64,000 nucleotides of DNA from Kitasatospora sp. SUK 42. Its GTDB lineage: Bacteria; Actinomycetota; Actinomycetes; Streptomycetales; Streptomycetaceae. Under the pieces are notes generated by a model. That model was not told the origin of the DNA. It saw only the letters and a list, made by a program, of their open reading frames with translations, and did not search any database. Where the stretch lies: positions 1,582,330 to 1,646,329 of the forward strand of contig NZ_LFMD02000003.1 in assembly GCF_015776785.2 (NCBI RefSeq), read 5' to 3'. Position 1 is the stretch's first letter. Each line of letters starts with the position of its first letter. Both the position numbers and the translations under genes were made by a program. Of this stretch, positions 1 through 64,000 are shown one piece after another.

Positions 1-29
1 ATCTCGACCTCGTCGTAGTTGATCGCCAT
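1..29 (-). CDS. MaoC-family dehydratase, HadB-like subunit (N-terminal fragment)
   Basis: Only the first nine codons lie in the window (MAINYDEVE on the minus strand); the gene runs off the left edge. The ATG sits five bases after the stop of the neighbouring HadA-like gene, so the two are almost certainly co-transcribed. This start and position match the second subunit of the two-gene MaoC dehydratase unit that follows rpmG in streptomycetes. The function, (3R)-hydroxyacyl-thioester dehydration as a heterodimer with its neighbour, is inferred from context, because the catalytic residues lie outside the window. Confidence 0.6.
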
Positions 30-34
30 GCCGC

Positions 35-493
35 TCACTCCCCCGCCTCGTCGGCGGCCCGGGCCACCAGCGTCATGACCGACGTCACCACGTGCTCGCC
101 GGTCTCGTCCACCACCTCGCCACGCACGGTGAGCACGTCGTTGCCGGCCAGCGACTTGATGTTGTCGATGGTGACCGCGACGGTCAGCCGGTCGCCGGCC
201 TGCACCGGGCGGCTGTAGGTGAACTTCTGGTCGCCGTGCACCACCCGGCTGTAGTCCAGGCCCAGCTCCGGGTCCTCGACGACCTGACCGGCGGCGCGGT
301 AGGTGATCACGAACGGGAAGGTCGGCGGGGCGATCACGTCCCGGTGGCCCAGCGCCTTCGCCGCCTCCGGGTCGGTGTACGCGGGGTTGGCGTCCCCGAT
401 CGCGATCGCGAACTCGCGGATCTTCTCCCGGCCGACCTCGTACGGCTCGGTGGGCGGGTAGCTACGCCCGATGAAGGACGGGTCGAGCGCCAT
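35..493 (-). CDS. MaoC-family (3R)-hydroxyacyl dehydratase, HadA-like subunit
   Basis: A 152-residue single hot-dog-fold protein of the UPF0336/MaoC N-terminal type. The family provides the non-catalytic or accessory half of a (3R)-hydroxyacyl-ACP or -CoA dehydratase. Visible signatures are the REFAIAIGD start of the fold, IAPPTFPFVIT near residue 55 and VHGDQKFTYSRPVQAGDRL near residues 85-103. The length is normal for a single hot-dog. The ATG has a GGAGCTGCC ribosome site. The gene sits downstream of rpmG and directly upstream of the HadB-like partner. The substrate chain cannot be read from sequence. Confidence 0.85.
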   Translation of the reverse strand: MALDPSFIGRSYPPTEPYEVGREKIREFAIAIGDANPAYTDPEAAKALGHRDVIAPPTFPFVITYRAAGQVVEDPELGLDYSRVVHGDQKFTYSRPVQAGDRLTVAVTIDNIKSLAGNDVLTVRGEVVDETGEHVVTSVMTLVARAADEAGE

Positions 494-528
494 GGCAGCT
501 CCTCGAAACGCGGGTGGATACGAAAACA

Positions 529-568
529 GCTCCGGACCGCACCCCTGGTGAGGGATGCGGCCCGGAGC
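529..568 (-). terminator. Hairpin downstream of rpmG
   Basis: Arms at about 529-541 and 556-568 pair GCTCCGG-CCGCA with TGCGG-CCGGAGC with one bulge. The hairpin lies between the rpmG stop and the start of the dehydratase gene. It has no T-run, as is common in streptomycetes. Confidence 0.55.
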
Positions 569-610
569 CGAAGACCTGAATTCACACAGGCCCGGTGCCC
601 TGCGAAAGGG

Positions 611-775
611 TCAGCGGGTCTCGCGGTGCGCGGTGTGCGAGTTGCAGCGGGGGCAGTGCTTCTTCATCTCAAGACGGTCCGGGTCGTTACGCCGGTTCTT
701 CTTGGTGATGTAGTTCCGCTCCTTGCACTCCACGCAGGCCAGCGTGATCTTCGGGCGGACGTCGGTGGCAGCCAC
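611..775 (-). CDS. rpmG: 50S ribosomal protein L33, four-cysteine zinc form
   Basis: A 54-residue L33 of the large ribosomal subunit. It begins at GTG ([17 protein letters not shown]), preceded by AAGGAAGG at a good distance. The open frame runs further upstream through the tRNA-Met gene, so the longer starts are not real. Two CxxC pairs (C14/C17 and C41/C44) form a zinc ribbon, marking the zinc-containing paralogue rather than the Zur-induced cysteine-free one. Body and C-terminus ([19 protein letters not shown]) match L33. It lies just downstream of tRNA-Met and tRNA-Thr, a common actinobacterial arrangement. Confidence 0.97.
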
Positions 776-858
776 GGGAGTGCCTTCCTTGGACAACGAA
801 TAAGAACACAACAAGAGTAGCCGACCGGGAGTGCGATCTCCCGACCGACTACGCGGGG

Positions 859-931
859 TAGCGGTGACCGGACTTGAACCGGTGACACAGCGATTATGAG
901 CCGCTTGCTCTACCAACTGAGCTACACCGCC
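859..931 (-). tRNA. tRNA-Met (CAT), elongator type
   Basis: A 73-nt cloverleaf on the minus strand. Acceptor stem GGCGGTG/CACCGCT with a terminal G-U pair, D-loop TAGCTCAGTTGGTAGAGC, anticodon loop CTCATAA and T-arm ACCGGTTCAAGTCCGGT. The first acceptor pair is G-U rather than the mismatch typical of initiator tRNA, so this is the elongator form. CCA is not fully encoded. Confidence 0.93.
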
Positions 932-974
932 ACAGTGATCCGCAGCACAGCCGGAGCTGACTGCTTCTCACCAG

Positions 975-1047
975 AGCCCCCATGCGGAATCGAACCGCAG
1001 ACCTTCTCCTTACCATGGAGACGCTCTACCGACTGAGCTATAGGGGC
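975..1047 (-). tRNA. tRNA-Thr (GGT)
   Basis: A 73-nt cloverleaf on the minus strand. Acceptor GCCCCTA paired with TGGGGGC, D-arm TAGCTCAGTCGGTAGAGC, anticodon stem-loop TCTCC-ATGGTAA-GGAGA (anticodon GGT) and T-arm GCGGTTCGATTCCGC. It lies 43 nt upstream of tRNA-Met on the same strand, so the two are probably co-transcribed. About 290 nt between this tRNA and the next plus-strand gene must hold promoters for both directions. Confidence 0.93.
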
Positions 1048-1336
1048 GAACGAGGAAGAGATTACACGTTCCGCGCCCAGAGGTGAAATCCGTATCCGGC
1101 GGCGAAGACCGCAGGTCGGCGAGGTGTGCGGACGGTCGATCCGCGGCCGGACGTTCGAGCGGTCCGCCGGGCCTGCGCCCCGACCCGATACGACTATTTC
1201 CCGCCTCCCGTCGCCCCGCCCCCGTGCCCCATAGGCTCGTCGCTCATTGATCGGAAGACCTGCCGATCCCCACGGGGATCGATCCCCACGGGCCGCCACG
1301 AGCCGCCCCGGGGGCCAGCGCGAGAAGGAGCCGACG

Positions 1337-2605
1337 ATGGACAGCGCAGCCGCCGACGGGCCGCACTCCGGGCCCGGCCCGGCGGCCAACCCGCTCGGGC
1401 ACGGTCCGGTCCTGCTGCTCACCGGCGCCCGGCTGACCGACGGGCGGGTGGTGGACGTCCGGATCAGCGGCGCCCGGATCCAGGCGGTCGGCACCGTCGG
1501 CAGCCTCGGCCCGCTGCCCGCCCTGCCCGGCGCACCCACCGTCACCACCGGCGCCCGGATCGACCTCAGGGGCTACCTGCTGCTCCCCGCCCCCGCCGAG
1601 GCGCACGCCCACTACGACACCGCCTTCTCCGCCGCCCTGCCCACCCCGCCGCCGGAGACCTCCACCGACCTCACCCGCCGGATCACCGAGGCCGCGCTCA
1701 CCTCGCTCGGCTACGGCGCCACCGCCCAGCGCACCCACGTACGGATCGGCGACGTGCACGGGCTGCACCGACTGGAGGCGGTGCTCACCGCCCGGCAGGC
1801 GCTGCGCGGGCTGGCCGACCTCCAGGCGGTGGCGATGCCCCGTCTGCTGACCGGCCGGGCCGGCGCGGACGGGCGGGCCCAGCTGCGCGAGGCGCTCAAG
1901 CTGGGCGCCACGGCGGCCGGCGGCTGCCCGGAGCTGGACCCGGACCCTGCCGGGTACGTGCAACTGCTGCTGGAGGCCGCCCGGGAGGCGGACTGCCCGG
2001 TCGACCTGCACACCACCGCCACGGAGTCGGCCCAACTCGCCCGGATGGCAGGCGCCCTGGCACCCCTGCGGCCACGGGTGGCACTCGGCCCGTGCGGGGC
2101 GCTGGCCCGGGGCGCGTCGACGGTGCTGGCGACCAGCGGGGTACGGGTGGTCTGCCTGCCGCAGAACGGCGGCTGCACCGGGCTGGAGGGCCGGCCGACG
2201 GGCCTGCGGCCGGGCCTGGTACGGGAGTTGGCCTCGGCCCGGGTGCCGCTGGCGGCGGGCAGCGGCGCGCTGCGGGACCAGTCCAACCCCGTCGGCCGGG
2301 CCGATCCGCTGGAGTCGGCCTACCTGCTGGCCGCGAGCGGGGAGTTGGACCCGGAGGCGGCGTACGACGCGGTGGCGAACCAGGCCCGGGCGGTGCTCGG
2401 GCTGCCGCCGGTCCGGGTGGACGCCGGGTTCCCGGCGGAGCTGCTGGCGGTGCGCGGGGACAGTCTGGCCGGGGCGCTCGCGGGCGGGCACAGCCGGCTG
2501 GTGGTGCACAGCGGCCGGGTGGTCAGCCGGACCAGCGCGGTGCGGGAGTTCGCGGACACCGTGACGCTGGCGCTGCCCCGGCAGTCCGGCGGCACGGACG
2601 GCTGA
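1337..2605 (+). CDS. Amidohydrolase-superfamily protein, cytosine-deaminase-like, with degraded active site
   Basis: A 422-residue protein starting at ATG with AAGGAG seven bases upstream; longer in-frame starts lack a ribosome site. It has the amidohydrolase layout: an N-terminal composite beta domain (LLTGARLTDGRVVDVRI), an HxH metal motif (EAHAHYD) and a late segment GSGALRDQSNPVGRADPLE that lines up with the CodA loop GHDDVFDPWYPLG. The barrel metal and catalytic residues appear lost: the histidine segment reads VDLHTTATE instead of VxxHxDE, and the metal aspartate of the late loop is glycine. Family membership is clear. Deaminase activity is doubtful, and it may act as a binding or non-hydrolytic protein. 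It is a single gene ending before a bidirectional hairpin. Confidence 0.75.
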   Translation: MDSAAADGPHSGPGPAANPLGHGPVLLLTGARLTDGRVVDVRISGARIQAVGTVGSLGPLPALPGAPTVTTGARIDLRGYLLLPAPAEAHAHYDTAFSAALPTPPPETSTDLTRRITEAALTSLGYGATAQRTHVRIGDVHGLHRLEAVLTARQALRGLADLQAVAMPRLLTGRAGADGRAQLREALKLGATAAGGCPELDPDPAGYVQLLLEAAREADCPVDLHTTATESAQLARMAGALAPLRPRVALGPCGALARGASTVLATSGVRVVCLPQNGGCTGLEGRPTGLRPGLVRELASARVPLAAGSGALRDQSNPVGRADPLESAYLLAASGELDPEAAYDAVANQARAVLGLPPVRVDAGFPAELLAVRGDSLAGALAGGHSRLVVHSGRVVSRTSAVREFADTVTLALPRQSGGTDG

Positions 2606-2677
2606 GCCCCCTCCCTCCCCCGAGCCGGAGAGAGCCGAAGGGGCCCGGAGCACCCCGAGGGGGCTGAAAGAGCAAAG

Positions 2678-2705
2678 GGGGCGCGCGACGTGCGTCGCGC
2701 GCCCC
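2678..2705. terminator. Bidirectional hairpin between convergent units
   Basis: A perfect 13-bp inverted repeat, GGGGCGCGCGACG / CGTCGCGCGCCCC, separated by TG. It sits between the amidohydrolase (plus) and kdpE (minus) and could end both transcripts. The 2606-2890 gap otherwise holds the TTGACG array listed separately. Confidence 0.7.
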
Positions 2706-2828
2706 TCCCCCACCTGCTGGCCGTCCTTGGACGGCGGCTGGAGCGGCCCCAGGCTTCCCCCACATGGAGCAGGGCCCGCTCGCTGCAGCACTGACGCTAC
2801 GCCCACGGAAGACCGCCTCCGACCGGCC

Positions 2829-2877
2829 TTGACGCTCTCCTGTCGCCCACCGACCGGCTCTTGACGGCTCGTTGACG
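2829..2877 (-). promoter_or_regulatory. Phased TTGACG array, third copy of the putative KdpE-type operator
   Basis: Plus-strand TTGACG occurs at 2829, 2861 and 2872, giving spacings of 32 and 11 bp. The spacing is exactly that before kdpF (11087, 11119, 11130) and helically equivalent to that before the K+ importer (13269, 13290, 13301). Orientation is also the same. Here, however, the array lies downstream of kdpE and faces no annotated gene, only the 2678-2705 hairpin. It may drive a short untranslated RNA or be a spare binding site. No -10 as good as those of the other two copies was seen. Confidence 0.45.
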
Positions 2878-2890
2878 TTCCCACCGGTCG

Positions 2891-3565
2891 CTACGGCACG
2901 TACCGGTACCCGATCCCCGGCTCGGTGATCAGGTGCCGCGGCCTGGCGGGGTCAGGCTCCAGCTTGCGGCGCAGCCCTGCGAGGTAGACCCGCAGGTAGT
3001 TGCCGCGCGCCTCCTGGGCCGGGCCCCACACCTCCCGCAGGATCTGCCGCCCGGGCACCAGCCGGCCGGGGTTGGCGAGCAGCAGGCTGAGGATCCGCCA
3101 CTCGGTCGGGGTGAGCCGCACCGGGCCGCCAGGGCCGGTCACCGTGGTGGCCGCGAGATCGACGGTGTGCTCGCCGATCACCGGGCGGCCCAGCGGGGCG
3201 TCCCCCAACGGCCGGCGCAGCACGGCACGCAGCCGGGCCAGCAATTCGTCCATCAGGAACGGCTTGGTGAGGTAGTCGTCGGCGCCCGCGTCCAGGGCAC
3301 CGACCTTGTCGGCGGCTCCGGCCCGGCCGGAGAGCACGATGATCGGCATCGCGCTGCGGGTGCGCAGCCCGCGCAGCACGTCCATGCCGTCGAGGTCGGG
3401 CAGGCCGAGGTCGAGCAGGACGGCGTCCGGCACGGAGTGCGCGGCCCGGTCGAGCGCCTCGCCGCCACTGGCGGCCGTGCGGACGGCGTACTGCCGGGCA
3501 CTGAGGTTGATCCGTAGGGTGCGCAGTAGGGCCGGTTCGTCGTCCACGATCAGGATTTCATTCAT
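2891..3565 (-). CDS. kdpE: Response regulator KdpE, OmpR/PhoB family
   Basis: A 224-residue two-component regulator. The receiver domain (1-120) carries the acidic pair DDE, phospho-acceptor D52 (LLDLGLPDLDG), conserved S79 and K101 (LTKPF). The C-terminal winged helix (about 130-224) has the RLTPTEWRILSLL start and an ETGxGYRY-type end (TEPGIGYRYVP). Its start overlaps the end of kdpD by 8 bp, so the pair is translationally coupled. KdpE activates the high-affinity K+ pump genes on K+ limitation or turgor stress. As an OmpR-type protein it should bind direct repeats about 11 bp apart, matching the TTGACG arrays in this region. Confidence 0.95.
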   Translation of the reverse strand: MNEILIVDDEPALLRTLRINLSARQYAVRTAASGGEALDRAAHSVPDAVLLDLGLPDLDGMDVLRGLRTRSAMPIIVLSGRAGAADKVGALDAGADDYLTKPFLMDELLARLRAVLRRPLGDAPLGRPVIGEHTVDLAATTVTGPGGPVRLTPTEWRILSLLLANPGRLVPGRQILREVWGPAQEARGNYLRVYLAGLRRKLEPDPARPRHLITEPGIGYRYVP

Positions 3566-6128
3566 GAGGTGGCTCCTCCCCAGGGACGGCAGGCTCGGTG
3601 ACGGCGGGCTCGGTGACGGCGGGCAGGGTGAGCAGCATGGTGGTGCCGCCCCCGGGGGTGTCCTCGACCTCCAGGCTGCCGCCCATGGCCTCGGCGAGGC
3701 CGCGGGACAGGGCGAGGCCCAGGCCCACCCCGGTGGTGTTGTCGGTGTCGCCGAGGCGCTGGAAGGGCAGGAAGACCCGGTCCCGGTCCTCGGGGGCGAT
3801 GCCGGGGCCGCGGTCGATCACCCGGATCTCGACCTGGTCGGCGTGGTGGCTGGCGGTGACCAGCACGGGCGCGCCGGGGGCGTTGTACCGCAGCGCGTTG
3901 GTGATCACATTGGCGAGCACCCGCTCCAGCAGCGGCGGGTCGGCGAGCACCGGCGGGGCGGTGTCCAGGTCGAGCGGCTGGACCGGCGCGTACGGGTCGG
4001 GGAGGCTGTCCAGCGCCCTGGGCAGGATCTCGTCCAGGTGGGTCTCGGTGAGGTGCAGGGTGAGCGCGCCCGCCTGCAACCGGCTCATGTCGAGCAGGTT
4101 GTCGACCAGCCGGGTGAGCTTGACCAGCGACTCGTCAGCGGTGGCCAGGAGTTCGGCCTGGTCCTCGGACGAGAACTCGACGTCCGGGCTGCGCAGCGAG
4201 CCGACCGAGGCGCGGGCGGCGGCGAGCGGGGTGCGCAGGTCGTGGCTGACGGCGGCGAGCAGCGCGGTGCGCATCCGGTCGGCGGCCTTGATCGGTTCGA
4301 CCTCGGCGGCGGCCACGGCCAGCCGCTCGCGCTCCAGCGCCGCGCCGACGTGGGCCGCGAAGGCGGTGAGCACCCGCTGGTCGGAGGCGGGCAGCCGGCG
4401 CCCGACGAGGACCAGGACGGCGTCGGCGCCGACCGGGACCTCGGTGGTCTCCTCCCCCGGCTCGGCGGCGGGGTGCTCGGCCTGGCAGTGGGCCAGCACC
4501 TCGCCGCCGCTGCGGGAGAGCAGGGCGACGGAGTCCATGCCGAAGGCCGTACGGGACTTCTCCAGCAGGGCGGGCAGCGCGTCGGCGCCGCGCAGCACGC
4601 TGCCGGCCAGGGTGGAGAGGGTCTCGGCCTCGGCGGTGGCGCGGGCGGCCCTGGTGGTGAGCCGGCCGGCGTGGTCGACCACGGTGGAGACGGCGAGCGC
4701 GATGGCGGCGAAGACCACCAGGGCGACGATGTTGTTGGTCTCGCCGATGGTCAGGCTGTGGACGGGCGGGATGAAGTAGTAGTTCAGCAGCACCGAGGCG
4801 ATGAACGAGGCCACCAGGGCGGACATGGCGCCGCCGAGCAGGGCGACGATGACCACGCCGAGCTGGAAGATCAGCGCGTCGGTGGTGAGGTTGATGCTCT
4901 CGTGCGCCTGGGAGAGCACCACGGTGAGCAGCCAGGGCACCACGAAGCCCGCCAGGTAGCCGGCGATGGTGCGGCGCCTGGAGTGGCGGCGGCCCAGCGA
5001 GGGCAGTCGGCCGCGGCCGGTGAACTCGTGGGTGACCATGTGGACGTCGATGTCCTCGGAGTCGTCCACGGTCGTCTGTCCGGTGCCGGGGCCGGTGAGG
5101 AAGCGGTTGATCCGGCCGCGGCGGCTGGTGCCGAGCACCAGCTGGGTGGCGTCGTGGGCGCGGGCGAAGGTGAGCAGCGCGGTCGGGACGTCGTCGCCGA
5201 CCACCACGTGGTAGCTGCCGCCGAGGGTCTCGACCAGCAGCCGCTGCTGGGCGAGCGCGCCGGAGGAGGCGCCGGCCAGGCCGTCGCTGCGGGAGACGTG
5301 GACGGCCAGCAGGTCTCCGCCGGCGGTGCGGTCGGCGATCCGGGCGGCGCGTCTGATCAGGGTCTCGCCCTCGGGGCCGCCGGTGAGGGCGACCACGACC
5401 CGCTCGCGGGTCTCCCAGACCCGGTCGATGTTGTGGCTGGCCCGGTAGTCGCGCAGCCCCTCGTCGACCCGCCCGGCCACCCAGAGCAGGGCGAGTTCGC
5501 GCAGGGCGGTGAGGTTGCCGATCCGGAAGTAGTTGGAGAGCGCCGCGTCCACCTTCTCCGCCTTGTAGACGTTGCCGTGGGCCATGCGCCGGCGCAGCGC
5601 CTGCGGGGCCATGTCGACGAGTTCGATCTGGTCGGCCCGGCGAACCACCTCGTCCGGGACGGTCTCGCGCTGCGGGATGCCGGTGATCTTCTGGACGACG
5701 TCGTTCAGCGATTCCAGGTGCTGGATGTTGACGGTGGTGATGACGTCGATCCCGGCGGCCAGCAGCTCCTCGACGTCCTGCCAGCGCTTGGCGTGGCGGC
5801 CGCCGGGGATGTTGGTGTGCGCCAGCTCGTCCACCAGCACGACGGACGGGCGGCGGGCGAGCACCGCGTCCAGGTCCATCTCCTCGAACTCGGCGTCGCG
5901 GTAGGAGCGGTGGGAGCGCGGCAGGACCTCCAGGCCTTCGAGCATGGCCTCGGTGTGGCGGCGGCCGTGGCACTCGATGTACCCGACCACGACATCGGCC
6001 CCGCGCTCCTGTCTGCGCCGGGCCTCGTCCAGCATCCGGAAGGTCTTGCCGACCCCCGGGGCGGAACCGAGGTACACCCTCAGCCGGCCGTTGCGGATGC
6101 CGGTGCCGGGGGTGAGGTCGCGGGCCAT
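3558..6128 (-). CDS. kdpD: Sensor histidine kinase KdpD
   Basis: An 856-residue K+/turgor sensor. Order of parts: N-terminal KdpD domain with Walker A (GSAPGVGKT, about 20-30) and Walker B (VVLVDELAH); a UspA-like domain (about 240-370, LGTSRRGRINRF); four hydrophobic segments (about 390-490); a GAF-like region; then histidine kinase DHp with H629 (SHDLRTPL) and the N, D and G boxes (NVITNALRYN, DRGPGIA, GVGLGLALS). I chose the ATG at 6128 because AAAGAAG lies 8 nt upstream; a GTG two codons earlier is only 2 nt from it. The C-terminus has a short AVTEP duplication. A strong hairpin separates it from kdpC. Confidence 0.94.
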   Translation of the reverse strand: MARDLTPGTGIRNGRLRVYLGSAPGVGKTFRMLDEARRRQERGADVVVGYIECHGRRHTEAMLEGLEVLPRSHRSYRDAEFEEMDLDAVLARRPSVVLVDELAHTNIPGGRHAKRWQDVEELLAAGIDVITTVNIQHLESLNDVVQKITGIPQRETVPDEVVRRADQIELVDMAPQALRRRMAHGNVYKAEKVDAALSNYFRIGNLTALRELALLWVAGRVDEGLRDYRASHNIDRVWETRERVVVALTGGPEGETLIRRAARIADRTAGGDLLAVHVSRSDGLAGASSGALAQQRLLVETLGGSYHVVVGDDVPTALLTFARAHDATQLVLGTSRRGRINRFLTGPGTGQTTVDDSEDIDVHMVTHEFTGRGRLPSLGRRHSRRRTIAGYLAGFVVPWLLTVVLSQAHESINLTTDALIFQLGVVIVALLGGAMSALVASFIASVLLNYYFIPPVHSLTIGETNNIVALVVFAAIALAVSTVVDHAGRLTTRAARATAEAETLSTLAGSVLRGADALPALLEKSRTAFGMDSVALLSRSGGEVLAHCQAEHPAAEPGEETTEVPVGADAVLVLVGRRLPASDQRVLTAFAAHVGAALERERLAVAAAEVEPIKAADRMRTALLAAVSHDLRTPLAAARASVGSLRSPDVEFSSEDQAELLATADESLVKLTRLVDNLLDMSRLQAGALTLHLTETHLDEILPRALDSLPDPYAPVQPLDLDTAPPVLADPPLLERVLANVITNALRYNAPGAPVLVTASHHADQVEIRVIDRGPGIAPEDRDRVFLPFQRLGDTDNTTGVGLGLALSRGLAEAMGGSLEVEDTPGGGTTMLLTLPAVTEPAVTEPAVPGEEPPHE

Positions 6129-6190
6129 GGGCACTGCTTCTTTCCATCGGGAGATGACGGCTGGGAGGTGCGCGGGTGCGGATACGGGGC

Positions 6191-6236
6191 GGCCGACCCG
6201 GGCGCGGGAGGTGATCCTCCCGTGCCCGGGTCGGCC
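6191..6236 (-). terminator. Long hairpin between kdpC and kdpD
   Basis: 21-bp arms (6191-6211 and 6216-6236) around a TGAT loop, with a single imperfect pair. Being between structural and regulatory kdp genes, it should stop or attenuate kdpFABC transcription before kdpDE, implying a separate or weak promoter for kdpDE. Confidence 0.7.
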
Positions 6237-6293
6237 CGGTCACCCTGTCGTCGGGTGTCGTCGTGATGTCACTGCTCGGTCACTTCGGCTCGG

Positions 6294-6923
6294 TCACTTC
6301 TGCTCGCTGATCGCCTTGTTGAGCAGGACGACGTTGACGCCCTCGTTCCCGAGGAAGCCGAGCGAGCGGCCCTCGGTGTACTCGTCGACCAGCTTGGCGA
6401 CGGTGTCCGCCGGCAGGCCGCGCTCCTTGGCGACCCGGTTCACCTGCTCCTTGGCGTAGGCCGTCGAGATGTACGGGTCGAGGCCGGAGCCGGAGGCGGT
6501 CAGCGCGTCGGCCGGGACGCCCGCCGGGTCCACGCCGTCGAACTCGGCGACGGCGGCGCGGCGTTCGTTGACGGCCTTGAGCAGGTCGTCGCTGTTCGGG
6601 CCGAGGTTGCTGGCGCCCGAGTTGTCGCCGGCGTAGTTGTTGGCGGAGGGCCGGGGCTGGAAGAACTTCGGGTCCGGCTTGGGCTCCTCCTTCGGGTCGT
6701 CCGGGTTGACCTTGGGCAGGTTGTAGTTCTGGCCGATCAGGCTGGAGCCGATCGGCCGGCCGTCGGCCTTCACGAACGAGCCGTTGGCCTTGTCGTTGAA
6801 CGCGACCTGGCTGATCCCGGTGACCAGCAGCGGATAGGCGACTCCCAGGATCACCGTGAGCACCAGCAGCGCGCGCAGCGCGGTGAAGTGGGTGCGGATC
6901 GTCGTCGGCAGGGGCTTGGACAT
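6294..6923 (-). CDS. kdpC: Potassium-transporting ATPase subunit C
   Basis: A 209-residue KdpC, one N-terminal membrane helix (about 13-36, LRALLVLTVILGVAYPLLV) and a periplasmic-type domain with the family motifs RPIGSSLIGQ, SASNL-like GASNLGPNS, SGSGLDPYIS and the C-terminal GFLGNEGVNVVLLN. KdpC stabilises the KdpFABC complex and helps K+ binding. It is slightly longer than the usual ~190 residues because of an acidic/proline insert near residues 70-90 (DDPKEEPKPDPK). It starts 21 bp after kdpB ends. Confidence 0.95.
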   Translation of the reverse strand: MSKPLPTTIRTHFTALRALLVLTVILGVAYPLLVTGISQVAFNDKANGSFVKADGRPIGSSLIGQNYNLPKVNPDDPKEEPKPDPKFFQPRPSANNYAGDNSGASNLGPNSDDLLKAVNERRAAVAEFDGVDPAGVPADALTASGSGLDPYISTAYAKEQVNRVAKERGLPADTVAKLVDEYTEGRSLGFLGNEGVNVVLLNKAISEQK

Positions 6924-6944
6924 GGTGTTCTCTCCTTCCCCGCG

Positions 6945-9058
<2,114 letters not shown>

Positions 9059-9059
<1 letters not shown>

Positions 9060-10723
9060 CAGGAGGACAGACCTTCCGCGATCGGCCCGAGAGCCAGGGC
9101 CGGGAAGTAGGTGAGGCCGACGACGATCAGGATCACGCCCGACAGCAGGCCCACGAACAGCGGCTTGTGGGTGGGCAGGGTGCCCGGGGTGGCCGGAACC
9201 GGCTGCTGCTGGGCGAGCGAGCCCGCCAGCGCCAGGACGAAGACGATCGGCAGGAGACGGCCGAAGATCATCGCCAGGCCGAGCGCGGTGTCGTACCAGT
9301 CGGTGTTGACGGTGATGCCGCCGAAGGCCGAGCCGTTGTTGTTGGCCGCCGAGGTGAAGGCGTACAGCACCTCGGAGAAGCCGTGGGCGCCCGAGTTGAG
9401 CATCCCGGCGCGCTCGCCCGGCAGGGCCATCGCCACGCCCGTGCCGACCAGCACGATCGTCGGCGTGGTGAGGATGTACAGCGAGGCGAACTTCATCTCC
9501 CGGCCGCCGAGCTTCTTGCCCAGGTACTCGGGGGTGCGCCCGACCATCAGGCCGGCGACGAACACCGCGATGACCGCCAGCACCAGCATGCCGTAGAGGC
9601 CGGAACCCACACCGCCGGGCGCGATCTCACCCAGCATCATGTTGAAGACCGTCAGCCCGCCGCCGAACGGCGTGAACGAGTCGTGGAAGGAGTTCACCGC
9701 ACCGGTCGAGGTCAGCGTCGTCGAGGCGGCGAACAGCGAACTGGCGGCGATGCCGAAGCGCTGCTCCTTGCCCTCCATCGCGGCGCCCGCGGCCTGCAGG
9801 GCGGCGCCCCCGTGCTGCGACTCGGCGAAGGTGAGCAGGGCGGTCGAGGCGACCCAGAACAGGCCCATCACGGCGACGATCGCGTAGCCCTGGCGGTTGT
9901 CCCCGACCATCCGGCCGAAGGTCCGCGGCAGCGCGAACGGGATCAGCAGGATCAGGAAGATCTCGACCAGGTTGGAGAAGCCGGTCGGGTTCTCGAACGG
10001 GTGCGCCGAGTTGGCGTTGAAGAAGCCGCCGCCGTTGGTGCCGAGCAGCTTGATGACCTCCTGGGAGGCCACCGGGCCGCCCGGGATCTTCTGCACCTCG
10101 CCGCTGAGGGTGGTCACGTCGGTGAAGCCGTGGAAGTTCTGGATCACGCCGGAGGCGGCCAGGACCAGGGCGAAGACGATGGAGATCGGCAGCAGCAGCC
10201 GCAGGTTGATCCGGGTGAGGTCCACCCAGAAGTTGCCGACCCGGTCGGTCCTGTTGCGGGTGAAGCCCCGGATCAGCGCGGCGACGACGGCGATGCCGAC
10301 GGCCGCGGAGACGAAGTTCTGCACCGCCAGGCCCGCCATCTGCGCCAGGTGGCCCATCGCGGACTCACCGGCGTAGGACTGCCAGTTGGTGTTGGCGACG
10401 AACGAGATCGCGGTGTTCCAGGCCTGGTGGCCCGGCATCTGCGGAACGCCCAGGTTCAGCAGCAGGAAGTTCTGGAGGCGGATCAGGCCGTACAGGAAGA
10501 GGACGGAGACGGCCGAGAAGGCCACCACCGAACGCAGGTACACCGGCCAGCGCTGGTCGGCGTCGCCGTCGACGCCGATCAGCTTGTAGATGCCGCGTTC
10601 GACTCTGAGGTGCTTGGAGGTGGTGAGGAGCTTGGCGATGTAGTCGCCAAGGGGGCGGTAGCACAGGGCCAGGGCCCCGACCAGGGCCAGGGCCTGCAGC
10701 CAGCCCGCGAGAGTGGATCCCAT
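9059..10723 (-). CDS. kdpA: Potassium-transporting ATPase subunit A
   Basis: A 554-residue K+-selective channel-like subunit of KdpFABC, related to the SKT superfamily. Selectivity-loop signatures are visible: [10 protein letters not shown] (about 113), [19 protein letters not shown] (about 230), [11 protein letters not shown] (about 335) and [12 protein letters not shown] (about 460). About ten hydrophobic helices span the protein, and length is typical. The ATG lies one base from the kdpF stop, keeping the operon tight (F-A-B-C). The complex sits in the cytoplasmic membrane and imports K+ at low external concentration. Confidence 0.97.
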
Positions 10724-10724
10724 G

Positions 10725-10814
10725 TCAGAACTTCTCCGGGAAGATCAGCGCCACGACGAGGTAGCCGACGAGTGCGACGGCCACGACCAGACCTGCGATG
10801 TTCTCCGCGCTCAT
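10725..10814 (-). CDS. kdpF: KdpF small membrane subunit
   Basis: A 29-residue peptide, [20 protein letters not shown] followed by VALIFPEKF. One transmembrane helix and the LxxALIxPEKF-type end are hallmarks of KdpF, the lipid-like stabiliser of the Kdp complex. It ends one base before the kdpA ATG. It is too short for most gene callers, so could be missed in automated annotation. Confidence 0.9.
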
Positions 10815-10887
10815 GCGCCCACCTCGCTGCGCTCGGCGGGCGCTTCGCGCCACACCCGCCTGTTGACGGTTCGTTCGCTGCGCTCAC

Positions 10888-10971
10888 TCACAGCTTCTCC
10901 ACCCCCCGCGCGATCAGGGCGATGACGGCGAACACGGCGACCGTGACACCGACGTAGATGAGATCGGACAT
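10888..10971 (-). CDS. 27-residue membrane peptide upstream of kdpF (putative)
   Basis: A 27-codon frame, MSDLIYVGVTVAVFAVIALI followed by ARGVEKL and a stop. It forms one hydrophobic helix with a charged tail, much like KdpF in size and design but not in sequence. The ATG is preceded by GGTGGAG at 3 nt, a tight but usable site. It is the first frame after the kdp operator and lies 73 bp upstream of kdpF in the same direction. I infer a small Kdp-associated peptide. Chance is possible at this length, but the hydrophobicity and placement argue against it. Confidence 0.6.
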   Translation of the reverse strand: MSDLIYVGVTVAVFAVIALIARGVEKL

Positions 10972-11073
10972 GGGCTCCACCAGCGTGGTTCGGGAGATGC
11001 CGCCAGCGGCCGGAACGGCTTCGCGCGGCGCCGGCGGACGACCGGCAGATGCAGCAAACCAGCCGTCTAAGGC

Positions 11074-11135
11074 GCGTTATGGCTCCCTGACGCCCTCCAT
11101 ACGGGTGAACGCGTGACGTTGACGCGACCTTGACG
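11074..11135 (-). promoter_or_regulatory. kdp operon promoter/operator with phased TTGACG repeats
   Basis: On the plus strand TTGACG occurs at 11119 and 11130 (11 bp apart), with CTGACG at 11087 (32 bp from the nearer copy); on the coding strand these read CGTCAA, CGTCAA and CGTCAG. A possible -10 (CATAAC, 11076-11081) follows the proximal copy by 4 nt, leaving a leader of about 100 nt to the small peptide gene. The array resembles direct-repeat sites of OmpR-family activators, so KdpE is the likely binder (inference). The remaining 11136-11212 stretch shows nothing else clear. Confidence 0.6.
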
Positions 11136-11212
11136 TCCGCTTCACCGGGCCGAGACCGTCGTCACCGGACCGAGACCGGAGGCCCGCCGCAGGCCCGGCC
11201 CCGGTAAGCGGC

Positions 11213-11245
11213 GGGCCCCGGGCGGCAGTCTGCCGTCCGGGGCCC
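11213..11245 (-). terminator. Terminator hairpin downstream of the K+ importer gene
   Basis: 15-bp arms (11213-11227 and 11231-11245) with a GTC loop and one G-T pair. It lies about 110 nt past the stop of the importer gene and upstream of the kdp promoter. Confidence 0.65.
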
Positions 11246-11264
11246 GTCACGCCCTGGGAGTCCG

Positions 11265-11372
11265 GGTGCGCTGCATCCGCGTCATGCGTTGCATCCGCGT
11301 CCCGCGTTACACGTCTCCCGCTGCATCCGCATCCCGCGTTGCATCCGCGCCCTGCGTTACATCCTCATCCGC
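11265..11372 (-). repeat. Degenerate 18-bp tandem repeat at the 3' end of the importer gene
   Basis: About five copies of a unit read on the minus strand as GCGGATGCAACGCGGGAT, with variants and one copy shortened to 14 bp. The array begins inside the last codons of the importer gene and continues about 90 bp past its stop. It could be a drifting minisatellite that has altered the extreme C-terminus. Confidence 0.6.
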
Positions 11373-13189
11373 AGCCGGCAGACCACCGCATCGGTGTGCC
11401 GGCGCAGGGCGCGGTCGATCACGGCGCCGCGCCGGTTCTGCAGGGCCCGCTGCCACCAGCGGGCGGGCTCGACCTCGGGGATCAGCACCGTGAGCCGGTC
11501 GTAGGCGTGCTCCTCACCGAGCCGGTTGACGAACTCGGCGATCGGCTGGCCCAGGCGGCGGTGGTCCTCCGGGATCTCCAGCAGCGGTACGCCCGGCTGC
11601 CACAGCTCCCAGTCCCGGCGCAGCGCCTCGGCGTCGGCCGGCTCGTGCACCACGGTGACCGCCAGCACCTCGTCGCCGAGCGACAGCGCCGCCGACAGGC
11701 CGTCCCGGGTGAGCCGGGTGATGGCCGTCACCGGGACCACGACCAGGCTGCGCTGGCGGGTCACCGCGCCGGGCACCCGGCCGAGCTCCAGGCGCTCGCC
11801 GATCCGCGCGTAGCTGCGGTGGACCGCCTCGAACAGCACCACCAGCAGCGGCAGGGCCACCACGATGCCCCAGGCGCCCTCGGTGAACTTGGTGCCGGTC
11901 ACCACGATCGTGGCGACGCCGGTGAGCACCGCGCCGAAGCCGTTCAGCGCGGCCTTCCAGTGCCAGCCGGCCGGCCGTCGCAGGAACCAGTGCCGGACCA
12001 TGCCGACCTGGCAGATGGTGAAGCCGACGAACACGCCGATCGAGAAGAGCGGCACCAGGCTGTTGACGTCCCCGCCGGAGCCGACCAGCAGCGCCGCCGA
12101 CACCACCGCGAGGAACAGCACGCCGTGCCGGTGCACCTGGCGGTCGGCGCGCAGCGCGAACACGTGCGGCAGGTGGTTGTCCCGGGCGAGCAGGTCCATC
12201 AGCACCGGGAGGCCGCCGAAGGAGGTGTTGGCGGCCAGGCCGAGCAGGAGCACGGTGGCGAACTGGACGACGAAGAAGCCGACGCCGTGGCCGAGCGAGG
12301 CGTCGGCGAGCTGGGCGAGCACGGTGACGCCCTCGACCGGCTGGAGGTGGAAGCGGCCGATCAGCACGGCCAATCCGATCAGCATCACGCCGAGCAGGGC
12401 GCCGAGCGCGACCTCGGTGCGCTGGGCCCGCTTCACCCGCGGGGTCCGGTAGGAGGGGACGGCGTTCGCCACCGCCTCGACGCCGGTCAGCGCCGAGCAG
12501 CCGGCCGCGAAGGCCTTGAGCAGCAGCAGCGCGCCGACCGTGGTGGCGTTCTCGGCGAGCACCGAGGCGTGGCCGGCGGCGGCCGCCGTACTGGCCGGGG
12601 CGTCCCGGAACAGGCCGACCGCGATGATCACCAGGATGGAGAGGACGAAGACGGCCGTCGGGGCCATGAACCAGCGCGCCGACTCGGCGATCCCGCGCAG
12701 GTTGACCGCGGTCACCAAGGCGAGCACGCCCAGGCAGAGCCAGACCCGGTGGTCGTACAGGCCCGGGACGGCGGAGGTCAGCGCGGCCACGCCGGCGGTG
12801 ACCGAGACCGCGACGTTCAGGATGTAGTCGATCACCAGCGAGGCGGCCGCGGTCAGCGCGGTGCGGCGGCCCAGGTGGGCCTTGGCCACCGCGTAGGAGC
12901 CGCCGCCGTCCGGGAAGGCCGCGATCACCTGCCGGTAGGAGGCGACCAGCACCGCGAGCAGGACGGCGATCGCCGCCGTGACCGGCAGCGTGAAGCCCAG
13001 CCCGTACGCGCCGGCCGCGGCCAGCACCAGCACGATCGACTCCGGGCCGTACGCGACCGAGGCCATGGCGTCCAGCGAGAGCGCCGCCAGTCCGCCGAAC
13101 GCGGTGAGCCGGTGCCGCTCGTCACCGGCCCCGGTGTCCGGCGGTTCGGGTTCTGCAGTGACGGCCGGGGTGGAGATGGCGCTGGACAT
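11357..13189 (-). CDS. APC-superfamily potassium importer, KimA-like
   Basis: A 610-residue permease. Residues about 30-450 contain some twelve hydrophobic helices; the first carries DAMASVAYGPES (40-51), the SxxAYGPE signature of the KimA/YdaO K+ importers in the APC superfamily. The C-terminal ~150 residues (TAITRLTRDGLSAALSLGDEVLAVTVVHEP) form a soluble domain resembling the UspA-like dimerisation domain of KimA. The ATG has GGAGG 9 nt upstream. Proximity to kdp and the shared TTGACG array support K+ uptake under common control. A general amino-acid permease is the alternative, less likely given the signature and C-terminal domain. Confidence 0.8.
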   Translation of the reverse strand: MSSAISTPAVTAEPEPPDTGAGDERHRLTAFGGLAALSLDAMASVAYGPESIVLVLAAAGAYGLGFTLPVTAAIAVLLAVLVASYRQVIAAFPDGGGSYAVAKAHLGRRTALTAAASLVIDYILNVAVSVTAGVAALTSAVPGLYDHRVWLCLGVLALVTAVNLRGIAESARWFMAPTAVFVLSILVIIAVGLFRDAPASTAAAAGHASVLAENATTVGALLLLKAFAAGCSALTGVEAVANAVPSYRTPRVKRAQRTEVALGALLGVMLIGLAVLIGRFHLQPVEGVTVLAQLADASLGHGVGFFVVQFATVLLLGLAANTSFGGLPVLMDLLARDNHLPHVFALRADRQVHRHGVLFLAVVSAALLVGSGGDVNSLVPLFSIGVFVGFTICQVGMVRHWFLRRPAGWHWKAALNGFGAVLTGVATIVVTGTKFTEGAWGIVVALPLLVVLFEAVHRSYARIGERLELGRVPGAVTRQRSLVVVPVTAITRLTRDGLSAALSLGDEVLAVTVVHEPADAEALRRDWELWQPGVPLLEIPEDHRRLGQPIAEFVNRLGEEHAYDRLTVLIPEVEPARWWQRALQNRRGAVIDRALRRHTDAVVCRLRMRM

Positions 13190-13256
13190 CGGACGGGACC
13201 TCCGCAGTCGGTAGTTGCTCCGATCCTGCGGTCCACGTCCCGGGCGGCCCCCTGCC

Positions 13257-13306
13257 CCCTACGCGTTCCTGACGCTGCCGCGAGCGCCCTTGACGCGCCC
13301 TTGACG
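13257..13306 (-). promoter_or_regulatory. Importer promoter with phased TTGACG repeats
   Basis: Plus-strand TTGACG at 13290 and 13301 (11 bp apart) and CTGACG at 13269 (21 bp from the nearer copy). On the coding strand the unit GCGTCAAGGGC is repeated perfectly in tandem. A weak -10 (CGTAGG) follows the proximal CGTCAGG by 4 nt, the same spacing as before kdp. The leader would be about 60 nt, too short for a c-di-AMP riboswitch. Between this site and the tRNA-Tyr terminator (13307-13499) I see only a loose ATTGC...GCAAT dyad near 13440. Confidence 0.6.
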
Positions 13307-13499
13307 CGCCCGGTGCCCTGCTGGAGGGGACGGCTGGCGGGGGTGGGTGAGCCGTTGTCCCGGCGGGCGCCGGTTGGGAAGACGATCAGCTCGAAGGACT
13401 CCCACCCCCGGGCTCCCACTCTGCTGCCTGCCGAACGTAATTGCAAGCAATGCGCAATAACTGCCCCCAGGTCCACCCGCCCGCGCCCGGAGAAAACGG

Positions 13500-13539
13500 A
13501 ACAGCCCCCGATCCGCGTTTCCGCAGATCGGGGGCTGTT
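13500..13539 (-). terminator. tRNA-Tyr terminator
   Basis: 18-bp arms (13500-13517 and 13522-13539) with one mismatch around a GAAA tetraloop (minus strand), followed shortly by TTTT. It lies 10 nt past the mature 3' end of tRNA-Tyr. Confidence 0.85.
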
Positions 13540-13549
13540 TCCTATCCTG

Positions 13550-13630
13550 TGGCTGGTGCAGGGTTCGAACCTGCGTAGCTTGCGCGACAGATTTACAGTC
13601 TGCTCCCTTTGGCCGCTCGGGCAACCAGCC
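13550..13630 (-). tRNA. tRNA-Tyr (GTA)
   Basis: An 81-nt class II tRNA on the minus strand. Acceptor GGCTGGT/ACCAGCC, D-arm GCCCGAGCGGCCAAAGGG, anticodon stem-loop CAGACTGTAAATCTG (anticodon GTA), a long variable arm and T-arm GCAGGTTCGAACCTGC. A strong terminator follows. Confidence 0.95.
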
Positions 13631-13847
13631 AGGATTTTCGTCTTCCAGGGTGTTCACCCCGTTCGACTTGGTAAACCATACCTGATCCCGGGGGGTGCTC
13701 CGCCACTCGATAGATCACGTGACGATCAAGGAGTCCGGCGCTGCCGTCACGGGCGGGGCCGGGGTGGCGCTGGATAGGCTGGGGCCGCGGACGCCCGGTG
13801 GGGCGGGCCGTGCCAGTGAAGCCAGAGCAACAAGGAGACCAACACCC

Positions 13848-14336
13848 ATGGCCGACTCCAGTTTCGACATCGTCTCGAAGGTCGAGTGGCAGGAGGTCGA
13901 CAACGCGATCAACCAGACCTCCCGTGAGATCGCCACCCGCTTCGACTTCAAGGGCGTGGGCGGCGAGATCAGCCGCTCCGGCGAGAAGATCGAGATGAAG
14001 GCCAACGGCGAGGAGCGCGTGCGGGCCATCCTGGACGTGCTGCAGACGAAGTTCGTCAAGCGCGGCCTCTCCCTGAAGGCCCTGGACGCTGCCGAGCCGC
14101 AGCTGTCCGGCAAGGAGTACAAGATCTTCGCGAACATCAAGGAGGGCATCACCACGGAGGATGCCAAGAAGGTCGCGAAGATCATCCGGGACGAGGGCCC
14201 GAAGGGCGTCAAGGCCCAGGTCCAGGGCGACGAACTGCGCGTCAGCTCCAAGAGCCGCGACGACCTGCAGACCGTGCAGGCCCTGCTCAAGGGCAAGGAC
14301 CTGGACTTCGCGATCCAGTACGTGAACTACCGCTAG
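13848..14336 (+). CDS. YajQ-family nucleotide-binding protein
   Basis: A 162-residue UPF0234/YajQ protein with two ferredoxin-like repeats. Signatures are [20 protein letters not shown] at the N-terminus, [11 protein letters not shown] (about 27), the [10 protein letters not shown] strand, [13 protein letters not shown] and the C-terminal [20 protein letters not shown]. The ATG at MADSS has AAGGAG 10 nt upstream and gives the normal family length; 51 further in-frame codons upstream have no homology. Some YajQ members bind c-di-GMP or nucleic acid and modulate transcription; which applies here is unknown. It is a single gene, convergent with the next. Confidence 0.93.
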
Positions 14337-14342
14337 TCGACC

Positions 14343-14409
14343 GCCCCCGCCGGGCGGGGGCAGCACCGACCCGGTCGGGGGCGCGGCGCCGAGGCGCGGC
14401 GCCCCCGAC
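14343..14409. terminator. Two hairpins between convergent genes
   Basis: A GCCCCCG/CGGGGGC hairpin at 14343-14361 is followed by an 11-bp stem, GTCGGGGGCGC (14374-14384) with GCGCCCCCGAC (14399-14409). Together they can end both yajQ and the minus-strand gene that stops at 14438. Confidence 0.65.
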
Positions 14410-14437
14410 GTGCGTGTGGCGGGGGACGGGTGCGCTC

Positions 14438-14938
14438 TCAGTCGGGGGTGACCCAGCCGTCCGTGCTGCGGTGGGCGGCGAGTCCGACCGAGTCGAACTC
14501 GTCCGTGTCGCCCGGCTCGACGTGCGCGCCGATCCGTCGCAGGGCGCGGGAGATCGGGGTGCCCTCGGGTGGGGACGGCTCGAACTCGCCACTGCTGAGC
14601 GGGCCGAGGACGATCCGGCCGTTCGACCAGACGGCGGCGCGCTGGGTGCCGCTGCCGCCCCAGTACTCGGCCTCGACGCAGGCGATCGGCTCGGCCTTGG
14701 ACCAGGCGGCGAGCCGGAGTTCGAAGCCGTCCGAGTGCCAGCCGAAGCCGGCGCCGCCGCCGGACTTCGACTCGGCCTCCTCGCCCTGGAGCGCCGCGAG
14801 GACGGCGGGGGTGACCGGGATGAGGGCCAGCCCCTGCGCCAGCGGTACGACCCGGGCCGCCGGGACCTCCGCCGCCGCCACCGTCAGCAGCTCCCGTGTG
14901 CCTATCAGCGCCTGGAGTTCATACGACATGCCGGACAT
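14438..14938 (-). CDS. Conserved hypothetical protein
   Basis: 166 residues; I do not recognise a named family. The N-terminal half (ALIGTRELLTVAAAEVPAAR, LAQGLALIPVTPAVLAAL) looks like a small globular fold. The middle has WHSDGFELRLAAWS and VEAEYWGGSGTQRAAVW, suggesting a beta-rich domain with alternating aromatics, and the tail is acidic. There is no signal peptide or membrane helix. A start three codons later (MSYELQAL) is also possible. It lies upstream of a convergent yajQ and behind a divergent regulator/transporter pair. Codon use is typical coding, so it is a real gene of unknown role. Confidence 0.75.
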   Translation of the reverse strand: MSGMSYELQALIGTRELLTVAAAEVPAARVVPLAQGLALIPVTPAVLAALQGEEAESKSGGGAGFGWHSDGFELRLAAWSKAEPIACVEAEYWGGSGTQRAAVWSNGRIVLGPLSSGEFEPSPPEGTPISRALRRIGAHVEPGDTDEFDSVGLAAHRSTDGWVTPD

Positions 14939-14971
14939 GGTGACTCACCGCACTGACAGTCGGCCCGGAAT

Positions 14972-15625
14972 TTATGATTCCGTGCCCGGTCGGAGACCGT
15001 AGAGCAGGGTGAAGAGGGTCACGTCCATCGCATCCTCGGCCGTACTCGGTCCCTCTTCGCCCAGTTCGTCGAGGATTTCGGACAGTTGTGAACGCAGCCG
15101 GACCAGCCGTTCCGGGCTGAGCCGCACCGAGAAGTGCGCGAAGAGGCCGGGCGGGGTGCCCGAGCCGTCCTTCGGGGCGCTGAAGTCCAGTCGGCCGTCG
15201 GCGATCCGGGCGCGGAGGTCGGCGCGCACCTGGTCCACCGCGGCCAGGATTGCGTCGTACGCCTCGGAGCGGGCCGGCGAATCGGCGGTGAACATCTCCG
15301 GGGCGAGCCGGATCGACCCCTGGGCGACCTGGTACCGGCTCTCCACGATGCCGGAGACCAGCCGGGTGCCGGCCAGCAGGACCAGGCCGGCCTTCTCCAG
15401 CTGCTTGATGTGCCGGTAGAGCTTGGTCTGCGGCTCTCCGAGCTCGGCGGCGAGCTCCTTGGCTGTCAGCGGGCGCTCCTCGGAGGACTTCAGGGCGCCG
15501 AGGATGGCCAGGCGCAGCGGGTCGGCCAGCGCCTTGAGCACCGCGACGTCGGCCACCTGGCGCTCCTTGACCCAGCCGGTGGGCTGCTCGCCGCCCTCGA
15601 CGGGTTCCGGTTCGTGCTCGGCCAC
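14972..15625 (-). CDS. ArsR-like winged-helix transcriptional regulator
   Basis: 217 residues from a GTG (VAEHEPEP) preceded by GGAAGG at 7 nt; an ATG 18 codons upstream lacks a ribosome site. Residues about 25-105 form a winged helix: VLKALADPLRLAILGALKSSEERPLTAKELAAELGEPQTKLYRHIKQLEKAGLV, typical of ArsR/HTH_20 proteins. No metal-binding CxC motif is visible. The C-terminal half (about 115-217) is a helical sensor region of unknown ligand. It is divergent from an MFS exporter gene, with dyads between them, so it probably represses that gene and itself. Confidence 0.85.
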   Translation of the reverse strand: MAEHEPEPVEGGEQPTGWVKERQVADVAVLKALADPLRLAILGALKSSEERPLTAKELAAELGEPQTKLYRHIKQLEKAGLVLLAGTRLVSGIVESRYQVAQGSIRLAPEMFTADSPARSEAYDAILAAVDQVRADLRARIADGRLDFSAPKDGSGTPPGLFAHFSVRLSPERLVRLRSQLSEILDELGEEGPSTAEDAMDVTLFTLLYGLRPGTES

Positions 15626-15685
15626 GGGCCCACCTTCCACATCGGCTGCGCCGTCCGCGGTCACCGCCCCGGCGAGCACTCACTC

Positions 15686-15730
15686 TTGCGCAACCAATCA
15701 TACTTGGGCAATCATTCACGTAAGCGTGAA
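15686..15730. promoter_or_regulatory. Candidate operator between ArsR-like and MFS genes
   Basis: TTGCGCAA at 15686 and TTGGGCAA at 15704 are each followed by an AATCAT or ATCAT element and lie 18 bp apart. A perfect dyad TTCACG-TAAG-CGTGAA follows at 15715-15730. The cluster is in the only gap shared by the two divergent genes. Confidence 0.5.
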
Positions 15731-15781
15731 CGGTGACAGCGATCGCCAACGGTGGCGCGATCGAGAACAGTGGGGGCGGAC

Positions 15782-17134
15782 ATGACGGACCAGGCGACCT
15801 CGACAGTGGCGGAGCACCCGGCCACGGCACCGGCGGAACCCGGACCGGCCGCCCCGCCGCCGCCCGTGCCGCTGCGGCGCAACCTGCGGTTCCAGGCCCT
15901 GTGGGCCGGTCAGGCCTCCGCCACCCTCGGCATGATGGTCGGCGACACCGCCTTCCCGCTGCTGGTCCTCGCGCTCACCGGCTCCTCCACCGCCGCCGGG
16001 GCCTTCGGCGCCGTACAGATGGCCACCACCCTGCTGCTGGGCGTCCACGGCGGTGTGGTCGCCGACCGGCTGGACCGCCGCAAGGTGCTGATCGCCTCCG
16101 ACGCCACCCGGCTGCTCGCCCTCGCCAGCGTCCCGGTGGCCATGGCCTTCGGCCAGCCGAGCCTGGTTCACCTGCTGCTGGTCGCCGCCGCGATCGGCGC
16201 GACCGTCGCCTACAGCGGGCCGATCCGGCTGCTCGCGCTGCGCTCGGTGGTCGCGCCGGAGCAGCTGCCCCAGGCGCTGGCCCAGGACGAGGCCCGGATG
16301 AGCGGCGCCGCGCTGGCCGGACCGCCGCTGGCCGGGTTCCTGTTCGGGCTCGGCCGCTCCGTCCCCTTCCTCGGCGCCGCCTTCGCCTCGCTGCTCGCGC
16401 TGACCGCCGCGTTCATGGTGCGCTTCCCCAGCCCGAACCAGCCCGAGAAGGCAAGAGAGGTAGCGGAGGCCGAGGAGAACAGGGAGGCCGGGCAGCCCGC
16501 GAAGCGCGCCGGGGACGGCGCCCTGGCCGGCTTCCGCGTCCTCGCCGCCTCCCCGCTGCTGCGGCCCGCCCTGGCCGTCCTGCTGGTGATCAACCTGACC
16601 GGGGCCGCGCTGCTGCTGCCCGTCATGGTGCTGCTGCGCGAGCACGGCACCGGCAGCACCGGGATCGGCCTGGCGCTGGCCGGCGAGGCGGTCGGCGCGC
16701 TGGCCGGGACGGCCCTGGTCTCCCGGATGCACCGGCTGGCCGGCCCCGGCGTCCTGCTGCTGGCGGTGGCCTGGACCGCCGTCCCGGTGCCGCTGGCTCC
16801 GCTGCTGCCCGGCGGGGCGCCCACCGTCTTCGCCGCGCTGTTCGTGGTCGGCGCGGGTGTGCCGGCCCTGCGGGTGATGCTCGACCTGCTGGTCATCCGG
16901 CAGGTGCCGGACGAGCTGCGCGGCCGGGTGATCGCGGCGACCATGACGCTGCTCACCGCCGGCATGCCCGCCGGGGCCTTCGCCAGCGGCCTGCTGCTGG
17001 ACCACCTCTCCCCCGCCACCGCGCTGACCGCGATCAGCGCCGTGCTCGCCGCCGCCCTGCTGCCCGCGACCGCGAGCCGTACGCTGCGCCGCGCCGTCTG
17101 GCCCGTCACCGCACCGGCTTCCGCGCGGAACTGA
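15782..17134 (+). CDS. MFS exporter
   Basis: A 450-residue major facilitator of the EntS/MFS_3-like exporter type. A proline-rich N-terminal tail (about 1-30) precedes twelve predicted helices beginning NLRFQALWAGQASATLG. The MFS motif A between helices 2 and 3 reads GVVADRLDRRKVL, and the central loop (about 215-245) is long and charged. Substrate unknown; such exporters often carry drugs or siderophores. The ATG at MTDQ has a GGGGGCGG ribosome site. It is divergent from, and probably controlled by, the ArsR-like regulator. Confidence 0.85.
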   Translation: MTDQATSTVAEHPATAPAEPGPAAPPPPVPLRRNLRFQALWAGQASATLGMMVGDTAFPLLVLALTGSSTAAGAFGAVQMATTLLLGVHGGVVADRLDRRKVLIASDATRLLALASVPVAMAFGQPSLVHLLLVAAAIGATVAYSGPIRLLALRSVVAPEQLPQALAQDEARMSGAALAGPPLAGFLFGLGRSVPFLGAAFASLLALTAAFMVRFPSPNQPEKAREVAEAEENREAGQPAKRAGDGALAGFRVLAASPLLRPALAVLLVINLTGAALLLPVMVLLREHGTGSTGIGLALAGEAVGALAGTALVSRMHRLAGPGVLLLAVAWTAVPVPLAPLLPGGAPTVFAALFVVGAGVPALRVMLDLLVIRQVPDELRGRVIAATMTLLTAGMPAGAFASGLLLDHLSPATALTAISAVLAAALLPATASRTLRRAVWPVTAPASARN

Positions 17135-17271
17135 CCTTCGGCCGGCCGCCCCCGATCACCCGCATGGCTCACGCCGCATGCGGCGGCCTCGGCAACCGGG
17201 TGAACTGGCCCGGTACGGCCCGCTCCTGGGAAACCCCCGGGGCGGGTCCCGCCGTACCGGAGGAGGGCTGA

Positions 17272-17681
17272 ATGGGTTCCACGGACGCGTCCCCTCCCGG
17301 CCGGGGAGAAGCCGCCGGCCCCGCGACGAGGGAGCGCACCGGCTCGACGGCCGGCCGACCGGCCGCGGCCCCGCGGATGTCCTGGATCACGCTCGCCCTG
17401 ATGACCACCGCCTCGGTGGCCGGCCTGCGCTCCGCCCTCGCCATGGCGGTCCACGGCCTGGCGTGCGTCTTCCTCTGCCTCGTCCCGGCGGTCGTGTTCC
17501 TGCTGCCGACCGCGCTGGTCGCCGCCGAGCCGGCCTCCGGCTGGGACGGCGGCGTCTACCGCTGGGTGTCGGAGGGCCTGTCGAAGCCGCTCGGCCGGGC
17601 CGGCGTTCCCCGGACGCCGCCGGCGAGTCGGCCGCGCAGGAGGCGGACGAACTGCGCCACGCCGAAGGAGGCACCGCATGA
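17272..17681 (+). pseudogene. Amino-acid permease remnant (glutamate/GABA antiporter type)
   Basis: An ATG with a strong GGAGGAGGG site opens a frame whose first ~100 residues read as the start of an APC glutamate/GABA-antiporter permease: SWITLALMTTASVAGLR, then VHGLACVFLCLVPAVVFLLP, ALVAAEPASGWDGGVYRWVSEGL. Right after this, where about ten more helices should follow, the frame becomes Arg/Pro-rich noise. A different frame supplies a plausible tail (AAQEADELRHAEGGTA) ending in a TGA that overlaps the next gene's ATG. I read this as an internal deletion of about 1.2 kb that removed most of the transporter and shifted frame. The expression signals and downstream coupling survive. Confidence 0.7.
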
Positions 17682-19102
17682 CCGACGGAACAGCCGACGA
17701 GACGACCGGCGACACGGCCGGCGGCACGACCGGCGGCACGACCGGCGGCACGACCGACGAACTCGCCGCCCGAATAGCCGGGTTGATGCCACGGGCGAAG
17801 GACGACCTGGCCGAGCTGGTAACCCTCCCGTCCGTCGCCGACCCCCGGCAGTACCCGCCGGAGAAGTGCCGGGAGGCCGCCGAGTGGGTCGCCGCCGCCT
17901 TCACCGAAGCCGGTCTGCGCGACGTCCACCTGGAGGAGACCCCGGACGGCAGCCACGCCGTGATCGGCCACCGCCCGCCCCCGCCCGGCGCCCCGACCGT
18001 GCTGCTCTACAGCCACTACGACGTCCAGCCCCCGCTCGACGACGCCGCCTGGACCTCCCCGCCGTTCGAGCTCACCGAGCGCGACGGCCGCTGGTACGGG
18101 CGCGGCGCCGCCGACTGCAAGGGCAACATCGTCATGCACCTCACCGCGCTGCGGGCGCTCGGCGACGACCTCCCGGTCGGCGTCAAGCTGGTGGTCGAGG
18201 GCTCCGAGGAGCAGGGCACCGGCGGCCTGGAGGCGTACCTGCCCCCGCACGCCGGCGAGTTGCACGCGGACGCCCTGCTGATCTGCGACACCGGCAACGC
18301 CGCCGTCGGCATCCCCACCGCCACCACCTCGCTGCGCGGGGTCGCCAACGTGGTGGTCACCGTCCGGGCGCTCCACGGCGACGTGCACTCCGGCATGTTC
18401 GGCGGCCCCGCCCCGGACGCCCTCGCCGCGCTGATCCGGATGCTCGACTCGCTGCGCGACGCCGACGGCGGCACCCGGATCGACGGCCTGGACCGCACCG
18501 GCACCTGGAGCGGCGCCGGGTACGACGAGACCCGGTTCCGGGCCGACGCCGGAGTGCTGGACGGCGTCCGGCTGACCGGCTCCGGCACCGTCGCAGACCG
18601 GCTCTGGGCCCGCCCTGCCGTCACCGTCCTCGGCATCGACTGCCCGCCCGTGGTCGGCTCGGCCGCCGCCGTCCCGGCCACCGCCCGCGCCCGGGTGAGC
18701 CTGCGGGTGCCGCCCGGCACCGACGCCCGCACCGCCCAGGACGCGCTGGTCGGGCACCTGGAGGCCGCCGCCCCCTGGGGTGTGCGGGTCGAGGTCGAAC
18801 GGGAGAGCGCCGGCTCGCCGTTCCGGGCGGACACCGGCGGGCCCGCGTACGCGGCGCTGGACCGGGCGATGCGGGAGGTCTACGGCACGCCGATGTCCTT
18901 CCTCGGCCAGGGCGGCTCGATCCCGCTCTGCAACGTCCTCGCCGGCACCTTCCCCGAGGCGGAGATCGTCCTGATCGGCGTCGAGGAGCCGCGCTGCCTG
19001 ATTCACGCTCCGAACGAGAGCGTCGACCCGGAGGAGATCCGGCGGATGGCCCACGTCGAGGCGCTCTTCCTCCGGCACTTCGCCAACTCGGCCAGCACGT
19101 GA
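17678..19102 (+). CDS. M20-family metallopeptidase (dipeptidase)
   Basis: A 474-residue di-zinc peptidase. An N-terminal tail of four Gly/Thr units (GGTT, a 12-bp DNA repeat) precedes the catalytic domain. Metal and catalytic residues are visible: H113/D115 (YSHYDVQP), D146 (GRGAADCKGN), E177/E178 (VEGSEEQGTGG), an aspartate in ICDTGN and the late histidine in IHAPNESVD. The dimerisation domain lies about residues 225-385. It probably splits dipeptides in the cytoplasm. Its ATG overlaps the permease-remnant stop (ATGA), so once it would have acted on peptides or amino acids delivered by that permease. Confidence 0.92.
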   Translation: MTDGTADETTGDTAGGTTGGTTGGTTDELAARIAGLMPRAKDDLAELVTLPSVADPRQYPPEKCREAAEWVAAAFTEAGLRDVHLEETPDGSHAVIGHRPPPPGAPTVLLYSHYDVQPPLDDAAWTSPPFELTERDGRWYGRGAADCKGNIVMHLTALRALGDDLPVGVKLVVEGSEEQGTGGLEAYLPPHAGELHADALLICDTGNAAVGIPTATTSLRGVANVVVTVRALHGDVHSGMFGGPAPDALAALIRMLDSLRDADGGTRIDGLDRTGTWSGAGYDETRFRADAGVLDGVRLTGSGTVADRLWARPAVTVLGIDCPPVVGSAAAVPATARARVSLRVPPGTDARTAQDALVGHLEAAAPWGVRVEVERESAGSPFRADTGGPAYAALDRAMREVYGTPMSFLGQGGSIPLCNVLAGTFPEAEIVLIGVEEPRCLIHAPNESVDPEEIRRMAHVEALFLRHFANSAST

Positions 19103-19146
19103 TGGAGTTGACGCAAGGCCCGCCCGGACCACGAGGAGGAAGCACC

Positions 19147-20265
19147 GTGCCCCGTCCCTTCACCGTCGAGGACCACGCCGCCCGGATGGCCCGGGCCGCC
19201 GCCGACGCGACCGCCGCCGGGCTGGCCGGCCTGGTCGTCGCGCCCGGCCCCGACCTGGCGTACCTGTGCGGCTACACGCCCACCGCGATCACCGAGCGGC
19301 TCACCGCCCTCGTCCTCGCCGCCGGGCGCCGGCCCGCCCTGGTGGTCCCCAGGCTGGAGCGTCCCGACGCCGAGAAGGCGGTCGGCGCCCCGGCCGTCGA
19401 GCTGCTCGACTGGTCCGACGGCAAGAACCCGTACGCCGCCGTCAGCCCGCTGTTCGACCCGGCCGGGCGGTACGGCGTCTCCGACAACACCTGGGCGATG
19501 CACCTGCTCGGCCTCCAGTCCGCGCTGCCCGGCGCCTCGTTCACCTCGCTCACCGAGACCCTGCCGATGCTGCGCGCGGTCAAGGACGCCGAGGAGCTGG
19601 AGCGGCTGGCCGCGGCCGGCGGCGCCGCGGACGCCGCCTACCGGGGCATCCTGGACGTCCCCTTCGCCGGCCGCCGGGAGACCGACGTGGCCGCCGACCT
19701 CGGCGCGCTGCTCATCCAGTACGGGCACAGCCAGGTCGACTTCACCGTGGTCGGCTCCGGCCCCAACGGCGCCAACCCGCACCACGAGGCCGGGGACCGG
19801 GTCATCCGGACCGGCGACACCGTGGTGCTGGACTTCGGCGGACTCAAGGACGGCTACGGCTCCGACACCACCCGCACCGTGCACGTCGGCCCGGACGTCC
19901 CGGCCGAGGTGCGGAAGGTGCACGACGTGGTCCGGCTCGCCCAGCAGACCGCCTTCGAGGCGGTCCACCCCGGGGTGAGCTGCCAGGAGATCGACCGGAT
20001 CGCCCGACGGGTGATCACCGAGGCGGGCTACGGCGAGTACTTCATCCACCGCACCGGCCACGGCATCGGCACCACCACGCACGAGCCGCCGTACCTGGTC
20101 GAGGGCGAGGAGCGGCCGCTCGTGCCCGGCATGTGCTTCTCGATCGAGCCCGGCATCTACCTGCCCGGCCGGTTCGGGGTGCGGATCGAGGACATCGTCA
20201 CGGTCACCCCGACCGGGGGCCGACGCTTCAACAACACCCCGCACGAGCTGGGCACCGTCTCCTGA
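19147..20265 (+). CDS. M24-family aminopeptidase (Xaa-Pro dipeptidase-like)
   Basis: A 372-residue protein starting at GTG behind GAGGAGGA. The N-terminal creatinase-like domain (1-125) includes AYLCGYTPTAITERL. The C-terminal pita-bread domain has the five metal ligands in order: VVLDFGG, GYGSDTTRT, HRTGHGIGTTTHE, FSIEPGIYL and RIEDIVTV. These define Xaa-Pro peptidases. It lies 44 bp after the M20 peptidase, forming a peptide-degradation unit with it. The upstream frame through the M20 gene is spurious. Confidence 0.92.
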   Translation: MPRPFTVEDHAARMARAAADATAAGLAGLVVAPGPDLAYLCGYTPTAITERLTALVLAAGRRPALVVPRLERPDAEKAVGAPAVELLDWSDGKNPYAAVSPLFDPAGRYGVSDNTWAMHLLGLQSALPGASFTSLTETLPMLRAVKDAEELERLAAAGGAADAAYRGILDVPFAGRRETDVAADLGALLIQYGHSQVDFTVVGSGPNGANPHHEAGDRVIRTGDTVVLDFGGLKDGYGSDTTRTVHVGPDVPAEVRKVHDVVRLAQQTAFEAVHPGVSCQEIDRIARRVITEAGYGEYFIHRTGHGIGTTTHEPPYLVEGEERPLVPGMCFSIEPGIYLPGRFGVRIEDIVTVTPTGGRRFNNTPHELGTVS

Positions 20266-20422
20266 TGAGCCCTCCGACGAACGCGCCGATGCGCCCTCCG
20301 ATGCGTCACCCCGCCCCCACGGCTCCGGCCATGCTCCGTGCACATCCCATGTGCGTCTTTCTTACGAGCCGGTCATGGTTCACCCAGAGTCCTCCAAGTT
20401 TGCGTTGGTAGTTTCGGTGAGC

Positions 20423-21421
20423 ATGACCAAGGTGCTCAGCCCGGCCCCGCCGACCCCGGCAGGGGCCGGCCGACTGCGACCCGTGACCGACCGTTCCCGC
20501 CGCACCGGGCTGTCCAGACTCCGATTGTTGGCCTGGCCGCTCTACCTGGCCGCCTTCGGCTGGTTCCTGCACACCCAGGGCCTGGCCTTCGCCAACGACG
20601 TGGTGTTCCTGTGGCTGATCGGCGCGCTGCTGACCGCGGCCGTGCACAGCGGCCACGGCCGGCGCGGCTTCCTGCTGGTGCTGCGCGACTGGATCCCGGT
20701 GATGGCCGTGGTCTGGGTGTACTCGCTGCTGCGCGGCTACGGCGCGCACACCCCGTGGGCCCCGCACTGGCTGCCGCAGCTGCGCGCCGACGAGGTGCTC
20801 GGCTTCGGTGAGACCTGGACGGTACGGCTCCAGCACGCGCTCTACACCCCCGGCTCGCCGCACTGGTACGACTACGCGGCGATGGTCGTCTACCTCTCGC
20901 ACTTCCTCGTGGTCTTCGTCCTGCTCGCGATCCTCTGGCGGCGGGCCCACCAGCGCTTCCGGCAGCTGCTCGCCTGCTACCTGGCGCTCACCTTCGCCGG
21001 CTTCGCGACCTACCTGCTCTACCCGGCCGACCCGCCGTGGCTGGTCTCCCAGGAGGGCAACCTGCCGCACCTGAGCCGGGTGGTCTGGGAGGTCGTCTCC
21101 GCCGCCGGGGTGCCGCAGGCCGACTCGCTGCTGGAGAACGGCAGTCAGTTCGCCAACGACGTCGCCGCGATGCCCTCGCTGCACTCCGCCTACCCGGCGA
21201 TGCTGCTGTTCTTCTTCTGGCCGACCGCCCGGCCGTGGCTGCGGGCGCTGCTGGTCGCCTATCCGCTCGCGATGGCGTTCACCCTGGTCTACGGAGCCGA
21301 GCACTTCATCGTGGACATCTTCGCCGGCTGGACGTACGCGGCGGTGGTGGTCTTCGGCCTGCGCTACCTGCGCAACCGCCGTACGGCGCGGCGGACGGCC
21401 CGGGCAGACTTGGCGGCGTGA
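20423..21421 (+). CDS. PAP2/Aur1-like membrane phosphatase or inositol-phosphotransferase
   Basis: A 332-residue integral membrane protein with about six helices. The PAP2 motifs are present late: AAMPSLHSAYP (about 250) and VYGAEHFIVDIFAGW (about 290), the C2 and C3 motifs used by Aur1-type phosphoinositol transferases and lipid phosphatases. A preceding YPADPPW resembles the C1 region. The reaction is therefore phosphate transfer or hydrolysis on a lipid head group, substrate unknown. A -10-like TAGTTT (20409-20414) lies 8 nt before the ATG, suggesting a leaderless mRNA. Its stop overlaps the following gene. Confidence 0.8.
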   Translation: MTKVLSPAPPTPAGAGRLRPVTDRSRRTGLSRLRLLAWPLYLAAFGWFLHTQGLAFANDVVFLWLIGALLTAAVHSGHGRRGFLLVLRDWIPVMAVVWVYSLLRGYGAHTPWAPHWLPQLRADEVLGFGETWTVRLQHALYTPGSPHWYDYAAMVVYLSHFLVVFVLLAILWRRAHQRFRQLLACYLALTFAGFATYLLYPADPPWLVSQEGNLPHLSRVVWEVVSAAGVPQADSLLENGSQFANDVAAMPSLHSAYPAMLLFFFWPTARPWLRALLVAYPLAMAFTLVYGAEHFIVDIFAGWTYAAVVVFGLRYLRNRRTARRTARADLAA

Positions 21422-22056
21422 CCTCGCACCCGCCGATCCCCCCGGTCTCCCCGATTCCTCCGGTTCCCCCGATGAAGCCGACGCCCGAGCAGCTGAGGGC
21501 AGCCCAGGACACCACCATCCCGGACGTCACCGGGCCCGGGCTGCGGGTGCTGTTCTGCGGCATCAACCCGGGCCTGTGGTCCGGCGCCACCGGGCACCAC
21601 TTCGCCCGGCCCGGCAACCGCTTCTGGCCCGCCCTGCACCGCTCCGGCTTCACCGAGCGCCAGTACCGCCCGGACGAGCAGGGCGAGCTGCCCGCGCTCG
21701 GCCTGGGCATCACCAACGTCGCCCCGCGCACCACCGCCAAGGCGGACGAGCTCACCGCCGAGGAGCTGCGCGCGGGCGGCGCGGCGCTGCGCGAACGGGT
21801 GCTGCGGCTGCGCCCGCGCGTCCTGGCCGTGCTCGGCATCGGCGCCTACCGGACGGCCTTCGGGCGGCGGCAGGCGGCGATCGGGCGCCAGCCGGAGGGC
21901 ATCGGCGGCACCGAGGTGTGGGTGCTGCCCAACCCGAGCGGGCTCAACGCCCACTACACGCTGGACGCGCTGGCCGCGGAGTTCCGCAAGCTCCGCGAGA
22001 GCGTCGACGGGCTCGACGGGCCCGGCGGGCTCGACGGGCCCGACCGCGTGGGTTAG
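21418..22056 (+). CDS. mug: Mug-type G/U mismatch-specific DNA glycosylase
   Basis: 212 residues from a GTG overlapping the previous stop (GTGA); an ATG at 21472 would remove a Pro-rich leader but lacks a ribosome site. The UDG-fold active-site segment LFCGINPGLWSGATGHHFARPGNRFWP matches the Mug/TDG family, whose GINPG asparagine activates water. The second motif is LPNPSGLNAHY near residue 175. It removes uracil or thymine mispaired with G. The C-terminus repeats GLDGP. The gene ends 4 bp inside the convergent LysR gene. Confidence 0.9.
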   Translation: MTSHPPIPPVSPIPPVPPMKPTPEQLRAAQDTTIPDVTGPGLRVLFCGINPGLWSGATGHHFARPGNRFWPALHRSGFTERQYRPDEQGELPALGLGITNVAPRTTAKADELTAEELRAGGAALRERVLRLRPRVLAVLGIGAYRTAFGRRQAAIGRQPEGIGGTEVWVLPNPSGLNAHYTLDALAAEFRKLRESVDGLDGPGGLDGPDRVG

Positions 22057-22949
22057 GCCGCCGTCAGCCCCTCCGGCAGCGGCAGCTCGCGCAGCTCGCG
22101 GATCAGCGCCCGGACGGCCGCCGTCCCGGCCAGCTCCGGGGTGGTGACGTACCCGACGAAGCGGCTGGGCGGTCGCGGGCCGAGGTCGGTGACGGCCAGT
22201 CCGGGCGGGGCGCCGAGCAGCGCCGTCCGGGGCATGATCGCCATGCCGAGGCCCTGGGAGACCAGGGCGAGGGCCATCGTGTCGTCCTCCACGTCGACGG
22301 TCGCGGGCGGGAGCCAGTCCTGCCTCCGCCACCAGTCCCTGGTGTAGGAGTCGCAGTTCTCCTGCCAGTCGACCAGCGGCAGCCCGCGCGGCGCCGGGTG
22401 GTCCTGCGGGTGCGCCAGCCCGTACGTCTCCCGGTACAGCCGCGCCGCGAGCAGTCCGGGGACGGCCGGCGGGCCGCCGGCGTCCAGGGTGGCCAGCCCG
22501 AGGTCAGCGCGCCCGTCGGCGACCTCCCCGGCGGTGCCGCGGCCGAGTTCCCGGACGATCCGCACGTGCGGGGTGAGCCCGGGGTGCCGGGCGGCGAGCC
22601 GGGCCAGGACGGGCGGCAGCAGGTGGGCGGCGGCGCTGCGGAACGCGGCGATCCGCAGCGTTCCGGTCACCGGCCCCGCCGTACCCGGCCCGCGCACCTC
22701 GGGGCCCATCGCGGCCATCAGCCGGAGGATCCGTCGGGCGTACGCCACCGCCCGCGCGCCGGCCTCGGTGGGGCGTGCGCCGTGGCGCCCGCGGTCGAAG
22801 AGCACCGCGCCGAGCTTCCGCTCACAGGCGCGCACGGCGTGCGAGACGGCGGACTGGGTGGTGTCCAGGCGCACGGCGGCGGCCGTGAAGCTCCGCTCCT
22901 CCTCCACGGCGACCAGGACGCGCAGCTCGTGCGGGGCGAGATCCGTCAT
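22053..22949 (-). CDS. LysR-family transcriptional regulator
   Basis: A 298-residue regulator from MTDLAPHELRVL; a start 8 codons upstream is possible. The N-terminal winged HTH reads ALVAVEEERSFTAAAVRLDTTQSAVSHAVRACERKLGAVLFDR-like, classical LysR. The C-terminal periplasmic-binding-like domain (about 80-290) senses an unknown ligand. TAGATT on the minus strand lies 7 nt before the chosen ATG, consistent with a leaderless transcript. It is divergent from an NADP-dependent oxidoreductase gene, which it probably controls. Confidence 0.87.
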   Translation of the reverse strand: MTDLAPHELRVLVAVEEERSFTAAAVRLDTTQSAVSHAVRACERKLGAVLFDRGRHGARPTEAGARAVAYARRILRLMAAMGPEVRGPGTAGPVTGTLRIAAFRSAAAHLLPPVLARLAARHPGLTPHVRIVRELGRGTAGEVADGRADLGLATLDAGGPPAVPGLLAARLYRETYGLAHPQDHPAPRGLPLVDWQENCDSYTRDWWRRQDWLPPATVDVEDDTMALALVSQGLGMAIMPRTALLGAPPGLAVTDLGPRPPSRFVGYVTTPELAGTAAVRALIRELRELPLPEGLTAA

Positions 22950-23086
22950 GCGCCCGAATCTACCGGCATCCATCGAAGCCGCTCATGGAAACCGCCCATC
23001 CATCACCGCGGACCCCTGCCCGGCCGCTCCCCCGCTTCCTACGGTGGGCACGTCCGATCCGCCCTCCCCCGTACGGAGCGCCGCCG

Positions 23087-24091
23087 ATGTCCCGCCCCAC
23101 CGCCCGCGTCGTCCACCAGGTCTCCCGCCCCTCGGGCGCGCCCAGCGCCGAGAACTTCGCCTTCGTCGACGAGACCATCCCGGCCCTCGCCGCCGGCGAG
23201 GCCCTGGTCGAGAACATCTACCAGTCCGTCGACCCGTACATGCGCGAGCTGATGGACGAGGACGGCTGGGAGCTGCACGGCCCGCTGGAGGGCCGCACCA
23301 TCGGCCGGGTGGTGGAGTCCCGGGCCGACGCGCTGCCGGTCGGCGCCGTGGTCTTCCACCGTCAGGCCTGGCGCACCCACTCGGTGGTGACCGCCGACGG
23401 CGCGAACGTGCTGCCCGACTTCGACGGCGTCCCGCTCAGCGCCCACCTGTCGATCCTCGGCGGCACCGGCCTGTCCGCCTGGGTCGGCCTGACCCGGGTC
23501 GCCAAGCTCCAGCCCGACGAGACCGTGTTCATCTCGGCCGCGGCCGGCGGCGTCGGCACCGCCGCCGGCCGGATCGCCCGGCTGCTCGGCGCCGGCCGGA
23601 TCATCGGCAGCACCGGCTCCGCCGCCAAGGCCGCCCACCTCACCGAGCACGTCGGCTTCGACGTCGCCTTCGACTACCACGACGGCCCGATCGCCGACCG
23701 CCTGCGCGAGGCCGCCCCGGACGGGCTGCACGTCTACCTCGACAACGTCGGCGGCGAGCACCTGGAGGGCGCCATCGACGTGATGCGCGACTACGGCCGG
23801 ATCGCCTGGTGCGGCGCCGTCGCCCAGTACAACAGCCCGCTGGACCCGCCGCCCGCGCCGCGCAACCTCTACGACGTGGTCGGCCGGAGCCTGCGGCTGG
23901 AGGGCTTCCTGGTCCGCAACAACCTGGACGCCCGCCCCGAGCTCTACGACTTCCTCGTCCCGCACCTGCGCTCCGGCGCCATCATCCCGGACGAGACCGT
24001 CGTGGACGGCTTCGACCGCGTGGTGGAGGCCTTCCTCGGCGTGCTGACGGGTGCCAACACCGGCAAGATGATCGTCCGGATCGGCGACTGA
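23087..24091 (+). CDS. NADP-dependent alkenal/enone oxidoreductase (MDR, CurA-like)
   Basis: A 334-residue zinc-free medium-chain reductase of the leukotriene B4 12-hydroxydehydrogenase / YncB (CurA) type. Visible are VDPYMRELM (about 45), the Rossmann motif AAAGGVGTAAGRIARLLGA (about 145-163), IGSTGS for NADP phosphate contact, FDYHDG and VYLDNVGGEHLEGAIDVM. No zinc ligands are present. It reduces alpha,beta-unsaturated carbonyls with NADPH. The ATG follows CGGAGCG; the 34 upstream in-frame codons are unlikely to be translated. It is the probable target of the divergent LysR regulator. Confidence 0.9.
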   Translation: MSRPTARVVHQVSRPSGAPSAENFAFVDETIPALAAGEALVENIYQSVDPYMRELMDEDGWELHGPLEGRTIGRVVESRADALPVGAVVFHRQAWRTHSVVTADGANVLPDFDGVPLSAHLSILGGTGLSAWVGLTRVAKLQPDETVFISAAAGGVGTAAGRIARLLGAGRIIGSTGSAAKAAHLTEHVGFDVAFDYHDGPIADRLREAAPDGLHVYLDNVGGEHLEGAIDVMRDYGRIAWCGAVAQYNSPLDPPPAPRNLYDVVGRSLRLEGFLVRNNLDARPELYDFLVPHLRSGAIIPDETVVDGFDRVVEAFLGVLTGANTGKMIVRIGD

Positions 24092-24106
24092 CCGACTCCG
24101 CCTCCG

Positions 24107-25063
24107 CTACAGCGGCGTGACGGCCTTGAGCACCACCAGCAGGGCCACCGCGGCGTTGAGCGCGCACAGCGCCGAGGCCGCCGTGCCGACCGCCGCGACC
24201 ATCGCCGCCAGACCCGCCGGGGTCTTGGCCGGCGGCCAGTTGCGGGCGGTCGGCACCGGGCCGAGCAGCGCGGCCACCCGGCGCGGCACCGGGCCGGGCG
24301 CGGCGGCCGGGGCGGCGAAGGCCGCGAAGCCGGGTGCCGGAGCGGCGTGCGAGACCAGGGCCGCCCGGGCCACCGCCCGGGCGGTGATCCGGCGGTCCCC
24401 CACCGCCTGGGCCGACTCCTCGTCCGCCCAGCGCTCCGCGGCGAACGCCACCGCGTGCTGCAGCGGCCGCAGGAAGGGGTTGACGCAGGCCGCCAGCTGA
24501 GTGGTCAGCAGGTAGCGGTGGTGCCGGTGGCGCAGGTGCGCCCGCTCGTGCGCGAGCAGCGCCTCGCACTCGTCCTCGGCCAGCCCGGCCAGCATCCCGG
24601 TGGAGACCACCACCCGGCCGGGCGAACCGGGCAGCGCGTACGCGTACGGGCTGCGGTCCGGCAGCACCGCGAGGTCGCCGGCCCCGGCCGGGCCCCCGGG
24701 CAGCCCGGCCAGCGCCCGCCGGGCCCGGGCCCGGATCCGCAGGTGCCGCACGACCGTCCGGGTGCAGGTGAAGCCCACCAGCACCAGCAGCCACATCGCG
24801 GCCGTGCCGACCGTCTCGTGGTACGGCAGCGCGGCCCGCACCTCCGGGTCCGACCAGCTGTCCGGCAGCGGATTGCCGGGGATCTGCGCGGTGCCCACCA
24901 CGCCGATCAGCCCGAGGCAGAGCACGCTGCACACCGCCATCACCGCGCTGATCACCGTCATCAGCCGGGACGCGCCGCGCGGGTGCAGGTGCTGCTCGGT
25001 CAGACGCGCGATCGGCACCGCGGTCAGCGGCAGGATGAGCGGGAGGAAGACGAAGAAGCCCAC
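24107..25063 (-). CDS. M56-family membrane metalloprotease (BlaR1-like)
   Basis: A 318-residue membrane protein from GTG. Helices near residues 3-20, 35-57 and 87-104 precede a zinc protease domain with H172-E173-x-x-H176 (LLAHERAHLRHRH) and the downstream ERWADEESA glutamate. A last hydrophobic segment lies near 285-312. There is no C-terminal penicillin-binding sensor domain, so this is the short M56 form. It starts 3 bp after a BlaI-type repressor gene, the classical pair in which the protease relieves repression on stress. The signal is unknown. Confidence 0.88.
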   Translation of the reverse strand: MGFFVFLPLILPLTAVPIARLTEQHLHPRGASRLMTVISAVMAVCSVLCLGLIGVVGTAQIPGNPLPDSWSDPEVRAALPYHETVGTAAMWLLVLVGFTCTRTVVRHLRIRARARRALAGLPGGPAGAGDLAVLPDRSPYAYALPGSPGRVVVSTGMLAGLAEDECEALLAHERAHLRHRHHRYLLTTQLAACVNPFLRPLQHAVAFAAERWADEESAQAVGDRRITARAVARAALVSHAAPAPGFAAFAAPAAAPGPVPRRVAALLGPVPTARNWPPAKTPAGLAAMVAAVGTAASALCALNAAVALLVVLKAVTPL

Positions 25064-25066
25064 GGG

Positions 25067-25492
25067 TCAGCTCTCACGGTCGGCCGCTGCCGGATCGGCG
25101 GACGCGGCGTCGAGCAGCGCCCGCAGCAGTTCCTCGTCGTGCGGCAGCAGCGCGCTGACGAAGCTGGCCAGGACGGCGTCCCGGTCCGCCTCGCCGTCGA
25201 GCATCCGGCGCATCCGCAGCGCGGCCAGCCCGGCGGCATCGGAGGAGGCCTGCCAGAGGTAGGAGCGGCCGGAGCGGCCCCGGGAGACGGCGTTCTTGGC
25301 GTGCAGCCGGGACAGGATGGTCATCACCGTGGTGTACGCCAGGTCGCCTTCCAGACGTTCCTGGACCCACCCCGCGGTGACCGGACCGGGCGCCCGCTGG
25401 AGCACCGCCAGCACCTGCGCCTCCAGCTCGCCCTGGCCGCGCCGTCGGGCCGGCGCGTCCCCGGACGCCGGGGCGTGCCTCTCGTCTGCCAT
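25067..25492 (-). CDS. BlaI/MecI/CopY-family repressor
   Basis: A 141-residue winged-helix repressor. The motif LEAQVLAVLQRAPGPVTAGWVQERLEGDLAYTTVMTILSRLHAKNAV (about 22-67) is the BlaI HTH, with TTVMT as the recognition helix. SGRSYLWQA forms the wing, and the C-terminal helices (85-125) give dimerisation. It is the first gene of an operon with the M56 protease. An inverted repeat overlapping its promoter suggests autoregulation. Confidence 0.92.
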   Translation of the reverse strand: MADERHAPASGDAPARRRGQGELEAQVLAVLQRAPGPVTAGWVQERLEGDLAYTTVMTILSRLHAKNAVSRGRSGRSYLWQASSDAAGLAALRMRRMLDGEADRDAVLASFVSALLPHDEELLRALLDAASADPAAADRES

Positions 25493-25510
25493 GACGGCCC
25501 ACTCCCTCCG

Positions 25511-25549
25511 GATGCCGCGCCCCGGCCGACGGAGCGCGGCATCATCCTA
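25511..25549 (-). promoter_or_regulatory. BlaI-type promoter with dyad operator
   Basis: The minus strand has a -10 (TAGGAT, 25549-25544) followed directly by GATGCCGCGC and its complement GCGCGGCATC (25534-25543 and 25511-25520), 13 bp apart. A dyad over the start of transcription fits repression by the adjacent BlaI-like protein. The binding claim is inference. Confidence 0.5.
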
Positions 25550-25641
25550 GCGAGCCGGCCCCCCGCACCGAACGGCCCGGCACGAGGGTTCGGGGGCGTA
25601 CGAGGCAAGGACGCCCGGCCGTACCGGACGCCGCGTAGCCG

Positions 25642-26550
25642 TCAGCTCCGGGCCCGCTGGGTCACCGCGATGCAGACCAGCACCACCACCGCGGTGACCG
25701 GCGCGGCCGCCGGCAGGTGCTCGCCCATCAGCAGCACCGACCAGACCAGCGTCAGCAGCGGCTGGGCGAGCTGGAGCTGGCTGGCCCTCGGCACGCCGAT
25801 CTCGGCCATCCCCCGGTACCAGAGCACGAACCCGCCGAACTGCGAGACCGCCGCGATGTACGCCAGCCCGACCAGCGCCTTCGCCCCGAGCCGCACCGGC
25901 TCGGTGGCCAGCCCGAACGCGGAGGTCAGCACCATGACGGGCAGCGCGGCCAGCACCGCCCAGGCGATCACCTGGGCGCCCGGGAGGTCCCGGGACAGCC
26001 GCCCGCCCTCCGCGTAGCCGGCCGCGCAGATCGCCACGCCGACGAACAGGAGGAGGTCCGCGGCGGTCGGCCGGCCGTGGCTCTGCAGCAGGGTGAAGCC
26101 GAGCACGGCCGCCGCCCCCGCCAGCGCCGCCGCCCAGAAGGCCCGGGACGGCCGACGGCCGGTGCGCAGCGCCGCGACCACCGCGGTGGCCAGCGGCAGG
26201 ACGCCGATCACCACCGCCGAGTGGGCGGTCGAGGAGGTCCGCAGGGCGAGCGTGGTCAGCAGCGGGAAGCCCAGCACGCAGCCGCCGGAGACCACCAGCA
26301 GACCGGGCCAGTGCCGCCGCTTCGGCAGCGGGGCGGCGGAGGCCAGCAGGTAGAGCGCGGCCAGCACCCCGGACAGGGCGCCGCGCAGCCCGGTCGAGGT
26401 CCACGGGCCGAAGCCGGTCAGGGACCACGCGGTGGCGGGGAAGCTGAGCGAGAAGGAGGCCACCCCGAGGGCGGCGAGGGCGGTACCGGAGGTGGTGCCG
26501 CGCCGAGGTGCTATCGCCGGGGGCAGGGTAGCGCTATCGTGTGCCGTCAT
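25642..26550 (-). CDS. EamA/DMT-superfamily transporter
   Basis: A 302-residue permease with ten predicted helices in two EamA repeats (about 22-150 and 165-300). Signatures are FSFSFPATAWSL-like first helix, TALRTSSTAHSAVVIGVLPLATAVVAAL in repeat 1 and AAVSQFGGFVLWYRGMAEIGVPRASQLQLAQPLLTLV in repeat 2. It probably exports a metabolite or amino acid. The chosen ATG (MTAHDS) is the complement of a CATG whose other strand is the start of the divergent MocR regulator; a TACGCT -10 lies 5 nt upstream, so the mRNA is probably leaderless. Confidence 0.87.
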   Translation of the reverse strand: MTAHDSATLPPAIAPRRGTTSGTALAALGVASFSLSFPATAWSLTGFGPWTSTGLRGALSGVLAALYLLASAAPLPKRRHWPGLLVVSGGCVLGFPLLTTLALRTSSTAHSAVVIGVLPLATAVVAALRTGRRPSRAFWAAALAGAAAVLGFTLLQSHGRPTAADLLLFVGVAICAAGYAEGGRLSRDLPGAQVIAWAVLAALPVMVLTSAFGLATEPVRLGAKALVGLAYIAAVSQFGGFVLWYRGMAEIGVPRASQLQLAQPLLTLVWSVLLMGEHLPAAAPVTAVVVLVCIAVTQRARS

Positions 26551-26561
26551 GAATGAGCGTA
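26535..26561. promoter_or_regulatory. Overlapping divergent leaderless promoters
   Basis: Plus strand: TATCGT (26535-26540), then 8 nt to the ATG at 26549. Minus strand: TACGCT (26561-26556), then CATTC and the ATG at 26550. The two start codons share the bases CATG (26548-26551). Neither gene has room for a ribosome site outside the other's coding sequence. Confidence 0.6.
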
Positions 26562-28003
26562 GCAGTCTGGCCAAACTCACCGACAGCCTGCGCCAGGAGG
26601 TCGAGCGCTATCCGGAAGGACGGAAGCTCCCCTCCAGCCGGGCCCTGATGGACCGCCACCAGGTCAGCCCGGCGACGGTCACCCGGGCCATCGCGGTGCT
26701 GGTGGCCGAGGGGCTGGTGGTCTCCCGCCCGGGCGCGGGGGTGTTCCGGACGGCGCCCTTCGCCGCGGCCCCGGCCGGCTCGGCCGCGCCGGCCGCCCGG
26801 CCCGGCGACCTCTCCTGGCAGGAGGTCGCGCTCAGCGCCGACCACGGCCCGCGCGACCTGCTGGCCGCCCCGGTGTTCGCCACCCTCCGGGTGCCCCCGC
26901 CGGACGTCGTCGACCTCAACAGCGGCTACCCGCACGCCTCACTGCTGCCCGAACGGCTGCTCGCGGGCGCCCTCGCCCGGGCCGGACGCCGCCCGGGCGC
27001 CTGGGACCGCCCGCCCACCGACGGCCTCACCGAGCTGCGCGGCTGGTTCGCCCGCGACATCGGCGGCCACGCCGGGCCGATCGGCGCCGGGGACGTCCTG
27101 ATCACCTCGGGCGGGCAGGGCGGGCTCACCGTCGCGATGCGGGCGCTGGCCGCGCCCGGCTCGCCGGTGCTGGTCGAGTCGCCGACGTACGCGGGCATCC
27201 TCGCGGTGATCCGGGCGGCCGGACTGCGGCCGGTCCCCGTCCCGGTCGACGCCGACGGCGTGCGCACCGAGCTGCTGGCCGAGGCCTTCGAGGCCACCAG
27301 GGCGCGGGTGTTCGTCTGCCAGCCGCTGTTCCAGAACCCGACCGGCGCGGTGCTCCCGCCCGCGCGGCGGGCCGAGGTGCTGCGGATCGCCCGGGCGGCC
27401 GGGGCCTTCGTGGTCGAGGACGACTTCGCCCGGCTGCTGGTCCACGCGGACGCCCCGGCGCTGCCGCGCCCGCTCGCGGCCGACGACCAGGACGGGGTCG
27501 TGGTGCACCTGCGCTCGCTGACCAAGGCCGCCTCCCCCAACCTGCGGGTCGGGGCGCTCACCGCGCGCGGCCCGGCGCTCGCCCGGCTGCGGGCGACCCA
27601 GGTGGTGGACAGCTTCTTCGTGCCCCGGCCGCTCCAGGAGGCGACGCTGGAGCTGGTCTCCGATCCCGGCTGGGCCCGCCACCTGCGCAGCCTCGGCGCC
27701 GAACTGCGCGACCGCCGCACCGCCGCCGTCGCCGCCCTGCACCGCGAGCTGCCGGGCGTGCTGGACACCCACCGGCCCGGCGGCTACCACCTGTGGCTGC
27801 GCTTCCCCGACGGCGTCGACGACGGCGTCCTCACCGCCGCGGCCCTGCGCGCCGGCGTCCAGGTCTCCCCCGGCCGTCCGTACCACGCCGCCGAGCCCCC
27901 GGCCCCGCACCTGCGCCTCAGCTACGCCGCCGCCGAGAGCCCCGCCCAGGTGGTGGAGGGCATCCACCGGTTGCGGGCGGCGTACCGGGAGGTCGCGCCG
28001 TAG
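26549..28003 (+). CDS. MocR/GntR-family regulator with aminotransferase domain
   Basis: A 484-residue PLP-dependent regulator. The N-terminal GntR winged HTH (1-75) reads LRQEVERYPEGRKLPSSRALMDRHQVSPATVTRAIAVLVAEGLVVSRPG-like. A linker leads to a fold-type I aminotransferase domain (about 110-480) with SGGQGGLTVAMRAL, the NPTG motif in CQPLFQNPTGAVLPP, EDDFARLL and the PLP lysine in SLTKAASPNLRVG. MocR proteins use PLP or its adduct as signal. The divergent EamA transporter is the likely target. Confidence 0.9.
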   Translation: MNERSSLAKLTDSLRQEVERYPEGRKLPSSRALMDRHQVSPATVTRAIAVLVAEGLVVSRPGAGVFRTAPFAAAPAGSAAPAARPGDLSWQEVALSADHGPRDLLAAPVFATLRVPPPDVVDLNSGYPHASLLPERLLAGALARAGRRPGAWDRPPTDGLTELRGWFARDIGGHAGPIGAGDVLITSGGQGGLTVAMRALAAPGSPVLVESPTYAGILAVIRAAGLRPVPVPVDADGVRTELLAEAFEATRARVFVCQPLFQNPTGAVLPPARRAEVLRIARAAGAFVVEDDFARLLVHADAPALPRPLAADDQDGVVVHLRSLTKAASPNLRVGALTARGPALARLRATQVVDSFFVPRPLQEATLELVSDPGWARHLRSLGAELRDRRTAAVAALHRELPGVLDTHRPGGYHLWLRFPDGVDDGVLTAAALRAGVQVSPGRPYHAAEPPAPHLRLSYAAAESPAQVVEGIHRLRAAYREVAP

Positions 28004-28021
28004 GACCCACGCGGGCGGCTC

Positions 28022-28885
28022 CTACCGCTGGTACCCGGCCATCCGCTCCAGCCGGGCGATCCGCTCCGCCATCGGCGGGTGGGTCGAGAACAGCCGCGCA
28101 CCCGCCTCGCCCGGGCGGAACGGGCTGGCGATCATCATGTGGCTCGCCGTCTGCAACTGCGGCTCCGGCGGGAGCGGCAGCTGGCGGGTGCCCGCGTCGA
28201 GCTTGCGCAGGGCGCTGGCCAGCGCCAGCGGGTCGCCGGTGATCCGGGCGCCGTCGGCGTCGGCCTGGTACTCCCGGGAGCGGCTGACCGCCATCTGGAT
28301 CAGTCCGGCGGCGATCGGCCCGAGGATCATGATGGCGAGCGTCCCGAACAGCCCCGGCCCGTCGTCGTCCTCGTCCCGGCCGAACGGGATCAGCCAGGCG
28401 AAGTTCACCAGGAACATCACCACCGAGGCGAGCGCCCCGGCGACCGAGGAGATCAGGATGTCCCGGTTGTAGACGTGGCTCAGCTCATGCCCGAGCACGC
28501 CCCGCAGCTCGCGTTCGTCCAGGATCTGCAGGATGCCCTCGGTGCAGCAGACCGCCGCGTTGCGCGGGTTGCGGCCGGTGGCGAAGGCGTTCGGGGCCGG
28601 GGTCGGGGAGATGTAGAGGCGGGGCATCGGCTGGCGGGCCGAGGTGGAGAGCTCGCGCACGATCCGGTACAGCCCGGGTGCCTCGAACTCGCTGACCGGC
28701 CGGGCCCGCATGGCCCGCAGCGCCAGCTTGTCGCTGTTCCAGTACGCGTAGGCGTTGGTCCCGAGGGCGACCAGCAGGGCGATCACGAAGCCGGTCCGGC
28801 CGAAGAAGCTGCCGATCACCATGATCAGCGCCGAGAGGCCTCCGAGCAGGACGGCGGTCCTCAGTCCGTTGTGCCGACTGTGCAC
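28022..28885 (-). CDS. htpX: M48-family membrane protease HtpX
   Basis: A 287-residue zinc metalloprotease for membrane-protein quality control. Two N-terminal helices (about 10-50), catalytic H133-E134-x-x-H137 ([13 protein letters not shown]), two further helices (145-205) and the third zinc ligand in [19 protein letters not shown]-like substrate strand reads [11 protein letters not shown]. The start is GTG with GGAGG 9 nt upstream. It lies just downstream of the nuo operon but beyond a strong terminator, so it is probably a separate unit. Confidence 0.95.
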
Positions 28886-29011
28886 GTCAGGCCCTCCAGT
28901 GGTGCGGTGGGGAAGCCCTTTCTGCCTCGTCCCTCTTGCCCGGTCAACGGGTGGGGCCCGGGAGCTTGTTCCCTTGTGACCGACGTGACACCCGTCCGGG
29001 CCCCGGCCGGC

Positions 29012-29046
29012 CGTCGGAAGGCCCCCGGGCCGGGGGCCTTCCGACG
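29012..29046 (-). terminator. nuo operon terminator
   Basis: A perfect 16-bp inverted repeat (29012-29027 and 29031-29046), core GGAAGGCCCCCG, loop GGC, ending 2 bp before the complement of the nuoN stop codon. It should end the ten-gene transcript. Confidence 0.8.
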
Positions 29047-29048
29047 CC

Positions 29049-30641
29049 TCAGAACAGGCTGCCGCCGGCCACCTGGAGGACCAGCTGCGGGGCGACCGAG
29101 AGCACCACCGCCGCCGAGGCGGTGAGCCCCAGCGTGGCGGTCAGACCGGCCGGCAGCCGTCGCTCGGCGTCGGCCGGGGCCGGCCGCTCCGCGGGGGCGA
29201 ACAGCCGGGCCGTCCACAGCAGGTAGTAGTACAGGGCGACGACCACGTTGACGGCCATCACCACGGCCAGCCAGCCCAGCCCGGCGTCCACCGCCGCGCG
29301 GAACACCACGACCTTGCCGAACAGGCCGACCACGCCCGGCGGCAGCCCGGCCAGGCAGAGCAGGAAGAAGGCCAGCGCGAGCGCCGTCCAGCGGTTGCGG
29401 GCGAACAGGCCGCGGAAGTCGTCCACGCTGGCCCCGGCCCGGCGGCCGACGGCGGCGACCACCCCGAAGGCGCCGAGGTTCACCACGCCGTAGATCAGCG
29501 CGTACGCGGCCGTCGCGCCGAGCGGGTCGGTCCCGGTGGGCGCGTAGCCGGCCGCGGCGAGCGGCACCAGCAGGTACCCGGCCTGGCCGACCGAGGACCA
29601 GGCGAGCAGCCGCACCGCGCTGTACCGGGTGTCGAAGCGCTGCCGCAGCGCGCCGACGTTGCCGACGGTCATGGTGAGGGCGGCCAGCACCGCGAGCGCC
29701 AGGCCCCAGGTGTGCGCGTACGGGCGGAACGCGACGGTGGTGGCGAGCGCGAGGCCGGACAGGCCGGCCGCCTTGCCGACCACCGAGAGGTAGCCGGCCA
29801 CCGGCAGCGGGGCGCCGGTGTAGGTGTCGGGCACCCAGAAGTGGAACGGGACGGCGGCGACCTTGAACGCGAAGCCGACCAGGGTCAGCACGGCCCCCGC
29901 CTCGGCGAGCGGCTTGAGCTGGCCGGGCGCGTGCTCCAGGCCTTCGGCGACGGCGCCCAGGTGCAGGCTGCCGCTCGCCGCGTAGACGAAGCCGACGCCG
30001 AGCAGCATCACGGCCGTCGCGGTGACCGAGGAGACGAAGAACTTGAGCGCGGCCTCCGCACCCCGGCCGTCCCTGCGCAGCGCGACCAGGGCGAAGGCGG
30101 GCAGCGAGGCGACCTCCAGGGCGATCACCATGGTGGCGAGGTCCCGGGAGGCGGGCAGAAGGGCGGCGCCGGTGGCGCTGGAGAGCAGCAGGAACCAGTA
30201 CTCGCCGCGGGGCAGCCTCTCGTCGTCGACCGTGTGCATCGACAGCAGCGCCGCGATCAGCGCGCCGCCGAGGGCGAGCAGCTGGAACACCAGGGCGAAG
30301 TGGTCGGCGACGTAGGAGCAGCCACCGCTGTCAGTGCCCCCTGCTACGTTCCGAACACAGAAGGTCGCTCGGGGTGAGCCGTCGGTGAGGGGAAGGAGAG
30401 CGATGAGGGCGAGGGCGAGTCCGGCCACGGTGAGGCGGCCGAGCCACCGCTTGTGCCGCTCGGGCAGGAACAGGTCGGTGACCAGCACGGCGAGGGCGGC
30501 CACGGCGGCGATCAGCGGGGGCGCGATCGCCACCCAGTCCACGGACTGGATCAGGCTGCCCGGGTTGGCTACGGCGAGGGAGGTCACAGTGTGCTGCCCC
30601 GTGGAGTGAGGTCCGAGTGCGGCGGTGTGGGCTGCGAGCAC
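29049..30641 (-). CDS. nuoN: NADH-quinone oxidoreductase subunit N
   Basis: 530 residues from GTG, 2 bp after the nuoM stop; a GTG 18 codons later is possible. An antiporter-like membrane subunit with about fourteen helices. The family core is visible: [18 protein letters not shown] (about 165), [57 protein letters not shown] with the key lysine and histidine, and [15 protein letters not shown]. It couples quinone reduction to proton pumping. A charged C-terminal loop ([14 protein letters not shown]) lies before the last helix. Confidence 0.95.
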
Positions 30642-30643
30642 GT

Positions 30644-32224
30644 TCAGCCACCCCCGAGGAGGTGCTTGACGGCGGGGTCGGAGAGGCCGAGCAGGAGCGC
30701 GGGCCAGAGGCCGGCGACGAGGGTGAGCGCGGCCAGCGGCGTCCAGCTGACGGCCTCGTACGGGCGCAGGTCGGCCACTTCGGCCACCGGCGCGGGCTGC
30801 CGGGGGTCGCCCATGCAGACGCGCTTGACCACGATCAGCAGGTACGCGGCGGTGAGGAGGGTGCCGAGGCCGGCCAGGACCATGTAGGTGACGAAGGCGG
30901 GGCGCGACAGGCCGTCGGCCGGGTCGAAGGCGCCGAACATGGCGAGCAGCTCGCCCCAGAAGCCGGCCAGGCCGGGCAGGCCGAGGCTGGCGACGGCGGC
31001 GAAGGCGAGCAGCGCGCCGATCCGGGGCGCCCGGCCGTACAGGGCGGCGCCGGTGGCGCCGGAGAGGGTGTCGAGGTCCGCCGTGCCGTAGCGGTCCTTG
31101 AGGGCGCCGACCAGGAAGAACAGCAGACCGGTGATCAGACCGTGGGCGATGTTGGCGAACAGCGCGCCGTTGACGCCCACCGGGGTGAGGGAGGCGATGC
31201 CGAGCAGCACGAAGCCCATGTGGCCGACGGAGGAGTACGCGATCAGGCGCTTGAGGTCGCCCTTGGATCCGGGGCGGGCCAGCGCCAGGCAGGCCAGTGA
31301 GCCGTAGACGATGCCGACGGCGGCGAAGGCGCCCAGGTAGGGGGCGAACGTCGCGGTGCCGTCCGGCACGATCGGGAGGAGGACGCGGACCAGACCGTAC
31401 GTACCCATCTTCAGCAGCACGCCGGCGAGCAGCACCGAGCCCACCGTCGGGGCGGCGGTGTGCGCGTCGGGGAGCCAGCTGTGCAGCGGCCAGGCGGGGG
31501 CCTTGACCGCGAGCCCGACCATGATCGCCAGCGCGGCGATCACCTGGGTGGTGTGGCTCAGGCCGTTGCCGTGCGCGGCGGCCAGCGCCTGCATGTCGAA
31601 GGTGCCGGCCTCGCTGCCGATCAGCAGGAAGCCGAGCAGCATCACGGCCGAGCCGAGCAGCGTGTAGAGGATGAACCGGTTGGCGGCCGGGGCCTTGGCG
31701 CCGCTCCCCCAGCGGGCGATCAGGAAGTACATCGGGATCAGCACGATCTCGAAGGCCAGGAAGAAGAGCAGGAGGTCCAGCACCGCGAAGGTGGCGAGCA
31801 TGCCGACCTCCAGCAGGAGGAACAGCCCGACGAAGGCCTGCGGCGAGGGGCTGTGCTCGTCAGGGGCTCCGCCCCGGGCCTCCCCGTCCGGCAGCCGCTT
31901 CTCCGAGTACAGCGCGCAGAGGAAGGTGAGCAGCGCGGTCAGCACGATCAACGGCAGCGAGACGCCGTCCACGCCGAGGTGGAGGCGCACGTTCAGGGCC
32001 GGGATCCAGGACACGTCGGTGGTGGCCTGCATCCGGGCGGGTTCGTCGTGGTCGAAGCCGGCCGCGAGGGCGACGGTGAGCAGGAACACCGCGCCGGTGA
32101 CGACGGAGTTCAGCCGCAGCGCCCGTCGGCCGGCCACGGCCCGGTCCGGTCCGAAGACCGGTGCCAGGGTGAGCGCGGCGCCGAGCAGCGGCAGCACCAG
32201 GAGTGCGATGAGGACTGCGTTCAT
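30644..32224 (-). CDS. nuoM: NADH-quinone oxidoreductase subunit M
   Basis: 526 residues, antiporter-like subunit. Key segments are FLAFEIVLIPMYFLIARWG (about 150, with the conserved glutamate), KAPAWPLHSWLPDAHTAAPTVGSVLLAGVLLKMGTYGL (about 245-285, with the pumping lysine) and RLIAYSSVGHMGFVLLGI. A hydrophilic insert (GEARGGAPDEHSPSPQ, about 115-130) lies in an early loop. It is preceded by a 53-bp gap from nuoL and nearly abuts nuoN. The open frame extends upstream into nuoL but has no coding sense there. Confidence 0.95.
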   Translation of the reverse strand: MNAVLIALLVLPLLGAALTLAPVFGPDRAVAGRRALRLNSVVTGAVFLLTVALAAGFDHDEPARMQATTDVSWIPALNVRLHLGVDGVSLPLIVLTALLTFLCALYSEKRLPDGEARGGAPDEHSPSPQAFVGLFLLLEVGMLATFAVLDLLLFFLAFEIVLIPMYFLIARWGSGAKAPAANRFILYTLLGSAVMLLGFLLIGSEAGTFDMQALAAAHGNGLSHTTQVIAALAIMVGLAVKAPAWPLHSWLPDAHTAAPTVGSVLLAGVLLKMGTYGLVRVLLPIVPDGTATFAPYLGAFAAVGIVYGSLACLALARPGSKGDLKRLIAYSSVGHMGFVLLGIASLTPVGVNGALFANIAHGLITGLLFFLVGALKDRYGTADLDTLSGATGAALYGRAPRIGALLAFAAVASLGLPGLAGFWGELLAMFGAFDPADGLSRPAFVTYMVLAGLGTLLTAAYLLIVVKRVCMGDPRQPAPVAEVADLRPYEAVSWTPLAALTLVAGLWPALLLGLSDPAVKHLLGGG

Positions 32225-32277
32225 CGGGGGCTCCCAGCAACGGTGAGCGAACGGGGGGTGGAGGACTGCGGCACCGG

Positions 32278-34308
32278 CTACACCGCCACCAGGACGACGA
32301 GCAGGACGACCCCGGCGAGCAGGGCGCTGAGGTAGGTCTGCGCGTTGCCGGTCTGCGCGAGCCGGACGGCCCGGCCGAGCAGGTTGGCACCGATCCCGCT
32401 GCCCTGCACGTAGCCCTCGACGACCTCGCGGTCGAGGAAGCGGACCAGCCGGGCGGCGGCGGCCACCGGGCGGACGAACAGGAGGTGGTACAGCCGGTCG
32501 ACACCGAAGCCGTGCCGGGCCGGGCCGAACAGCGGGCCCAGCAGGGTGCGCCCGGGATCGGCGACGATCACCTCGGCGGCCGGCGCTCCGGCCTGCCCGG
32601 GCACGCGCCCGGCGGCGGCCGGGGCCGTACGGCCGGTGCCCAGCCGCGCGGTCGCCGAGCGCCAGGCGCCGTACGCGGCGAGCGCGCCGACCACGGCGAG
32701 CCCGGTGCCGATCACCGCGGTGACGGGGGAGGGACGCAGCGAGCCGCCGTCCAGCAGCGCGGGCAGCCAGTCCGAGCGCAGCCCGGCGATGCCGAAGCCC
32801 ATGGTCGGAACGGCCAGCACCCAGAGCGGCCAGCGCATCGCGGACGGCTCGGCGGTGGCCGGGTCCGCCTCGTCCAGCTCGGGCGAGTACGGCGCGTCGG
32901 CCTCGTGCTCGGTCGGCGGCCCCACGGCCGCGGCCGCACCGGCCGGGCCGTGGAAAGCGACCAGGAACAGCCTGGTCGCGTACGCGGCGGTGAGCAGCGC
33001 GGTGAGCGCGGCCGAGATCAGCACGATCCACCCGGCGGCCACCGGCACCGCCGAGGCGGGGCCGAGCCCGTTGGTGAGCGCCTCGCCGTTGGCCGCGTGC
33101 TCGGCGGCGGACAGCACCGCCTCCTTGCTGAAGAAGCCGGAGAACGGCGGCAGCCCGACCAGGGCGACGAGCGCGATGCCCATCGTCCAGTAGGCGTCCG
33201 GCACCCGCTTGCGCAGCCCCGGGATCCGGGACATCGCGGAGATCGAGTTGGTGTGCGCGGCGTGGATGACCACACCGGCGGCGAGGAACAGCAGCGCCTT
33301 GAACGCGCCGTGGCTGACCAGGTGGAACACCGAGGCCTGGCGGTCGCCGCTGGCCAGCGCACCGGCCATGTAGCCGAGCTGGCCGACGGTGGAGTACGCG
33401 AGCACCCGCTTGAGGTCGTCCTGGGCGAGCGCGCACAGCGCCGAGCCGATCATCGTCACGGCGGCCATCACCGCGAGCACGACCAGCGCCGCGCCCGACA
33501 GCAGGAACACCGGCAGCAGCCGGGCGACCAGGTAGATGCCGGCCGCGACCATGGTGGCGGCGTGGATCAGCGCGGAGACCGGCGTCGGACCGGCCATCGC
33601 GTCCGGGAGCCAGGTGTGCAGCGGGAACTGCGCGCTCTTGCCGGCGACCCCGGCGAGCAGCAGCAGCGCGATCAGCGTCGGGTGTCCGAGCTTGCCCTCG
33701 CCCGCGGCCGCCAGCACGTCCGGGATCCGGAAGCTGTGGGCGTCCGCGCCGAGCAGGAAGATCCCGAACAGGAACGGCACGTCGCCGAGCTTGGTGACCA
33801 GGAAGGCCTTGAGCGAGGCCGAGCGGGCGTCCGCGGTCTCCCAGTGGTGGCCGATCAGGAAGTACGAGCAGACGCCCATGACCTCCCAGCCGACCAGCAG
33901 CACGATCAGGTCGCCCGAGTAGACCACCAGGAACATCGCCGCGGTGAACAGCGAGACCAGCGCCGCGTACGAGGGGTAGCGCGGGTCCTCCTTGAGGTAC
34001 GCGGTCGAGTAGACCTGCACACAGGTGGCGACCAGGCCGACCAGCACGGAGATCAGCGAGCTGAAGCCGTCCAGGTGGATCGCGAGCGCGACGTCCGGGC
34101 CGCCGGTCGGGGTGAGCCGGGTGGCGGCGTCCAGGGTCTGGCCGGTGCCGAGCTGGAGGGCGACCACCAGGGCGAGCACGGCCGCGGCGGCGACCGGAAC
34201 GATCGCCAGCGGCCGGGCCAGACCCGGCGACTTCCTGCCGACGGCCAGGGTCGCGGCGGCGCCGAGCGCGGGAAGCGCGGGGACGAGGGCGGGCAGGGCG
34301 AGGTTCAT
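32278..34308 (-). CDS. nuoL: NADH-quinone oxidoreductase subunit L
   Basis: 676 residues from [16 protein letters not shown], the largest antiporter-like subunit. Landmarks: [20 protein letters not shown] (about 140), [42 protein letters not shown] (about 225-265), [14 protein letters not shown] and [17 protein letters not shown]. The C-terminal lateral helix region ends in a final anchoring helix ([15 protein letters not shown]). Its start overlaps the nuoK stop by 4 bp (ATGA). It runs slightly longer than the ~610-residue enterobacterial form because of an Ala/Pro-rich segment near residues 545-570. Confidence 0.96.
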
Positions 34309-34682
34309 GCGGCGTCCTGACCCTTCAGCGCGTCGGCTCCGGCCGGCGCCTCCTCGACGGTGGCGAGCGCCTCGGCCGGGTCGCCGAGCGCGGTGGCCCG
34401 GTCGATGTCCGCGGTGCCCCGGGCCCGGAACAGCAGCAGGACGATGGCGAGGCCCAGCCCGACCTCGGCGGCGGCGACGGTGATGGTGAACAGGGTGAGC
34501 GCCTGCCCGGCGTGCAGCGAGTCGCGCAGCCAGGCGTCGAAGGCGACCAGGTTGAGGTTGACGGCGTTGAGCATCAGCTCGACGGACATCAGCACCAGGA
34601 CGGCGTTGCGCCGGGCGAGCACGCCGTACACGCCGACGCTGAACAGCAGCGCGGCGAGGACGACGGGGTAGGCGAGGTGCAT
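34305..34682 (-). CDS. nuoK: NADH-quinone oxidoreductase subunit K
   Basis: 125 residues: three helices with the conserved membrane glutamates in [15 protein letters not shown] (about 36) and [19 protein letters not shown] (about 72). The first ~95 residues are a normal NuoK; a 28-residue acidic C-terminal extension ([20 protein letters not shown]) is unusual in length. Both ends overlap neighbours (TGATG with nuoJ, ATGA with nuoL). Confidence 0.95.
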
Positions 34683-35407
34683 CAGCTCTCCTCCGGCGCG
34701 GAAGCAGCGGGGGCAGCGGGCGTAGCAGGGGCAGCGGGCGTAGCAGGGGCAGCGGGCTTCGGCGCGGTCGCGGCGACGGTCCCGTTCGAACCGACCGGCT
34801 TACCGGCGCGAAGCTTGCCCGCCCGGGGCGCGGGCACCCGCCCCTTGGACCCACGCGACAGCACGATCGCGCCGACCAGCGCCGCCAGCAGCAGCACGGA
34901 CAGCGCCTCGAAGGGCAGCACCCAGTGCCGGAACAGGCTGGCCCCGGTGACGGAGGCCGAGCCGCCGCCCGCGCCGAGGTCGATCCAGGACGTCCGGAAG
35001 GCGTCGACCACCAGCGTCACCAGCGTCCCGGCCGAGGCCAGCGCCACGACCACGGCGACCCAGCGGTTCTTGGAGTCGGCGTCCGGCGAGCGCCCGATCG
35101 GCGCCTTGGTGAGCATCAGCCCGAACAGGACCAGGACGACCACCGAACCGAGGTAGATCAGCACCTGCACCCAGGCGATGAACTCGGCCGTGAGCAGCAG
35201 GAACTCCACCGCCAGCCCACCGAGCGCGACCACCAGCCAGAGCGCGGCGTGCACCAGCTGCCTGGTGGTCACCGAGACCACGGCCGAGCCGAGCACCGCG
35301 ATGCCGACCAGCAGGAAGACGATCTCCTGCCCGGTCGGGGACAGGAACGAACGGGCGGCCGGCTCCAACGAACCGGTCGCCGCGAGAAGCGTGGCAGCGG
35401 AACTCAT
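34682..35407 (-). CDS. nuoJ: NADH-quinone oxidoreductase subunit J
   Basis: 241 residues with five helices. Core motifs are [57 protein letters not shown] (the pi-bulge helix region) and [21 protein letters not shown]. After residue ~185 comes a hydrophilic tail ending in PAAPAT repeats encoded by an 18-bp DNA repeat (34705-34760). Such tails are variable in streptomycetes. It overlaps nuoI by 4 bp and nuoK by 1 bp. Confidence 0.94.
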
Positions 35408-35970
35408 GCGTCGTCGCCCTTCTCCTCGGAGGCGGCAGCGGCAGCGGCGGCCGCCGCGGCCAGCTTGTCCGCCGCCTTGCGCGCGGTGGCGATCTCCTTG
35501 GGCTCCTCGGCCGCCGGGTCCAGCGCCGGCGGCGCCGGGACGGTCCACATCCACTCGCGGAGCTTCTCCCGCTCGTGGGTCAGCTCGTGGATGTCCGTCT
35601 CCGCGTACTCGAACTCCGGCGACCAGAACAGCGCGTCGAAGGGGCACACCTCGATGCAGATCCCGCAGTACATGCAGAGCGAGAAGTCGATGGCGAACCG
35701 GTCCAGCACGTTGCGGGTACGGGCCCGCGCGTTCGGCTCGGCGGCCGGCAGCGTCTCCTTGTGGGAGTCGATGTAGATGCACCAGTCCGGGCACTCGCGC
35801 GCGCAGAGCATGCACACCGTGCAGTTCTCCTCCAGCAGCGCGATGACGCCGCGCGAACGCGGCGGCAGCACCGGCTGCACGTCGGGGTACTGCGCGGTGA
35901 CGCTCTTCCTCGTCATCGTCCGCAGCGTCACGGCCAGCCCCTTGGCCAGGCCGACACCGGGAAAACTCAT
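35404..35970 (-). CDS. nuoI: NADH-quinone oxidoreductase subunit I (2x[4Fe-4S])
   Basis: 188 residues. Two ferredoxin motifs, [12 protein letters not shown] (about 50-61) and [12 protein letters not shown] (about 98-109), bind clusters N6a and N6b. The arrangement carries electrons from the peripheral arm to N2 in NuoB. An alanine run follows near the C-terminus ([19 protein letters not shown]). It starts with [17 protein letters not shown] and overlaps nuoH by 4 bp. Finding NuoI in a cluster lacking the upstream NuoE/F/G electron-input module implies another electron donor or sharing with the main complex. Confidence 0.96.
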
Positions 35971-36926
35971 GCGATCGCCACCTTGATGATGCCGGTGAGG
36001 GCCAGCTGGACCAGCGCGAGCGGAATCAGCCCCGTCCACGCGAAGCGCATCAGCTGGTCCTCGCGCAGGCGCGGGTAGGTGACCCGCAGCCAGATGACCA
36101 CGAAGGCCAGCGCGAAGGTCTTGAGGATCATCCAGAGCCAGCCGAGCTGGTCCGACATCGGTCCGTGCCAGCCGCCCAGGAAGAGCACCGCGGTCAGCGC
36201 CGACACCACCAGGATGCCCGCGTACTCGGACAGCAGGAAGAACGCGAAGCGCAGCCCGGTGTACTCGGTGTACGCGCCGAAGATGATCTCCGAGTCGGCG
36301 ACCGGCATGTCGAACGGCGGCCGCTGGAGCTCGGCGAGACCGGCCGTGAAGAACACGAACGCGCCGATGAGCTGCCACGGCAGCCAGTACCACTGCCAGG
36401 AGTCCACGATCGCGGGCAGCGACAGCGTCCCGGCGGCCATCGCCACCGAGGCCGCCGCCAGCACCATCGGCAGCTCGTACGACATCAGCTGCGCGGCCGT
36501 GCGCAGGGCGCCGAGCAGCGAGAACTTGTTCGCCGAGGCCCAGCCGGCCATCAGCTTGCCGATCACGCCGACGCCCATCACGGCCAGCACGAAGAACAGC
36601 CCGGCGTCGATCGCCTGGCCGACGAAGCCGTCCGGGCCGACCGGGATCGCCAGCAGCACGAACAGGTACGGCAGCAGCGAGACGGCGGGCGCCAGCTGGA
36701 AGATCCGGCGGTCCGCCCCGGCGGGGACGATGTCCTCCTTCTGCGCGAACTTCACGCCGTCCGCGACGAGCTGTGCCCAGCCGTGGAAGCCGCCCGCGTA
36801 CATCGGGCCGAGCCGGCCCTGCATGTGCGCCATGACCTTGTGCTCGGTCTGGCCGATGACCAGCGGGAAGACCAGGAAGACGACGAGGGTGGCGACGCAG
36901 CGGAGCACCGTGTCGAGCAGGTTCAC
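35967..36926 (-). CDS. nuoH: NADH-quinone oxidoreductase subunit H
   Basis: 319 residues from GTG (VNLLDTVLR), which overlaps the nuoC stop (GTGA). Eight helices; typical segments are [49 protein letters not shown] with acidic quinone-channel residues and [24 protein letters not shown]. NuoH forms the quinone chamber with NuoB and NuoD. No nuoD lies between nuoC and nuoH here, although in full operons nuoD-G sit exactly at this junction. Confidence 0.95.
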
Positions 36927-37902
36927 GTGCCGTCTCCGTCCTGGTCGGCCGCTCCGGCCGAGGTCTCGTCCTTCTTCTCCCCCGGTTCGCCGCCCGACGG
37001 CGGCTCCTCCTCGTGGGCGGGCACCGGGTTGTGCCAGGGAGCGTCGGCGGACCGGGGCGCGTCGGCGGGCCGGGGCCGCGCGGGGGCGGCGGGCTCGGGG
37101 GCGGGCTCGGCAGCGGGTTCGTCGGCGGGCTTGGCCGCGGGTTCGTCGGCCGTCTGGCTGACCGAGCCCTCGGACACCGACCGCGTCCGCCGCGGCCGGT
37201 CCGCCCGCACCGGCGGAGCACCCTCGGCGGCGGGAGCGGCGGGAGCGGCCGCAGGAGCCTCGGCACCCGCCTGGCTCGCCGACCCCTCCGACACCGACCC
37301 CGCGCACCGCGCGCGGGCCGCTCGGCGACCGGCGGCAGGGTGCCCTTGAGCGGCCCCCACTCGTTCGGGTCCGGCACACCGGCCGGCTGCATCTTGCGAC
37401 GGGCCGGCCCGTCGCCGTGGTCCGACTCGCCCGGCTCCTTGGCGCCGGGCCAGGCCTTGGCGACCCGGGCCGCGAGCACGAACTCCTTGCGCAGCGGGTG
37501 CCCCTCGAAGCCGTCCGGCAGCAGCAGGGTGGCCAGGTACGGGTGCCCGGGGAAGTCGATGCCGAACATCTCGTGCGTCTCGCGCTCGTGCCAGGCCGCC
37601 CCCGCGTACACGGCCACGGCGGTCGGCAGCGCGGCCCCCTCGCGCGGCACCCGGGTGCGCAGCGCGAGGTGCCGCACGCCCGGCGCCTCGGCGGCGGCCA
37701 GGTGCGCGACCACGGAGAAGCCCTCGGCGAGCTCGTCGACGGCGCTCAGCCAGTCGAAGAAGCCCAGGCCCAGCACGTCGCGGGCGTTGGTGAGCGCCTC
37801 GATCCAGCGCTCGGCGGGGACGTCGACGGTGATCAGCCCGTACGCCTCGGCGCCGGTCGCCCACTCCCCGACCGACGCCGCGTACTGCTCGGCGGACGTC
37901 AC
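36923..37902 (-). CDS. nuoC: NADH-quinone oxidoreductase subunit C, with an apparent frameshift in its tail
   Basis: GTG start overlapping the nuoB stop. Residues 1 to ~190 are a complete NuoC 30-kDa domain: [77 protein letters not shown]. Soon after (about 37298-37325) that frame turns into Arg-rich noise and stays open far through nuoH, while a second frame (one base missing) supplies a sensible acidic tail, [16 protein letters not shown] ... [12 protein letters not shown] ... DQDGDGT, whose stop overlaps the nuoH GTG. The 980-bp span is one base short of a whole codon number. Either an assembly error in GC-rich repeats or a real mutation; the folded domain is unaffected. Confidence 0.85.
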
Positions 37903-38537
37903 GAGGCTCCCCCTTCCGGAGCGTCCGGCCCCGCCACCAGCGGGCGGCGCAGCGCCGCCGCGGGCGCGGTGTAGCGGCCGGGCAGGGACTCGGCGGCGAT
38001 CTTCTCCTGGAGCTTGAGGATGCCCTGGAGCAGCGCCTCGGGCCGGGGCGGGCAGCCGGGCACGTAGACGTCGACCGGGATGATCTGGTCCACGCCCTTG
38101 GTCACCGAGTACGAGTCCCAGTACGGGCCGCCCGAGTTGGAGCAGGCGCCGAAGGAGATGACGTACTTCGGCTCCGGCATCTGCTCGTAGAGGCGCTTGA
38201 CGGCGGGCGCCATCTTGTCGGTGACCGTCCCGGAGACGATCATCAGATCCGCCTGACGGGGTCCCGGCGCGAACGGGATGACACCCATCCGGATGAAGTC
38301 GTGCTTGGCCATGGACGCGGCGATGAACTCGATCGCGCAGCAGGCCAGGCCGAAGTTGAAGCACCAGAGGCTGTAGCGGCGGCCCCAGTTGAGCACGACC
38401 TTGACCGGATCGGGCGCGAGCCGGGCCAGCGGGCCTATGCCGCGGCGCTCGACGGCGCCGGGGCGGGCCGGGTCGGGCAGGCCGAGCGGGACGGGGCCGC
38501 CCTGCGCGCCGTGCGAGTGGGTGTGTGTCACGTCCAT
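37899..38537 (-). CDS. nuoB: NADH-quinone oxidoreductase subunit B
   Basis: 212 residues. Cluster N2 ligands are visible: tandem cysteines in [10 protein letters not shown] (about 64-65), FGACSNSGG (about 130) and [12 protein letters not shown] (about 160). A His-rich, flexible N-terminus ([11 protein letters not shown]) is longer than usual. NuoB passes electrons to quinone at the NuoB/NuoD interface. Its start overlaps nuoA by 10 bp and its end overlaps nuoC by 4. Confidence 0.96.
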
Positions 38538-38944
38538 TCCAGAACGCCCTTCTTCCAGGCGTAGAGCAGCCCGACCGCGAGGAAGCCGATGAAGAGGAAC
38601 ATCTCGACCAGCGTTCCGGCGCCGTACCCGGCGGTGGCGAAGACCGTCGCCCACGGGAACAGGTAGATCGCGTCGACCGCGAAGATCACGTACAGGAAGG
38701 CGTACACGTAGTAGCGGATCTGGGTGTGCGCCCAGTCCTCGCCCACCGGGTCCACTCCGCACTCGTAGGCGAGGAGTTTCTCGGGCGAGTACACCACCGG
38801 CCGCAGCAGCCGGTTGGCGGTGAACGCCACGGCCACGAAGAGCACCCCGACGACGGCCAGCAGGCCCATCGCGGCGTACGCGTTGAAGTAGCCGCCGCCG
38901 ACCGCCGGGTCGGCCACGACGGCAGCCGTGTGCTGCCCCTCCAT
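38528..38944 (-). CDS. nuoA: NADH-quinone oxidoreductase subunit A
   Basis: 138 residues with three helices, first gene of the operon. Motifs: [48 protein letters not shown], the conserved NuoA loop with its cysteine and acidic residues, and [20 protein letters not shown]. The N-terminus is hydrophilic for ~20 residues. The upstream gap should contain the operon promoter. Confidence 0.95.
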
Positions 38945-39294
38945 GCCTTCGCCTCCACCTCGTCCGCGAGCCCGCCCTCGGGAAAAGTTCCCCTCAGGTC
39001 AGTTCTACGACTTTCCTCGCACGGTCTTAATCCTGACCCTTTACCCGGCCAATGCGTGAGTCTAAGGGGACGGCTCCGCTCCGCCCGAACCCCGCCCGCT
39101 CCGCGGGACGCCCCGTGGACGCCGGTGCGGGCGTCCACGGGGCGGAGCGGGGCCCGGAACGGGGGTGGGGCCGGAGGCCGGACCGGGGGTGGGGATAACC
39201 CCCGGTCCGGAAGATGTATCACCCCCATGGCACCCCCCGCCCCCGGTTCGGGAAGCTTGGTGGGCCAGCTCGACCAAGAGGGACGGATGATCCG
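38945..39294. other. Divergent intergenic region between nuoA and a sensor kinase gene
   Basis: About 350 bp without a gene. Two strong hairpins are present: 15-bp arms at 39109-39123 and 39130-39144 (CGCCCCGTGGACGCC and complement), and 13-bp arms at 39178-39190 and 39198-39210 (CCGGACCGGGGGT and complement). They lie between two divergent starts, where terminators are not expected, so they may insulate the two promoters or lie in a leader. The stretch 38990-39060 is relatively AT-rich (TTCTACGACTTTCC, GGTCTTAATCC) and is the likely nuo promoter; no clean -35/-10 pair can be named. Confidence 0.5.
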
Positions 39295-40518
39295 ATGAAG
39301 CCGCTGCACCTCCGCGCCGTGGACGCCATCAAGGAGCAGGACGCTCGGATGGAGCGCCCGCCGCTGTACGGCGCGCGGATGTGGCACCAGATCGGGCGGC
39401 TGATGCTCAACCTGCCGCTCGGCATCGCCGGCTTCGTCCTCGCGATCACCACCCTCTCGGTCGGCCTGGGCCTGTCGGTCACGGTGATCGGCCTGCCGCT
39501 TCTGGCCGCCGGGCTGGCCGGCTCCCGCGCCCTGGGCGGGCTGGGCCGCCGCCGCGCCCGCTCGGCGTACGGCTCCGCGATCGACGAGCCGGAGCCGGTG
39601 AAGCCTCGTCGGCCGGGGGTGGTCGGCTTCACCATCGCCCACCTCACCGACCTGCTGAACTGGCGCTCGGCGCTCTACAACGTGCTGATGCTGCCCTGGG
39701 GCATCCTGAGCTTCGCGCTGTCGCTGGTCTCGGTGATCGTGCTGTGGCCGGTGCTGCCCTGGGTGGTGCGCGGGCTGGCGGCGGTCGACCGGATCCTGGT
39801 CGAGTCGCTGCTCTTCCCGGGCGCCCTGGCCGAGCGGGTGCGCGAGCTGGAGGACGACCGCGGCACCGTGGTCGACACCGCCGCCGCCGACCTGCGCCGG
39901 ATCGAGCGCGACCTGCACGACGGCGCCCAGGCCCGGCTGGTCGCGCTGGCGATGGACCTCGGCATGGCCAAGGAGCGGCTGCGCGAGGTGGAGTCGGAGG
40001 ACGACGTGGCGGCCGCCACCCGCATGGTCGACAACGCGCACGGCGAGGTGAAGCTGGCCCTGCAGGAGCTGCGCGACCTGGCCCGCGGCATCCACCCGGC
40101 GGTGCTGACCGACCGCGGCCTGGACGCGGCGCTGTCCGCGGTCGCGGCCCGCTGCACCGTCCCGGGCGGGGTGAAGGTGAACGTCGACCTGACCGGGGCG
40201 GACGGCGAGCCCGAGCGCCCGGACTCGGCGGTCGAGGGCATCGCCTACTTCACCGTCAGCGAGCTGCTGACCAACGTCTCCAAGCACGCGGGCGCCCGCA
40301 CCGCCTCGGTCGAGGTCTGGCGCTCGGACGACCAGCTGATGGTGCTGGTCCAGGACGACGGGAAGGGCGGCGCGGCCCCGTACCCGGGCAGCGGCCTGGC
40401 CGGGCTGGCCGAGCGGATCCGGGCGGTGGACGGGGTGTTCCTGGTGGAAAGCCCTGAGGGCGGCCCGACCACCGTCACCGTCGAGCTGCCCTGGCGCACC
40501 CGCACCACCCGCCGCTGA
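39295..40518 (+). CDS. NarL-type sensor histidine kinase with PF13796-like sensor
   Basis: 407 residues. The N-terminal half is a membrane sensor (four helices about 35-170; LMLNLPLGIAGFVLAITTLSVGLGLSVTVIGLPLLAAGL) like the actinobacterial Putative_sensor domain. The HisKA_3 region has the phospho-acceptor H208 in ERDLHDGAQARLVALAMDLGMAKE. The ATPase domain has the N box SELLTNVSKHAGA and G box DDGKGGAAPYPGSGLAGLAERI. The ATG has GGGACGG upstream. No response regulator is adjacent: the next gene, convergent, is a protease. Its partner must lie elsewhere, unlike the usual paired layout. Confidence 0.88.
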   Translation: MKPLHLRAVDAIKEQDARMERPPLYGARMWHQIGRLMLNLPLGIAGFVLAITTLSVGLGLSVTVIGLPLLAAGLAGSRALGGLGRRRARSAYGSAIDEPEPVKPRRPGVVGFTIAHLTDLLNWRSALYNVLMLPWGILSFALSLVSVIVLWPVLPWVVRGLAAVDRILVESLLFPGALAERVRELEDDRGTVVDTAAADLRRIERDLHDGAQARLVALAMDLGMAKERLREVESEDDVAAATRMVDNAHGEVKLALQELRDLARGIHPAVLTDRGLDAALSAVAARCTVPGGVKVNVDLTGADGEPERPDSAVEGIAYFTVSELLTNVSKHAGARTASVEVWRSDDQLMVLVQDDGKGGAAPYPGSGLAGLAERIRAVDGVFLVESPEGGPTTVTVELPWRTRTTRR

Positions 40519-40591
40519 GCCCCCGGGCAGGCCCCAGGGCGCCGGAACCCCGCCGAGGCGGTGGACGAGGTCCCGGCGCGCCGCACCGGGA

Positions 40592-41740
40592 CTACGAGCC
40601 GGTCTCCAGCGTGCCGAGGGTGACCTCGGCGGTCTGGGCGTTGCCGTCCCGGACGTAGCCGACGGAGACCTTGCTGCCCGGGGTGAGCGAGGCGAGCGCG
40701 GTGGTGAGCGCGTTCAGGGAGTCGACCGGGGTGTCGCCGATCTTGGTGATGACGTCGCCGGGCTGCAGCCCCGCCGAGGCGGCGGCGCCGCCCGGGCTGA
40801 CCGCCACGATGACCGCGCCGGACGGCTGGAACTGCTGGTTGAAGCTGGTCCGGGCGGTGATGCCGAGCGCGGCCCGGCCGGAGTTGGTGACCTTGCCCTG
40901 CTTGATCAGCTGGTCGGTAATGTTGGTGATGGTCGAGGCCGGGATCGCGAAGCCGATGCCGGGGGCGGCCGCGCCGTTGGTCTGCGGCTCGGTCGCGGCG
41001 AGGGTGTTGATGCCGATCACCTGGCTGTCCAGGTTGACCAGCGCGCCGCCGCTGTTGCCCGGGTTGATCGCGGCCGAGGTCTGCACCATGTTGCCGATGG
41101 TGGCGCCCGGCGAGCCGACGCCCTTGGGCTCGGAGACGGTCCGCGCGGTGGCCGAGACGATGCCCTGGGTGACGCTGCTGGAGAGGCCCAGCGGGCTGCC
41201 CATGGCGAGGGTGATCTGGCCGAGCTCGACCTTGCTCGAATCGCCGAAGACGGCGGGCTTGAGGCCGCTCGGCGCACTGTTGAGCCTGATCACCGCGAGG
41301 TCGCTGTCCGGGTAGCTGCCGACCAGGCTGGCGTCCAGGGTCTTGCTGCTGTTGGCGAGGGTGACGGTGAAGCTGGTGGCGGTGCCGACCACGTGGGCGT
41401 TGGTGACGATGTCGCCCTTGTCGTCGTAGACGATCCCGGAGCCGAGGCTGTCGCCGGTGGTGATCTGCACCACGGAGGGCAGCACGTCGGCGATCACCCT
41501 CTGGTACGCGTCCTGCAGCTGGTTCCCGCCGCCCGGCTGGGAGGGGGCCGGGGAGGCCTGCGGGGCTTTGCCGGCGGTCTGCGAGGCGGCGGACGAGGAC
41601 GAGGGGGAGCTGCTGCACCCGGCCAGCGCCAGTGCCGTCAGCACCGCGACCACGCCCGGCGCGAGCAGCCGCACCGCCCTGGGTCCGGTCGGCCGGGGCC
41701 CGCTCGGCACCGGACGGTTGCGTTCCTTCGTTCGACTCAC
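40592..41740 (-). CDS. HtrA/DegP-like trypsin-fold serine protease with PDZ domain, lipoprotein
   Basis: 382 residues. A basic N-region and hydrophobic stretch end in the lipobox LALAGC (C42), so the mature protein is a membrane-anchored lipoprotein on the outer face. A Ser/Pro linker (43-73) precedes the protease domain with the triad H116 (TNAHVV), D147 (YPDSDLAVI) and S230 (INPGNSGGAL). A single PDZ domain follows (about 290-380: ALGITARTSF, GAAASAGLQPGDVITKIGDTPV). It degrades or senses damaged exported proteins. It converges with the sensor kinase gene; a weak GCGCCGG/CCGGCGC dyad (40539-40579) lies between. Confidence 0.93.
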   Translation of the reverse strand: MSRTKERNRPVPSGPRPTGPRAVRLLAPGVVAVLTALALAGCSSSPSSSSAASQTAGKAPQASPAPSQPGGGNQLQDAYQRVIADVLPSVVQITTGDSLGSGIVYDDKGDIVTNAHVVGTATSFTVTLANSSKTLDASLVGSYPDSDLAVIRLNSAPSGLKPAVFGDSSKVELGQITLAMGSPLGLSSSVTQGIVSATARTVSEPKGVGSPGATIGNMVQTSAAINPGNSGGALVNLDSQVIGINTLAATEPQTNGAAAPGIGFAIPASTITNITDQLIKQGKVTNSGRAALGITARTSFNQQFQPSGAVIVAVSPGGAAASAGLQPGDVITKIGDTPVDSLNALTTALASLTPGSKVSVGYVRDGNAQTAEVTLGTLETGS

Positions 41741-41941
41741 CTGGCTGCCTCCGATTCGTCACCACGCCGAGGGCGCGGACATGAGAGCACGGAAATCCTT
41801 GTCAGCATTTCACCGGTTTGTCCGTATTGCCGAGTCGGCTCGCACCCAATGGGTGAACGGAATCGAACGCCCAGGGCACGCCTTGTGGGTCTCGCCACGG
41901 GCCCGGCGAAGATCCACAAGAGGCGCCCTAGGATGCGGTGC

Positions 41942-42928
41942 ATGACTTGGTTGATCACCGGCGGTGCCGGATACATCGGCGGGCACGTCGTCCGCCAGCT
42001 CCTCGATGCCGGAGAGCGTGTTGTCGTCCTGGACGACCTCAGCACCGGCGACGCCTCCCGGCTGCCGGCCGGCGTCCCGCTGGTCGAGGGCTCCACCCTG
42101 GACCGCGCCGCCCTGGACGCCGCGATCCGCGAGCACGGCATCGAGGGCATCCTGCACTTCGCCGCCAAGAAGCAGGTCGGCGAGTCGGTCGAACAGCCCT
42201 TCCTGTACTACCGCGAGAACATGATCGGCCTGCAGACCGTGCTGGAGGCCGCCGCCGAGGGGGGCGTCAAGCGCTTCCTGTTCTCCTCCTCCGCCGCCGT
42301 CTACGGCATGCCGGACGTCGACCTGGTCACCGAGTCCACCCCGTGCGCCCCGATGAGCCCGTACGGCGAGACCAAGCTGGCCGGCGAGTGGCTGGTCGCC
42401 GCGGCCGGGAAGGCCCACGGGATGTCGACCGTGGCCCTGCGCTACTTCAACGTGGCCGGCGCCGCCTCCCCCGAGCTGTCCGACGCCGGGGTGTTCAACC
42501 TGATCCCGATGGTCTTCGAGCGGCTGACCGCCGGCCAGGCGCCGCGGATCTTCGGCGACGACTACCCGACCCCCGACGGCACCTGCGTCCGCGACTTCAT
42601 CCATGTCTCCGACATCGCCTCGGCCCACGTGGCGGCCGCCAAGCGGCTGGCTGCCGACCCGGCCGGCCAAACCGCGCTGGTGCTCAACATCGGCCGCGGC
42701 GAGGGCGTCAGCGTCAAGGAGATGCTGGCGGTGATCGGCGAGGTCACCGGCTACGACACCGCCGCCGAGGTGACCCCGCGCCGCCCCGGCGACCCGGCCC
42801 GGGTGGTGGCCTCCGCCGAGCTGATCCACCGCGAGCTGGACTGGAGCGCCCGCCACGGCGTCAAGGAGATGGTCTCCTCCGCGTGGGAGGGCTGGTGCGC
42901 CCGCCACCCCGGGGCCCGCAGGGCCTGA
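41942..42928 (+). CDS. galE: UDP-glucose 4-epimerase
   Basis: A 328-residue extended short-chain dehydrogenase. NAD-binding TGGAGYIG (6-13), LDDLSTG, HFAAKKQVGES, FSSSAAVYG with the active serine and the Y141xxxK145 catalytic pair (SPYGETK). RYFNVAGA and DGTCVRDFIHVSDIA are typical GalE substrate-domain segments. It interconverts UDP-glucose and UDP-galactose for cell-surface sugars. A -10-like TAGGAT (41929-41934) lies 7 nt before the ATG with no ribosome site, so the transcript is probably leaderless. Confidence 0.92.
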   Translation: MTWLITGGAGYIGGHVVRQLLDAGERVVVLDDLSTGDASRLPAGVPLVEGSTLDRAALDAAIREHGIEGILHFAAKKQVGESVEQPFLYYRENMIGLQTVLEAAAEGGVKRFLFSSSAAVYGMPDVDLVTESTPCAPMSPYGETKLAGEWLVAAAGKAHGMSTVALRYFNVAGAASPELSDAGVFNLIPMVFERLTAGQAPRIFGDDYPTPDGTCVRDFIHVSDIASAHVAAAKRLAADPAGQTALVLNIGRGEGVSVKEMLAVIGEVTGYDTAAEVTPRRPGDPARVVASAELIHRELDWSARHGVKEMVSSAWEGWCARHPGARRA

Positions 42929-42962
42929 TCCGGCGCCACCGGCACGGCGGTGTCCGCCCCGC

Positions 42963-45386
42963 TCAGCGGGCGGGCACCGCCGTGCCGTAGAAGGCGTCCA
43001 GCGCGTACACGCAGCGGTCCTTGGAGCCGACGAAGACCCGCCCGCCGACCGCCACCGGGGAGCCGGTGAGCTCGCCCTTGGTGCCGAGTTCCCAGCGCAG
43101 CTGACCGCTCGCCAGGTCCAGGGTGTGCAGCGAGTGGTCCCGGCTGCCCAGGTGCACCAGTCCGTCGGCCACCGCCGGGGAGCCGACGATCTCGCCGCGC
43201 GCGGTGTAGCGCCAGCGCTCCCGGCCGGTCGCGGTCTCGAAGGCGTACAGCACCTCGCCGCTGCCGACCAGCGCCATGCCGTCCGAGACCACCACCGGCT
43301 CGGCGCCCTGGCGGCTGCCGGTGACCCCGCGCCAGCGGTCCAGGCCGGTGGCCGCGTCCAGCGCGTAGACGGTGCCCAGGTAGTCGGCCACGTAGACCGC
43401 GTCGGCGTCCAGGGCGGGCGGGGTGAACAGCACCACGGGGGCCTCGAAGCGCCAGCGCTCGACCCCGCTGGCCGCGTCCAGCGCGTACACCCGGGTGCCG
43501 GCCGTCACGTACAGCACGCCGCCGCGCTCGACCGGGTGCGAGGGCACGTCCTCGCCGACCGGGAAGGACCAGCGCAGGCCCGCGCCGTGCGGGTCGATGC
43601 AGCGCAGCCGCCCGGCGCCGTAGTAGTAGGCGGCGCCGGCGACCAGGACCGGCCCGGACTGCGGGTTCTCGTAGTCCTGCTGGGCGTCGTCGGCGCGCCA
43701 CAGCTCGGCGCCGGTGACGGCCGAACGCAGCTGGACGCCGCCGCCGCGGACACCGCAGCAGAGCACGCCGTCGACGGCGGAGAGCGAGTAGACCCAGCCG
43801 TCCAGCGAGGTGCGCCAGCGCTCGGTGCCGTCCGCGACGTCCACCGTGAACAGGTGCGGGCCGTCGGCGGCGTGCACCCGGCCGGCGTCCACCGCGAGCG
43901 CCCAGGCGACGTCCCGGGTCTTGTAGCGGCGCTCGCCGGAGGCGATGTCCAGCGCGTGCACCTCGAAGCTGGAGACGAAGAGCGTGCCGTCGGCGACCAC
44001 CGGGGTGCCCCAGACGTCGTTGGACATCCGGAACCGCCAGGGGCGCCAGTGGGCGGCCCTGGCCGGGGGCGGCGGGGCCTGGGCCGGGGCCGGAATCGGA
44101 ATCGGGGTCGGGGTCGGGACGGCCCGGCGGACCCAGTCGGTCTCGGCCGGGGCGGTGCTCGGGCCGGGCTGCTCGTGCTCGGCCCGCGGCCCCGGGCCTA
44201 TCCGCACCGAGGCGCCGGACAGCTGCACCTCGACGGAGCCGCCGCCGGAGGGCGCCCGGTGCTTGTTCTTGGAGGGGATCTTCGCGGTCGGGATCTCGCC
44301 GTCCGGGGCCTGGCCCGGGTGCGGCCCGGTGTGCACCGGCCCGGCCGGCGGCGGCGCGTGCCGCGCGCCGGGGTGGGTGCGCGGGTCGTCCGGCACCGGG
44401 TGCGGCGGCGCCTGCGGGTGCGGCGGCGCCTGCGGGTGGGACGGCTGCTGCGCCTCGGCCTGCCCGGGGTACGGGCGGGGCGGCGGCGCGCTCGGCCGGC
44501 GGCCGCGCTTGCGCTCGATCAGCTCCAGCGCGTTGGCGGGCAGCCAGTCGCCGGCCTCCCCGGAGGCGTCGTCCCGGGAGAACAGGTGCGGGGCCAGCTC
44601 GGCCTGGATCTGCGCGGGGGTGGGCCGCCGCTCGGGCGCCTGCTGCATGCAGGCGCGGGCCAGGTCCATCAGCTCGTGCGGCATGCCGGTGAGGTCCGGC
44701 TCCTCACGCAGCAGCTGGAACACCGTCTCGACCGGGTTGGAGCCCCGGTAGGGCGGGTGCCCGGTGGCACAGAAGATCATCAGCGAGCCGAGCGAGAAGA
44801 CGTCGCTGGCGCCCCGGACGGCACGGCTGTCCCGGGCCTGCTCCGGGGACATGTAGGCGGGGGTGCCGACCGCGACGTTGGTCATGGTCAGCCGGGTGCT
44901 GGAGACGCCGGCCGCGATGCCGAAGTCGATCACCTTCGGGCCGTCCTCGACCACCAGGACGTTGGAGGGCTTGAGGTCGCGGTGGACCAGCCCGGCCGCG
45001 TGGATGGACTGGAGGGCCTCGGCGATGCCGGCGACCAGCCAGCGGGTGGCGTCCACCGGCAGCGGGCCGCAGTCCTCGACCAGGTCCTCCAGCGACGGCG
45101 CCGGGATGTACGCGGTGGCCAGCCAGGGCACCCGGGCGTCCGCATCGGCGTCCACCACGGCCGCGGTGTAGAAGCCGCCGACCGTCTTGGCGGCCGCGAT
45201 CTCCCGGGCGAAGCGGACCCTGAACAGCTCGTCCTCGGCCAGCTCCCCCCGGACGGTCTTGATGGCCACCCGCCGGCCGGCCGCGGACCGCGCCAGGTAG
45301 ACGAGCCCCATCCCGCCCGCGCCGAGCCGCCCCAGCACCTCGAAGGGCCCGATCCGCCTCGGATCGTGCGCCGTCAGCTGGTCCAC
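42963..45386 (-). CDS. afsK: AfsK-type Ser/Thr protein kinase with PQQ propeller
   Basis: 807 residues from GTG (VDQLTAHDPRRIGPFEVLGRL). The kinase domain (13 to ~275) has the glycine loop LGAGGMGLVY, K43 (VAIKT), HRDLKPSN (D137) and D154 (IDFG), then GTPAYMSPEQA. A Pro-rich linker (about 315-510) follows. The C-terminal half opens with WRPWRFRMSNDVWGTPVV and contains about seven PQQ-like beta-propeller repeats (ALDAASGVERWRFEAPV and similar). Domain order and these sequences match AfsK, the membrane-associated kinase that phosphorylates AfsR and controls secondary metabolism and hyphal branching. The 75-codon upstream extension is not supported. The inhibitor gene kbpA, which I recall next to afsK in S. 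coelicolor, is not seen here. Confidence 0.9.
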   Translation of the reverse strand: MDQLTAHDPRRIGPFEVLGRLGAGGMGLVYLARSAAGRRVAIKTVRGELAEDELFRVRFAREIAAAKTVGGFYTAAVVDADADARVPWLATAYIPAPSLEDLVEDCGPLPVDATRWLVAGIAEALQSIHAAGLVHRDLKPSNVLVVEDGPKVIDFGIAAGVSSTRLTMTNVAVGTPAYMSPEQARDSRAVRGASDVFSLGSLMIFCATGHPPYRGSNPVETVFQLLREEPDLTGMPHELMDLARACMQQAPERRPTPAQIQAELAPHLFSRDDASGEAGDWLPANALELIERKRGRRPSAPPPRPYPGQAEAQQPSHPQAPPHPQAPPHPVPDDPRTHPGARHAPPPAGPVHTGPHPGQAPDGEIPTAKIPSKNKHRAPSGGGSVEVQLSGASVRIGPGPRAEHEQPGPSTAPAETDWVRRAVPTPTPIPIPAPAQAPPPPARAAHWRPWRFRMSNDVWGTPVVADGTLFVSSFEVHALDIASGERRYKTRDVAWALAVDAGRVHAADGPHLFTVDVADGTERWRTSLDGWVYSLSAVDGVLCCGVRGGGVQLRSAVTGAELWRADDAQQDYENPQSGPVLVAGAAYYYGAGRLRCIDPHGAGLRWSFPVGEDVPSHPVERGGVLYVTAGTRVYALDAASGVERWRFEAPVVLFTPPALDADAVYVADYLGTVYALDAATGLDRWRGVTGSRQGAEPVVVSDGMALVGSGEVLYAFETATGRERWRYTARGEIVGSPAVADGLVHLGSRDHSLHTLDLASGQLRWELGTKGELTGSPVAVGGRVFVGSKDRCVYALDAFYGTAVPAR

Positions 45387-45813
45387 TCCGCTGCCACCTC
45401 CCCGTTGTCCGCACCCGCCGCGTGGTGCCGGTCCCGATTCTCCAATGCCGCCCGGCGCATCTCCAACCTCCCCCATCCTGAGGCGGCTCCCGCACAGCCG
45501 CTGGTCAGCCATGACGGATCGGCCGGATTCTGACGCCCGTTCCGGCTGCGACTTGCCCGGGATGGGACGGACCGTCCATTTCCTGGGCGGTCTCCGGCCA
45601 TCACAGAACGTCACTCTCCGTGATCCGATCACCCCTCAGCGGACCCGCCGTCACGCTATGGGGTCAAAAGCACACGGGGGGGCTTCAAACGGGGGCTTCG
45701 AGGCCCGGTGAATATCCGTCCGAAGCGGTTCATGCCGCTATAGCAACCCCCCGTGCGGAGTAATAGTCGCATCACCGAATCGCGCCAAGATCGTGCCACG
45801 GTAAGCTGACGGC
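45387..45813. promoter_or_regulatory. Divergent control region of afsK and a TetR gene
   Basis: About 430 bp without a convincing gene; open frames here lack coding bias. For the plus-strand TetR gene, TAAGCT (45802-45807) lies 6 nt before the ATG, a likely leaderless promoter. Around 45640-45780 the region is relatively AT-rich (TCACGCTATGG, CCGCTATAGCAACC, GGAGTAATAGTCGC), but no dyad long enough to call an operator was found. Confidence 0.5.
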
Positions 45814-46461
45814 ATGACAGGACAAGTTCGCACCGTCGACGGTCGCGTCGCCGGGCGACGCGGACAGGAGACGCGGCAGAAGCTGCTCGATTGCCTCCGC
45901 GAGATGCTCAGCACGTCGCCCTATCGGGACGTCAAGGTCATCGACGTCGCCCGTATGGCGGGTACCTCCCCCGCGACCTTCTACCAGTACTTCCCGGATG
46001 TCGAGGGCGCAGTCCTCGAAATCGCCGAGGAAATGGCCAAGGACGCCGACACCCTCAAAGAGCTGGTGGCCGGAAAGTCCTGGGCAGGGAAGTCCGGACC
46101 GACCACTTCGGAAGAACTGGTCGACGGATTCCTCGCCTTCTGGCGCAAGAACGACGCCATTCTCCGAGTGGTCACGCTCGGTGCCGCCGAAGGGGACAAG
46201 CGGTTCTTCAAGATCCGCATGACGGTCCTCAACGCGGTCGCCAAGCCACTCGCCGAAGCCGTCAAGGAACTCCAGGCGAAGGGCCAGGCCGACAAGTCGC
46301 TCGACCCGAACGCCGTCGCCGGGGCCCTGGTCTCGCTGCTCGCATCGGCGGCCGAGCACCAGAAGGCCTTCACCTCCTGGGGCGTCAAGGTCAAGGACCT
46401 CAAGCCCAATCTCGCTCCCCTGGTGTACCTGGGCGTCACCGGCAAGAAGGCGCCCAAGTAG
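45814..46461 (+). CDS. TetR-family regulator divergent from afsK
   Basis: 215 residues. The N-terminal HTH (about 18-65) reads RQKLLDCLREMLSTSPYRDVKVIDVARMAGTSPATFYQYFPDVEGAVLEIAEEMA. The C-terminal domain is helical with a Lys-rich end (KVKDLKPNLAPLVYLGVTGKKAPK). The ligand is unknown. Codon use includes more lysine and isoleucine codons than its neighbours, which is usual for this conserved gene type. I recall a similar TetR gene close to afsK in S. coelicolor, so linkage appears conserved. It ends before a strong hairpin. Confidence 0.9.
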   Translation: MTGQVRTVDGRVAGRRGQETRQKLLDCLREMLSTSPYRDVKVIDVARMAGTSPATFYQYFPDVEGAVLEIAEEMAKDADTLKELVAGKSWAGKSGPTTSEELVDGFLAFWRKNDAILRVVTLGAAEGDKRFFKIRMTVLNAVAKPLAEAVKELQAKGQADKSLDPNAVAGALVSLLASAAEHQKAFTSWGVKVKDLKPNLAPLVYLGVTGKKAPK

Positions 46462-46576
46462 GACCATCCGTTCCATCCACCATCCGCTCCGCGCGCAACC
46501 CCGGCCTCCTGTCCGGGGACGGCGGACGACGGCCGTGTCCTCGGGGGAGGTCCGCCGGCGTACCGCACGCGCGCCA

Positions 46577-46630
46577 GACATGCCGGTGGGCGGTCACCCC
46601 TCACAGGGGGTGCCCGCCCACCGGCATGTC
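46577..46630. terminator. Long hairpin between TetR gene and KAS III gene
   Basis: 24-bp arms (46577-46600 and 46607-46630) with one mismatch, core CATGCCGGTGGGCGG, loop TCACAG. It lies between convergent genes and can serve both. Confidence 0.8.
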
Positions 46631-46645
46631 GTCTTCGGTGAACCC

Positions 46646-46690
46646 TTCGCGGTGAGACCTTTCGCGGTGAAACCTTTCGCGGTGAAACCT
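46646..46690 (-). repeat. 15-bp tandem repeat
   Basis: Three near-perfect copies of TTCGCGGTGAAACCT (46646, 46661, 46676; the first has one change), preceded by a partial copy. It lies immediately downstream of the KAS III stop and beside the terminator hairpin. Confidence 0.75.
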
Positions 46691-46713
46691 TTTCCCGGAG
46701 CCGTCCGCAGGCC

Positions 46714-47658
46714 CTACGGGCAGCGCACGACCTGCCCGGCGTAGGCCAGGCCGCCGCCGAAGCCGAAGAGCAGGACCGGGTCGCCCGGGGAGAGCTCCCC
46801 GCGCTCGACCAGCTTGGAGAAGGCCAGCGGGATCGAGGCGGCCGAGGTGTTGCCGGAGTCGACCACGTCCCGGGCCACCACCGCGTCGGCGAGGCCGAGC
46901 TTGCGCGCGATCGCGTCGATGATCCGCAGGTTGGCCTGGTGCGGGACGAAGCCCTTGAGCTCGGCGGGGTCGATCCCGGCCCGCTCGCAGGCCTCCCGGG
47001 CGAGCGGGGCGAGCTGGGTGGTGGCCCAGCGGAAGACGGACTGGCCCTGCTGGCTGATCACCGGGTCCCAGCCGGTGATCACCACGGCGTCGCCCTTCTC
47101 CGGCTCGGAGCCCCAGACCACCGGCCCGATCCCGGGCTCGGCGCCCTCCTCCTGGGCCTCGACCACCGCGGCACCCGCGCCGTCGCCGAAGATCACACAG
47201 GTGGAGCGGTCGGTCCAGTCGAGCGTGTCGGACATCCGCTCGGCGCCGATCACCAGCGCGCGCCGCGCCGCCCCGGCCCGGATCGCGTGGTCGGCGGTGG
47301 CCAGGGCGTACGAGAAGCCGGAGCAGACGGTGTTGATGTCGTACGCGGCGGGCGAGCGCACCCCGAGCCGGGCCGCGACGGCCGCGGCGGTGTTGGGGCT
47401 GCGCTCGATCGCGGTGCAGGTGGCGACCACGACCAGGTCGATCTCCGCCGCCGTCCGGCCGCTCCTGGCGAGCGCCTTCTGGGCGGCCTCGGTGGCGAGG
47501 TCGACCAGGGTCTCGCCCTCCGCGATGTGCCGGGTGCGGATGCCCACCCGACTGCGGATCCACTCGTCATCGGTGTCGACGATCGCCGCCAGGTCGTCGT
47601 TGGTGAGGACCTTGGGGGGCTGGTAGTGGCCGAGTGCCACAATGCGCGAACCGCTCAT
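46714..47658 (-). CDS. Beta-ketoacyl-ACP synthase III (FabH-like)
   Basis: 314 residues with the thiolase fold. The triad is visible: C112 (INTVCSGFSYAL), histidine in PHQANLRIIDAIA and asparagine in SGNTSAASIPLA. The N-terminus has DDEWIRSRVGIRTRHIA, the C-terminus GFGGGLAYAGQVV. FabH condenses an acyl-CoA with malonyl-ACP. It stands alone, away from fabD, acpP and fabF, so it may be an accessory KAS III for special starter units rather than the main enzyme. Alternative upstream starts lack support. A ribosome site is weak. Confidence 0.85.
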   Translation of the reverse strand: MSGSRIVALGHYQPPKVLTNDDLAAIVDTDDEWIRSRVGIRTRHIAEGETLVDLATEAAQKALARSGRTAAEIDLVVVATCTAIERSPNTAAAVAARLGVRSPAAYDINTVCSGFSYALATADHAIRAGAARRALVIGAERMSDTLDWTDRSTCVIFGDGAGAAVVEAQEEGAEPGIGPVVWGSEPEKGDAVVITGWDPVISQQGQSVFRWATTQLAPLAREACERAGIDPAELKGFVPHQANLRIIDAIARKLGLADAVVARDVVDSGNTSAASIPLAFSKLVERGELSPGDPVLLFGFGGGLAYAGQVVRCP

Positions 47659-47780
47659 ACTGCCATGGAACCGGGTTACCCCCTGGTCAGCAGGGCACGA
47701 CCGGCTACAGGATCCGCAGCGGTGATCTGTAGGAGATCGACAAGGGCGCTTGGGGCGCCTGGGCCGCACGTCCTGCGAGG

Positions 47781-48992
47781 TCAGGCCGCCAGCGAGGTCG
47801 CGTCGCCCATCACGATCACCGGATGGGCGGCCGGGTCCAGGGTACGGATCAGCTGGGCCATCTTGTCCTCGGGGATCGACACGCAGCCGTGGGTGGGGCC
47901 GTCGTGGTCGACGTGGAGCCAGATGCCGCCGCCCTTCTTCGAGCCCATCGGGCGGCGCGGGTCGAGCGGGGAGCTGCCGGAGACGCGGTTGTAGTTGATC
48001 GCGACCACGTAGTCGAAGGAGCCCGCCAGCTGGTCGCCGAAGAAGCCCGTGCCGGAGACCACGAAGCTCGCGTCCTTGTCGTACGGGAGCCTGCTGCCCG
48101 GGTCGCTGTTGCGGCCGCCGGCGTCGGTGAGGGAGAAGACGCCGATCGGGCTGCGCAGGTCGCCCTCGTTGTGGTCGGTCGTCCAGCCGTTCTTGCCGTT
48201 GTGGCCCTGCCAGGTCTCCCCGGCCAGCCAGCGGCCCTCGGGGGTGCGGGTCCAGAGGACGACGGCGTTCCGGTCGGTGTCCTTGCCCTGGCCGGTGGCG
48301 ACGACGACCTGGGTGGTCTCGGCGGGGATCTTCGCGGTGAAGGCCGCGCCGAGGCCGGGTATCGCGGCGAGCGAGCCGTCCGCGCGGGTCTGGCTGCGCT
48401 CGGCGGCCGGGGCCGCGGACTGCCGGTCGGCGGCGGCCTGGACGGCGCCCTGGGCGGGTGCGGGCTGGTCGGGCTTGCTGACGCCCTCCGGGCCGGGGCC
48501 GTCGGCGGCGGCGAGGCCGGGCTTGGCGCCGTCCTGGCCGACGGCGTACCAGCCGGCGGTGGCCGCGACCAGCAGCGCCGTGCCGGCCATCACGGCCTTG
48601 CCGTGACGTTTCTTCTTCGCCTTGCGCCGGTTGACCCGGGCGGCGGTCCGGGCGCCCACCACCGGCGCCGCGGCGGGCACGACGGGGGCGAGGGGCGCGG
48701 GCTCCGCCTCGTGGACGGGCTCGGCCTGATAAGCGGGCTCGGCCTGGTGGACGGGCTCGGCCTGATAAGCGGGCTCGGCCTGGTGGACGGGCTCGTCCAC
48801 GGGCTCGGGCACGTAGGACCCGTAGGATTGGAACGGCTGGTCGTACACCTCGAAGTACCCGTCAGGGGTCTGCGCGTAGGACTCGTACGACTGCTGCTGC
48901 TCGCCGTAGCAGTACTGCTGCGGCGTCAGGGAGCCCGGCTCGGGCATCGGCTCGTACGGCGGGTAGTCGGTGGCGCGATGAGAACCGGACAT
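47781..48992 (-). CDS. Membrane-anchored L,D-transpeptidase (YkuD-like) protein
   Basis: 403 residues from MSGSHRATDY. Residues 1-105 are cytoplasmic, Tyr/Gln/Pro-rich, with a repeated EPxxQA unit (HQAEPAYQAEP). One helix follows a basic stretch (RRKAKKKRHGKAVMAGTALLVAATAGWYAV). The extracellular half ends in a YkuD-like domain: SPIGVFSLTDAGG, YVVAINYN and the catalytic-type segment LHVDHDGPTHGCVSIPEDKM with H and C as in L,D-transpeptidases; the position after the cysteine is VS rather than the usual aromatic or N. It likely cross-links or modifies peptidoglycan. Confidence 0.82.
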   Translation of the reverse strand: MSGSHRATDYPPYEPMPEPGSLTPQQYCYGEQQQSYESYAQTPDGYFEVYDQPFQSYGSYVPEPVDEPVHQAEPAYQAEPVHQAEPAYQAEPVHEAEPAPLAPVVPAAAPVVGARTAARVNRRKAKKKRHGKAVMAGTALLVAATAGWYAVGQDGAKPGLAAADGPGPEGVSKPDQPAPAQGAVQAAADRQSAAPAAERSQTRADGSLAAIPGLGAAFTAKIPAETTQVVVATGQGKDTDRNAVVLWTRTPEGRWLAGETWQGHNGKNGWTTDHNEGDLRSPIGVFSLTDAGGRNSDPGSRLPYDKDASFVVSGTGFFGDQLAGSFDYVVAINYNRVSGSSPLDPRRPMGSKKGGGIWLHVDHDGPTHGCVSIPEDKMAQLIRTLDPAAHPVIVMGDATSLAA

Positions 48993-49118
48993 GCCGTCGA
49001 TCCTGCCAAACGCCGTACCCGTTGGTAAACCCGGGTCGGTGTGCGGAGGCCGTGAAGACACCGCCGCCCGGACCGCGGAGCGGCCCGGGCGGCGGGAGTC
49101 GACGGGGAGCCGACGGAG

Positions 49119-50282
49119 TCAGAGGCGCATCGCCTGCGGGGTCTCGCGGCGCGTCAGGTCCGGGCCCTCGTACTCGCGGATGACCTCGTAGCGGGTGTTG
49201 CGCTCGACCGGCCGGAAGCCGGCGTCCCGGATCAGGCCGAGCAGGTCGTCGCGGCCGAGCTTGTTCGGGGTGCCGAAGTTGTCCGCGTCGTGGGTGATCT
49301 TGTACTCGACCACCGAGCCGTCCATGTCGTCCGCGCCGTGGCTGAGCGCCAGCTGGGCGGTGGTGACGCCGTGCATCACCCAGAAGACCTTGACGTGCGG
49401 GACGTTGTCGAAGAGCAGCCGGGAGACCGCGAAGGTCTTCAGCGCCTCGGCGCCGGTGGCCATCTCCGTGCGGGCCATCAGCTTGTTGCGCACGACGCCG
49501 TCCTTGGAGTCGTGGAAGTCGTGCTGGTAGCGCAGCGGGATGAAGACCTGGAAGCCGCCGGTCTCGTCCTGCAGCTCACGCAGCCGCAGCACGTGGTCCA
49601 CCCGGTGGCGGGGCTCCTCGATGTGGCCGTACAGCATGGTGCAGGGCGTCTTGAGGCCCTTGCTGTGGGCGAGGCGGTGGATCCGCGACCAGTCCTCCCA
49701 GTGGGTGTCGTGGTCGACGATGTGCTGGCGGACCTCCCAGTCGAAGATCTCCGCGCCGCCGCCGGTCAGCGACTCCAGGCCTGCGTCGATCAGCTCGTCC
49801 AGGATCTCGTCGGCGGACAGGCCGCTGATCTTCTCGAACCAGTGGATCTCGGTGGCGGTGAAGGCCTTCAGCGAGACGTTCGGCAGGGCCGCCTTGAGCT
49901 CCCGCAGCGAGCGCGGGTAGTAGCGCCAGGGCAGCGTCGGGTGCAGGCCGTTGACGATGTGCAGCTCGGTGAGGGACTCGCTCTCCATCGCCTTGGCGAG
50001 GCGGACGGCCTCCTCGATGCGCATCGTGTAGGCGTCCTTCTCGCCCGGCTTGCGCTGGAACGAGCAGTAGGCGCAGGACGCGCTGCACACGTTGGTCATG
50101 TTGAGGTGACGGTTGACGTTGAAGTGGACGACGTCACCGTTCTTCCGCGTCCGCACGTGGTGGGCCAGCCCGCCCAGCCAGGCCAGGTCGTCGCTCTCGT
50201 AGAGCGCGATCCCGTCCTCGCGGGTCAGCCGCTCACCCGCGTAGACCTTCGCCTCCAGCTCGCGCTTGAGCCCTGCGTCCAT
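49119..50282 (-). CDS. mqnE: Aminofutalosine synthase MqnE
   Basis: 387 residues; a radical-SAM enzyme of the futalosine menaquinone pathway. The cluster motif is C66-SAS-C70-AY-C73, followed by SFQRKPGEKDAYTM. Downstream, LHIVNGLHPTLPWRYYPRSLRELK and AFTATEIHWFEKISG mark MqnE rather than MqnC. It joins 3-[(1-carboxyvinyl)oxy]benzoate with SAM-derived adenosyl to give aminofutalosine. GGAGG lies 11 nt before the ATG. Other pathway genes (mqnM, mqnP, mqnL) lie 1.6-7 kb away in the same orientation. Confidence 0.95.
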   Translation of the reverse strand: MDAGLKRELEAKVYAGERLTREDGIALYESDDLAWLGGLAHHVRTRKNGDVVHFNVNRHLNMTNVCSASCAYCSFQRKPGEKDAYTMRIEEAVRLAKAMESESLTELHIVNGLHPTLPWRYYPRSLRELKAALPNVSLKAFTATEIHWFEKISGLSADEILDELIDAGLESLTGGGAEIFDWEVRQHIVDHDTHWEDWSRIHRLAHSKGLKTPCTMLYGHIEEPRHRVDHVLRLRELQDETGGFQVFIPLRYQHDFHDSKDGVVRNKLMARTEMATGAEALKTFAVSRLLFDNVPHVKVFWVMHGVTTAQLALSHGADDMDGSVVEYKITHDADNFGTPNKLGRDDLLGLIRDAGFRPVERNTRYEVIREYEGPDLTRRETPQAMRL

Positions 50283-50334
50283 GCGGTGACCCGCCTCCTC
50301 CGACATTCGATTCGTTGCCGGAACGAGCGTACGC

Positions 50335-51297
50335 CTATGCCGACAGCAGCTCCGCGAGCAGTGCGGGTTCGATGTTGCCACCGCTGACCACGGCCGCCAC
50401 CGTCTGGCCCCCGGTCTCGGCGGCGCGGTGGAAGTAGGCGGCGGGGGCGACCGCGCCCGAGGGCTCGGCGACCAGCCGGCCGCGGCGGGCGAGCAGCGCG
50501 ACGGTGGCGCGGATCTCGTCCTCGGTGACGGTGACGATGTCGTCCACGTACGTGGTGACGTGCTCGTACGGCAGCACGCCGAGCGAGGGGGTGCGCAGCC
50601 CGTCCGCGATGGTGCGGTAGGTGTCCGCCACCGGCCACTCCACCCGGCGGCCGGAGCGCAGGCTGGCCTGCGCGTCGGCGGCGAGCTCGGGCTCCACGCC
50701 GATCACCCGGACGCCCGGGCGGGTGAGCTTGAGCGCGGCCGCCGTCCCGCCGATCAGGCCGCCGCCGCTGACCGGCACCAGGACGGTGTCCAGCTCGGCG
50801 GGGGCGTCCTCGGCGATCTCCAGGCCGACCGTGCCCTGGCCCGCGATGATGTACGGATCGTCGTACGGCGGCACCCAGACGTAGCCGTGCTGCTCGGCCA
50901 GCTCGCCGGGCAGGGTGTCCCGCTCCCCCGGTGCGACCAGCATCACCTCGGCGCCGTAGGAGCGGGTGGCCTCGACCTTCACCGCGGGCGAGGTGTCCGG
51001 CATCACGATCACGGCCTTGATGCCGAGCAGCTGCGCCGCGTACGCCACCGCCTGCGCGTGGTTGCCGCTGGACTGGGCGACCACGCCGCGGGAACGCTCG
51101 TCCTCGGTGAGCGCGGCCAGCCGGTTGTACGCGCCGCGCGTCTTGAAGGCCCCGGTCGGCTGGAGGTTCTCGGGCTTCAGCCAGAGCCGCCGCTCACCCT
51201 CGGCCGCCCACGGGGCGGGGACCAGCGGGGTGCGCACGGCGACCCCGGCGATCCGCTGCCGAGCGGCGCGCAGCTCCTCCAGACCGACCAGTGCCAT
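50335..51297 (-). CDS. Catabolic-type threonine/serine dehydratase
   Basis: A 320-residue fold-type II PLP enzyme. K52 in PTGAFKTRGAYN binds PLP, QSSGNHAQAVAYAA holds the substrate loop and SGGGLIGG binds phosphate. There is no C-terminal ACT regulatory domain, so it is the short form of threonine ammonia-lyase or a related serine racemase/dehydratase. It starts 5 bp after an Lrp-type regulator gene, forming a two-gene operon likely regulated by an amino acid. Confidence 0.9.
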   Translation of the reverse strand: MALVGLEELRAARQRIAGVAVRTPLVPAPWAAEGERRLWLKPENLQPTGAFKTRGAYNRLAALTEDERSRGVVAQSSGNHAQAVAYAAQLLGIKAVIVMPDTSPAVKVEATRSYGAEVMLVAPGERDTLPGELAEQHGYVWVPPYDDPYIIAGQGTVGLEIAEDAPAELDTVLVPVSGGGLIGGTAAALKLTRPGVRVIGVEPELAADAQASLRSGRRVEWPVADTYRTIADGLRTPSLGVLPYEHVTTYVDDIVTVTEDEIRATVALLARRGRLVAEPSGAVAPAAYFHRAAETGGQTVAAVVSGGNIEPALLAELLSA

Positions 51298-51302
51298 TCC
51301 GA

Positions 51303-51761
51303 TCACTCTCCTACGGGGGGAAGTTCGCTCACCCGGTTCTCCCACTTCGTGGAGAGTACGACGGTGGTGCGGGTCCGGGCCACGCCCTTCGTGCCCGAGA
51401 TCCGTTTGACCACCGACTCCAGGCCGGCCACATCGGCCACCCTGACCTTGAGCATGTAGGAGTCGTCGCCCGCGATGAACCAGCAGTCCTCGACCTCGTT
51501 GAGGTCCTTCAGCCGGAACGCGACGTCCTCGTGGTCGGCCGCGTCGGTGAGTTGGAGGCCGATCAGGGCCGTGACGCCGAAACCGAGCGAGGCCGGGTTG
51601 ACCGTCGCCCGGTAGCCGGTGATCACCCCCGCCTGCTCCAGGCGGTTGATCCGGTCCGTGACGCTCGGGCCGGAGAGTCCGACCAGCCGGCCCAGCTCGG
51701 CGTAGGACGCGCGGCCGTTCTCCCGGAGCGCCTGGATGAGCTGTCTGTCCACCGTGTCCAT
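51303..51761 (-). CDS. Lrp/AsnC-family regulator
   Basis: 152 residues. N-terminal HTH: DRQLIQALRENGRASYAELGRLVGLSGPSVTDRINRLEQAGVITGY. The C-terminal RAM/ACT-like domain (about 62-140: TALIGLQLTDAADHEDV, DCWFIAGDDSYMLKVRVADV) binds an amino-acid effector. It precedes the threonine dehydratase gene. The minus strand has GATAAT at about 51809-51804, a good -10 for this unit, giving a leader of ~35 nt. Confidence 0.92.
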   Translation of the reverse strand: MDTVDRQLIQALRENGRASYAELGRLVGLSGPSVTDRINRLEQAGVITGYRATVNPASLGFGVTALIGLQLTDAADHEDVAFRLKDLNEVEDCWFIAGDDSYMLKVRVADVAGLESVVKRISGTKGVARTRTTVVLSTKWENRVSELPPVGE

Positions 51762-51880
51762 ATACCGTCCGCGTCCTTCCGAACCTCACCAGACCCACAG
51801 ATCATTATCCGGATTCAAAGGCGCCATGCGCTGACCGACCCGGATATCGCAGAGAAGATACTCTCCTGCCCGAGGTCTCC

Positions 51881-52555
51881 TTACTCCCCCTCAGCCGGTA
51901 CGGCGCCGTCGCTCCCTCCCTTGCGGGCGGCCGCCCCCAACTCCCCTTCCCAGCGCAGGTACAGGGAATGCGGCACACCGACCGCGTCCAGCACCCTTCC
52001 GGCCACGAAATCCACGAGTTCGCGCACGGTGGAGCCGCCGGCGTAGAAACCGGGTGAGGCGGGCAGCACGATCGCGCCCTGCGCGTCGAGCTCCACCAAG
52101 TGCTTCAACGTCACCCCGTTGAGTGGTGTCTCGCGCACGCACACGACCAACGGGCGGCGCTCCTTGAGGGTGACGCTGGCCACCCGCTGCAGCAGGTCCT
52201 TGCTCAGGCCGAGCGCGATCCCGGCCACCGCGCCGGTGGTCGCGGGGACGACCAGCATGCCCTTGGCGGGGTACGAGCCGCTGGACGGGCCGGCCGCGAA
52301 GTCCCCGGCGGGCCAGTAGCGGACGTCGTCCAGGCCCTCGTCGGTGCCGAGCCAGGCGGCCAGGTCGGTGCGCCAGTGGGCGTCCCGGAAGGAGATGCCG
52401 GTCTCGTCCAGGATGGTGAGCCGGGCGGCCCGGCTGACGATCAGGTCCACCGCCTCACCGGCGGCGAGCAGCGCCCGGATCACCGAGGCCGCGTACGGCG
52501 TCCCCGACGCTCCCGAGACCCCGACCACCCACGGCTGACGCTTCGCAGTTCCCAT
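51881..52555 (-). CDS. mqnM: Flavin prenyltransferase UbiX/MqnM
   Basis: 224 residues of the UbiX flavoprotein fold: VVGVSGASGTPYAASVIRAL at the N-terminus, MLVVPATTGAVAGIALGLSKDLLQRVASVTLKERRPLVVCVRETPLN in the centre. It makes prenylated FMN, the cofactor of UbiD-type decarboxylases. The mqnL (ubiD) gene 3.4 kb away is the obvious user. The C-terminus carries a 20-residue hydrophilic tail. A 119-bp gap to the Lrp gene separates operons. Confidence 0.93.
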   Translation of the reverse strand: MGTAKRQPWVVGVSGASGTPYAASVIRALLAAGEAVDLIVSRAARLTILDETGISFRDAHWRTDLAAWLGTDEGLDDVRYWPAGDFAAGPSSGSYPAKGMLVVPATTGAVAGIALGLSKDLLQRVASVTLKERRPLVVCVRETPLNGVTLKHLVELDAQGAIVLPASPGFYAGGSTVRELVDFVAGRVLDAVGVPHSLYLRWEGELGAAARKGGSDGAVPAEGE

Positions 52556-52631
52556 GGGGCATTTCTATCCGGCTTCGTCCCGTTCGTTCACACGCGCCCA
52601 CCGGCCCGGCCGTCCCTGGGAGGATGGGGGC

Positions 52632-53372
52632 ATGGCAGCGACCCTCGTCGACCTCACCCATCAGGTGACCACCGCGATGCCGGTCTACCCCGGCGATCCG
52701 GCCGTCCTGCTGGAGCCCGCGCTCACCACCGCCACCGCGGGGGTGAACGTGCTGGCCCTGCACCTCGGCTCGCAGTCCGGGACGCACGTGGACGCGCCGT
52801 ACCACGTGGACGTCACCTGGCCCACCCTGGACGGGCTGCCGCTGGAGCGGTTCACCGGCCCGGCCGTGGTGGCCGACCTGCGCGGGCTGGAGCCCCGGGC
52901 GGCCGTCACCCCCGAGCTGCTGGCGCCCGCGCTGGAGCGCTGCGGCGAGGGTTCCGTCCTGCTGCTGACCACCGGCTGGGTCCGGCACTGGGGCACGGAG
53001 GCCTACCTCGCCCACCCGGCGCTGACCCCGGCCGCCGCCGAGGCGATCGTCGCCGCCGGGGTGCGGACGATCGGCGTGGACGCGCTGAGCGTCGACCCCA
53101 CCCCCGACCCCGGCCCGGGCGACCCGGCGGTGGCCGCGCTGCTCGCCGACCTCACCGACGAGCACGACCAGCCCGCCGAGGAGCCGACCCTGGCCGCGCA
53201 CCGGGTGCTGCTGGGGGCCTCCGGCGGCGGGGTGATCGCCGAGAACCTGACCGATCTGCGGCCCCTGCTGGAGGCTCAGGAGGCCGGCCGCCCGGTCGAG
53301 GTCTCGCTGTTCCCGCTGCGGCTGGTGGCGGCGGACGGCGCCCCGGTACGGGCGGTGGCCCGGCTGGGCTGA
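52632..53372 (+). CDS. Cyclase-family metal hydrolase (kynurenine-formamidase-like)
   Basis: 246 residues from MAATLVDLTHQVTTAMPVYPGDP, with GGAGG 8 nt upstream. The cyclase/KynB-type metal site HxGTHxDxxxH is SQSGTHVDAPYHV. VDALSVDP and LASGGGV-like GASGGGVIAENL fit the fold. The family hydrolyses amide or ester bonds in kynurenine, isatin and polyketide-like substrates; the actual substrate is unknown. No kynurenine pathway gene is adjacent. A single gene next to ubiX, divergently oriented. Confidence 0.85.
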   Translation: MAATLVDLTHQVTTAMPVYPGDPAVLLEPALTTATAGVNVLALHLGSQSGTHVDAPYHVDVTWPTLDGLPLERFTGPAVVADLRGLEPRAAVTPELLAPALERCGEGSVLLLTTGWVRHWGTEAYLAHPALTPAAAEAIVAAGVRTIGVDALSVDPTPDPGPGDPAVAALLADLTDEHDQPAEEPTLAAHRVLLGASGGGVIAENLTDLRPLLEAQEAGRPVEVSLFPLRLVAADGAPVRAVARLG

Positions 53373-53399
53373 ACCCGTCGCCGAGCGGCGCACGACACT

Positions 53400-53411
53400 T
53401 GGTCTAGACCA
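53400..53411 (+). promoter_or_regulatory. DasR-type responsive element (dre) before the MOSC gene
   Basis: A perfect 12-bp palindrome, TGGTCTAGACCA. This is the core of the 16-bp dre consensus bound by the GlcNAc-responsive regulator DasR. It overlaps a likely -35 (TAGACC, 53405-53410) 17 bp before a good -10 (TACGCT, 53428-53433), which itself lies 8 nt before the ATG. Position fits repression. The outer two bases on each side do not match the consensus well. Confidence 0.65.
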
Positions 53412-53441
53412 TCCTCGGTAGCGCCACTACGCTGTTCGGCC

Positions 53442-54158
53442 ATGGCTGAGATCATCGGAGTGGTCGAGCGACTCTGGCGCTACCCCGTGAAGTCCACCGG
53501 CGGCGAACGGCTCAACTCCGTCGAGGTGGACGAACGCGGCCTGGCCGGCGACCGCCTCTACGCCGTCCGCGACGCCTCCGGCAAACTCGGCTCGGGCAAG
53601 AACACCCGCCGCTTCCGCCGGATGGACGGCCTGCTCAGGCTCTCCGCCCGCCTCGGCCGCCGGATCGACGGCCCCGAGCTGTTCGACCCGCTCGGCCGCC
53701 CGGTCGACCACCCGACCGCCTTCCTGCGCGCCTACCTCCAGCGCGAGGACGTCGAGCTCGCCCGCGAGGACGCCGTCTCGCACTTCGACCGGCTGCCGGT
53801 CAGCGTGCTCACCACCGCCACCCTGGACTGGGTCCGTGAGGCCGTCCCCTTCGCCGCGGTGGACGAACGCCGCTTCCGCCCCAACATCGTGCTGCGCACC
53901 CCGCCCGGCACCCCGCCCTTCGTCGAGGACGCCTGGCTCGGCCGCCAGGCCCGCGGCGAGGCCCCGGACAGCGCCCGGCTCGCCTTCGTCGACTCCAGCG
54001 AGCGCTGCGCGATGACCTCCGCCCCGCAGCCCGGCCTGCCGCACGCCCCCGAGATCCTCAAGGCCATCGTGCACGCCCACGAGGGCCGCCTCGACGCCCT
54101 CGCCGAGGTCGCCGCCCCGGGCCGGCTGCGCCTCGGCGACCGCCTGGTCCTGGACTGA
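53442..54158 (+). CDS. MOSC-domain molybdoenzyme-like protein
   Basis: 238 residues. The N-terminal MOSC_N beta-barrel reads VERLWRYPVKSTGGERLNSVEVDERGLAGDRLYAVRD; the C-terminal MOSC domain has RRFRPNIVLRTPPGTPPFVEDAWLG and the conserved C189 in SSERCAMTSAP, which can bind the molybdenum cofactor. This matches mARC/YiiM-like reductases of N-hydroxylated compounds, or sulfur carriers. Substrate unknown. The promoter contains a DasR-like palindrome and the mRNA is probably leaderless. Confidence 0.88.
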   Translation: MAEIIGVVERLWRYPVKSTGGERLNSVEVDERGLAGDRLYAVRDASGKLGSGKNTRRFRRMDGLLRLSARLGRRIDGPELFDPLGRPVDHPTAFLRAYLQREDVELAREDAVSHFDRLPVSVLTTATLDWVREAVPFAAVDERRFRPNIVLRTPPGTPPFVEDAWLGRQARGEAPDSARLAFVDSSERCAMTSAPQPGLPHAPEILKAIVHAHEGRLDALAEVAAPGRLRLGDRLVLD

Positions 54159-54225
54159 CGTTCCATCAGGCCAGCCGCGCTGACCGGCCGTTCGGACGGG
54201 CCCCTTCCGGGGAAGGAGCGGGGGC

Positions 54226-54981
54226 ATGACGATCCCTCACCGCCTGATCGGCACCGGCGACCACCACGTCCTGGTCCTGCACGACTGGTTCGGCACCAGC
54301 GCGGGCTGGGGCCCCTTCCTCGACTACCTCGACGGCGGGGCCTTCAGCTACGCCTTCCTGGACTTCCGCGGCTACGGGGAGCGCAAGGGCGTCTCCGGCA
54401 CGTACACGCTCGCCGAGATCGCCTCGGACGCGCTCGCCCTCGCCGACCAGCTCGGCTGGGACCGCTTCTCCCTGGTCGGCCACTCGATGGGCGGCAAGGC
54501 GGTCCAGCAGGTGCTCGCCGAGGCTCCGCTGCGGGTGCGCAAGCTGGTCGGCCTGGCGCCGGTGCCAGCCGGGCCGTACCCCCTGGACGAGGCCGGCGCG
54601 GCGCTGTTCCACGGCGCCGCCGGGGACCGGGAGAAGCGGTTCGCGATCCTCGACCTGGTCACCGGCCTGCGCGCCGGGCGGGTCTGGCTCGACCGCATGG
54701 TCGACCAGTCCCTGCGGGACTCCACCCCCGAGGCCTTCGACGGGTACGTCCGGGACTGGACGACGGCCGACCTGGAGGCGCGGATCAGCGGCAACCCCGT
54801 CCCGGTCAAGGTCATCGTGGGCGGACACGACCTCGCCCTGACCGCCGAGCTGATGCGCGGCACCTGGCTCGCCCACTACCCCAACGCCGTCCTGGAGGAG
54901 CTCGACGGCAGCGGGCACTACCCCATGTACGAGGCCCCGGTGGCCCTGGCGGCCTCGCTGGAGGGCTTCCTGCACAACTGA
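54226..54981 (+). CDS. Alpha/beta hydrolase
   Basis: 251 residues. Nucleophile S87 in LVGHSMGGKAV, acid in VIVGGHDLALT (about 208) and histidine in DGSGHYPMYEAP (about 236) form the triad; HDWFGTSAGWGPF near the N-terminus is the oxyanion region. GGGGAAGGAG precedes the ATG. Substrate unknown. It lies 67 bp after the MOSC gene and may share its transcript. Confidence 0.87.
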   Translation: MTIPHRLIGTGDHHVLVLHDWFGTSAGWGPFLDYLDGGAFSYAFLDFRGYGERKGVSGTYTLAEIASDALALADQLGWDRFSLVGHSMGGKAVQQVLAEAPLRVRKLVGLAPVPAGPYPLDEAGAALFHGAAGDREKRFAILDLVTGLRAGRVWLDRMVDQSLRDSTPEAFDGYVRDWTTADLEARISGNPVPVKVIVGGHDLALTAELMRGTWLAHYPNAVLEELDGSGHYPMYEAPVALAASLEGFLHN

Positions 54982-55018
54982 GGCCCGCCCCCCCTGCCGG
55001 GAGCGGGCCCGCGAGCGC

Positions 55019-55050
55019 GTCCGGCCCTCCTCGGGCGAGGAGGGCCGGAC
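55019..55050. terminator. Bidirectional hairpin between hydrolase and mqnP genes
   Basis: 15-bp perfect arms, GTCCGGCCCTCCTCG (55019-55033) and its complement (55036-55050), two bases apart, between convergent genes. A weaker GGCCCGC/GCGGGCC stem lies just before. Confidence 0.75.
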
Positions 55051-55070
55051 GGTCGGACGGTCGGGTGGGA

Positions 55071-55973
55071 TCAGATGCCGAGCCCGCGGACGACCAGGTC
55101 CAGCAGTGCGAAGAAGAACAGCGAGATGCCCACGAAGCTGTTCGTCTGGAAGAACGCCCGGTTGAGCTTCGACAGGTCGTTCGGCTTCACGATGGTGTGC
55201 TCGTACACGAACGCGCCCGCGACGACCGCGAGACCGATCCAGAACGCCACCCCGGCGTCGGTGAGCACCGCGAACCAGCCCAGCAGGAGGGTGGTCAGCA
55301 GGTGGCAGGCCCGGGCGCCCCGGATGGCCGCCGGCACGCCGAACCGGGCCGGCACCGAGCGCACGCCGTTCTCCCGGTCCGACTCGACGTCCTGGCAGGC
55401 GTAGATGAGGTCGAAGCCGCCGATCCAGACGCCGACCGCCACCCCGAGGACGACGGCCTCCCAGGACCAGCTGCCCGTCACCGCGAGCCAGGCGCCCACC
55501 GGGCCCATCGCCTGCGCGATGCCCAGGATCGCCTGCGGGAAGTTCGTGAACCGCTTGCCGTACGGGTAGACCACCATCGGCACCACGGCCACCGGCGCGA
55601 GCGCCAGGCACAGCGGGTTGAGCATCGCCGCCGCGCCGAGGAAGACCACCAGCGCGATCGCCGAACCGACGTACGCCGTCCGCAGCGACACGGCCCCGGT
55701 GACCAGTTCGCGGGTGGCCGTGCGCGGGTTGCGGGCGTCGATCTCGCGGTCGATGATCCGGTTCGCCGCCATGGCGAAGGTCCGCAGGCCGACCATGCAC
55801 ACCGTGACGACGAACAGCTCGCCCCAGTGCACCCGCCTGTCGGCGAGGAACATGGCCGTCAGCGCGGCGGTGTAGGCGAAGGGCAGGGCGAAGACCGAGT
55901 GCTCGATCATCACCAGGCGCAGGAAGGCCTTGGTGCGCCCCGGGGTTTCGACGACAGCACTGCTGCTGCTCAC
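55071..55973 (-). CDS. mqnP: UbiA-family prenyltransferase of menaquinone synthesis
   Basis: 300 residues from GTG, overlapping the mqnL stop (GTGA). Eight to nine helices with two acidic prenyl-diphosphate motifs: NRIIDREIDARNPRT (about 73-87) and DLIYACQDVESDREN (about 190-204). It attaches the polyprenyl tail to the naphthoate-type intermediate of the futalosine pathway. Translational coupling to the UbiD-type decarboxylase gene supports this role over haem or ubiquinone synthesis. Confidence 0.92.
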   Translation of the reverse strand: MSSSSAVVETPGRTKAFLRLVMIEHSVFALPFAYTAALTAMFLADRRVHWGELFVVTVCMVGLRTFAMAANRIIDREIDARNPRTATRELVTGAVSLRTAYVGSAIALVVFLGAAAMLNPLCLALAPVAVVPMVVYPYGKRFTNFPQAILGIAQAMGPVGAWLAVTGSWSWEAVVLGVAVGVWIGGFDLIYACQDVESDRENGVRSVPARFGVPAAIRGARACHLLTTLLLGWFAVLTDAGVAFWIGLAVVAGAFVYEHTIVKPNDLSKLNRAFFQTNSFVGISLFFFALLDLVVRGLGI

Positions 55974-57421
55974 AGTCCGTATTCCTTCCAGCGACGCGAG
56001 ACCAGCGCGGCCGTCGCCGGGTCCGAGGAGACCATCTCCGGCCAGCCGCCGTCCCGGGTGTAGCCCTCCTCCGGCAGCTTGCGGGTCGCGTCGATGCCCG
56101 CCTTGCCGCCCCAGAACTGCTGGTAGGAGGCGTGGTCGAGGTGGTCGACCGGGCCCTCGACGACCGTGAGGTCGCGGCTGTAGTCGACGTTGCCGAAGGC
56201 CCGCCAGGCGACCTCCTGGTAGTCGTGCACGTCGCAGTCGGAGTCCACCACGATGATCAGCTTGGTCAGCGACATCATGTGCGCGCCCCAGATCGCGTGC
56301 ATCGTCTTCTGGGCGTGCTTCGGGTACTTCTTGTCGATCGAGACGATCACGCAGTTGTGGAAGCCGCCCGCCTCGGGCAGGTCGTAGTCGACGATGTCCG
56401 GGATGATGATCTTCAGCAGCGGCAGGAAGAACCGCTCGGTGAACTTGCCCAGCGGGCCGTCCTCCGTCGGCGGGCGGCCGACCACGATGGACTGGAGGAT
56501 CGGACGGCGGCGCATCGTCACGCAGTCGATCTTCAGCGCCGGGAACGGCTCCTGCGGGGTGTAGAAGCCGGTGTGGTCGCCGAACGGGCCCTCCGGCAGC
56601 ATCTCGCCGGGCTCCAGCCAGCCCTCCAGCACCACCTCGGCGTCGGCCGGGACCTGCAGCGGGACGGTCTTGCAGTCGACCATCCGCACCCGCTCCCCCG
56701 CGACGAAGCCGGCGAAGAGGTACTCGTCGATGTCCCCGGGCAGCGGCGCGGTGGCCGCGTAGGTGACGGCCGGCGGGCAGCCGAAGGCGATCGCGACCGG
56801 CAGCCGCTCCCCGCGCCTGGCCGCCACGGCGTAGTGGTTGCGGCTGTCCTTGTGGATCTGCCAGTGCATCCCGATGGTGCGGCGGTCGTGCCGCTGGAGC
56901 CGGTAGAGGCCCAGGTTGCGGACGCCGGTGTCCGGGTCCTTGGTGTGGGTCAGGCCCAGGTTGAAGAAGGAGCCGCCGTCCAGCGGCCAGGTGAAGAGCG
57001 CGGGCAGTTCGTCCAGGTTGACGTCGTCCCCGGTGAGCACGACCTCCTGGACGGGCGCGTCCTTCACGTTCCGGGGCGGCACGTGCGCGATCGAGGCGAG
57101 CTTGCCGAAGGCGTCCCGGAAGCCGGTGAAGCCGTGCGGCAGTTCCGGCTTGAGCAGTCCGGCGATCTTCTCCGAGATGTCGTCCGGGCCCTTGAGTCCG
57201 AGCGCCTTGGCCAGGCGCCGCTCGGTGCCGAAGACGTTCATCGCGAGCGGCATCGACGAGCCCTTGACGTTCTCGAACAGCAGCGCCGGGCCCTTGGCCT
57301 TCTGCACGCGATCGACGATCTCGCCGACCTCCAGGTGCGGGTCCACCTCCGCCTTGATGCGCTTGAGGTCGCCCTCGCGGTCGAGGGCCCGGAGAAACGA
57401 GCGGAGATCGTCGTATGCCAT
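55970..57421 (-). CDS. mqnL: UbiD-family decarboxylase of menaquinone synthesis
   Basis: 483 residues. The prenyl-FMN decarboxylase family is recognised by LLFENVKGSSMPLAMNVFGT, WQIHKDSRNHYAVA, FGCPPAVTYAATAP, VVLEGWLEPGEMLPEGPFGDHTGFYTP with the acid residues of the active site, and KIIIPDIVDYDLPEAGGFHNCVIVSI. It decarboxylates 1,4-dihydroxy-6-naphthoate-type intermediates after or before prenylation. Cofactor comes from mqnM. First gene of the mqnL-mqnP unit. Confidence 0.93.
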   Translation of the reverse strand: MAYDDLRSFLRALDREGDLKRIKAEVDPHLEVGEIVDRVQKAKGPALLFENVKGSSMPLAMNVFGTERRLAKALGLKGPDDISEKIAGLLKPELPHGFTGFRDAFGKLASIAHVPPRNVKDAPVQEVVLTGDDVNLDELPALFTWPLDGGSFFNLGLTHTKDPDTGVRNLGLYRLQRHDRRTIGMHWQIHKDSRNHYAVAARRGERLPVAIAFGCPPAVTYAATAPLPGDIDEYLFAGFVAGERVRMVDCKTVPLQVPADAEVVLEGWLEPGEMLPEGPFGDHTGFYTPQEPFPALKIDCVTMRRRPILQSIVVGRPPTEDGPLGKFTERFFLPLLKIIIPDIVDYDLPEAGGFHNCVIVSIDKKYPKHAQKTMHAIWGAHMMSLTKLIIVVDSDCDVHDYQEVAWRAFGNVDYSRDLTVVEGPVDHLDHASYQQFWGGKAGIDATRKLPEEGYTRDGGWPEMVSSDPATAALVSRRWKEYGL

Positions 57422-57513
57422 GCCTGTCAGTATCCGCCACCCGATAGCCTGGCCGGGTCAAGGGCCCCGGGAAGGCGCCCGCCGCTACCGCCGACGCCGG
57501 GGAGATCGCAGCC

Positions 57514-57939
57514 GTGCTGAGGATTCTTCTGACCATCGTCCTTCCGCTCGCGCTGTGGGTCTGGGCGTTCATCGACTGCCTGATCACGCCCGAGAACGAG
57601 GTCCGGTACCTGCCGAAGCCGATCTGGCTGATCATCGTGCTGCTCTTCCCGCCCCTGGGCCCGATCGCCTGGCTGGTGGCCGGCAAGCAGCGCGGCTTCC
57701 TGCGGGCGGGCGCCGGCGCGGCCGACGGTCGCACCGGGCACCCGGCCGGGGCTCCGCGCGGCGGACGCCCGACCGCGCCGGACGACGACCCGGAGTTCCT
57801 CGCCTCCCTGAACAAGGAGTCCTTGAAGAAGGACGACAAGGACCACGAGTCCATGCTCAGGCAGTGGGAGGCCGATCTGCGCCGCCGGGAAGAGGAGCTG
57901 CGCGGGCGTGACGAGCCCGAGGACGACCGAAAGAGCTGA
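57514..57939 (+). CDS. Small membrane protein with PLDc_N-type domain
   Basis: 141 residues from GTG. Two helices (about 2-22, 37-60) form the PLDc_N domain: ALWVWAFIDCLITPENEVRYLPKPIWLIIVLLFPPLGPIAWLVAGK. The C-terminal half is a hydrophilic, coiled-coil-like tail (LNKESLKKDDKDHESMLRQWEADLRRREEEL). No phospholipase catalytic domain is attached; in streptomycetes such short proteins are membrane proteins of unknown role. Divergent from mqnL. Confidence 0.85.
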   Translation: MLRILLTIVLPLALWVWAFIDCLITPENEVRYLPKPIWLIIVLLFPPLGPIAWLVAGKQRGFLRAGAGAADGRTGHPAGAPRGGRPTAPDDDPEFLASLNKESLKKDDKDHESMLRQWEADLRRREEELRGRDEPEDDRKS

Positions 57940-57965
57940 TCGGAGCGGCCGCGCCGCTACCTCGG

Positions 57966-57997
57966 ACAGCCCACCCGGGCGCTCACGGGTGGGCTGT
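57966..57997 (+). terminator. Rho-independent terminator
   Basis: 12-bp perfect arms ACAGCCCACCCG (57966-57977) and complement (57986-57997), 8-nt loop, followed by a run of five T. A classical terminator for the PLDc_N gene. Confidence 0.9.
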
Positions 57998-58390
57998 CGC
58001 GTTTTTGGCGCTTCTCTACGATTGCGGACCTGTCGGCACGATCACGGCCCGCCCCGGAGGCCGGCTTGGCCGACCCTGGAACGGACCACAGGAAGCCCGC
58101 CCCGCGCTGGTCCACGACGGCTCTGACCTGCATGTTTCTTCATGCTCAGATCATCAGACCATCATCTGGCCGACAACCCCCAGTATTCGAACAGACACCG
58201 AGCGCTCAACCTTCGGCCGGGCCGGTTCTGTACAGGCCTGACAGCTAAACGAACCCGACCTTGTACGGAATCGACGCCGAAACCAGCGCACGGCCCCTCG
58301 TACAGTCATAAGTGAAGAAATTGATTCGCAGCTGGGGGCACAGCAGACGTTGGCTGTCGGACAGTTCCCTCACCCTTGGAGTGGTTCGAG
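57998..58390 (+). promoter_or_regulatory. Upstream region of the acyl-CoA carboxylase genes
   Basis: About 390 bp without a believable gene; frames here lack GC bias. The stretch 58120-58350 is unusually AT-rich for this chromosome (TTTCTTCATGCTCAGATC, CTAAACGAACCCG, TTGTACGG at 58261). A -10 such as TACAGT (58302-58307) would give a leader of about 80 nt. GGAG at 58379 serves the ATG. Confidence 0.45.
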
Positions 58391-59992
58391 ATGACGGTTG
58401 TGCATGAGGCGCCGGTAGGCGACGAGGTCCCCGAGGTCCCGGCCGACGCCCGGGGACGGGTAGCCGAGCTGCATGAGCTGCGCGAGAAGGTGCGCCGCGG
58501 CCCCAGCGACAAGGCGACCGAGGCCCAACACGCGAAGGGCAAGCTCACCGCCCGGGAGCGCATCGAGCTCCTGCTGGACGAGGGCTCCTTCCACGAGGTC
58601 GAGCCGCTGCGCCGGCACCGCGCCCAGGGCTTCGGCCTGGAGGCCAAGAAGCCGCACACCGACGGCGTGATCGTCGGCTGGGGCACCGTGCACGGACGCA
58701 CCGTGTTCACCTACGCACACGACTTCCGGATCTTCGGCGGCGCGCTGGGCGAGGCCCACGCGCAGAAGATCCACAAGATCATGGACATGGCCATCGCGGC
58801 CGGTGCGCCGCTGGTCTCGCTGAACGACGGCGCCGGCGCCCGCATCCAGGAGGGCGTCACCGCCCTGGCCGGCTACGGCGGCATCTTCCAGCGCAACACC
58901 AAGGCCTCCGGCGTCATCCCGCAGATCTCGGTGATGCTCGGCCCGTGCGCCGGTGGCGCCGCGTACTCCCCCGCGCTGACCGACTTCGTCTTCATGGTCC
59001 GCGAGACCTCGCAGATGTTCATCACCGGCCCGGACGTGGTCCAGGCCGTGACCGGCGAGAAGATCACCCAGAACGGCCTGGGCGGCGCCGACGTGCACGC
59101 CGGTGTCTCGGGCGTCTCGCACTTCGTCTACGACGACGAGCAGTCCTGCATCGAGGAGGTCCGCTACCTCCTGTCGCTGCTGCCGCAGAACAACCGCGAG
59201 ATGCCGCCGTCCGTCCTCAGCGAGGACCCGATCGAGCGGCGCAACGACAGCCTGCTCGACCTGGTGCCCGCCGACGGCAACCGCCCGTACGACATGCGCA
59301 AGGTGATCGAGGAGATCGTCGACCACGGCGAGTACCTCGAAGTCCACGAGCGCTGGGCGACCAACGTGCTCTGCGTGCTGGCCCGGATCGACGGCCACGT
59401 GACCGGCATCATCGCCAACCAACCGCAGTCGCTGGCCGGCGTGCTGGACATCAACGCCAGTGAGAAGGCCGCGCGCTTCGTCCAGATGTGCGACGCCTTC
59501 AACATCCCGCTGGTCACCCTGCTCGACGTCCCCGGCTTCCTGCCCGGCGTCGACCAGGAGCACGGCGGCATCATCCGGCACGGTGCCAAGCTGCTGTACG
59601 CGTACTGCAACGCCACCGTGCCGCGCATCTCGCTGATCCTGCGCAAGGCCTACGGCGGCGCCTACATCGTGATGGACTCCCGCTCCATCGGTGCGGACCT
59701 GTCCTACGCCTGGCCGACCAACGAGATCGCGGTGATGGGTGCCGAGGGCGCCGCCAACGTCATCTTCCGCCGCGAGATCAACGCCGCCGAGGACCCGGAC
59801 GCCATGCGCGCCCAGAAGATCAAGGAATACAAGAGCGAGCTGATGCACCCGTACTACGCGGCCGAGCGCGGCCTCGTGGACGACGTCATCGACCCGGCCG
59901 AGACCCGTCAGGTGATCGCCTCGGCCCTCGCGATGCTCCGCACCAAGCACGCCGACCTGCCCAGCCGAAAGCACGGCAACCCGCCGATGTAG
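58391..59992 (+). CDS. pccB: Acyl-CoA carboxylase beta subunit (propionyl-CoA type)
   Basis: 533 residues from MTVVHEAPVG, with GGAG 9 nt upstream. The carboxyltransferase subunit: N-half KLTARERIELLLDEGSFHEVEPL, DGVIVGWGTVHGR, oxyanion GGALGEAHAQKIHK; C-half DVPGFLPGVDQEHGGIIRHGAKLLYAYCNATVPRISLILRKAYGGAYIVMDSR, the conserved acyl-CoA/biotin pockets. Actinobacterial complexes use a separate biotinylated alpha subunit. It transfers CO2 from biotin to propionyl- or acetyl-CoA; the aspartate in the second pocket (YIVMDSRS) is of the propionyl-CoA type. Confidence 0.93.
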   Translation: MTVVHEAPVGDEVPEVPADARGRVAELHELREKVRRGPSDKATEAQHAKGKLTARERIELLLDEGSFHEVEPLRRHRAQGFGLEAKKPHTDGVIVGWGTVHGRTVFTYAHDFRIFGGALGEAHAQKIHKIMDMAIAAGAPLVSLNDGAGARIQEGVTALAGYGGIFQRNTKASGVIPQISVMLGPCAGGAAYSPALTDFVFMVRETSQMFITGPDVVQAVTGEKITQNGLGGADVHAGVSGVSHFVYDDEQSCIEEVRYLLSLLPQNNREMPPSVLSEDPIERRNDSLLDLVPADGNRPYDMRKVIEEIVDHGEYLEVHERWATNVLCVLARIDGHVTGIIANQPQSLAGVLDINASEKAARFVQMCDAFNIPLVTLLDVPGFLPGVDQEHGGIIRHGAKLLYAYCNATVPRISLILRKAYGGAYIVMDSRSIGADLSYAWPTNEIAVMGAEGAANVIFRREINAAEDPDAMRAQKIKEYKSELMHPYYAAERGLVDDVIDPAETRQVIASALAMLRTKHADLPSRKHGNPPM

Positions 59993-60065
59993 TACGGCGG
60001 TCCACCAGCGCGGGCCGTACCGAGCGACACCACACACCACAGCAACCGGGGGAGAAACACAGGAC

Positions 60066-60275
60066 ATGACCGCTTCCGCCGAACCCCTCGTCCGCATCGT
60101 CCGCGGCAGCCTCTCCGACGAGGAACTCGCCGCCCTGACCGCCGTCCTGCTGGCCCGCGCCGCCGCCGGACAGCAGGCCTCCGCCATCGCGCAGGTCGAG
60201 CCGATCGCCAACTGGCACCGGCTGGAGCGCCGCCCGGCGTACTACTCGCCGGTCAGCTGGCAGCAGGCCGCCTGA
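60066..60275 (+). CDS. pccE: Acyl-CoA carboxylase epsilon subunit
   Basis: 69 residues: VRIVRGSLSDEELAALTAVLLARAAA followed by WHRLERRPAYYSPVSWQQAA. The pattern V(R)GxxxxEELAAL ... W....R ... SWQ is the AccE/PccE epsilon subunit found only in actinobacteria, which activates the beta subunit. It lies 73 bp after pccB in the same operon. Short, but the motif and position leave little doubt. Confidence 0.93.
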   Translation: MTASAEPLVRIVRGSLSDEELAALTAVLLARAAAGQQASAIAQVEPIANWHRLERRPAYYSPVSWQQAA

Positions 60276-60314
60276 GGCCTGTCCGGCGGACGGGCCCACG
60301 AGCCTGAGCCCCTC

Positions 60315-60352
60315 CCGACGGCCGGCCACCCACCCGGGTGGCCGGCCGTCGG
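60315..60352 (+). terminator. Carboxylase operon terminator
   Basis: 17-bp perfect arms (60315-60331 and 60336-60352), core CGGCCGGCCACCC, 4-nt loop, 40 nt past the pccE stop. Confidence 0.85.
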
Positions 60353-60425
60353 AGCGTTCGGAGCGTTCGGGGGCGCGCACGCACCGTTCGCGCCCGTCAG
60401 GTCGGGCGTGCGACGGCTCGGTAGG

Positions 60426-60443
60426 ATACCTACTGGACGGTAT
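60426..60443 (+). promoter_or_regulatory. ARE-like operator upstream of the GBL receptor gene
   Basis: ATACC (60426-60430), 8 bp, GGTAT (60439-60443): a dyad in the style of autoregulatory elements bound by GBL receptors. An overlapping palindrome GTAGG-ATA-CCTAC lies at 60421-60433. A -10 (TAGGAT, 60469-60474) follows, and the ATG lies 40 nt beyond. Binding by the receptor itself is inference. Confidence 0.55.
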
Positions 60444-60514
60444 GCGCCCGTCGCCCCGTCGGCCCCCATAGGATCGGCCGCTGCCGAGGTACAGAACTTT
60501 CCAGGGAGGCTGCG

Positions 60515-61132
60515 ATGGCCAGGCAGGCCCGCGCGCTGGCGACCCGCCAGGCGGTGCTCCTCGCGGCGGCCGAGGTGTTCGACGAGCGGGGCTACGCCGC
60601 CGCCACGATGTCCGAGATCCTGGACCGGGCCGGCGTCACCAAGGGAGCGCTCTACTTCCACTTCCGCTCCAAGGAGGAGCTGGCGCTCGCCGTGATCGAG
60701 GGGCAGGGCGCCTGGATCGCCACCTGGGCGCCGTCCTCGGACAGCCCGGTGCAGACCCTGATCGACCTCGGGTACGCCTTCGCGCACGCGCTCCTGGACG
60801 ACCCGATGCTGCGCGGCAGCATCCGGCTGACGATCGAGCACGGCAGCTTCACCCAGCCGCAGATCGCGGCCTACCAGGGCTGGACGGACCTGGTCCACAC
60901 GCTGCTGGAGCGCGCCCGGGACGCGGGGGACCTCCACCCGGGGATCGACCTGGCCGCCGCCGCCGCGGTGATCACCGGGGCGATCACCGGGATCCAGCTG
61001 AGCTCCCAGGTGCTGGCCGAGCGGCGGGACCTGATCAAGCGGATGGCCGACCTGTGGACGCTGCTGCTGCCCGGGCTGGTGCAGCCGCACGCACTGGCCC
61101 GGCTGAGCGTCGCCGAGCGCGCCGACTCCTGA
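60515..61132 (+). CDS. Gamma-butyrolactone receptor-like TetR regulator
   Basis: 205 residues, GGGAGG before the ATG. HTH: ATRQAVLLAAAEVFDERGYAAATMSEILDRAGVTKGALYFHFRSKEELALAVIEGQ (about 9-65), the distinctive form of ArpA/ScbR-type receptors. The C-terminal domain has a tryptophan in AAYQGWTDLVHTLLERARDAGDLHPGIDLAAAAAVITGAITG, placed like the ligand-contact tryptophan of the family. It would repress target genes until a butyrolactone binds. AfsA-type synthase 1 kb downstream supports a true signalling receptor. Confidence 0.88.
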   Translation: MARQARALATRQAVLLAAAEVFDERGYAAATMSEILDRAGVTKGALYFHFRSKEELALAVIEGQGAWIATWAPSSDSPVQTLIDLGYAFAHALLDDPMLRGSIRLTIEHGSFTQPQIAAYQGWTDLVHTLLERARDAGDLHPGIDLAAAAAVITGAITGIQLSSQVLAERRDLIKRMADLWTLLLPGLVQPHALARLSVAERADS

Positions 61133-61186
61133 GCCGGTCCGCCCGGGCTCCCGCCCCGAGCCGTTCGCACCCTGCCCGGACGCCGC

Positions 61187-61831
61187 TCAGACCCGGTAGC
61201 CGGCCAGCCGCTCCCGCTCCACCAGGGCCGGCAGCGCGGCCGTCCAGAGCCGCCGGACGGCCTCCGGGGCCGGTCGCCCACCGTCCTCGGCGGCCAGCAT
61301 CACCTGACCGGCCGCCGCCGCGGTGAGCAGTTCGGCGCAGGCCCGCCGGTCCACTCCCGGGCCCAGCTCGCCGGCCTCGGCGGCGCGGTCCAGCAGTCGC
61401 CGGACGACCGCGGCGAAGCTGCGCCAGGTGGCCCCGACGGCGGGCGGGGCGTCCGGGGTGCCCGAACCGTCCCCGGTCCCGCCCCGGCGCGGGCCCCGGT
61501 GGCTCAGCCGGACGCCGGCCCGGACCACCACGTCCTCGCGCAGCAGCCGGGCGAGTTCGTGGGAGAAGTCGATCAGGCCCTGGAGGGCCGGCCCCTCGGC
61601 GCGCAGGGCTCGCAGCGCGGCCGAGCCGATCTCCCGCCCGGCGGCGGCCCGCACCCCCTCGGCCAGCGCCTGCTTGGAGACGAAGTGGAAGTAGAGGGCG
61701 CCCTTGCTGACCCCGGCCCGGCGGCTGATGTCCACCAGGCTGGCGGCCTCGAAGCCGACCCGCGCGAAGGTGTCGGCGGCGGCGAGCAGCACGGCCTGTC
61801 TGGTCCGCCCCGCGCGTTCCTGCTTGACCAC
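61187..61831 (-). CDS. Second GBL receptor-like TetR regulator (ScbR2/pseudo-receptor candidate)
   Basis: 214 residues from GTG (VVKQERAGRTRQAVLLAAADTF), GGAGGGG 4-5 nt upstream; the ATG 28 codons earlier would place the start in the operator. The HTH is again receptor-like: ARVGFEAASLVDISRRAGVSKGALYFHFVSKQALAEGVRAA. The C-terminal domain has an insert (SHRGPRRGGTGDGSGTPDAPP, about 112-132), and a tryptophan (GATWRSFAAVVRR). Located between receptor and synthase genes and convergent with the receptor, like pseudo-receptors that bind antibiotics instead of GBL. That assignment is inference. Confidence 0.82.
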   Translation of the reverse strand: MVKQERAGRTRQAVLLAAADTFARVGFEAASLVDISRRAGVSKGALYFHFVSKQALAEGVRAAAGREIGSAALRALRAEGPALQGLIDFSHELARLLREDVVVRAGVRLSHRGPRRGGTGDGSGTPDAPPAVGATWRSFAAVVRRLLDRAAEAGELGPGVDRRACAELLTAAAAGQVMLAAEDGGRPAPEAVRRLWTAALPALVERERLAGYRV

Positions 61832-61926
61832 TGACCCCTCCGGACTCGGCCGGACGCGGCCCCCGCCCCGCCCGGCTGCTCTCGGCGCGCCCCCCGTTGG
61901 ATAGTGGCGCCTCACCTGCGGGCGGT

Positions 61927-61952
61927 AACAACCGAAACCGCATGGTTGGTAT
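61927..61952 (-). promoter_or_regulatory. ARE-like operator of the second TetR gene
   Basis: On the minus strand ATACCAACC is followed by CGGTTTCGGTTGTT, two half-sites typical of GBL-receptor AREs. A minus-strand -10 (TAGATT, about 61960-61955) lies directly upstream, so the operator covers the transcription start. Confidence 0.6.
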
Positions 61953-61982
61953 CTAATCTAGCGCCCCTGTCGACCCCGCCGT

Positions 61983-62006
61983 CCAGCGGGGACGGGCCCC
62001 CGCTGG
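61983..62006. other. Hairpin between divergent TetR and AfsA promoters
   Basis: CCAGCGGGG (61983-61991) pairs with CCCCGCTGG (61998-62006). It separates the two ARE-controlled promoters. In a divergent region a terminator is not expected; it may insulate the promoters. Confidence 0.4.
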
Positions 62007-62104
62007 AGGTCCGGTCTCCCCCGATTACGGCATTCCCGCAGCCCAGAGGGCAGGTAGCGTGGTCGGGCGGGCGGTACGGCGGGGGGTGACCCCGGCCACG
62101 GAAG

Positions 62105-62122
62105 ACAAACCGGGTGGTATGT
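62105..62122 (+). promoter_or_regulatory. ARE-like operator of the afsA-type gene
   Basis: ACAAACCGGGTGGTATGT; its complement ACATACCACCCGGTTTGT is very close to the published ARE pattern of GBL receptors. It overlaps a -10-like TATGTT (62122-62127), so a bound receptor would block transcription of the synthase gene 60 nt downstream. Confidence 0.7.
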
Positions 62123-62184
62123 ATGTTTTGCTGTGGGGCGTCCGTATCGGCCGCTCGACCGACACCCTGGAGCGGGGGCCAGTC

Positions 62185-63225
62185 ATGCCATCGATCGTAG
62201 AGCCGGACGCCCACGGCCCGTACGCCCACCCCGGCACCGGCCACGGCTACGACTTCCACGACCGGACCGTCTCCCGGCACCTGGTGCACCGCGCCTCGGT
62301 GTCCGAGGTCTTCCTCACCGGCTGGCAGGCCACCGGCCCGTACGACTTCCTGCTCGGCGCCCAGTGGCCCCGGCTGCACGGCTTCTACCGGCTGCCCGGG
62401 GACCGCTACCACGACCCGGTGCTGATGGCCGAGACCGTCCGGCAGGCCGGACTGCTGATCGGCCACGCCGGCTTCGGGGTGCCCCGCGACCACCACTTCG
62501 TCATGGAGGAACTCGGCTACGCGCTCGGCGAGGCGGGCCTGCCCGGCCTCGCCGTCACCGCGGGCCCGGCCTCGCTGATGCTCACCGTCGGCTGCGAGGA
62601 CGTCCGGATGCGGCACGGCCGGCTGGCCTCACTGCGGGTGCACGCCGAGGTCACCCGGGACGGCCTGCGGATCGGCCACGCCTCCGGCCAGCTGCGGGTG
62701 GCCACCCCCGCCTCGTACGAACGGCTGCGCGGCCCCGGGCGGCACACCGCCGCCCCGCCGCGGCCGCCGGCGCCCGACGACCCCGGGCTCGTCGGCCGCG
62801 CCCAGCCCGCGGACGTGGTGCTCAGCCCGACCCTGCGACCGGACACCTGGCTGCTGCGCACCGACGCCGAGCACCCGGTGCTGTTCGACCCCGAGCTGGA
62901 CCACGTGCCCGGGATGCTGGTCCTGGAGGCCGCCCGGCAGGCCGCCCAGCGGCTGCACCACCCCGAACCGGTGGTGCCGGTCGAGCTGGTGACCTCCTTC
63001 GACCACTACATCGAGCTGGACCGGCCCTGCTTCGTCCGGGCCGTCCGCGAGCGGACACCGGACGGCTGCCGTCCGCCCGTCCTGGTCCGGCTGGTCCAGG
63101 ACGGGCGGACGGCGGCCGAGTGCCGGCTGCTCACCGAGCCGGTCGACGGTCCGCGGCTGCCGGTGCCCAGGGACGCCTTCGACGGCCGCCCCGCCGCGCC
63201 CGGCCTCCTGCCGCTGGCGAGCTGA
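62185..63225 (+). CDS. AfsA-type gamma-butyrolactone biosynthesis protein
   Basis: 346 residues from MPSIVEPDAHG; earlier in-frame ATGs fall in or before the ARE. Two AfsA hot-dog repeats. The first has VSRHLVHRASVSEVFLTGWQATGPYDFLLGAQWPRLHGFY (about 30-70) and VLMAETVRQAGLLIGHAGFGVP (about 88); the second has VLFDPELDHVPGMLVLEAARQAAQRL (about 230-258), with the E and R residues considered essential in ScbA/AfsA. AfsA condenses a beta-ketoacyl-ACP with dihydroxyacetone phosphate to form the butyrolactone precursor. It is somewhat longer than the ~300-residue AfsA because of a hydrophilic linker near residue 190-215. Confidence 0.92.
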   Translation: MPSIVEPDAHGPYAHPGTGHGYDFHDRTVSRHLVHRASVSEVFLTGWQATGPYDFLLGAQWPRLHGFYRLPGDRYHDPVLMAETVRQAGLLIGHAGFGVPRDHHFVMEELGYALGEAGLPGLAVTAGPASLMLTVGCEDVRMRHGRLASLRVHAEVTRDGLRIGHASGQLRVATPASYERLRGPGRHTAAPPRPPAPDDPGLVGRAQPADVVLSPTLRPDTWLLRTDAEHPVLFDPELDHVPGMLVLEAARQAAQRLHHPEPVVPVELVTSFDHYIELDRPCFVRAVRERTPDGCRPPVLVRLVQDGRTAAECRLLTEPVDGPRLPVPRDAFDGRPAAPGLLPLAS

Positions 63226-63231
63226 AACCCC

Positions 63232-63636
63232 TCAGGCGGCCACCAGCGTGGCCGGCCGCCCGGCGTGCATCACGCTGAGGTTGGCCGCCAGCCGGACCGG
63301 GTCCTGGGCCAGCCACAGCCGCAGGGCCGCGCCCAGCGCCCCGCTGGCCGACTCGACCCGGACGTCGGTGAGCTGGGCGATCCGGGCCGCGCCGGGCACC
63401 AGCAGGTCGGCCAGCGCGGTCGGCAGCCAGACCGTCAGGGCGCACGGCGCGGGCGTGGCGATGGCGCTCAGCAGCCGGTAGGCGTCCCCCGGTGCGCTGA
63501 GCGCGGGAATGATGTCCAGCAGAGCGTCGGCCACCACCTCGGACACGTCGCTCCGGTGCCCCTGGGCGAGCCGGCGGAGCAGCATGCGCTCGGCGGCGGT
63601 GATTCGGACGGTCAGCATGACCTCGTCGCACTCCAT
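63232..63636 (-). CDS. Small protein, possible tandem ribbon-helix-helix
   Basis: 134 residues, not recognised as a named family. The first half, MLTVRITAAERMLLRRLAQGHRSDVSEVVADALLDII, has the strand-helix-helix pattern of a ribbon-helix-helix DNA-binding protein. The second half, CALTVWLPTALADLLVPGA ... GALGAALRLWLAQDP, looks like a degenerate copy of it. GGAGG lies 10 nt before the ATG. The gene converges with the AfsA-type gene, six bases between the two stops. It may be a regulator tied to the GBL locus; function is unproven. Confidence 0.65.
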   Translation of the reverse strand: MECDEVMLTVRITAAERMLLRRLAQGHRSDVSEVVADALLDIIPALSAPGDAYRLLSAIATPAPCALTVWLPTALADLLVPGAARIAQLTDVRVESASGALGAALRLWLAQDPVRLAANLSVMHAGRPATLVAA

Positions 63637-63757
63637 TGCGCGATTTCCTCCTCGTTCCTCCCCGTACCGGCGCGGGCGGCCGGCACGAACTACCCCTGTT
63701 GCACCTCGGCCCGGCCACCTCCTGAGGAAAGCCGGGCCGATTGGTGTGTGCCCCCGG

Positions 63758-64000
63758 TCAAATCCCCGCGTACGAGTGCTTGCCGGTGACGAAGATGTTC
63801 ACGCCGTAGTAGTTGAAGATCCAGCAGGCGAAGGCCGCCAGCGCCAGGTACGCGGCCTTGCGGCCCTTCCAGCCGGCCGTCGCGCGGGCGTGCAGGTAGC
63901 AGGCGTAGGCGACCCAGGTGATGAAGGACCACGTCTCCTTCGGGTCCCACTCCCAGTACCTGCCCCAGGCGGACTCGGCCCAGATCGCGCCCGCGATGAT
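63758..64000 (-). CDS. Cytochrome c assembly protein CcsA/ResC (C-terminal fragment)
   Basis: The last 80 residues of a gene entering from the right edge, no start in the window. It contains [31 protein letters not shown], the tryptophan-rich WWD segment of haem-handling CcsA/CcsB proteins (system II), then helices ([22 protein letters not shown]) and the GKHSYAG end. These proteins move haem across the membrane and attach it to apocytochrome c. It fits with the respiratory theme (menaquinone and nuo genes). Confidence 0.92.

Follow-up and report, generated by a model that had tools for sequence, protein, structure and literature searches.

We found a perfect palindrome, TGGTCTAGACCA, over the promoter of a MOSC-protein gene in Kitasatospora sp. 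SUK 42. This palindrome is probably a DasR operator (we put the chance at roughly three in four) that is relieved by GlcN-6-P and controls the mARC-like MOSC gene. In the proposed mechanism, the GntR/HutC-family repressor DasR would bind the palindrome as a dimer and cover the -35 element of a leaderless HrdB-type promoter, which would keep the MOSC gene silent. A rise in amino sugars (GlcNAc, chitin) would raise GlcN-6-P and release DasR, and a predicted mARC-like molybdenum N-reductase would then be made. GlcN-6-P is the effector of DasR (PMC4333415), and the MOSC palindrome is probably a repressor site relieved by the same compound. The link to GlcNAc is drawn from the identity of the motif and from published work in S. 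coelicolor and B. subtilis.

The window, which is the whole stretch of 64,000 nucleotides analysed, was searched together with the rest of the genome. The preliminary description had placed a dre core match over the MOSC promoter, and this was confirmed. The core TGGTCTAGACCA lies at 53400-53411 on the forward strand, has perfect dyad symmetry, and ends 30 nt before the ATG of the MOSC gene (53442). An exact-match search found it as a single copy both in the window and in the 6.57 Mb genome. The putative operator around it, CTTGGTCTAGACCATC, spans 16 bp (53398-53413, forward strand) and is likewise a unique exact copy. The published dre consensus is A(G/C)TGGTCTAGACCA(G/C)T, also 16 bp (PMC4398421). 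The MOSC site matches the core of this consensus exactly and none of its four outer letters (CT...TC vs A(G/C)...(G/C)T). Because of these unmatched flanks, which speak against the DasR reading, the site falls outside the list of consensus matches at 3 mismatches.

A dre weight matrix was built from 43 distinct S. coelicolor sites in Table 1 of PMC4398421, with duplicates entered once. Because 8 poor or intragenic rows (act, red, cpk and the like) were not entered, the training range starts higher than it otherwise would. The MOSC site scored 19.9, which is above 42% of the 43 training sites (9.9-24.0, median 20.8). The second-best score in the window was 10.9, and random 230-nt pieces reached at most 10.9. 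A regression fitted to the published scores (leave-one-out r 0.83) predicted about 9.4 for the MOSC site, a moderate score; the printed scores of the dasR and SCO6032-33 sites are 9.05 and 10, respectively (Table 1 of PMC4398421). These two sites, cttggtctagtccata (dasR) and cttggtctagtccatt (SCO6032-33), are supported by EMSA or ChIP and also lack most of the consensus outer letters (PMC4398421). The flank CTTGG is common to the MOSC site, to both of these S. coelicolor sites, and to the site in the Kitasatospora dasR promoter, CTTGGCCTAGACCAAT (30/30 loci).

To assess conservation of the palindrome, 120 relatives were searched, and a near-full MOSC orthologue was fetched from 66 of the 70 genomes of the same genus. 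This count omits paralogues at 65-68% (L087, L089, L090), L091 (47%), and weaker matches. In the remaining genomes, G035 has the site and the gene start on a contig end (L279), the only homologue in G011 (65%) lacks the site, and G037 and G050 have weak homologues only. The motif GGTCTAGACC was present once in the 110 nt upstream of each of the 66 orthologues. GGTCTAGACCA was invariant in all 66, and its 11 columns were the only invariant ones in the 99-nt anchored alignment. The full TGGTCTAGACCA was found in 48 orthologues and AGGTCTAGACCA in the other 18 of the 66; perfect palindromy extends over 12 bp in 48/66 and over the inner 10 bp in 66/66. Mean pairwise identity was 0.37 over the 36 nt before the block and 0.52 over the 16 nt that follow it, and the first 45 MOSC codons contain 15 four-fold sites, none of which was invariant. 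Since the flanks have diverged and no four-fold site is invariant, the block is not explained by relatedness alone.

A chance match without function would agree with the frequency of the motif, as the 12-mer is not rare genome-wide. Across the 70 genomes there were 82 exact copies, compared with 56 copies of a control made by reversing the 12-mer, of which 14 came from one genome, G004. These 14 copies are probably a repeat. What is above chance is not the mere occurrence of the 12-mer but its conservation at the MOSC position in 66/66 orthologues. This invariance, despite the diverged surroundings, rules out chance as an explanation of the conservation and leaves it a negligible probability. 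These results suggest that the palindrome, unchanged over the MOSC promoter throughout the genus, may place the MOSC enzyme under the control of chitin sensing.

The palindrome had also been described as overlapping the likely -35, and this holds by spacing. The right half of the operator is a probable -35 hexamer, TAGACC (53405-53410, forward strand), which is separated by 17 nt from a probable -10 hexamer of the TANNNT type, TACGCT (53428-53433, forward strand); a further 8 nt lead to the ATG. Nearly all relatives have either TAGGCT or TACGCT as the -10, and the -35 lies 17-18 nt from it in 66/66 orthologues. Counted from the end of GGTCTAGACC, the distance to the TANNNT box was 18 nt in 55/66 and 17 nt in 11/66, and the box was followed by the ATG after 8 nt in 35, 6 nt in 27, and 7 nt in 4 of the orthologues. 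These box spacings across the 66 orthologues place TAGACC at a -35 position and indicate that the MOSC message is probably leaderless, with its start codon 6-8 nt past the -10 in all of them. An E. coli-type sigma-70 scan returned no promoter in the MOSC upstream region, and the promoter call rests on the TANNNT box and its conservation. TANNNT is the motif of HrdB promoters, most of which have an absent or poorly conserved -35 (PMC6344877).

The block could in principle be a strongly conserved promoter element that binds no GntR/HutC protein, given that its right half is the -35 and keeps a fixed spacing to the -10. However, the left half, GGTC, lies outside the -35 and is equally invariant (66/66), the dyad symmetry is perfect, and a conserved -35 is mostly missing from HrdB promoters. 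The promoter-only explanation was rejected on the equal invariance of the two halves, and we regard it as very improbable.

The same motif was found at genes of the DasR type. DasR itself, identified through its match to PDB 4zs8 (E 4.6e-126), is single-copy in 70/70 genomes. Of the 82 exact 12-mers, 49 were at the MOSC gene and 33 elsewhere; 31 of the latter were identified, and two, both in G061, were left out. DasR-type genes accounted for 23 of these 31, namely nagE-like PTS EIIC (12), nagB (8), an msiK-like ABC gene (1), a GH20 gene (1), and a position upstream of glnA (1). The names nagE and msiK were given by resemblance, with one gene of each kind examined in Pfam. The other 8 had no clear amino-sugar link: LytR/CpsA/Psr, an MFS/reductase interval, a tatA-DUF3626 interval (twice), and four without a clear target. 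The tatA-like/DUF3626 interval holds the exact palindrome in two genomes, at L130 and L133 (G027 and G006). Dre-like sites in the SUK 42 genome also lie at three GH18 genes and at LPMO, PTS EIIC, dasA-dasR, and glnA genes.

As yardsticks of conservation, we used 30 of 35 nagB loci and 30 of 70 dasR loci. GGTCTAGACC was kept in 29/30 nagB loci and GGTGTAGACC in 30/30 dasA-dasR intervals. Compared with these values, the MOSC site (66/66) is as strictly kept as core DasR sites. An orthologue of NagB (glucosamine-6-phosphate deaminase) was present in only 35/70 genomes at E 1e-60. In the SUK 42 genome no NagB orthologue was found; its single PF01182 match fits that profile far better than NagB does, and could be a 6-phosphogluconolactonase.

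A second HutC-type regulator, L020, might instead own the operator and control both its own gene and the MOSC gene in response to some ligand. L020 (G000:C29:97415-98194, reverse strand) is one of five UTRA-domain proteins and is present in 70/70 genomes (copies L281-L350). In NagR, Arg38 and Arg48 read two guanines of each half-site (PMC4333415), and DasR and L020 are the only two of the five UTRA proteins in which a pair of arginines aligns to these base-contacting residues; in the alignment, L018, L019, and L021 lack the first of the two. L020 also carries a look-alike, TTGGTCTTGACCATC, within its own promoter in 70/70 genomes. There, CATTGGTCTTGACCAT occupies a -35-like position about 18 nt before TAGGGT/TAGTGT/TACTGT-like boxes, and TGGTCTTGACCA is found in 70/70. 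The exact TTGGTCTWGACCA occurs at only three places in the SUK 42 genome, which are the L020 promoter, the MOSC site, and C22:251442, and TTGGTCT.GACCATC is common to the MOSC and L020 sites. The third exact copy of TTGGTCTTGACCA (G000:C22:251442-251454, L351) is without a clear target gene. Behind the L020 promoter site lies a conserved leader that reads TTACTGCAAAGAC or nearly so.

However, the two sites differ at the centre, which is TT in the L020 site (70/70) and TA in the MOSC site (66/66), as in nagB. The left flank TTGG is changed to TAGG or AAGG in 18/66 MOSC sites, whereas the L020 site is unchanged in those genomes. Moreover, TGGTCTTGACCA scored 17.5 in the dre matrix, so the site of L020 may itself be a DasR site. 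We consider control by L020 unlikely, although it is the strongest of the competitors to DasR. As this second HutC regulator occurs universally and has an almost identical site, cross-talk between the two proteins could be put to the test.

The preliminary description was supported in part. A dre-like operator over the -35 of the MOSC gene is conserved in 66/66 orthologues, DasR is present in 70/70 genomes, and the same 12-mer lies at nagE, nagB and similar genes; DasR itself would probably be the protein that binds. The idea that the following hydrolase is a general target was not supported. An alpha/beta hydrolase gene recognised by Pfam (54226-54981, forward strand) begins 67 nt downstream of the MOSC gene; no terminator-like site was found, and in this genome the hydrolase could be read through from MOSC. 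Among 31 named loci, which come largely from the same genomes as the 70-genome set and are not independent of it, only 6 had the hydrolase gene within 4 kb downstream, and in 1 it was adjacent to MOSC. A conserved MOSC-hydrolase operon was therefore rejected. A cyclase gene was upstream in 31/31 named loci, and the next gene was convergent to MOSC in several of the loci examined. Since the hydrolase is rarely adjacent and the next gene is convergent in several cases, the operator would serve MOSC alone in most of these loci. At 49119-57421 of the window, MOSC lies among CofH/MqnC-type radical SAM, UbiX-, UbiA-, and UbiD-type genes on the other strand, and these neighbours are perhaps late menaquinone genes.

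Homologues beyond the orthologous locus were also scored. No site was found at 12 MOSC homologues (61-66%) from other genera of the family (best score 7.8) or at 4 further MOSC homologues (best score 2.6). The dre matrix gave scores below 9 for 30 of the 31 homologues taken from other loci. The exception was L195 of Streptomyces silaceus, in which a dre-like TATGGTCTGGACCACT (3926-3941, score 21.2) precedes a MOSC homologue that is only distantly related. This site was absent from L381, the only close relative found (1/249 genomes at E 1e-70). A general MOSC-DasR link outside Kitasatospora was rejected, as the homologues from other loci lack the site except for L195.

The MOSC gene (53442-54158, forward strand) encodes a protein of 238 aa with both MOSC_N and MOSC domains in Pfam (PF03476, E 3.8e-9; PF03473, E 7.2e-11). 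A single cysteine, Cys189, is invariant in 37/37 aligned homologues, would be the Mo ligand, and aligns with the RC motif of mARC1. The AF2 model had a pLDDT of 92.3, and its best Foldseek match was human mARC1 (6fw2, E 4.2e-11, TM-score 0.73 by query). The protein would be a mARC-like N-reductase, and its gene is usually the single one behind the operator. MOSC proteins share one cysteine, and those tested reduce N-hydroxylated compounds; mARC also reduces hydroxamic acids (PMC10637980).

In the open-access literature, we found no report linking DasR and molybdenum (in PMC11528403 the matching string is 'DaSRE'), no relevant report on the MOSC domain with Streptomyces, nothing useful for GGTCTTGACC with Streptomyces, and no study of a Kitasatospora DasR regulon. 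Judged on that literature, the MOSC site is an unreported predicted addition to the known DasR-type regulon. It would add a target without a known amino-sugar role and give a concrete candidate inducer for the MOSC enzyme. A broader idea, which we put forward only tentatively and hold to be rather doubtful, is that in Kitasatospora a mARC-type N-reductase is a standing part of the amino-sugar response and is switched on via DasR. If so, a GlcNAc or chitin signal would lead to the reduction of N-hydroxylated compounds, e.g., hydroxamates or N-hydroxylated natural products released in the course of lysis and antibiotic production, and the operator would be kept perfectly palindromic as strictly as the nag-gene operators.

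Compared with the dre sites of the S. coelicolor DasR regulon, the MOSC site is alike in its core, score range, promoter position, and CTTGG flank (PMC4398421). It differs in having a perfect palindromic core and other outer flanks, and no MOSC target was noticed in Table 1 of that report. The dre sites of NagR in Bacillus belong to the same regulator subfamily, with a GGTC half-site read by two arginines (PMC4333415). Natural Bacillus sites are stated there not to be perfectly palindromic, whereas the MOSC site is a naturally invariant, perfectly palindromic dre-like sequence. The protein resembles mARC/YcbX-type MOSC enzymes in its MOSC_N and MOSC domains, its invariant Cys, and its best fold match to mARC1. 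Unlike E. coli YcbX, which has a C-terminal ferredoxin domain, the MOSC protein is short, and Pfam matched no ferredoxin domain in its 238 aa.
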